DNA of 32,328 nucleotides from Pirellulales bacterium (GTDB lineage: Bacteria; Planctomycetota; Planctomycetia; Pirellulales; Thermoguttaceae), in assembly GCA_016933425.1 (NCBI GenBank), contig JAFGAY010000285.1, forward strand, positions 1 to 32,328, read 5' to 3'. This document shows, piece by piece, positions 1-32,328 of the stretch; position 1 is the first letter of the stretch, and the number at the start of each line of letters is the position of its first letter. The notes beneath the pieces were generated by a model. It ran no database searches. It was not told the DNA's origin and saw only the letters and a list, made by a program, of their open reading frames with translations. The position numbers were made by a program, and so were the translations under genes.

Positions 1-82
1 GGAGGGCAAGGGACTCGAACCCTCAACCGGCAAGCCGGCACCTGATTTCGAGTCAGGCTGCTAACCAATTCGCGTACCCTCC
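1..82 (-). tRNA. tRNA-Ser (anticodon CGA), 3' discriminator/CCA side cut by window edge
   Basis: Reverse complement GGAGGGT...CCTGA-CTCGAAA-TCAGG...long variable arm (GCCGGCTTGCCGG)...GGTTCGAGTCC...GCCCTCC; anticodon loop CTCGAAA gives CGA; class II variable arm typical of Ser. Confidence 0.93.
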
Positions 83-399
83 GGCCGTCTTGGATCAGTC
101 TACCCCCCAATGGCCCTGAGGACAAGGTGGTCGCCGGGGGTTTCGCGGGACTTTCGCGCGGCTGGGGGTGCGTCCGCGACGGGGGTGGTCTAATGGCCTA
201 ATGGTCCGTTGTCCCTGTCGTTGCGGTCGTCGGCCGATTTGCAACCGCGACGAGATAACCTAGAGTTAGGCGACCGGATTTCACCAAGGCCAATCCACCC
301 GAGGGAGGCCGGTGCATTTGGCGCGAAAACTTCTTTCGGCCTATTCGGTAAAATGCACAGGGTCCCCATTAACCGACAACTCCGGCGAAGGAGTCCAGC

Positions 400-933
400 A
401 TGGATCATGCGGCGGCCAAGCAGCGTCAGATTCTCGACGCCCTGGAGGACCTCGAACGACTGGCCCAGCAAGGCGATTTGCTTGTTGGGCAAATAATGAC
501 GGGCCGACCCAGTTGCATCAGGCCCGACACGCCGGCCGTGGAGCTGATTCGGCTGTTCCACGCCAGGCAATTTCGCCATCTGCTGGTGGTCGACGACGAA
601 AACCTGCTGGTCGGGGTTGTCAGCGATCGGGACGTGTTGCGATGCCTTGGGCCGAACAAATCGCCCGACCCTTCGGTTCTCGACGGCATCACGGCCGGCG
701 CTCTCATGAGTAGCGATTTGGTCACGGTAACGCCGGGCACGTCGCTCAAAAAGGCGGTGAGCCTGATGATCGACCAGGGGATCAGTTGTCTTCCGGTGCA
801 GGTCGATTCAACGCTGGTGGGCATTCTGACCAATACGGATTTGAACGTTCTCCTGCTGGCCCTGATGCAAACCCTACCTTGGGCATCATCGGCAGAACCG
901 GTCAAAACGGCCCTCGCGGACTCATGCCATTGA
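400..933 (+). CDS. CBS-domain (tandem CBS) protein
   Basis: Two CBS-like units: 'VGQIMTGRPSCIRPDTPAVELIRLFHARQFRHLLVVDDENLLVGVVSDRDVLR' and 'AGALMSSDLVTVTPGTSLKKAVSLMIDQGISCLPVQVDSTLVGILTNTDL'. Confidence 0.88.
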   Translation: MDHAAAKQRQILDALEDLERLAQQGDLLVGQIMTGRPSCIRPDTPAVELIRLFHARQFRHLLVVDDENLLVGVVSDRDVLRCLGPNKSPDPSVLDGITAGALMSSDLVTVTPGTSLKKAVSLMIDQGISCLPVQVDSTLVGILTNTDLNVLLLALMQTLPWASSAEPVKTALADSCH

Positions 934-1135
934 CCGACTATCGCGCCGCTTGTAGCGAGCATGGCTATGGTAGTCGATCTCCCGATTCTTGCGGATAGTC
1001 TCGCTGTGTGGCGGCCGACAGAATCTTTCGGCTCTCGGCGTCCGCCGGGCCGATAGTCCGCATAGTCCAACCGTGGGTTTGCCGGTGATCACGGGACGCC
1101 GGTCGAAAATCATGACGAAGCAAACGGAAGAAGCC

Positions 1136-1465
1136 ATGAACAAAAAAGACACGTTCCGCGTTGTTACCCGGGGAACCGACGGCAAGATTCTTATCCGCGA
1201 TTATGAGAACGAGAACGCGCTGCTCCGTCGCCACATCCAAATCGGCGTCGACGATTGCAGCACCGATCTGGCGTTGCGAGGGCTTCCCGTTTTTCGCGGG
1301 CTGATTGGTCCGATTCCCGAGGGAGCCAACGTCATTCGCTACGAATCGCCCGAGGTCTTCGAGACGCTCACCAAGGAATGGACGGTCGAAAAGCCGCAAC
1401 GCCGCGCTTCCCGTCCCCGAGGCCGGCAACATACGGCCGCCTCGAGCACGACGACCAGTTCCTGA
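1136..1465 (+). CDS. hypothetical protein
   Basis: MNKKDTFRVVTRGTDGKILIRDYENENALLRRHIQIGVDD...; ATG preceded by GGAAGAAG; ORF extends upstream to 989 but 1136 has the better SD. Confidence 0.55.
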   Translation: MNKKDTFRVVTRGTDGKILIRDYENENALLRRHIQIGVDDCSTDLALRGLPVFRGLIGPIPEGANVIRYESPEVFETLTKEWTVEKPQRRASRPRGRQHTAASSTTTSS

Positions 1466-1468
1466 ACC

Positions 1469-1499
1469 GAGGGATTGGGGATTAGAGATTAGGGATTAG
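1469..1499 (+). repeat. GGGATTA-type intergenic minirepeat
   Basis: gagggattggggattagagattagggatta right after the stop at 1465. Confidence 0.8.
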
Positions 1500-1545
1500 C
1501 AGGCGCGGCGGGACGGCGCCTCGATAATCATCTCTCGAAAACCAT

Positions 1546-2175
1546 CTATCGCCGCGTCGTGGTCGAGCTGCGCCATGCGGTGCTCGTGCCTTGGCGCGGC
1601 GGATCGCTTTCGAGCCGCGCGATGCTGCCGATCGGGCCCGAGGCGCTGTTGATCGGCACAAGCCCGGCCGTCATGGCCGGCTGGGTCCAAGGCGTGGCCG
1701 TGTTGGCCGGACCACTCACCGCCACGCGACTGATGATCTCCTGCTCGACCATCCGTTGCCGGGTGACCGGTACATGGACGGTGCGCGTCTCGGGCACGAG
1801 CCGCCGGCTGACCGTTGGGATTTTCGTTGTCTCGGTCGATCGTTCCCAGCGCGTGCTCGGCACGTAGCGATAGGCCAAATACGGCTTGGCCAGCGGATTC
1901 CAGCGATTCACCCAAAACGCTTCCCAGCGATATTCAGTGACGGGGGTCCATCGTTCGCGCACCGTGTCGCGCAGCTCGGTGACCGTCTCCTCGCGATAAA
2001 CGGTTTGGGTCGCGGCTTCGCTCCGCGTTTCGACGACCGGCTGCTGAACCACGCGTCGCGTTTCGCGATAAGTGACGCCGTCCTTCTCGAAATAGCGGAC
2101 TTCCTCGTTCGCCCCGGCCCAGGAACCAATGGAACAAATCGCCAGCGCCAAGGGGAGTAACCGATGAATGATCAT
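1546..2175 (-). CDS. secreted planctomycete-type protein with repeated V/T/E/R-rich segments
   Basis: Signal peptide MIIHRLLPLALAICSIGSWAGA; repeated 'ETRTVHVPVTRQRMVEQE'-type segments; C-terminal LESDPPRQG. ORF track starts at 2358; start at 2175 chosen by signal peptide. Confidence 0.7.
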   Translation of the reverse strand: MIIHRLLPLALAICSIGSWAGANEEVRYFEKDGVTYRETRRVVQQPVVETRSEAATQTVYREETVTELRDTVRERWTPVTEYRWEAFWVNRWNPLAKPYLAYRYVPSTRWERSTETTKIPTVSRRLVPETRTVHVPVTRQRMVEQEIISRVAVSGPANTATPWTQPAMTAGLVPINSASGPIGSIARLESDPPRQGTSTAWRSSTTTRR

Positions 2176-2503
2176 TTGACATTCTCCACGAACAGGCAGC
2201 GCGCGGCCGACGCGCGAGACGACTATTGCCCTTCGAAGCAAACCGTTCGGCCGTCGTGCAAATTCGTTGACCGACGACGACAACGCGCGAAAAAGAGAAC
2301 CCGTACCTCGCTGTGAGGGCATCTCTTTCTCGACCCGTGTCGCGTCGGCCGGAAACACGAAAACCGCCCGGCGTCCTTTCGTCTAATCGGTACATTCGGC
2401 GTGACGGCATTAGCCGGCAAAGTTTCCCCGTGAAAAAAGGGAGTCATCCCCCCCTTCCCCCGGGGCCTTGTCAAAGCTCGCCAAATCCGACATCTTGAAC
2501 CGT

Positions 2504-2791
2504 ATGATGTTCGATCCATCGCTGCTCGACCTGCTCGTTTGCCCCGAAAACCAGGCGCCGCTGGCCGTGGCCGACGACGCCCTGCTGGCCCAGGTAAACC
2601 AGGCTATCGGCCAAGGCCGCCTCAAAACGCGGGCCGGACGCGAACTGGTCGAACCGCTCGCCGGAGGGCTGGTCCGCGCGGACCGGGCGTGGCTCTACCC
2701 GATCGTCGACGGAATCCCCATCCTGCTGGTGGACGAGGCGATTGCACTGGACCCAATTTCACCGGAGGAGAAGAGGGCCGGCTCCTTTTGA
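2504..2791 (+). CDS. Trm112-like (UPF0434) family protein
   Basis: MMFDPSLLDLLVCPENQAPLAV...LVRADRAWLYPIVDGIPILLVDEAI; conserved LLVCP and YPIVDGIPILL motifs. Confidence 0.85.
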   Translation: MMFDPSLLDLLVCPENQAPLAVADDALLAQVNQAIGQGRLKTRAGRELVEPLAGGLVRADRAWLYPIVDGIPILLVDEAIALDPISPEEKRAGSF

Positions 2792-2878
2792 GCGAAGAGC
2801 CCGACGGGCCTTTTGCGGGCAAAAGGCGTCTGTCCCCCCCGTTTTTTTCCGGGCCAAATGCCCAGGAGACTTTGCGAC

Positions 2879-3223
2879 ATGGCCGAACCAACCATCTTCA
2901 AACGGATCATCGATCGCGAAATTCCGGCCAAGATCGTTTATGAAGACGATTTTTGCCTGGCTTTCGAGGACATCAATCCACGGGCGCCGGTCCATTTGAT
3001 TCTCATTCCGAAGCAAGAAATCGCTTCGGTCGATGCGATTTCGCCGGAGGACGTGCCGGTGGTGGGCCACCTCCTGCTGGCCGCGCGAACCATTGCCCAA
3101 CAACTGGGACTGACCAACGGCTATCGACTGGTGACAAACTGCGGCAAGGACGCGGGCCAGGAGGTAATGCACCTTCACTTCCACCTTTTGGCCGGCCGTC
3201 CTTTTTCTTGGCCGCCGGGTTGA
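2879..3223 (+). CDS. HIT family (HinT-like) protein
   Basis: MAEPTIFKRIIDREIPAKIVYEDDFCLAFEDINPRAPVHLILIPK...VMHLHFHLLAGRPFSWPPG; HxHxH-type HIT motif. Confidence 0.95.
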   Translation: MAEPTIFKRIIDREIPAKIVYEDDFCLAFEDINPRAPVHLILIPKQEIASVDAISPEDVPVVGHLLLAARTIAQQLGLTNGYRLVTNCGKDAGQEVMHLHFHLLAGRPFSWPPG

Positions 3224-3255
3224 ATCGGAAAACCGTGACAAAGAAGACACCTTGG

Positions 3256-3747
3256 ATGAAGACGCTTGTTCTCGGATTGGGTAATCCTCTGGTCGCCGAC
3301 GACAGCGTCGGTTTGCGCGTCGCCGCCGAACTGAAGTCCCGGCTGGCCGACCGCCCCGACGTCGAGGTGGGCGAGGACTACTGGGGCGGCCTCCGCTTGA
3401 TGGAACGAATGATCGGCTTCGACCGCGTGATTGTGGTTGACGCCATTTGCACGGGCTCGCCCCCGGGCACGATCCACCGGCTCACGCCCGAGGGAATTCC
3501 CACGCAGAAGAGCAATTCGGCCCACGACCTGTCGTTGCCGATGGCCTTGGCGTTGGGCCGCCAGGCCGAGGCTGCCTTGCCCCGCGACGAGCACATCCGC
3601 TTGATCGGCGTCGAAGCCGAAGACGTATTGAGCTTCAGCGAGGAGTGCACGCCCGCCGTGGCCGCGGCCATTCCCCGGGCCGTGGAAGTTGTACTCGAAG
3701 AGCTAAAGAACCTTGATAGCCAAGAGGGATTAGAGATTGGGGATTAG
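3256..3747 (+). CDS. hydrogenase maturation protease (HycI/HoxW/HyaD family)
   Basis: MKTLVLGLGNPLVADDSVGLRVAAEL...FDRVIVVDAICTGSPPGTIHRL...SAHDLSLPMALALGR; GLGNP and VDA motifs. Stop lies inside a G-rich intergenic repeat. Confidence 0.9.
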   Translation: MKTLVLGLGNPLVADDSVGLRVAAELKSRLADRPDVEVGEDYWGGLRLMERMIGFDRVIVVDAICTGSPPGTIHRLTPEGIPTQKSNSAHDLSLPMALALGRQAEAALPRDEHIRLIGVEAEDVLSFSEECTPAVAAAIPRAVEVVLEELKNLDSQEGLEIGD

Positions 3748-3756
3748 GGATTGGGG
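3724..3756 (+). repeat. GGGATTA-type minirepeat spanning the 3' end of the hydrogenase protease gene
   Basis: gagggattagagattggggattagggattgggg; second copy of the family at 1469-1499. Confidence 0.85.
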
Positions 3757-3815
3757 CGTGTTTGAACTCGGGTTTGTCATCTCAATAACCCCTAACCTTC
3801 AATTCGTACTCGCCT

Positions 3816-4163
3816 ATGCACGAACTGTCCATCGTCGAAAGCCTGATTGAACAAGTCCAGCACGAGATTAATCGCTCGGGCCACGAGGGGCGCGTCGTCC
3901 GGCTGGATATTACCATTGGGCGGCTCTCGGGGGTGAACGCCGACTCGATCCGGTTTGCCTTCGAGTTGCTTTCGCCCGACACGCTGTTGGCCGACGCCGA
4001 TCTGCGCATCACCCAACCAAAGGCTGTTTGCCACTGTAAGGCGTGCGAGGCCCGGACGGAAATCGACGAATTGGTCGCCGCCTGTCCGGCGTGTGGAAGC
4101 GGGCGAATCACCATGGAGGGCGGCCAGGATTTATTGCTGGAAAGCATAGAATTAGAGGACTGA
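3816..4163 (+). CDS. hypA: hydrogenase nickel incorporation protein HypA
   Basis: MHELSIVESLIEQVQ...LDITIGRLSGVNADSIRFAFELLS...CHCKAC...CPACGSG...LLLESIELED; N-terminal MHE and Zn CxxC pair. Confidence 0.95.
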   Translation: MHELSIVESLIEQVQHEINRSGHEGRVVRLDITIGRLSGVNADSIRFAFELLSPDTLLADADLRITQPKAVCHCKACEARTEIDELVAACPACGSGRITMEGGQDLLLESIELED

Positions 4164-4176
4164 AGAGGAGAAACCC

Positions 4177-4845
4177 GTGAAAATCATCGCTGCCAAAAAA
4201 ATCCTGAAGGCCAACGAAGAGCTTGCCGGAAAAAACCGGGCCCGGTTCAACCAGGCGGGCATTCTAACGATCAACATGGTCGGTTCGCCCGGCTGTGGAA
4301 AAACGACGTTTCTCGAGGCGCTCGTCGCCCGGCTCGCCGGCCGCGCCGCGCCGGCCGTGATCGAGGGCGACCTGGCCAGCACGATCGACGCGCAGCGGAT
4401 TGAGAAATTGGGCGTGCCGGTCGTGCAAATCAATACCGAGGGAGCGTGCCATCTCGACGCCTCAATGGTCGCCGCGGCCTGTGATAGCCTCGAACTCGAC
4501 GGCGTCGACCTATTAGTCATTGAAAACGTCGGCAATCTGGTTTGCACGGCCGGATTCGACCTGGGCGAGCACCTGCGCATCGTCCTGCTGAGCACGAGCG
4601 AGGGCGACGACAAGGTGGCCAAGTATCCGACCATCTTTCAGAAGTCGGACGCCTTGCTGGTGACCAAAATCGACCTGCTCTCGCATGGCGATTTCGACGT
4701 CGATCGGGTCGCGGCCGACATGAAGCGGCTCGCCCCCAACGGGCGGATCTTCCACCTTTCGGCCCGAACCGGCGAAGGTGTCCAGCAAGTGGCCGACTGG
4801 CTCCTGGGAAAATCCCGCCGCCGTGAGGGCGGACTTGCCGGTTAG
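4177..4845 (+). CDS. hypB: hydrogenase nickel incorporation GTPase HypB
   Basis: INMVGSPGCGKTTFLEALVARLAG...EGDLASTIDAQRIEKLGVPVVQINTEGACHLDASMVAAA...LLVIENVGNLVC...DALLVTKIDLL. Confidence 0.96.
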   Translation: MKIIAAKKILKANEELAGKNRARFNQAGILTINMVGSPGCGKTTFLEALVARLAGRAAPAVIEGDLASTIDAQRIEKLGVPVVQINTEGACHLDASMVAAACDSLELDGVDLLVIENVGNLVCTAGFDLGEHLRIVLLSTSEGDDKVAKYPTIFQKSDALLVTKIDLLSHGDFDVDRVAADMKRLAPNGRIFHLSARTGEGVQQVADWLLGKSRRREGGLAG

Positions 4846-4880
4846 AATCCGCGTCAATAAGTTAACGATTTTTCAAGAAA

Positions 4881-4943
4881 CACTAATTCACCCTGATCCA
4901 CGCTAATGGAAAGAGAATCAGTGGGGATCAGCGAGAATCAGCG
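4881..4943. repeat. imperfect inverted repeat, intergenic
   Basis: CACTAATTCACCCTGATCCACGCTAATG (4881-4908) is largely complementary, with G-T pairs, to GAATCAGTGGGGATCAGCGAGAATCAGCG (4915-4943). Confidence 0.65.
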
Positions 4944-4981
4944 TTCCTTTTTCCTTAACACGTTAGCCGTCTAAAGTATTT

Positions 4982-5002
4982 CGACAAACAAAACGTTTGT
5001 CG
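4982..5002. repeat. 8-bp stem hairpin (CGACAAAC-AAAAC-GTTTGTCG)
   Basis: Perfect inverted repeat CGACAAAC/GTTTGTCG downstream of hypB and just after a GTTAGCCGTC head at 4962-4971. Confidence 0.65.
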
Positions 5003-5353
5003 GGCCTACGCCATGGGGCAAATCTTGGAAGTCCTGGAAGTGGTTTGGGCAATACCACCGAAATGCTTCCTATTTGACCCCCTCCGTGTCTCCGGTGCCT
5101 CTGTGGTGGGAAATCGTGGTTCGTAGGACAAAAAGGAGGAGGGCCGGCTCCATTCAGTCTGTGCCGCTTGTGCCGAATATTCGCTAAATGCGGCTGGTAG
5201 GGCCTGCCGATGGATGTATTACGGGAACGCCCGGCTTCCCCGCGCCCGCCGTTGGCCGGACCGTTTGTCCCGTTGACCCAAAGTACCGAGAAGGCCGTGC
5301 CGGCACATTCCGGCGGGCCCCATCCGAGCATCCCATTTCCAGGGGGAAAATTC

Positions 5354-5680
5354 ATGATTCGCCGAACCATGCTGGTGCTGCTGTGCGCGGCCGCCGTCGT
5401 CGCGCTGGTCAGTGCGTCGGATGCCCAGGCCCAGCAAGCCTATGGGCGTCAGTGGGGCCAATCCTACAATACCCAGGATTGGAACCGTTTTTACCACTAT
5501 CCCTACGTCTATTATCCCCAGAATTTCTGGGGAACGGACTACTACCGAAGCAGCGACAGTCTCTACTATCGCTATCCGCCCGAGATGCGCATTCCCGTCT
5601 ACAACAAGCAGTGGCACAACTATTACCCACAAGATCGCGCCTACCATCAGGGCCACCAGTTCATTCTCGACGTGTTTTGA
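5354..5680 (+). CDS. small secreted Tyr/Pro-rich protein
   Basis: MIRRTMLVLLCAAAVVALVSASDAQAQQ signal peptide, then YGRQWGQSYNTQDWNRFYHYPYVYYPQNFWGTDYYRSSDSLYYRYPPEMRIPVYNKQWHNYYPQDRAYHQGHQFILDVF; SD AGGGGGAAA. I recall similar planctomycete proteins being annotated 'calmodulin-binding'; not verified. Confidence 0.75.
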   Translation: MIRRTMLVLLCAAAVVALVSASDAQAQQAYGRQWGQSYNTQDWNRFYHYPYVYYPQNFWGTDYYRSSDSLYYRYPPEMRIPVYNKQWHNYYPQDRAYHQGHQFILDVF

Positions 5681-5807
5681 GAAAAACAGCGTCCTGGACC
5701 CAAGAAGGACTCGGCTTCGACAATCACATCCATTCCGGCCAGACCGCCCAGCGCGGATCCGGCATGGAACCCGGCTTCGGCCATTCATCATATTGCTTGC
5801 TCAATAG

Positions 5808-5858
5808 AAAGCCTTGCGCGGGCACGTTCCTTCGATCGTGCGGCGCAAGGCTTTTTTT
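5808..5858 (+). terminator. rho-independent terminator of the Tyr-rich secreted protein gene
   Basis: AAAGCCTTGCGCGGGCACG-ttccttcgat-CGTGCGGCGCAAGGCTTTTTTT: long GC stem followed by T7. Confidence 0.85.
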
Positions 5859-5967
5859 CATGGCCCGGCCCGTGATGCACGGCTTGTCGATACGGTCACG
5901 CTCTTTGCATGGGTCGCGTTGGATTCCACCAAATTTGGCAACACATCAGCCGAATGACGAAAACCTT

Positions 5968-5991
5968 GTTAGCCGTCGAGCCTGCTCGACG
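5968..5991 (+). repeat. REP-like palindromic unit GTTAGC-CGTCGAGC-CT-GCTCGACG
   Basis: 24 nt exactly identical, in reverse complement, to 19418-19441; head GTTAGC plus 8-bp palindrome arms. Confidence 0.75.
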
Positions 5992-6018
5992 TTTGTCCGA
6001 ATTAGTAAGGCATGTGAA

Positions 6019-6042
6019 CGCCGCGCGGGCGCGGCGGCTAAC
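6019..6042 (-). repeat. REP-like palindromic unit, inverted, GTTAGC-CGCCGCGC-CC-GCGCGGCG
   Basis: Reverse complement of CGCCGCGCGGGCGCGGCGGCTAAC; same 24-nt layout as 5968-5991 with two compensatory stem changes. Confidence 0.7.
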
Positions 6043-6270
6043 TGCATTCTTGCCGAATCACTTCAGACCGGCTGAAATATTACCATTTTTTGATTATTGC
6101 TTCAGGTGGAAAAGATCCCCCTAACATTGGTTATGGTTGGGGCAGAATAGCGAGTATATGCACGGCAAAAGTGCGGATTTTTAGGGCTGGGCGAAAAAGA
6201 CGCACTGATAGGTGACTTTGGCACTAGTCAAAAAAACCCAAAATCCGAAAAAGGGCCCCCGATTTAAGGG

Positions 6271-6300
6271 TTGAGCCGCCGGGTTTTGTGACGATAATTA
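6271..6300 (+). promoter_or_regulatory. possible sigma70-type promoter for leader RNA / 6490-12853 cluster
   Basis: TTGAGC (6271-6276) and GATAAT/TAATTA (6293-6300), spacing 16-18; directly upstream of the 6331-6374 terminator hairpin. Confidence 0.35.
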
Positions 6301-6330
6301 TCATGTGTGGGGGATTTCCCTCACCATCTC

Positions 6331-6374
6331 GCCCTCTGTAGGTCCCTGCCCCGCCTACGGAGGGCTCTTTTTTT
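6331..6374 (+). terminator. rho-independent terminator in the leader of the 6490 cluster (attenuator or sRNA end)
   Basis: GCCCTCTGTAGG-loop-CCTACGGAGGGC followed by TCTTTTTTT; no + strand CDS between the previous terminator (5858) and this one. Confidence 0.8.
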
Positions 6375-6489
6375 GCGCGGCGTAAATAGCGACCTTTTTT
6401 CGCCGTTCGCTCTTCCGCGGTTATCGGGGAGAATGACGCCACGTCGACCGTCATTCCCTGCTCTCCCACGCTCTCGGCACCGACACTCC

Positions 6490-7848
6490 ATGGGCCTATT
6501 GTTGCTAATCACGATCCTTCTGCCGCTGGTCGGAGCCATGACGTGCCGGGCCGCCCGATCAACGGCTCGTCGTGTCGCACGGATAACAACAACGGCCACG
6601 ATGCTGGCCGCCGGCGTTCTCGTTTATGCCGCTCCCGTCCGGTACTGCAGTTCGCAAGCGAGCGATCCACCGGTGTTGCTTCGCCCGGATTTTTCAATTG
6701 AGGAATCGAATGCCTGGTTCTTCATGCTTGCGGCCGTTTTGTCTTGGACGGTTATGCTCTGCCATTGGGAAGTTGGCCGCCAGCGCGAGGACCGCTACTA
6801 TTCCTTGCTTTTGTTGGTCGCCTCGGGCTTGTTGGGTTTGCTTGCCGCGGACAATACCATGCTTCGCGGCGTTTGTTTTACATTGACGCTCGTTCCGCTT
6901 TTCTTTTTGGTGGGTGGTTGGGGTGGGCGCCACCGTCGCCGGACCGCGGCTAGAATCGTCTTCCTAGCTTTTCTTGGCGGGCTGTTGGCGCTCGCCGCCT
7001 CAATGACCGTCGAGCTGGACGCCGCCTCGCATCCATCGACTGGCGAGGCCGCGTTTGCCGCCGCGCGGAACGCCCAAGGTCCGATGATCTTGAGAACCGT
7101 TCCGGCCGTGGTCCTCTACGCGGCCGCCGCACTGAGCATGATCCTGGGCAACCTAGCGGCCTTGCGGCAGGATCGCCTGAAGCGATTATTGGGCTGCGTA
7201 TCGATTGCCGAGACGGGCTATTTGCTGACCGGCCTTTGCGTGGCGTTGGCCGCGGCCGGACGGCCCGCGCGTTGGGACGGCCTAGCCGCGTCGTTGTTTT
7301 ATCTAGTGGCCTATGTACTGGCCATTTTGGGAACGCTGGCCGCCCTGGTCCACCTGGGTCGTCGCGGCAAACCGGTCGACCACGTCGACGAGCTCGCCGG
7401 GCTGGGCCGCACTCATCCGGCGACAGCCGCCGTGTTGGCAATTTCGCTCTTGAGCCTCATGGGCGCCGCGCCGCTGGCCGGATTCTGGGCCAAAATGGCC
7501 GTGTTGGGCAGCGCGTTGGAGACCGCCGCCCGGTCGAACGGCCCGGTTGCGATACCCCGCGCGTGGTTCGCTATTCTATCCGTGCTGGTCGTGGTCAACG
7601 TGGCCCTGGGGGCCGCCTATTACGTTCGTATGGTTGCCATGATATACTTGCGGTTGCCGCGCCGCGTGCTCCGCGCCGAAGGAGGCCGCACGGTCCGAGC
7701 CCTGGCTTTCGCGTGCGCGCTGGCGACGATTGGCATCGGCGCGTGCGGCGGTCCGCCGTGGCGTTGGGCTCTGGAAGCAAGCCATGGCGCGACGGTGGAA
7801 GCCGGGAAAGGGGACCACGATCCATCCCCGTGCGGCCGCGCAGGCTGA
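6490..7848 (+). CDS. NuoN-like proton-conducting membrane subunit, divergent/truncated
   Basis: MGLLLLITILLPLVGA...; 'LSMILGNLAALRQDRLKRLLGCVSIAETGYLL' and 'GAAPLAGFWAKMAVL' match NuoN/Mrp-type antiporter motifs; the central 'FKxxxVPFHxWTPDVYxGAP' segment is absent. Confidence 0.78.
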   Translation: MGLLLLITILLPLVGAMTCRAARSTARRVARITTTATMLAAGVLVYAAPVRYCSSQASDPPVLLRPDFSIEESNAWFFMLAAVLSWTVMLCHWEVGRQREDRYYSLLLLVASGLLGLLAADNTMLRGVCFTLTLVPLFFLVGGWGGRHRRRTAARIVFLAFLGGLLALAASMTVELDAASHPSTGEAAFAAARNAQGPMILRTVPAVVLYAAAALSMILGNLAALRQDRLKRLLGCVSIAETGYLLTGLCVALAAAGRPARWDGLAASLFYLVAYVLAILGTLAALVHLGRRGKPVDHVDELAGLGRTHPATAAVLAISLLSLMGAAPLAGFWAKMAVLGSALETAARSNGPVAIPRAWFAILSVLVVVNVALGAAYYVRMVAMIYLRLPRRVLRAEGGRTVRALAFACALATIGIGACGGPPWRWALEASHGATVEAGKGDHDPSPCGRAG

Positions 7849-7877
7849 CAGGATTTTTTACTTTTCCATGGCGTTTC

Positions 7878-9281
7878 ATGGCTCCGCATCGCGTCAAGAC
7901 GGCCGGACTGGTTCGCTTGTTCACTTCGATGGATGGGCCGGTCTATGTGCTGGACGAGGAGTTCGTGATCCGCTTCTGCAATGAAGCCTGCGTGAAGTGG
8001 CTTGGTCCCGTCGCCGCGGAGCTTATCGGCCGCCGGTGCGTCTATCGAACGCGGCCGACCGGAGCCGGCGAGCCGACCGCCCAGAGCGTGGCCGACGGTT
8101 TGTGTCCTCCGCCGACGGTTCTGGAAGGTCGCGCGACGGCCGCGACGATCGTTGGGCCCGCGGCCGACGGCGCGGCGAGTCGCCGTCGAGCCCGATTCGT
8201 GCCCTTGGGTCTTGCCGACGGCAAGCCGGCGGCCGTGGTTGCCTTGGTCGAGCCGGTTGATCTCCATCCGGTCGATGCTGCGGCGGTGGACGGCGCGACG
8301 GCAAGCCTCGAACCGGCCGAGCCCAGCCTCGACGCCCTGCACGATCGCATCCGGCAATTTCGCCAAGAGGCGGCCGGACGCTTTGGAGCCGATCGCCTCA
8401 TCGGCAACAGCCCGGCAATGCGGCTTGCGCGGGCAAGAGTCGAATTGGCGGCCGCCGGGCGGGCCAACGTGCTCGTGGTCGGGCCCGTCGGAAGCGGCCG
8501 CGCCCATGTGGCCCACGCAATCCACCACGCGGCCGATCGCGATCGCGAGGGAACCATAATCCCAGTCGATTGCGCCGTGCTGGACACCGATCTGGTTCGT
8601 TCCACAGTGCAGGCCCTGGCCGCCAATCCTCTGGGCGATCGGGCCGCGCGGAGCACGCTCCTATTGGAGGAGGTCGATTTGTTGCCTCGGGCCGTCCAGC
8701 CCGACGTGGCCGCGGCCATCTCGGCTCGGTCGTTTCGGATGCGGGTCATCGCGACGGCCACGGAACCGTTGGAGCCGCTTGTCGGCGCGGGCCGTTGCGA
8801 GCCGCTGTTGGCCGCGTTGCTTGGCACGATCACGATTCACTTGCCGGCGCTGGCCCAACGGCGCGAGGACATCCCGCTGCTGGCCCAGTTGCTGCTCGAG
8901 GAGGCCAACTCGCAGGCGCCTCGTCAGCTTGCCCGATTCACGCCCGAGGCGCTCGATCGGCTCGACGCCCACGATTGGCCGGGCAACGTCGACGAATTGG
9001 CCGCCGTGGTGGTCGAGGCTCATCGCGAGGCTCAAGGCCGGCAGATCGAGGCGCGCGACTTGCCCAGCCGGCTCCGCCACGCGGCCGAGCTCGCGGCCCA
9101 TCCGCCGCGCGGCGACGAGTCGATCCGGCTCGACGAGTTCCTGGGACGCATCGAACGGGAGTTGATCGCCCGGGCCTTGGCCAAGGCCAAAGGCAACAAA
9201 ACCAGAGCCGCCGCGTTGCTGGGCATGACCCGGCCTCGACTCTACCGCCGTCTGGTTCAGCTTGGGTTGGAAGAAGCATAA
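7878..9281 (+). CDS. PAS - degenerate AAA+ - Fis-type HTH regulator (sigma54-activator-derived)
   Basis: PAS-like 'DGPVYVLDEEFVIRFCNEACVKWLGPVAAELIGRRCVY'; AAA+ 'LIGNSPAMRLARARVELAAAGRANVLVVGPVGSGRAH', 'LAQRREDIPLLAQLLLEE', 'WPGNVDELAAVV'; C-terminal Fis HTH 'ALAKAKGNKTRAAALLGMTRPRLYRRLVQLGL'. GAFTGA absent. Confidence 0.85.
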   Translation: MAPHRVKTAGLVRLFTSMDGPVYVLDEEFVIRFCNEACVKWLGPVAAELIGRRCVYRTRPTGAGEPTAQSVADGLCPPPTVLEGRATAATIVGPAADGAASRRRARFVPLGLADGKPAAVVALVEPVDLHPVDAAAVDGATASLEPAEPSLDALHDRIRQFRQEAAGRFGADRLIGNSPAMRLARARVELAAAGRANVLVVGPVGSGRAHVAHAIHHAADRDREGTIIPVDCAVLDTDLVRSTVQALAANPLGDRAARSTLLLEEVDLLPRAVQPDVAAAISARSFRMRVIATATEPLEPLVGAGRCEPLLAALLGTITIHLPALAQRREDIPLLAQLLLEEANSQAPRQLARFTPEALDRLDAHDWPGNVDELAAVVVEAHREAQGRQIEARDLPSRLRHAAELAAHPPRGDESIRLDEFLGRIERELIARALAKAKGNKTRAAALLGMTRPRLYRRLVQLGLEEA

Positions 9282-9305
9282 CCATTCACCTTGGGAGAAG
9301 GTCCC

Positions 9306-10286
9306 ATGAAAAACTTGTTTTTACTCGCGGGCCTGGCGGCTGCGCTGGTCGTTCCGTCGCTGGCCGAGGACCAATCGGCCGACGCGACAACAACATCAAC
9401 GTCGGATTGCACGGCCGGACCATTGCGGCTGGCATTTATCACGTGCTGCAAGGACGCCGTGTTTTTCGAGCCGGTCCGCAAGGGCATGCGCGACGCCGCC
9501 GAGAAGATGGGCGTCGAGTGCGATTGGCTGGGAACCGAGGGCGTGGACATCAAGGCTCAGGCGGCAATGGTGCGTCAGGCGGTGGCCGACGGCTACGACG
9601 GCATCGCCGTGAGCCTCATCGATCCGACGGCCTTCGACGGCGTGGTTGCCGAAGCCGTCGCCCGGGGCGTGCCGGTCGTGGCGTTCAACGTCGACGACCA
9701 CGCCACGCCCAACGCGCGATTGGCCGGCGTGAACCAGCGGCTCCACGACGCCGGCCGGGCGCTGGCCGAGTACGTCGCGCCGCGCATGCCGCCGGGCAGC
9801 CACGTGCTGATGACCATGCACGACAAAGGCGTCTCGGCGCTCGAGGATCGGCTCCGAGGCCTTCAGGACGTGCTTAAGGAAAAGAACGTCCGCTGGACCG
9901 TCCGCGTCACCGGCAACGACGCTGCGGCCGGAGCGGAGATCATCGCCGCCGAACTGCGCGAAAATCCCGACATCCGGGCCGTTTTGTGCACCGGCCAGGC
10001 CGACACCGAGGCGGCGGGCCGCGCGATCGAAAAACACTATCCCGACGGAAGCCGCTGGGCCGCCGGATTCGACCTCTCGCCCACCACGCTCCGGCTGATC
10101 AAGGAGGGCCGCATCCTGGCAACCGTCGACCAGCAGCCCTATGTCCAAGGCTTTTATCCGGTCGTGCAACTGACACTTTATCTCCGCTACGGCATTGTCC
10201 CGACGGACATGGACGCCGGCGCGATCATGATCGACCGGTCCAAAGCCGACCATGTGATCGAGTTGACCAAACAGAAGTACCGATGA
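9306..10286 (+). CDS. sugar-type (periplasmic binding protein 4/ribose-like) substrate-binding protein
   Basis: Signal peptide MKNLFLLAGLAAALVVPSLA; 'LAFITCCKDAVFFEPVRKGMRDAAEKMGVEC...AAMVRQAVADGYDGIAVSLIDPTAF...VPVVAFNVDD...ILATVDQQPYVQGFYPVVQLTLYLRYG'. Confidence 0.88.
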   Translation: MKNLFLLAGLAAALVVPSLAEDQSADATTTSTSDCTAGPLRLAFITCCKDAVFFEPVRKGMRDAAEKMGVECDWLGTEGVDIKAQAAMVRQAVADGYDGIAVSLIDPTAFDGVVAEAVARGVPVVAFNVDDHATPNARLAGVNQRLHDAGRALAEYVAPRMPPGSHVLMTMHDKGVSALEDRLRGLQDVLKEKNVRWTVRVTGNDAAAGAEIIAAELRENPDIRAVLCTGQADTEAAGRAIEKHYPDGSRWAAGFDLSPTTLRLIKEGRILATVDQQPYVQGFYPVVQLTLYLRYGIVPTDMDAGAIMIDRSKADHVIELTKQKYR

Positions 10287-10801
10287 ACCCGCGCGAAACC
10301 AATCCCGCTCCCCTCGACTCGGCCCGACCCAGCGCGTCGACGGCCCGGCTGCTCGTCTGCGAGTCCTCGGGCCGTTGGGCGGCGGCGCTGTGCCGCGAGT
10401 TGGGGCCGACCATCGACCTGGTCGAAACGCGCAACGTGGCCGAGTGCTGGGAGCGTCTGGCCGAGGCGCCGGCAAGCCTGCTGGTGGTCGAACTGACCGG
10501 CGGCAACGCCGACGCCTTGCTGGCTCGCATGGGTTCGTGCCCGCGGTGTTTTCCGCTTGCCCGGGCAGTTGTGGTGGCCGACCGCCGCCTGGCCGGCCAC
10601 GAGTGGCTGGCGCGCGAGGCGGGCGCCGTGATGTTTGTCACCTCGCCGCGTCGCGCGGTCGCGCTGGCCAACCTGGCCCGGCGACACCTGGCCTCGCGGC
10701 CCGAACCCTCCGAAACCACAACCCAACGTATTTGGAACGCACTGCCTTGGCGGGAATTCGCCCAGGCGCCATCCCTGGGAACCACCGATGAACACAGATG
10801 A
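10283..10801 (+). CDS. hypothetical protein, receiver-like fold lacking phosphorylation residues
   Basis: ATGA overlap with the SBP stop; 'ARLLVCESSGRWAAALCRELGPTIDLVETRNVAECWERLAEAPASLLVVELTGG...AGAVMFVTSPRRAVALANLARRHL' has a receiver-like alternating alpha/beta pattern. Confidence 0.7.
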   Translation: MNPRETNPAPLDSARPSASTARLLVCESSGRWAAALCRELGPTIDLVETRNVAECWERLAEAPASLLVVELTGGNADALLARMGSCPRCFPLARAVVVADRRLAGHEWLAREAGAVMFVTSPRRAVALANLARRHLASRPEPSETTTQRIWNALPWREFAQAPSLGTTDEHR

Positions 10802-10807
10802 ACACGT
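10786..10807 (+). repeat. 10-bp tandem repeat GATGAACACR
   Basis: cGATGAACACAGATGAACACG at the lutB start codon. Confidence 0.75.
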
Positions 10808-12200
10808 ATCGACGCGGGCCGGTCTGGAAGGGGCCGCGTTTTTGAAGGACAAGACGCCCGGGCTGGCCGAACCGGCCGGTTTCGAGTCGTTGGGCATTGC
10901 CTGCGAACGCTCGGCCAATCACGTGCTCGAACAGTTCGCCGAAATCGCCCCGTATCAAGGCTGGCGCGAGGCGGCCTATCGGATCAAACAATACGCCCTG
11001 GCCAATCTCGACAAGCTGCTGGTCGAATTGGAGCGAAACCTCAAGGCCAAGGGAATCGAGGTCCTTTGGGCCGCCGACGCCGCCGAAGCCAACCGGTTGG
11101 TGATCGACATCGCGCAACAGCATAATGTCAAAACCGTGGTCAAAGGCAAGACCATGGTCAGCGAGGAAATGGAGCTGAACCACCGCCTGGCCGAGGTGGG
11201 CGTCCGCGCGCTGGAAACCGACCTGGGCGAGTACCTCGTCCAACTGGCCGGCCAGCGGCCCACCCACATCGTCACGCCCGCCTTGCACCTGTCGGCCGAG
11301 GACGTGGGCCACTTGTTCGCCGACAAGCTGGGCGAACCCTACACGGCCGAGCATCGGACACTGACCGACATCGCCCGGCGTCATCTCCGCGAGGAATACC
11401 TCAAGGCCGACCTGGGCGTCTCGGGCGTCAATTTCGCTGCGGCCGACACGGGAACGCTCGTATTCGTCGAGAACGAAGGCAACGGTGGACTGTCGACCTC
11501 GGTCCCACCGATCCATGTCGCGTTGATGGGCATCGAAAAAGTCATTCCCAGCCTCGACTGCTTGCCCGTCTTTTTGAACCTGCTGGGTCGCAGCGGCACG
11601 GCGCAGAAACTGACGACCTATACCCACATTCTTCGCGGGCCGGCGCCGGGGCGCAAAATGTATTTGATTCTCGTCGACAACGGCCGGACCAACCTGCTGG
11701 CCGATCCCCACACGCGCAGCGCCCTCGGCTGCATCCGTTGCGGGGCGTGCCTGAACCACTGTCCCGTCTATCGCCGCGCCGGCGGCTGGGCCTACGGCTG
11801 GGTGTACCCGGGCCCGATCGGCTCGATCGTCACGCCGGGGCTGGTTGGGCTCGATAAGGCGGCCAAGCTTCCCTTCGCTTCGTCGCTGTGCGGCGCGTGT
11901 TCGGCGATCTGTCCGGTGAAAATCGACATTCCCCACCAGCTCGTCTATCTGCGCAACCGCGGCGTCAACCAGTCGTCGCCGGTCCACTCGTGGATCGAAC
12001 GGCTCATGTGGAAATCGTGGGCCATGGCCATGGGCGGTTCGTGGCGCTATCGCATGGCGGCGCTGGGCGTGCGGATCGGCGCGAGGCTGGCCCGATTCCT
12101 GCCCTGGAAACCGTGGTACCTCGGCGCCTGGATGCGCGGCCGCGACCTGCCCCCCGTGCCGCCCGCGGCGTTTCGGAAGACGTGGAAGGAGGAACAATAG
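10788..12200 (+). CDS. lutB: lactate utilization iron-sulfur protein LutB
   Basis: 'TVVKGKTMVSEEMELNHRL', 'GVSGVNFAAADTGTLVFVENEGNGGLSTSVPPIHVALMGIEKVIP', ferredoxin motifs CIRCGACLNHCPVY and CGACSAICPVKIDIP. Confidence 0.95.
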   Translation: MNTDEHVSTRAGLEGAAFLKDKTPGLAEPAGFESLGIACERSANHVLEQFAEIAPYQGWREAAYRIKQYALANLDKLLVELERNLKAKGIEVLWAADAAEANRLVIDIAQQHNVKTVVKGKTMVSEEMELNHRLAEVGVRALETDLGEYLVQLAGQRPTHIVTPALHLSAEDVGHLFADKLGEPYTAEHRTLTDIARRHLREEYLKADLGVSGVNFAAADTGTLVFVENEGNGGLSTSVPPIHVALMGIEKVIPSLDCLPVFLNLLGRSGTAQKLTTYTHILRGPAPGRKMYLILVDNGRTNLLADPHTRSALGCIRCGACLNHCPVYRRAGGWAYGWVYPGPIGSIVTPGLVGLDKAAKLPFASSLCGACSAICPVKIDIPHQLVYLRNRGVNQSSPVHSWIERLMWKSWAMAMGGSWRYRMAALGVRIGARLARFLPWKPWYLGAWMRGRDLPPVPPAAFRKTWKEEQ

Positions 12201-12202
12201 CC

Positions 12203-12853
12203 ATGAACGATCGTGAAGTCGTTTTAGGACGCATTCGTCAAGCCCTGGCCGATCGGCCGCAGGTCGATGTACCCGCGGCGCCCGAGGTCTGGCCCGAACT
12301 GAAACCCGACCGGCCAACCATGCTTGCTCGTTTCAGCGAAGAACTCAAAACCGTCGACGGCGAGATGCACCAGTGCGACACGGTCGCCGCGGCTCGGGCG
12401 AAACTCGCCGAACTGATGCGGGAATCGAAGTGCGAGCGGGTTGGTGCGGTCGATCGGCCGCTGGTCCGCGAGCTGGCCGACGGATTCTCGGCGGCCCAAC
12501 TCGACTGGATCGACGACCAGACCGACAAGACGGCGATCGGCCGGCTCGATGCGTCGCTGGTCGGCGCGGAATTGCTCCTGGCCGACACGGGCAGTTGCCT
12601 GGTCGAGTGCCGCACGGCCCCCGAGCGGATGATGTGCTACCTGCCGCCGGTCTGCGTCGTGATCGCCCGGGCCGACATGCTCCGCGAACATCTGCCGGCC
12701 GCGTGGGACGAAATCGTTGCCCGGGCCGCCAATCCCGAACTTCGCGGCGAACTGGTCATCGTCACGGGTCCGAGCCGCACGGCCGACATCGAAAAAATCC
12801 TGATTCTCGGCGTCCACGGCCCCAAACGGCTCATCGTGTTGCTGGTCGATTAG
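12203..12853 (+). CDS. lutC: LUD-domain protein LutC
   Basis: 'VGAELLLADTGSCLVECRTAPERMMCYLPPVCVVIARADMLREHLPAAWDEI...VTGPSRTADIEKILILGVHGPKRLIVLLVD'; SD GGAGGAACAATAGCC-ATG, 2 nt after lutB stop. Confidence 0.93.
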   Translation: MNDREVVLGRIRQALADRPQVDVPAAPEVWPELKPDRPTMLARFSEELKTVDGEMHQCDTVAAARAKLAELMRESKCERVGAVDRPLVRELADGFSAAQLDWIDDQTDKTAIGRLDASLVGAELLLADTGSCLVECRTAPERMMCYLPPVCVVIARADMLREHLPAAWDEIVARAANPELRGELVIVTGPSRTADIEKILILGVHGPKRLIVLLVD

Positions 12854-12877
12854 TCGCTTTCAGCCGAATAGCGGAAG

Positions 12878-13939
12878 TCATGGTTCGTCGCCGAGCACGG
12901 CCGCGATTTGCTCGCGATCGACTGGGCGGATGACGCCCCGCTCGCAGATGATCGCCGTGATGAGCCGGGCCGGCGTCACGTCGAAGGCCGGGTTGTACAC
13001 CCCGATGCCCTCGGGAGCCGTCTGGCGGCCGAATCCATGCGTGATTTCCGCCGGGTCGCGTTGTTCGATCGGAATGGCCTCGCCGTCGGCGATCGACAGG
13101 TCGAACGTGCTGGTCGGGGCGGCCACGTAGAATGGAATCCCATGCGCGGCGGCCAACAGTGCGACGCCGTAAGTGCCGATCTTATTGGCCGCGTCGCCGT
13201 TGGCGGCGATACGGTCGGCGCCGGTGATGACGGCCTGAACCCGGCGCTCGCGCATGACGACCGCGGCCATGGAGTCGCAAATCAACGTCACGTCGATTCC
13301 CCGCTCATGCAATTCCCAGGCGGTCAGACGCGCGCCCTGCAAGAGCGGCCGCGTCTCGTCGGCCCAAACGTGCAGCGTTTGACCTTGCTCGACGGCCGTA
13401 TAAACCACGGCCAGCGCCGTGCCATAGTCGGCCGTGGCCAGCCCGCCGGCGTTGCAATGGGTCAGCACGCCCTCGACGCCTTTTAATAGTGGAGCGCCGT
13501 GCCGGCCGATGGCGCGGCACATTTGCCGGTCTTCCTCGTGAATGGCTCGAGCCTCGGCCAGTAGGGCGGCCGTGATCCGGTCGGGCGACGCGCGACCGGC
13601 CAGCGCCGCGGCCGTGCGCTTCATCCGATCCAGGGCCCAAAACAAATTCACGGCCGTGGGCCGGCTCGCGGCCAGATAGGCGGTCACTTCGTCGAGCTGG
13701 GCCAGCAGCGCCGGGCCGTCGGCGCCCGCAACGGTTTGCAGCCCAAGGCACACCCCATAGGCGGCAGCCACGCCAATGGCCGGCGCCCCGCGAACCCGGA
13801 GTGTCTTGATGGCTTCCCAGACCTGTTCAACCGTACGACATTCGATTTCGACGAATTCGCCGGGCAGCCGGGTCTGGTCAATCAACACCAGCCGGCCGGA
13901 TTCCTCGCCTTTCCAGTGAAGCGTTTCGAGGTTTTTCAT
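12878..13939 (-). CDS. mtnA: S-methyl-5-thioribose-1-phosphate isomerase
   Basis: MKNLETLHWKGEESGRLVLIDQTRLPGEFVEIECRTVEQVWEAIKTLRVRGAPAIGVAAAYG...VLTHCNAGGLATADYGTALAV...VITGADRIAANGDAANKIGTYGVALLAAAHGIPFYVAAPTSTFD. Confidence 0.96.
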   Translation of the reverse strand: MKNLETLHWKGEESGRLVLIDQTRLPGEFVEIECRTVEQVWEAIKTLRVRGAPAIGVAAAYGVCLGLQTVAGADGPALLAQLDEVTAYLAASRPTAVNLFWALDRMKRTAAALAGRASPDRITAALLAEARAIHEEDRQMCRAIGRHGAPLLKGVEGVLTHCNAGGLATADYGTALAVVYTAVEQGQTLHVWADETRPLLQGARLTAWELHERGIDVTLICDSMAAVVMRERRVQAVITGADRIAANGDAANKIGTYGVALLAAAHGIPFYVAAPTSTFDLSIADGEAIPIEQRDPAEITHGFGRQTAPEGIGVYNPAFDVTPARLITAIICERGVIRPVDREQIAAVLGDEP

Positions 13940-14300
13940 GGTGTCGGACTGTGGGATTTCGTGAAAAGGAAAGGGGGGATATTGGAAACAGGCGTGTCAG
14001 GAATAAACGATGGGGTGAACCGGGGCCACATGGCACGGCGACCATTTTCGCACGATTGGGGATTTTGTTCCAGGGCACGCGGTGGGGGTCGGGTCCGATT
14101 GGACCAATCATGACGGCAAATCGGCCGGCTGGGAAGAATTCAAGGAAGATCGCGGGTTTCTGGTTTGACACGCCTGGGCGACGGCTTAGTGTTGAGTAAC
14201 CACAACCGACCGTCGGTTTTGGGAACAATGGGCAGTGTCATTTTCGAGTCGTCCTCCGGCGAATCACGCCGACCATTTGCCTCCTGAGTCTCGGGTTCCC

Positions 14301-14774
14301 ATGAGTACGTTGATTCTCCCGCAGCCCGCTCAAGCTCGCCGCATCGATCGTTCCGAGCGGCACCGCATTTTGGTGATTGACGACGATGAAGCCATGGCCG
14401 AAGTGCTTTCGCGCCGGCTCGAACAACAGGGCTTTACCAGCCGGACTGCCGACAGCGGGGCCAAGGGCCTTGCCATGGCCCGCCGAAGACGGCCCGACCT
14501 GATCCTACTGGACGTCCGCCTGCCGGACACCGACGGGTTCGCCGTTTGCGAGGAATTGGCCGATTCGAGCGAGACGTGCGACGTCCCGATCATCATCCTC
14601 AGCGGCATGGAAGGCCCCGACGTCGTCCGACGCGCCCGCACGGCCGGCTGCACGTTTTTCGTCCGCAAGCCGTACGATCCGAACGCCCTGCTGGTCCTCA
14701 TCCGGCAAGCCATTGAGGAATCGACCCGATGGCGGCTCGAGGAATCGGCCGAAACGGACGACGTGCTCTTCTAG
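14301..14774 (+). CDS. stand-alone response regulator receiver domain protein
   Basis: 'HRILVIDDDEAMAEVLSRRLEQQGFTSRTADSGAKGLAMARRRRPDLILLDVRLPDTDGFAVCEEL...VPIIILSGMEG...CTFFVRKPYDPNALL' - canonical DD, D and K present; no output domain. Confidence 0.92.
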   Translation: MSTLILPQPAQARRIDRSERHRILVIDDDEAMAEVLSRRLEQQGFTSRTADSGAKGLAMARRRRPDLILLDVRLPDTDGFAVCEELADSSETCDVPIIILSGMEGPDVVRRARTAGCTFFVRKPYDPNALLVLIRQAIEESTRWRLEESAETDDVLF

Positions 14775-14954
14775 GAGCATGTTTTGAAATTCGTTTTGGC
14801 GGCCACAAGCCCCCACCCGGCCTATGGTCCCTCACGGCCATTTTCACCCATCGGGGCGTAAAATGGGTAAGCTTCTCCCGACCATCCCCACCATGCGATT
14901 TGCCGCATGTCATTAAGAAATGCGCGTCGGGACTGGATTTTTCTCGAAGTGCCC

Positions 14955-14983
14955 TTGACCCAAATTTGGCCCTCGGGTATTTA
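14955..14983 (+). promoter_or_regulatory. predicted sigma70-type promoter for the secretin gene
   Basis: TTGACC - 17 nt - TATTTA. Confidence 0.4.
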
Positions 14984-15207
14984 ACCCGCTCTCTTCTACT
15001 GAATCCAAGAATCTAATCAAAAAACACCGATCGTGGTTGGCATTGCCCAGCGGGTATCCGCGGGGGTATGCGGCCAAGAATTCCGGGACGGATGACGTTG
15101 TCCCCGGAACCTGGTCCGCATCGCCTTCGTTGTTGCCTCGTGAAGGAATAGGCGCCACCCGCGCTGGGACTCCTGCGAGTCATCTAAATCTACAGAGGAG
15201 AACCGAG

Positions 15208-18200
15208 TTGAAAACGACCGCAAGAATTCTCTGGGGGCTTGTTGCCGTGGCATTCGGCTTGTCGGCGTGTTGGACGTCGGCGAGTCCGGTGGGATTCGTC
15301 CTGGATGCCCAGGCGGCGGCGCTGATGGTTTCGCAGGCGCAACCGTCTTCCTCGTCCACTCCCGCCGCCGGCGCGGACGCCCGAAGCCAATCGGACGATC
15401 TGTTGGCTCGCGCGCGGCAGGCCATCGACGAGGGGCACTTCGACGTGGCCGCGCAATTGCTCGACCGGGCCGAAGCGCTCAAGGTGCCCTACAACCCGCT
15501 GAACCCCCTGGTCGATACGCCCGCCAAGGTCCGACGCGACCTGGAACGGCGCCGGGCCGCCGGATCCTCGCCGAATGGGCTGGGCGGATTGCTGCCCACG
15601 CTGCCTCTCGGCAACCGGCCGCAAGGCACGCCGGTTCCCCCCGACGCCTTTGCCCAAAATCCGCCCATGCAGGCTCAACCCGCGATGGCCGGACCCGCCG
15701 GGCAGGCGACGATCCCTTATTATCAGCCAAACTCCGGCCAGCCCACGACGCTTCCCGCGGTCGATGATGACGCGGCCGGCTACGCAACCATCGAATCGAC
15801 GCCGCCGGTCGGCGCCTCGTTCAGCGCCCCGCAACAAGGCCCCTCGAACAGCCTCTTGCTCGAGGCCCGTCGGGCACTGGCCATGGGCGACGTCCGCCGG
15901 GCAACCGACCTGGTCGATCGAGCCAAGGCCCAACCAATTGCCTACGGACCCCAGGACGACACGCCCGACCGAGTTCTTTCCGACGTCAACAAGCTCCGCG
16001 ACCTGGCGGCCCACCGCGAGACCCACGGACAAACCGAAGCCTATCGTCGGGAACTTGCGCGTCTGATGCTCGAACAGGCCGAGGCCCTTCTGAAATGGAA
16101 CGACTGCGGCGAAGCCGAACGGCTCGCCATTCAGGCCCGGGACCAGCAAGTCACGTATGGTCCCCTGGAAACCAATCCCGATGCGCTGCTGGAACGAATC
16201 GCCAACGCGCGTCGCGGGCAGCGCGCGAACGGCGACTATTCGTCGGCCGGGGGCGAGGGCGTGACCACGTTGCCGGCGCCCTCGGTTGCCGCGAAGAAAA
16301 AGGCGACCCTGCTGGTCGATCGGGCCCGCGCCGCATTGGCCGACGGCGACGTCGCCTCGGCCAGGGCCTATGCCCAAGCGGCCATGGATCTGCAAGTCCC
16401 CGAATCAAATTTCGCCCCCGGCGAGGATCGGCCGGGCATGGTGCTCTTGGACATACAAAAGGCGATTCGTGCCGACGGCTCGCGCGTGATGCAGGCCAGC
16501 GCGGCTTCCGTCATGCCGGCGACGGGCGCGTATCCTCCCAACCAGCAAGCTTCCAACGCGGTCTATCGCCCGGCCAACGACCCGACCGGCATCGTGCCGG
16601 CGGCCGTTCACCAGCCGGCGTCCAGCGAACCCCCGCGGCCCTTGATGCTGGGCCAGGCGCCGGTGGCCGCGGGCCAGGCGTGGCCCAACTCGCCGGCCGC
16701 GGGCAACACGGCCGCGACGTTGTTTCAGCAGGGCGAGGAAGCGCTCAAGGCCCACAATGTGCCGGAAGCATTGAACTACTATCGCCAAGCGGCGCAATAC
16801 AGTAACCAGCTCGATCCGACGACCGCGCAGGCACTCCAGGATCGGCTCCAGATGCTCAGCCGGTCGACGGCTCCCGAAGCTCCCCAGGGAACGCTGGCCG
16901 ACGAAGCCATGGCCAAACAGCAGTTGCTGGCCCGCAAAGTCAACAGCGACATTGCCCACCAGGAGCAACGGGCCGCCCAGCTTCGGCAAACCGACCCAAA
17001 AACGGCCCTGGCCCTGCTCGAACAGGCTCGGGCACGCGTCGCGGGGTCGGGCCTCGAGCCGAACACTCGCGGAATCATTCTTCGGCGCGTCGACCGCAAT
17101 ATCGCCGAGTTGAAGAAGTACATGGAAGAAAACCGCGCGACCATCAACCTGGCCGACCAGAACAACCAGGTCCGCGATCAGATCGATCGCGAACGTCAGT
17201 ACGAGCTTGAGGTCCAGCAGCGGCTCGCGGCGCTGGGCGACAAGTTCAAGCAACTCTGCGACGAGCAGCGATTTGCCGAGGCCGAAGTGGTTGCCAAGGA
17301 AGCCTACGACCTGGCCCCCGAGAATCCGTTCGCCCGCCAGCTCCTCTGGAACGCGAAATTTGTGCGGCGAGTGGCTCGCAATCAGGCGCTTTCGGACGAA
17401 AAGGAAGGCGGTTTCATTGATTCGCTTCTGGCCGTCGATGTGGCCTCCGTGCCGATCAACCCCGACACGCCCTATCTCTTCCCGTCGGCCACCGAGTGGA
17501 GCGCGCTGACGGCCAGCCGCGGCCGCTTCCGCGCCGACACGCGAAAGGAGCGGACCGGCCACGAACTGCAAATCCAGCGGAAGCTATCGATGCCCGTGTC
17601 GGTCAAGTTCAGCGGCATGCCCTTGAACCAGGTGGTTGCCCATCTCCAGCAACTGGCCGACGTCAATATGTACCTCGACCCGCAGGGTCTGCGCGAGGAG
17701 GGGATCGATCCGAGCACGCTGGTCGACATCAATTTGCCGCATGAAATCACGCTCGAAAGCGCGCTGAAGCACATCCTCGAGCCGCTGCACCTGAGCTACG
17801 TAATCAAGAACGAAGTCCTGAAGATCACCAGCGAGCAATACAGCAAGGGCGAGGTCTACATGGTGACCTACGACGTGGGCGATTTGGTAATACCCATCCC
17901 CAATTTCATGCCCAACTCGCGCATGGGGCTGGGCGGCGCCTATAACGACGCCATGGCCCGAAACGGCTTCAACTCGACCTACGGCTCGGGGCCGATGGGC
18001 GATTTCTCCAGCACCGGCACGCCCCAGACCAGCATGATCCAAAATTCCGTGCTGGCCCAGGTGGGACGCCCGGCGCCGGGTTCGATGGCGGGCGGCGCTC
18101 CGCCTTCGCCGACCGGTCTTGGTCCCGGCGGATTGGGCGGCGGCAGCCAGGCCGATTTCGAACCGCTCATCGAATTGATCACCTCGACCGTCGCTCCCGA

Positions 18201-19392
18201 CAGTTGGACGGAGATGGGCGGCAACGGCACGATCGAACCCTATGAAAACAACCTCACCCTGGTCATCAAGACCACCGAGGAAATCCACGCGGAAATCGTC
18301 GACGTGCTGGCCCAGCTCCGCCGGCTCCAGGACCTGCAAGTCACGATCGAAGTCCGCTTCATCACGCTCAACGACGACTTCTTCGAATCCATCCGCGTCG
18401 ACTTCGACTTCGACATCGACGACAACATCGACCGGCCCTATCAAGTCTTCGGGCGGATCATCGAGGGTGGCGACGATGACGACGACGACGATGACGACGA
18501 CGATACGTCGACCGAGCCGGACCGCGACGTCAGGGACACCGACCACGATCGGAGTCTGACGGTCGGCATGAGCGCGCCGGGCGTGTTCTCGGCCGACCTG
18601 GACATTCCGTTCACCCAGGGCAGCTACGGCCTGGCGGTTCCCCAGTTCGGAGGTTTCGACGCCTCGGCCGGCGCATCGCTCGGATTCGCCGTGCTCAGCG
18701 ACATCGAAGCGTTCTTCTTCATCAACGCGGCCCAAGGCGACAGCCGGACCAATATCTTGCAAGCCCCGAAGGTGACTCTGTTCAACGGCCAAACGGCCTA
18801 CGTCCAGGACGTCTCGATGAGTCCGTTTGTCATGGGGCTCATACCCGTGGTAGGCGATTTCGCGGCGGCCCAACAGCCGGTCATCGTGATCCTGAGCGAG
18901 GGCACGTTCATGACGGTTCAGGCGGTGGTGTCGCACGACCGCCGGTTCGTCCGCCTCACGGTGGTTCCGTTCTTCAGCCAGATCGGCGATGTGAACACGT
19001 TTACGTTCTCCGGCCGAACCACCAGCCTCATCGACACCTCGACCGAAGGCAACACTTCAACGCCCGACGACGCCACGAAAGAAAACAACGTCAGGCAGAC
19101 CACGTCCGAAGGGACGACCGTCCAATTGCCGACGTTCTCGACCATCTCGGTGAGCACGACCGTCAGCGTGCCCGACGGCGGCACCGTGCTGCTCGGCGGA
19201 ATCAAGCGGCTCAGCGAAGGCCGAGCCGAATACGGCACGCCCATCCTCAATAAAATCCCCTACCTCAACCGATTGTTCCGCAACGTGGGCATCGGCCGCG
19301 AAACCCAAAGCCTGATGATGACGGTCACGCCGCGCATCATCATCCAGGAAGAGGAAGAGGAACGCATTCAGGCCGGCCCCAGGGGACCTTAA
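15208..19392 (+). CDS. secretin (type II/III secretion GspD-like) with repeated N-terminal modules
   Basis: TTG start with SD AGAGGAG; signal peptide MKTTARILWGLVAVAFGLSACW; C-terminal secretin signature 'VPDGGTVLLGGIKRLSEGRAEYGTPILNKIPYLNRLFRNVGIGRETQSLMMTVTPRIII'; upstream 'TLVIKTTEEIHAEIVDVLAQLRRLQDLQVTIEVRFITLNDDFFESIRVDFDFD'. ORF track starts at 15037. Confidence 0.9.
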   Translation: MKTTARILWGLVAVAFGLSACWTSASPVGFVLDAQAAALMVSQAQPSSSSTPAAGADARSQSDDLLARARQAIDEGHFDVAAQLLDRAEALKVPYNPLNPLVDTPAKVRRDLERRRAAGSSPNGLGGLLPTLPLGNRPQGTPVPPDAFAQNPPMQAQPAMAGPAGQATIPYYQPNSGQPTTLPAVDDDAAGYATIESTPPVGASFSAPQQGPSNSLLLEARRALAMGDVRRATDLVDRAKAQPIAYGPQDDTPDRVLSDVNKLRDLAAHRETHGQTEAYRRELARLMLEQAEALLKWNDCGEAERLAIQARDQQVTYGPLETNPDALLERIANARRGQRANGDYSSAGGEGVTTLPAPSVAAKKKATLLVDRARAALADGDVASARAYAQAAMDLQVPESNFAPGEDRPGMVLLDIQKAIRADGSRVMQASAASVMPATGAYPPNQQASNAVYRPANDPTGIVPAAVHQPASSEPPRPLMLGQAPVAAGQAWPNSPAAGNTAATLFQQGEEALKAHNVPEALNYYRQAAQYSNQLDPTTAQALQDRLQMLSRSTAPEAPQGTLADEAMAKQQLLARKVNSDIAHQEQRAAQLRQTDPKTALALLEQARARVAGSGLEPNTRGIILRRVDRNIAELKKYMEENRATINLADQNNQVRDQIDRERQYELEVQQRLAALGDKFKQLCDEQRFAEAEVVAKEAYDLAPENPFARQLLWNAKFVRRVARNQALSDEKEGGFIDSLLAVDVASVPINPDTPYLFPSATEWSALTASRGRFRADTRKERTGHELQIQRKLSMPVSVKFSGMPLNQVVAHLQQLADVNMYLDPQGLREEGIDPSTLVDINLPHEITLESALKHILEPLHLSYVIKNEVLKITSEQYSKGEVYMVTYDVGDLVIPIPNFMPNSRMGLGGAYNDAMARNGFNSTYGSGPMGDFSSTGTPQTSMIQNSVLAQVGRPAPGSMAGGAPPSPTGLGPGGLGGGSQADFEPLIELITSTVAPDSWTEMGGNGTIEPYENNLTLVIKTTEEIHAEIVDVLAQLRRLQDLQVTIEVRFITLNDDFFESIRVDFDFDIDDNIDRPYQVFGRIIEGGDDDDDDDDDDDTSTEPDRDVRDTDHDRSLTVGMSAPGVFSADLDIPFTQGSYGLAVPQFGGFDASAGASLGFAVLSDIEAFFFINAAQGDSRTNILQAPKVTLFNGQTAYVQDVSMSPFVMGLIPVVGDFAAAQQPVIVILSEGTFMTVQAVVSHDRRFVRLTVVPFFSQIGDVNTFTFSGRTTSLIDTSTEGNTSTPDDATKENNVRQTTSEGTTVQLPTFSTISVSTTVSVPDGGTVLLGGIKRLSEGRAEYGTPILNKIPYLNRLFRNVGIGRETQSLMMTVTPRIIIQEEEEERIQAGPRGP
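18472..18504 (+). repeat. in-frame GAY microsatellite encoding 11 consecutive Asp
   Basis: gacgatgacgacgacgacgatgacgacgacgat = D x11 within the secretin ORF. Confidence 0.97.
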
Positions 19393-19417
19393 CCATCCGA
19401 GGGAAAACTTCCCCCAA

Positions 19418-19441
19418 CGTCGAGCAGGCTCGACGGCTAAC
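19418..19441 (-). repeat. REP-like palindromic unit (identical to 5968-5991, inverted)
   Basis: CGTCGAGCAGGCTCGACGGCTAAC is the exact reverse complement of GTTAGCCGTCGAGCCTGCTCGACG. Confidence 0.75.
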
Positions 19442-19461
19442 CACGGGTAATAAAATCCCTG

Positions 19462-19500
19462 CCAGGGCGGCGGACCCATCGATCCGCCACCCTGGTTTTA
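19462..19500 (+). terminator. terminator between convergent secretin and ECF sigma genes
   Basis: CCAGGGCGGCGGA-cccatcga-TCCGCCACCCTGG-TTTTA; one C/A mismatch in a long stem; likely bidirectional (AATAAAAT on the other side). Confidence 0.75.
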
Positions 19501-20076
19501 TCATGCCGGCGCCCATTCCGACAATTCGGCCGCCAATCGTTTTCGGGCAACGTGGAGCCGCCGCTTGATCGTGCCGATCGGCGAGTGGAACTCGTTGCTC
19601 ATCTCGACGAGCGATTGGCCCCGCAGGTAAAACGCCTCGAGCGTTTCTCGATCCATCCGCCGCAGACGCTCCAGCCCCAGCCGGACCTGACTGCGCCGCT
19701 CCTGGGCGAGAATAGTTCCCAGCGGCGTCTCGTATTCGATGCAATCGCCGGCGACGAATTGCGGATCGACGGTAATCATCGGCCCGCGCCGAACCGCCCG
19801 ATTGATCGCCATGCGCGCGGCGATTGTCCGCAGCCAACCGGGAAAACACTCGGGATCCTCCAACTGGTCGAGCTTTCGCAGGGCTTGTAAAAAAACTTCC
19901 TGGCAAAGCTCCTGCGCGTCGGCCCGATTGCGCAACCGGCGCAAACACAGGGCAAAAACCGTCGATTCGAATCGGTCGACGATCTGATCGAACGCCTCCC
20001 GGTCGCCGCACTGCGCGGATCGAACCAGGAACGAAAGCTCCGCCGGTTCCGCCGAATATTCTTGAGTCGTTATCAT
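19501..20076 (-). CDS. ECF-type RNA polymerase sigma factor
   Basis: 'LVRSAQCGDREAFDQIVDRFESTVFALCLRRLRNRADAQELCQEVFLQALRKLDQLEDPECFPGWLRTIAARMAINRAVRR' (region 2) and 'LGLERLRRMDRETLEAFYLRGQSLVEMSNEFHSPIGTIKRRLHVARKRLAAEL' (region 4). Start 20076 or 20109. Confidence 0.94.
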   Translation of the reverse strand: MITTQEYSAEPAELSFLVRSAQCGDREAFDQIVDRFESTVFALCLRRLRNRADAQELCQEVFLQALRKLDQLEDPECFPGWLRTIAARMAINRAVRRGPMITVDPQFVAGDCIEYETPLGTILAQERRSQVRLGLERLRRMDRETLEAFYLRGQSLVEMSNEFHSPIGTIKRRLHVARKRLAAELSEWAPA

Positions 20077-20232
20077 GTTTTCAATTCTTTCCGTGAAATG
20101 GGTAACCATGCCAACAGTGATCGGCGGGCCGGGACAACGCGGAAAAGCACAAACACGGTGCTCCCACCGCCGGTACCCAGGCAAGGTCCGTCGAACGTCA
20201 CGCGCGAGATTCGGATCCGATCGGCAAGGCGA

Positions 20233-20535
20233 TCAGAATCCGGACCCTCCGACGTCCCAGGACCGCGGCCCGCGACGGAACCCGGTCACGCGACAAGCAC
20301 GGCGCATGGCCATGGCTGCCGGCGACCGGCGCGTAACACCGACGACCGCGCGCCGACGGTACACGGGCACCGTAACGCGATGGGCCATCGCCGTACCGGC
20401 GAGCCGCTGCAAAAGAAACCACGTTTCCAGGCGCAAGCCGAGCGCATGCTCTAGAGCAATGCTCATCACGTTCCGGATCTTACGGGCAATGCTCGCAACG
20501 ATCTTTTTGCCGGAAATCGTAATGAAACTACGCAT
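20233..20535 (-). CDS. small Arg-rich hypothetical protein (100 aa)
   Basis: MRSFITISGKKIVASIARKIRNVMSIALEHALGLRLETWFLLQRLAGTAMAHRVTVPVYRRRAVVGVTRRS...; strong SD GGAGGTAGTCCG-ATG; consensus -35 upstream. Confidence 0.55.
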   Translation of the reverse strand: MRSFITISGKKIVASIARKIRNVMSIALEHALGLRLETWFLLQRLAGTAMAHRVTVPVYRRRAVVGVTRRSPAAMAMRRACRVTGFRRGPRSWDVGGSGF

Positions 20536-20656
20536 CGGACTACCTCCGCGCCCTGCGCGGTTGAAAGAAAAACCCATTTCAATAAACACAAAAGGCGGAC
20601 GGAACGGGAGACGAGGGTTAACCGCCTTGCCAATTCCACCTAAACCGCCAACTTGC

Positions 20657-20685
20657 ACTATGACAGAAGCGACCGAGCCTGTCAA
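20657..20685 (-). promoter_or_regulatory. predicted sigma70-type promoter for the 100-aa gene
   Basis: On the minus strand TTGACA - 17 nt - CATAGT. Confidence 0.5.
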
Positions 20686-20787
20686 GACGCGGCCCTTCTG
20701 TCGTCGACGGCCAATACGAAACCCCTACAAAGGGCTATGGCCGGCCAATGCGAGTTCAGACACGCCTCGGGCCCGGAAGGTTCACGG

Positions 20788-23349
20788 CTACTTCGTATTT
20801 TTCGACGGAGCCTGGGCCACGCGGGGCTCGGGTCCGAGAGCGACCGCGATCCAACCGTCCTCGATGGTCATTTGCGTGACGGCCACGTCGGTCATCTTCG
20901 GATGGTTGCGAATGCGGTCGGGCACAAGTTGACGGGTTTGATTCCTCGAAAACAGCTTACTAAAGATGCCCCGCAACGGAATCTGAGCCCTAGTTGGAAT
21001 TTGCCCGCCGGGCAACTGGACCACGCCGTCGCGCGCCAACTCGGCCGAAAGCCCCTCGACTTGCGGCCGATAGTGCACGCGAACCTGAAAATCCCTCCAG
21101 ACCCTCGGCGATTTGCTCAGTCGGGCAATCGACAAATCGATCGTGACCTGGCCTTCATCGCACGTTACGCGTATCGGGTCGGTCTCGGCAAACGCGATGG
21201 TCACGTCGTCGTGGTCGGTCGTCTTTTCCTCCAACTCGGCCCAGTGGAGCCGCTGGGCGATCCGTCGGCGCAGCTCGGGCAGCGTGAAGGTCTTGCCTGC
21301 CAGATCAAGCCGCTCGATCAGATTGTTCATCGTGCTTTGGTGGATCTGGAAACTTGCCAAACTATCGGCCGGTGTTTTAGGGCGGGGTGTATGGGCGCCC
21401 AGTTGCCGCGCCGACGCCACGCGAAGCCGCATCGTCAAATGGTCCTCGGTCGTCGAGGCCTCGATCATGCGAGGACCCAGCGCCAAATCGTGAATCGGTT
21501 CCAGCACGTGTTTTTCCAGCCGGTCGGACAACTCCGCCAGACGCTCGTTCGCCTCCTCGTCTATCCGCCGCCTGGCCCGGGCGGCCACCTTGCGCTCGAT
21601 CTCGTGCCGCACTTCCGTGCGCTTCATGTCGTGTTGGACGCGGGCCGCGTTGTGGATCAACGCACCAATCAGGGGCACGCCGTCGAACGCGGTTTGGAGG
21701 CGCCGCAAGCGCGTCACATTGCTGACCCGATCAATTTCGGCCGGATGCAGCACAAGGCCGTCGACGGTTAGCTCCATCGGTTTTCGGGCCGTGTAACGCG
21801 ACTCGCTCGCGTTCTGAAAAATGGCCGGCCCGCTGCTCGACGACGTCAACGCCGCGACCTCGCCCGATATCTCCAGCGCGAGATGGACGCGCTGCGGGTC
21901 GGGAATCAACCGAATGGCAACCTCGGTCGCCGTCAGACTCTGGCCGCGCACCGGATTGCCCAACACCGTGTCGTAGACTTGTTCCAGCTCGGGCAGCCGT
22001 TCAGGCATCAGGCGATTCAACAGCGTCTCGGTCACTTCGACGCGCAGATTGGCATTGCGGTAGTGCATCGTCACTTGACGATGCAGATCGCCGCACTGGT
22101 TCTTCGGCACGAAGCCCAACCAAAAACATTCTTCGGCCAATCGGCGCGCGTCGCACGGGCGGCCCGACGTCTCATAACGCTCCATGGCGGCCAGCAAGGC
22201 GGCCCGATCCGGCCGGCGAACCGCCATGCGACGCAGTTCGCTCGCCAGACGATCCATCGGCGCGCTTGCCAAAAAACGCTGTTGGGCCTCGGTCAGCGGC
22301 GTTTGGGCGACCCGGGCAAAAATCCGCCGGGCCAGAGCCGCGCGGCGCTGGTCGCCATCCGGATCCGCCGCCTTGCGCGACGCTTCGGCCAGCGCGTCCA
22401 ACAGCAAGTATTCACGCCAGGCACGCCCATGCGACGAATCGCGCACCGCGGCGTCGACGTCGGCCAACGCCAGGCGAACGCGATCCAAGTCGATCTCGGC
22501 CTCCTCGACCGGCGCGTCGACCGCCGGCAACACGCGCTGCCAGACGTCCAACCGACGGCGGAGCGCGTAGCCGGCCCGACGCAATTCGGTTGCCAGAAAT
22601 TCGTCGGCCAGTTGGGCTGCCAGGGAATCGGTCTGCTCGACGGTGGTTCTGAGCGAATCGAAGACGTCCGGACCAATCACCTCGCCGTCGTCGACCATGT
22701 GGCCCAGCCGGCGCACCTGGCCCCAGGCGTGCTCGGCCCACGCGGCCGTTGGCGGTTCCTTGGTCAGCCGGGTCAATCGAGCATAAAGCGACTTGGGCGG
22801 ACACCAGATCGAGCCGGCCCGAATGTCCGGGGACTCGGAGGTTGCCGGAGAGGTCGAAAAGGCGTCGCGCCGCCGGTCGCGGGCGTCGGGCATCGATCCG
22901 ACGCGGGACTCACGCCCAGCGACCAGGAATTCGGACCCCGGCGCGATTTCCGCCAAATCGACGCCGGTCGAAACCTCCTCCTGGTGGATGGCGGGGCCGT
23001 CGAATGTCAAGTCGGCGAACTTGGGAGGCAGGTCGGGCAGAATGATCTCCGAGGGGCAAACCTCGGCGCGAGGATCGGCCACTTTGGGCAAAACCTCAAC
23101 CTGCACCCAATGACTGGCTTCGGGAAGGGCCTCCGGGCCCATTCTGAATGGACGCACGCGCGAACGCATGGCCTCCGCCGTGCGGTCGGGCCCAATCGAC
23201 AGGTCCTTCCAGGCCCCGGAAAGAGATTGTTCGGCTGTGCGGTTCCGGGCCATCCTCTCCCATTGTGGGGGAACGACAACCACGAGAACAAAAAGGCCCG
23301 CCAAGACCATCAACAGCGGCCAGACCGCTCGACACGTTTTGCCACCCAC
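20788..23349 (-). CDS. large membrane-anchored hypothetical protein (853 aa)
   Basis: N-terminal TM 'AVWPLLMVLAGLFVLVVVVPP' and one long ORF ending ...MTIEDGWIAVALGPEPRVAQAPSKNTK; no family recognised. Confidence 0.8.
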   Translation of the reverse strand: MGGKTCRAVWPLLMVLAGLFVLVVVVPPQWERMARNRTAEQSLSGAWKDLSIGPDRTAEAMRSRVRPFRMGPEALPEASHWVQVEVLPKVADPRAEVCPSEIILPDLPPKFADLTFDGPAIHQEEVSTGVDLAEIAPGSEFLVAGRESRVGSMPDARDRRRDAFSTSPATSESPDIRAGSIWCPPKSLYARLTRLTKEPPTAAWAEHAWGQVRRLGHMVDDGEVIGPDVFDSLRTTVEQTDSLAAQLADEFLATELRRAGYALRRRLDVWQRVLPAVDAPVEEAEIDLDRVRLALADVDAAVRDSSHGRAWREYLLLDALAEASRKAADPDGDQRRAALARRIFARVAQTPLTEAQQRFLASAPMDRLASELRRMAVRRPDRAALLAAMERYETSGRPCDARRLAEECFWLGFVPKNQCGDLHRQVTMHYRNANLRVEVTETLLNRLMPERLPELEQVYDTVLGNPVRGQSLTATEVAIRLIPDPQRVHLALEISGEVAALTSSSSGPAIFQNASESRYTARKPMELTVDGLVLHPAEIDRVSNVTRLRRLQTAFDGVPLIGALIHNAARVQHDMKRTEVRHEIERKVAARARRRIDEEANERLAELSDRLEKHVLEPIHDLALGPRMIEASTTEDHLTMRLRVASARQLGAHTPRPKTPADSLASFQIHQSTMNNLIERLDLAGKTFTLPELRRRIAQRLHWAELEEKTTDHDDVTIAFAETDPIRVTCDEGQVTIDLSIARLSKSPRVWRDFQVRVHYRPQVEGLSAELARDGVVQLPGGQIPTRAQIPLRGIFSKLFSRNQTRQLVPDRIRNHPKMTDVAVTQMTIEDGWIAVALGPEPRVAQAPSKNTK

Positions 23350-23712
23350 AGCGACCCCCCCGGGTAATCAAGACATGAGGCGTATGGAATAAACGGCCCC
23401 TTCGGATAAGATCGGTCGTTTGGGGTGGATGAATAAAACGCAAATTCGTTGTCTCCGAAAGAAGTGGTCTATCTCGAAACGAGCGTTTGGTTTACGTGCG
23501 GCTTGGAAGTGCCCGTCGGAGGGCGACACGGTCGTGGGGAGTGAGCCGGATTGACATTTGCTCTCGGCAGGCCGATGATTTCCTAGGACCGTGCCTTTCA
23601 CGAAGTCCCAACTCTTCTTGGACCCCTCACATGGCAGTAAACCGGATACACGAGGACACGCCAAGGCAACTGGTACGAATGACCGTTTTCGAATTGAATA
23701 AGGATTATCGGG

Positions 23713-23931
23713 ATGCGTAGATTAACCGCCATTATCGAACGCGAGGAAGACGGCTACGTCGCGTTGTGTCCCGAATTGGACATTGCCAGCGAAGGCGACT
23801 CGATCGAGCAAGCACGCGATAACCTGCTTGAGGCCTTGGAGTTGTTTTTCGAAACCGCCTCGCCCGAGGAAATCGGCCGACGGCTCTCCGGCGAAGTTTT
23901 CGTGACCCAACTGGAGGTCACCGGTGGGTAG
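23713..23931 (+). CDS. hicB: HicB-like antitoxin (type II TA)
   Basis: MRRLTAIIEREEDGYVALCPELDIASEGDSIEQARDNLLEALELFFETASPEEI; minimal HicB-like fold without a clear C-terminal DNA-binding domain. Confidence 0.9.
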   Translation: MRRLTAIIEREEDGYVALCPELDIASEGDSIEQARDNLLEALELFFETASPEEIGRRLSGEVFVTQLEVTGG

Positions 23932-24145
23932 ACTCAGAGTGATGTCCGGCTCGGAGGTTTGTGAGATCCTAAGCCGCCACGGTTTCGTCGAAGTAAGACG
24001 GCATGGAAGTCACATCGTCATGCAGCGACGAGAAGGGGAAAGGACCACCACCGTTCCGATACCCAACCACAGGGAACTTCGGATCGGTACCCTCCGGTCC
24101 ATCATCCGGCAATCGGGGTTGCAGCGAAGTGAGTTCGAAGTGTGA
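23924..24145 (+). CDS. hicA: HicA-like mRNA interferase toxin (type II TA)
   Basis: GTG start; MGRLRVMSGSEVCEILSRHGFVEVRRHGSHIVMQRREGERTTTVPIPNHRELRIGTLRSIIRQSGLQRSEFEV; conserved G-S-H. Confidence 0.93.
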   Translation: MGRLRVMSGSEVCEILSRHGFVEVRRHGSHIVMQRREGERTTTVPIPNHRELRIGTLRSIIRQSGLQRSEFEV

Positions 24146-24216
24146 CGCCGGATGTCCCATGGGCAGGAGGCTTCTATCTCTTTGCGTTCTTCCCGCCTTC
24201 GCGGTAAAAGAGGGAC

Positions 24217-27483
<3,267 letters not shown>

Positions 27484-27572
27484 TGGTGGGGTTCCGCGTT
27501 AACTTGGCCATGGAGGGGTTGACTGACCGCATTTCCCCCTGAAGAAGGGAGCGAACAGTCTAAAATTTCTCG

Positions 27573-27602
27573 ATGATAGCATGGGCACCCGTGGCCATTC
27601 AA
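27573..27602 (-). promoter_or_regulatory. possible carB promoter
   Basis: On the minus strand TTGAAT - 18 nt - TATCAT, about 90 nt upstream of the carB start. Confidence 0.35.
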
Positions 27603-27656
27603 GGGGGCCAGCCATCATCTTTCCACCGCGAAAGTGTCAAGAGCGAGAAGACGAAA

Positions 27657-28334
27657 TCAGTCGCCCTCGCGCAAATCGAAGGCCCAACTGCCGCGCCGAT
27701 CGCGGGCTGCGTCGAGGCGGAAGCGACGGCCGAGAACCGTGGAAGGCTGAAAACCGTCGGGGTCGCGGGCGACCGGTTCATAGCCGGCGGGGCCGGGGCC
27801 GTGAATGACAAGAATGGGCTCCTTGCCCCGGGCATCGGCCAGCCAGAACTCGCGCACGCCGGCCTGGAAGTACGCGACAGGCAATCGCCGCGTGTCCTTG
27901 TTCACCGAGGTGTCGCTGACAATTTCGACGATCAAATCGACCGGTCCCTCAATCTCGACATAGCGCCCCGGCTGACCGCCCGCTTTGGGGACAAGCAACG
28001 CCCGGCCCGAATCGATGGCCTCGTGAGAGACAAAGACTATATCCGGTTCACAAGACAAATTGGCCTCGGGCGATGAGACGCGAGTAGCGTCAATGAGCAA
28101 GAATCCCAGTTCATTCTGCTTCACATGTTGCGTTAAAACCCTTGCCAACTCGCTTTTTAGCACGCCATGACAGAAAATATCCTCGGGAGACATGTCCACC
28201 TCGATCCTGCCGGAAATGAAGTCGATCCTGCCCTGCTCCGGAAAGTCCTCCGAGAGAGCCCAGCGGCGGAAATCCGTCAACGAACGAATATCCAGTGGAA
28301 TTTCCACGCGTTCATCGAAAAGTACGGTCGCCAT
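27657..28334 (-). CDS. Uma2 family (DUF820) putative restriction-like endonuclease
   Basis: 'LTDFRRWALSEDFPEQGRIDFISGRIEVDMSPEDIFCHGVLKSELARVL...EPDIVFVSHEAI...GPVDLIVEIVSDTSVNKDTRRLPVAYFQAGVREFWLADARG'; SD AAAGGG upstream of ATG at 28334. Confidence 0.9.
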   Translation of the reverse strand: MATVLFDERVEIPLDIRSLTDFRRWALSEDFPEQGRIDFISGRIEVDMSPEDIFCHGVLKSELARVLTQHVKQNELGFLLIDATRVSSPEANLSCEPDIVFVSHEAIDSGRALLVPKAGGQPGRYVEIEGPVDLIVEIVSDTSVNKDTRRLPVAYFQAGVREFWLADARGKEPILVIHGPGPAGYEPVARDPDGFQPSTVLGRRFRLDAARDRRGSWAFDLREGD

Positions 28335-28499
28335 GCGCATCCCTTTCAGTCACACTGTTTATTCTAGCTGCCTACTCTTCGGGGAGCAAGGAAATACCTC
28401 CGTGGAGCGGTGACTCATTGACACCCCCCGCATGTCCCTCTACAGTGAGGAAAAACCTCTTTCACTGTGCGATCCGACAAGAAAACCTGGAGAATTCCG

Positions 28500-29876
28500 G
28501 TGGCCGAAAAACCCTGGGGTGGCACGTTCGACGAGCCGACCGATCCGCGGGTCGAGGCGTTTACCGAGAGCATCAGCTTTGATCGACGGTTGGCTCCCCA
28601 CGACGTGGCCGGGTCGGTCGCCCATGCCCAGATGCTGGCCAAGGTCGGTCTGGTGACCGACGACGAGTGCCGGCGGATCGTCGAGGGGCTCCAGCAGATC
28701 GGCCGCGAAATCGACGAGGGCCGTTTCGAATTCCACGTCGAACTCGAAGACATTCACATGCACGTCGAACGGGCCCTGATTGACCGGATTGGCGAGGTGG
28801 GCCGAAAGCTCCACACCGCCCGAAGCCGAAACGACCAGGTCTCGACCGATCTGCGGCTTTGGGTCCGCGCGTCGATCGACGAGCTTGATCGGCGGCTGGT
28901 CGAGTTGCAACGGGCCTTTCTCGGCCGGTGCGAGGCCGACGCCGGCTGCATTCTGCCCGGCTACACCCATCTGCAACGGGCCCAACCGGTGCTGGCGGCC
29001 CATTATTGGCTGGCCTATTGCGAGAAATTCGAACGCGACCGCGGGCGGCTGGCCGACGCGCGCCGCCGAGCGAACGTGTTGAGCCTCGGCGCGGCGGCGC
29101 TGGCCGGCACGAGTCTGCCGATCGACCGGGAAGACGTCGCCCAACGACTCGGCTTCGACGGCGTGACCGAAAACAGCCTCGACACGTCAAGCGACCGCGA
29201 TTTCGCGCTAGAATTCGCCTTTGCCATGACTATGATCGCCGAACACCTGAGCACCTGGGCCGACGAATGGATTCTTTGGAGCACGGCCGAGTTTGGATTG
29301 CTCAAGCTGCCCCAGGCGTTTTGCACCGGTTCGTCGATCATGCCGCAGAAGATCAATCCCGACGTGCTCGAATTGGTCCGCGGTAAGACGGCCCGGGTCG
29401 TCGGCAATTTGCAGTCGCTCCTGGTGCTGGTCAAGGGGCTGCCGCTGGCCTACAACCGCGATTTGCAGGAAGACAAGCTGCCGCTTTTCGATTCGTTCGA
29501 CACCGTGGCGGCATGTCTGGCCGTGGCCGCGCCGCTGGTGGCGGCCGCCGAGCTCGACCGTCGGCGGATTGCCGAGGGCCTGGATCAAGGATATCTCGAC
29601 GCCACGACGCTCATGGAACACCTGATCGGGCGGGGCATCGCCCAGCGGACTGCTCATGGGCTGGTCGGCCGGCTTGTGGCCAAGGCGCGCAAGCAGGGAG
29701 TCCCGTTGGCCGGGCTGACGTTGGCCGATTTTCAGGAGGCCGACCCGTCGCTCGATGAATCGGTCCATCAAGTTCTCGGAGCGGAAGGCGCCGTCCGGGC
29801 GATGCAAAGCCGCGGCTCGACCGGACCCGACCGCGTCCGCGAACAAATTGCCCGATGGAAACAGCGGCTCTCATGA
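28500..29876 (+). CDS. argH: argininosuccinate lyase
   Basis: GTG start V-AEKPWGGTFDEPTDPRVEAFTESISFDRRLAPHDVAGSVAHAQML...'HTARSRNDQVSTDLRLW'...'GSSIMPQKINPDVLELVRGKTARV'. Confidence 0.97.
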   Translation: MAEKPWGGTFDEPTDPRVEAFTESISFDRRLAPHDVAGSVAHAQMLAKVGLVTDDECRRIVEGLQQIGREIDEGRFEFHVELEDIHMHVERALIDRIGEVGRKLHTARSRNDQVSTDLRLWVRASIDELDRRLVELQRAFLGRCEADAGCILPGYTHLQRAQPVLAAHYWLAYCEKFERDRGRLADARRRANVLSLGAAALAGTSLPIDREDVAQRLGFDGVTENSLDTSSDRDFALEFAFAMTMIAEHLSTWADEWILWSTAEFGLLKLPQAFCTGSSIMPQKINPDVLELVRGKTARVVGNLQSLLVLVKGLPLAYNRDLQEDKLPLFDSFDTVAACLAVAAPLVAAAELDRRRIAEGLDQGYLDATTLMEHLIGRGIAQRTAHGLVGRLVAKARKQGVPLAGLTLADFQEADPSLDESVHQVLGAEGAVRAMQSRGSTGPDRVREQIARWKQRLS

Positions 29877-29901
29877 GAAACAACATCTCGTCCATCGTGT
29901 G

Positions 29902-29942
29902 AATCCTGTCAAGAGTGGTTTTTAGACAGGATTTACAGGATT
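29902..29942. repeat. intergenic repeat: inverted AATCCTGTC/GACAGGATT plus extra TACAGGATT copy
   Basis: AATCCTGTC (29902-29910), GACAGGATT (29925-29933), TACAGGATT (29934-29942) between argH and the HEAT gene. Confidence 0.7.
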
Positions 29943-29971
29943 AACAAGAACGGCTGAAAGGCAAATCAACC

Positions 29972-32197
29972 ATGTCCATGTGTCGACCGGACGTTATGCG
30001 TCTCTTTTCCGTCAGCGCGGCATTGACGGCCGTCCTTGGCGCGGCTTGCGTTTGGGCCCAGCAGGTCGAACGCAGCGCGGACGAGATCATGGAGTCGGTC
30101 CAAAAATGGCGCCAGCGCGATCCGTTGGTCGAGGCGCTCACGGCGGGCGACGCGACGACGCCGGCCGCGTGGTTCCGCGTGGCAATGATTCTTGCCGACC
30201 ACCAGCGGCCCGATCTGGCCAAGGACTATCTCAAAAAAATTCTCGAGGCGAAGCTTGATTCGGCTGGGCTGGTCGAGTTGTCCGATCGTTTCGGCGCGGC
30301 GGCATTCGCCCGGCTGGGTTCGCGGACGGAACTCGCGCCCGAGGGTCGCCAATTGGCCGACGCGGTCCTGGCGGCGGTCAAAAAGCAGGGTAGCTCGGTC
30401 GAGAATCTGACCGAGAACGTCAAAAAACTCGCCTCGGCCGACGCGCGTACTCGCGACGAGGCGGCGGTGGCCCTTCGTCGGGCAGGTCCGGCGGCCGTCG
30501 CGCCGCTGGTGGCAGCGCTGGCCGATCCGGCCCGCGCGGCCGAGCACGCCCGGCTGCGCGTCGCCCTGGCCGGTCTGGGCTCCGACGCGGTTCGGCCGCT
30601 GCTGGCCTATCTCGAATCGACCGATCCGAAACTCGTCGCGCAAGTGATCAACGCCCTGGCCCAGCTCGACGACCGCGACGTGTCGTTATACTTGTTGCGT
30701 CCTTATGCGTCGCCTGAGAGCGACCCCATGGTTCGCCAGGCGGCGGCGGCCGGACTGACGCGGCGTCTGGACCGGCTGCCGGGCCCAAAGGAAGCGGCCG
30801 CCGTGCTGGCCCGCCGCGCGCGGCTTTGGCTCGACGGCCAAACGGCCATTCGCCAGGACGAAACCGGCCGGGCGACCGTCTGGCGATGGGACGCGGCGTT
30901 GGGCCAACCGGTCGCCAAGGAGTATCCGGCCGACGCGGCCCAGGCCATTCTCGCCGCGCGTTTGGCCGGCGATGCGCTGGCCATCGCTCCGGCCGATCCG
31001 GCAATTCGCCGGCTTTATCTTTTGGCGGCGCTCGAAGCGGCTTCTCATGAAGCCGGGCTGGACAACCCGCTGCCGCTCGCGCCCGGCACGCCGGCGGCTC
31101 GCGCGGCGGAATTCGGCGCCGAGACGCTCCTGGACGTTCTCGACGACGCGTTGCGAACCGGCCACGCGCCGGCGGCCGCGGCCGCCGCGCGGATCCTCGG
31201 CCACGCGACCACCGCCGAAGAGACCCTCTACACGGGCGCGGCTCCCTCGCCTCTGGCCCGAGCCCTCCGCTCGCCCGACCGAAGGACGCGCGTCGCGGCG
31301 GGCGAGGCGATCGTGCGGCTCCGTCCGAACCAACCGTTTGCCGGATCGAGCTATCTGACCGAATCCATGGCCTTTCTGGCCAGTTCGACCGGTGCACGCC
31401 GGGCAATGGTCGCCGCGCGCAACACGGCCGAGGCGCGCCGCGTCGGCGGGTATCTGGCCCCGTTGGGCTTCGAGGTCGAAACGGCCGTCACCGGAAGCGA
31501 ACTCATCCGCCGGCTGCTCCAGTCGGCCGACTATGAACTGGTGTTGGTCGACGCGCGGATCGACGGACCGCCGGTCGGCATTCTCGTCCAACAAATTCGG
31601 CACGACGCGCGATTGGCTTCGCTCCCGGTCGGCATTCTGGGCACTGAGGGATTTTACGATCTGGCCGAACGTGTGGCGCGCGACGATCGGTTGACGCTGG
31701 CCTTGGTCCGGCCGCACGACGCCCAAACGGTTCGCCACCAGGTCGAGCAGCTCGAAATGCTGGCTGTCCGATCGGCCGTCGCGCCCGAGCTTCGCAAGCG
31801 TCAGGCGGCGGAAATTCTCGGCCAGTTGGCCGCCCTGGCCGCGGACGCGCGGACGCCGTTTGCCGATTTCGGCGAGGTCCAGCGAACCGTGCTCCGCGCG
31901 GCTCATTCGCCCGAGCAGTCGGCCGGCGCGATCGGCGTATTGGAACAACTCGGCTCGCCGGAAAGCCAGAAAACGCTGGTCGATTTGGCCAGCGACAGCC
32001 GCAAGCCGGTCGAATTGCGCAAGGCGGCCCTCTCGGCCATGGTCAACAGCGTCGAGCGCAACGGCATTCTCCTGACCACCGATGAAATCCTGGCCCAATA
32101 CGACCTCTACAACCAAAGCGCCGCGGCCGACCCGGCAACGCTGCAAATTCTCGGGCTAATCCTCGACTGCTTCGAGGCGGCCGGCGGGCGGCCGTGA
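29972..32197 (+). CDS. secreted HEAT-repeat protein with embedded receiver-like domain
   Basis: Signal peptide 'MRLFSVSAALTAVLGAACVWAQQ'; HEAT-like 'RDEAAVALRRAGPAAVAPLVAALADPARAAEHARLRVALAGLGSDAVRPLLAYL'; receiver-like 'RRAMVAARNTAEARRVGGYLAPLGFEVETAVTGSELIRRLLQSADYELVLVDARIDGPPVGILVQQIRHDARLASLPVGIL'. Confidence 0.8.
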   Translation: MSMCRPDVMRLFSVSAALTAVLGAACVWAQQVERSADEIMESVQKWRQRDPLVEALTAGDATTPAAWFRVAMILADHQRPDLAKDYLKKILEAKLDSAGLVELSDRFGAAAFARLGSRTELAPEGRQLADAVLAAVKKQGSSVENLTENVKKLASADARTRDEAAVALRRAGPAAVAPLVAALADPARAAEHARLRVALAGLGSDAVRPLLAYLESTDPKLVAQVINALAQLDDRDVSLYLLRPYASPESDPMVRQAAAAGLTRRLDRLPGPKEAAAVLARRARLWLDGQTAIRQDETGRATVWRWDAALGQPVAKEYPADAAQAILAARLAGDALAIAPADPAIRRLYLLAALEAASHEAGLDNPLPLAPGTPAARAAEFGAETLLDVLDDALRTGHAPAAAAAARILGHATTAEETLYTGAAPSPLARALRSPDRRTRVAAGEAIVRLRPNQPFAGSSYLTESMAFLASSTGARRAMVAARNTAEARRVGGYLAPLGFEVETAVTGSELIRRLLQSADYELVLVDARIDGPPVGILVQQIRHDARLASLPVGILGTEGFYDLAERVARDDRLTLALVRPHDAQTVRHQVEQLEMLAVRSAVAPELRKRQAAEILGQLAALAADARTPFADFGEVQRTVLRAAHSPEQSAGAIGVLEQLGSPESQKTLVDLASDSRKPVELRKAALSAMVNSVERNGILLTTDEILAQYDLYNQSAAADPATLQILGLILDCFEAAGGRP

Positions 32198-32220
32198 GCC
32201 GTGGGCCGTGGGCCGTGAGA
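32191..32220 (+). repeat. GCCGTGR heptamer-like repeat
   Basis: gccgtgagccgtgggccgtgggccgtgaga; contains the stop of the HEAT-repeat gene. Confidence 0.8.
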
Positions 32221-32241
32221 TATTGGCAACAGAAATTATTT

Positions 32242-32328
32242 ACCCCACCGGCCTTGTGCCGGTGGTCAGCCGGTTTGGCAACTACCAGCGACTTTCCTAT
32301 CACACGGGCACCCCACCGGCCTTGTGCC
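32242..32328. repeat. direct 19-bp repeat (period 68 bp) with internal hairpin, runs off the window edge
   Basis: ACCCCACCGGCCTTGTGCC at 32242-32260 and 32310-32328; CACCGGC-CTTGT-GCCGGTG hairpin at 32246-32264. Confidence 0.8.

Follow-up and report, generated by a model that had tools for sequence, protein, structure and literature searches.

A GTTAGC-tagged palindrome doublet inside a MITE in a Pirellulales-group planctomycete genome

Results

The hairpin pair and its family in the host genome

The window, meaning the whole 32,328-nt stretch of DNA that was analysed, comes from a Pirellulales-group planctomycete MAG (G000; 3.73 Mb, 406 contigs, 89% complete). In the intergenic sequence after a conserved ORF ending at position 5680 lie two 24-nt palindromic units, mutually inverted and each built as a GTTAGC head followed by an 8-2-8 palindrome. 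The left unit (5968–5991, forward strand) has the CGTCGAGC stem type and the loop CT; the right unit (6019–6042, reverse strand) has the CGCCGCGC stem type and the loop CC. Both were delimited from the window sequence, the genome-wide copies and a stem alignment. Between them lies a spacer of 27 nt (5992–6018), a part that, judging from the pairs of the family, is constrained in length and variable in sequence. The two window arms differ at stem pairs 9-22 and 12-19, where T-A is replaced by C-G and A-T by C-G, respectively. An earlier note on this DNA had described both the facing units and the two compensated changes, and each description holds base for base. As a single strand, the window doublet folds most stably into one long hairpin rather than two. 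A search of Rfam returned no match in the window at the gathering threshold and nothing credible around the element at E-values up to 1. We also considered an integron attC site, for which the rule is GTTRRRY, and rejected it: the heads point in the wrong direction and GTTAGCC violates the rule.

A degenerate form of the unit matches the window at three places, against 0.02 expected from shuffled sequence. Two of these are the units at 5968 and 6019; the third is a lone unit of the CGTCGAGC type on the reverse strand (19418–19441), 25 nt past the stop of a secretin ORF, where neither a partner unit nor MITE arms (described below) were seen.

The pattern belongs to a true repeat family. At up to one mismatch, the host genome contains 84 units (44 and 40 on the two strands), whereas a reversed control pattern gives 0 and 0. 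Host copies were gathered by pattern and coordinates, and the counts may miss some of them. The GTTAGC tag is conserved at 89–95% per position, the stem begins with CG and the loop is usually 2 nt. Among 107 copies collected at up to three mismatches, every stem position is paired in 93–99% of the tabulated cells, and two of the pairs covary; pair 9-22 is CG in 71 and TA in 25, and pair 12-19 is CG in 61, AT in 26 and TG in 9, counts that are not independent events because they mostly reflect two or three inherited haplotypes.

Inverted pairs are common. All 37 pairs found in the host have their heads outward, as do 20 of 20 in a stricter set; the spacer measures 22–24 nt in 29 of the 37, and its sequence varies from pair to pair. 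In 26 of the pairs, a unit of the CGTCGAGC stem type faces one of the CGCCGCGC type, which makes them heterodimers. Units also avoid genes: 14 of 98 fall within predicted genes, compared with a coding fraction of 0.855 elsewhere, as estimated with a simple, rough codon-usage gene finder. The earlier note had read the window pair as an element of REP/BIME architecture and had named genome-wide count, pairing with orientation, and intergenic bias as the ways to check that reading. All three bear it out, in that a tag and a palindrome recur in many copies, in inverted pairs and at fixed spacing.

The enclosing MITE

The repeated sequence at the window site exceeds the limits 5968 and 6042 and extends from about 5938 to 6083. 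When the host was searched with 221 bases surrounding the pair, about 50 places were found, and many of the alignments ran well past the hairpins. These extensions led us to terminal inverted repeats (TIRs) with the consensus GTAACACTTCAGCCG. The window element is a MITE of 146 bp (5938–6083) with TIRs of about 15 bp and the hairpin pair as its interior. From left to right, it consists of a left TIR, GCAACACATCAGCCG (5938–5952, forward strand, two mismatches to GTAACACTTCAGCCG); a left inner arm (5953–5967, forward) that aligns with the A-type arms of other copies; the doublet; a right inner arm (6043–6068, reverse) that aligns with B-type arms; and a right TIR, GTAATATTTCAGCCG (6069–6083, reverse, two mismatches to the consensus). 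Degenerate copies of a target site duplication (TSD) flank it, CAAATTTG at 5930–5937 and CATTTTTT at 6084–6091, which match at five of eight positions.

At up to two mismatches, the TIR occurs 80 times in the host genome against 6 for the control. The distance from TIR to unit is nearly constant, at 30–31 nt in A-type arms and 38–41 nt in B-type arms. We then determined the length of the target duplication in TIR pairs from four genomes, using the 53 whose span was 95 bp or more. Perfect 8-bp direct repeats flank 16 of the 53, compared with a mean of 0.37 and a maximum of 4 in shuffles; at other lengths from 4 to 12 there are only 0–2 each, and none at 9–12. The outer element is a MITE scaffold, presumably of DDE type, whose mover duplicates 8 bp. 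By profile, 10 of the 37 host pairs carry both MITE arms, 12 carry one and 15 have no recognisable arm; the arm-less pairs may be the remains of old MITEs that have lost their arms by decay.

The host also harbors short forms of the MITE, of 28–69 bp (L070 180–207, L074, L097 and L098). By eye, these look like deletion derivatives that arose by recombination-like joining of short direct repeats (GGCGG and ACTTCAG, for example), and we rejected them on this appearance as pristine, empty MITE scaffolds.

In a same-genus genome, G001, the gene that flanks the element is retained at 80% identity, and a stretch on the opposite side is conserved at 88%. The orthologous spacer in G001 contains no TIR and no GTTAGC unit, at a divergence too high to locate an exact empty-site junction. 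Its element-less state fits either an insertion in the lineage of the window or a loss in that of G001. The same part of the window holds a candidate small RNA gene (6271–6374, forward strand), in which TTGAGC, 16 nt and GATAAT are followed by about 70 nt that end in a strong hairpin, with the loop UCCCUGCCC, and a run of T. A 130-nt stretch covering this candidate is 88% identical to G001, and nearly identical over its final 75 nt, within a spacer that is otherwise unalignable. The candidate has a fold z-score of −5.6 and no Rfam match, and its hairpin is found at further loci of G001, G002, G005 and G012.

Scaffolds and units in other genomes

At least one TIR match is present in 27 of 60 genomes searched, the host included, with 118 matches in G033, 60 in G047 and 28 in G028. 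In G033 and G047 the TIR scaffolds enclose interiors other than GTTAGC units. The GTAACACTTCAGCCG MITE is abundant in other Pirellulales with very different interiors and with exact 8-bp TSDs (L265–L284 in G033, L285–L302 in G047). In G035, a MITE with the same TIRs (L143 1358–1515) encloses a further pair of hairpins, again inverted and seemingly tagged (GAGC-CGCCGGG...), which suggests that the scaffold repeatedly houses REP-like pairs.

When 84,980 species genomes were scanned for exact matches to the unit, 12 stretches were hit in five genomes, all of them Planctomycetota. Of 392 genomes sampled evenly across this phylum, three had a match, the host included. One genome, G060 (E44_bin39; G075 in the phylum sample), belongs to a different class of Planctomycetota from the host. 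It carries GTTAGC-headed units with another stem sequence, arranged as inverted, heads-outward heterodimers with unrelated outer flanks and with spacers of 23–24 nt in four pairs and 12–16 nt in three. On its contig 23, two units are separated by genes that, judged from their ORFs, resemble ftsQ and ddl. Two loci of the same genome, L313 and L321, hold head-to-tail tandem GTTAGC units 4–5 nt apart, with a period of 28–29, as if the mobile unit consisted of the head, the hairpin and TTGA.

In G064, GTTAGC units are 24-nt singles with unrelated flanks. In G061/G015, the doublet sits within a different TIR pair, GTGAAAGAATC...GATTCTTTCAC, in three copies (L196, L206 and L339). The stem is GC-rich throughout and its sequence changes from genome to genome. 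Bare singles and pairs with unrelated flanks do occur, and beside the bare units of G060 and G064 no recurring transposase gene is evident. Because the tag, the palindrome, the orientation and the spacing are kept beyond any one MITE, we treat the doublet as an element separate from the scaffold.

RAYT and IS66 genes

The earlier note had proposed that a RAYT transposase mobilises the units, with a Y1/TnpA_REP gene flanked by the same repeat as the expected trace. The host encodes two RAYTs (L065 1225–2845 and L066 1355–2225), which score 184.1 and 179.9 bits against NCBIfam NF047646 (cut-off 80). Each has GTAG palindromes on both sides, of the GTAGGTCAGGC type, unlike the GTTAGC units in sequence. 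L065 and L066 are complete REPtrons, with GTAG-tagged REPs of the GTAGGTCAGGCTGTGCCTGAC and GTAGGTCAGGCACCCCGTGCCTGAC types. The host also contains two IS200/IS605-type transposases that are not RAYTs (L061 and L062; NF033573, 64 bits each).

Across 33 distinct Y1 loci in the genomes of five species (the host and relatives), GTTAGC palindromes lie on both sides of none, and at least two GTAG palindromes accompany 9. One locus in G060 (L179) has a GTTAGC-like pair, at a distance of about 1.4 kb and to a single side of the gene, among eight GTAG palindromes. The tag of the units is GTTAGC in place of the GTAG by which REPtrons are defined. The RAYTs with their own GTAG palindromes serve as a working positive control, and the proposed link between RAYTs and GTTAGC units fails in the available sequence. 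RAYT mobilisation is therefore not supported in this assembly, which is 89% complete; a cognate RAYT gene may lie in the missing 11%.

For the MITE, we turned to IS66, a family with inverted repeats of 20–30 bp that start with GTAAGCG and with 8-bp direct repeats (PMC11946415). Both IS66 and the MITE have ends starting with GTAA and 8-bp direct repeats, and beyond GTAA the TIR GTAACACTTCAGCCG departs from GTAAGCG. We fetched 16 IS66 loci from this and related genomes and checked the first 14, none of which has a matching TIR pair. In these fragmented assemblies, no autonomous partner with the MITE TIR was found within the IS66 family, and G033 and G047, the two genomes richest in the TIR, have no IS66 gene. 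An IS66 class for the MITE is thus an inference only, since no checked IS66 gene bears the TIR. Two IS66-type genes of G015 (L129 1088–2441 and L130 392–2184) lie inside other 20-bp inverted repeats, which start with GTAAC, match at 19 of 20 and 20 of 20 positions and show no clear 8-bp duplications.

Discussion

The GTTAGC units resemble several known elements. They share with REPINs and BIMEs (Bertels and Rainey, 2011; PMC3116915) short tagged palindromes in inverted orientation, near-constant spacing with a variable spacer, an intergenic and multicopy distribution, and the capacity to form one or two hairpins when single-stranded. The doublet spans 70–72 bp in most host copies, compared with 71 bp between the invariant 16-mers of the REPIN GI doublet (PMC3116915). 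Unlike REPINs and BIMEs, the units bear a GTTAGC tag, have no associated RAYT and lie in many cases, including that of the window, inside a MITE with TIRs and TSDs. The GTAG and CGTC super-families of REPs are likewise stem-loops with an unpaired, conserved end tag that occur mostly as inverted dimers, commonly as heterodimers (Di Nocera et al., 2013; PMC3733652), features that the GTTAGC units share. The CGTC repeats, too, have no transposase of their own, and REP dimers enclosed by longer palindromes are known from A. variabilis (GTAG-15) and H. neapolitanus (CGTC-1) (PMC3733652). The tag here is neither GTAG nor CGTC, and the string GTTAG is absent from the text of that paper. A CGTC-tagged REP (CGTC tag, AT-starting stem of 8–9 bp, loop of 4–5 nt, CCA tail) is ruled out by the GTTAGC tag and is also contradicted by a stem that starts with CG and a loop of mostly 2 nt. 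The outer element resembles the bacterial MITEs NEMIS, RUP, Nezha and ERIC (cited in PMC3733652), which are non-coding, multicopy elements of 70–300 bp with TIRs and a target duplication, and differs from known bacterial MITEs in having a REP-like doublet as its interior. A search of open-licence papers turned up no known MITE with the TIR GTAACACTTCAGCCG, nothing relevant on the core of this TIR and nothing relevant that pairs GTTAGC with REP.

We conclude that the copy in the window is a REP doublet with a GTTAGC tag, nested in a MITE; it is REPIN-like and a RAYT-orphan, with no RAYT link in the available sequence. The family is multicopy, paired and regularly spaced, TIRs and target duplications are present, and the doublet occurs both with and without GTAACACTTCAGCCG TIRs. 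The whole is probably a two-level mobile element, in which a REPIN/BIME-type GTTAGC doublet is nested in a MITE of about 146 bp. The inner level would be the two GTTAGC-tagged palindromes, heads outward and separated by 22–27 nt, which can form either two hairpins or a single long one. The outer level would be the MITE with its GTAACACTTCAGCCG TIRs, presumably inserted at the window site with an 8-bp target duplication that has since decayed. A DDE transposase acting in trans, one that recognises GTAA ends, duplicates 8 bp and is most like IS66, may have moved the MITE and carried the doublet along. The GTTAGC palindromes, in turn, may spread, or may once have spread, independently as single-stranded hairpins, by a hairpin-moving transposase that would be absent from this assembly and distinct from the resident, GTAG-specific RAYTs. 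Among the Y1 and IS66 genes examined in the host and its relatives, we found no transposase for either level.

A different account would make the hairpin pair merely the palindromic interior of the MITE, so that a TIR-recognising DDE transposase spread everything and the bare forms are decayed copies whose GC-rich hairpins outlasted their arms. At least one MITE arm is recognisable on 22 of the 37 host pairs, the arm lengths are as constant as expected had the doublet been fixed before the MITE amplified, and it is at the outer ends that the 8-bp TSDs lie. We nonetheless consider this account unlikely: the heterodimers of G060 keep an equal spacer length without MITE arms or common outer flanks, the units of G064 are singles in unrelated flanks, the doublet of G061/G015 is enclosed by a different TIR pair, and the scaffolds of G033 and G047 hold other interiors. 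A standard RAYT-moved REP/BIME, served either by a cognate RAYT encoded outside the recovered part of the MAG or by the resident GTAG RAYTs acting in trans, would agree with the REPIN-like architecture (PMC3116915), the two RAYTs of the host, the incompleteness of the MAG and the tandem copies in G060. It is rendered improbable by the Y1 loci, none of which is bracketed by GTTAGC palindromes, although one (L179) has a pair to a single side; by the two resident RAYTs, already bracketed by their own GTAG palindromes; and by the importance of GTAG for cleavage by the TnpA_REP enzymes tested (PMC8266576), given a head that here reads GTTAGC. A chance pattern, or a terminator or RNA hairpin of local role with no mobile-element meaning, would suit the intergenic position after the conserved ORF and has a negligible probability in view of the copy counts (84 against 0 in the control), the TIRs and TSDs, the missing element in the orthologous G001 spacer and the absence of an Rfam match.

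Returning to the two-level element, we can tentatively extend it, at somewhat less than even odds, to a third REP super-family beside GTAG and CGTC. This super-family would be restricted to Planctomycetota as far as seen, would form REPIN-like heterodimers with conserved spacing across classes, would owe its movement to a non-RAYT enzyme and would have been captured as cargo by DDE-type MITEs at least twice.

REP elements are usually attributed to RAYT transposases, yet some families have none. The genome described here holds GTAG RAYT systems alongside a RAYT-orphan GTTAGC family, and so offers an internal control for seeking the mover of the latter. Nesting in a MITE with clear TSDs represents a second, conventional route by which a REP doublet can spread, one that could account for REP families that lack a transposase of their own.
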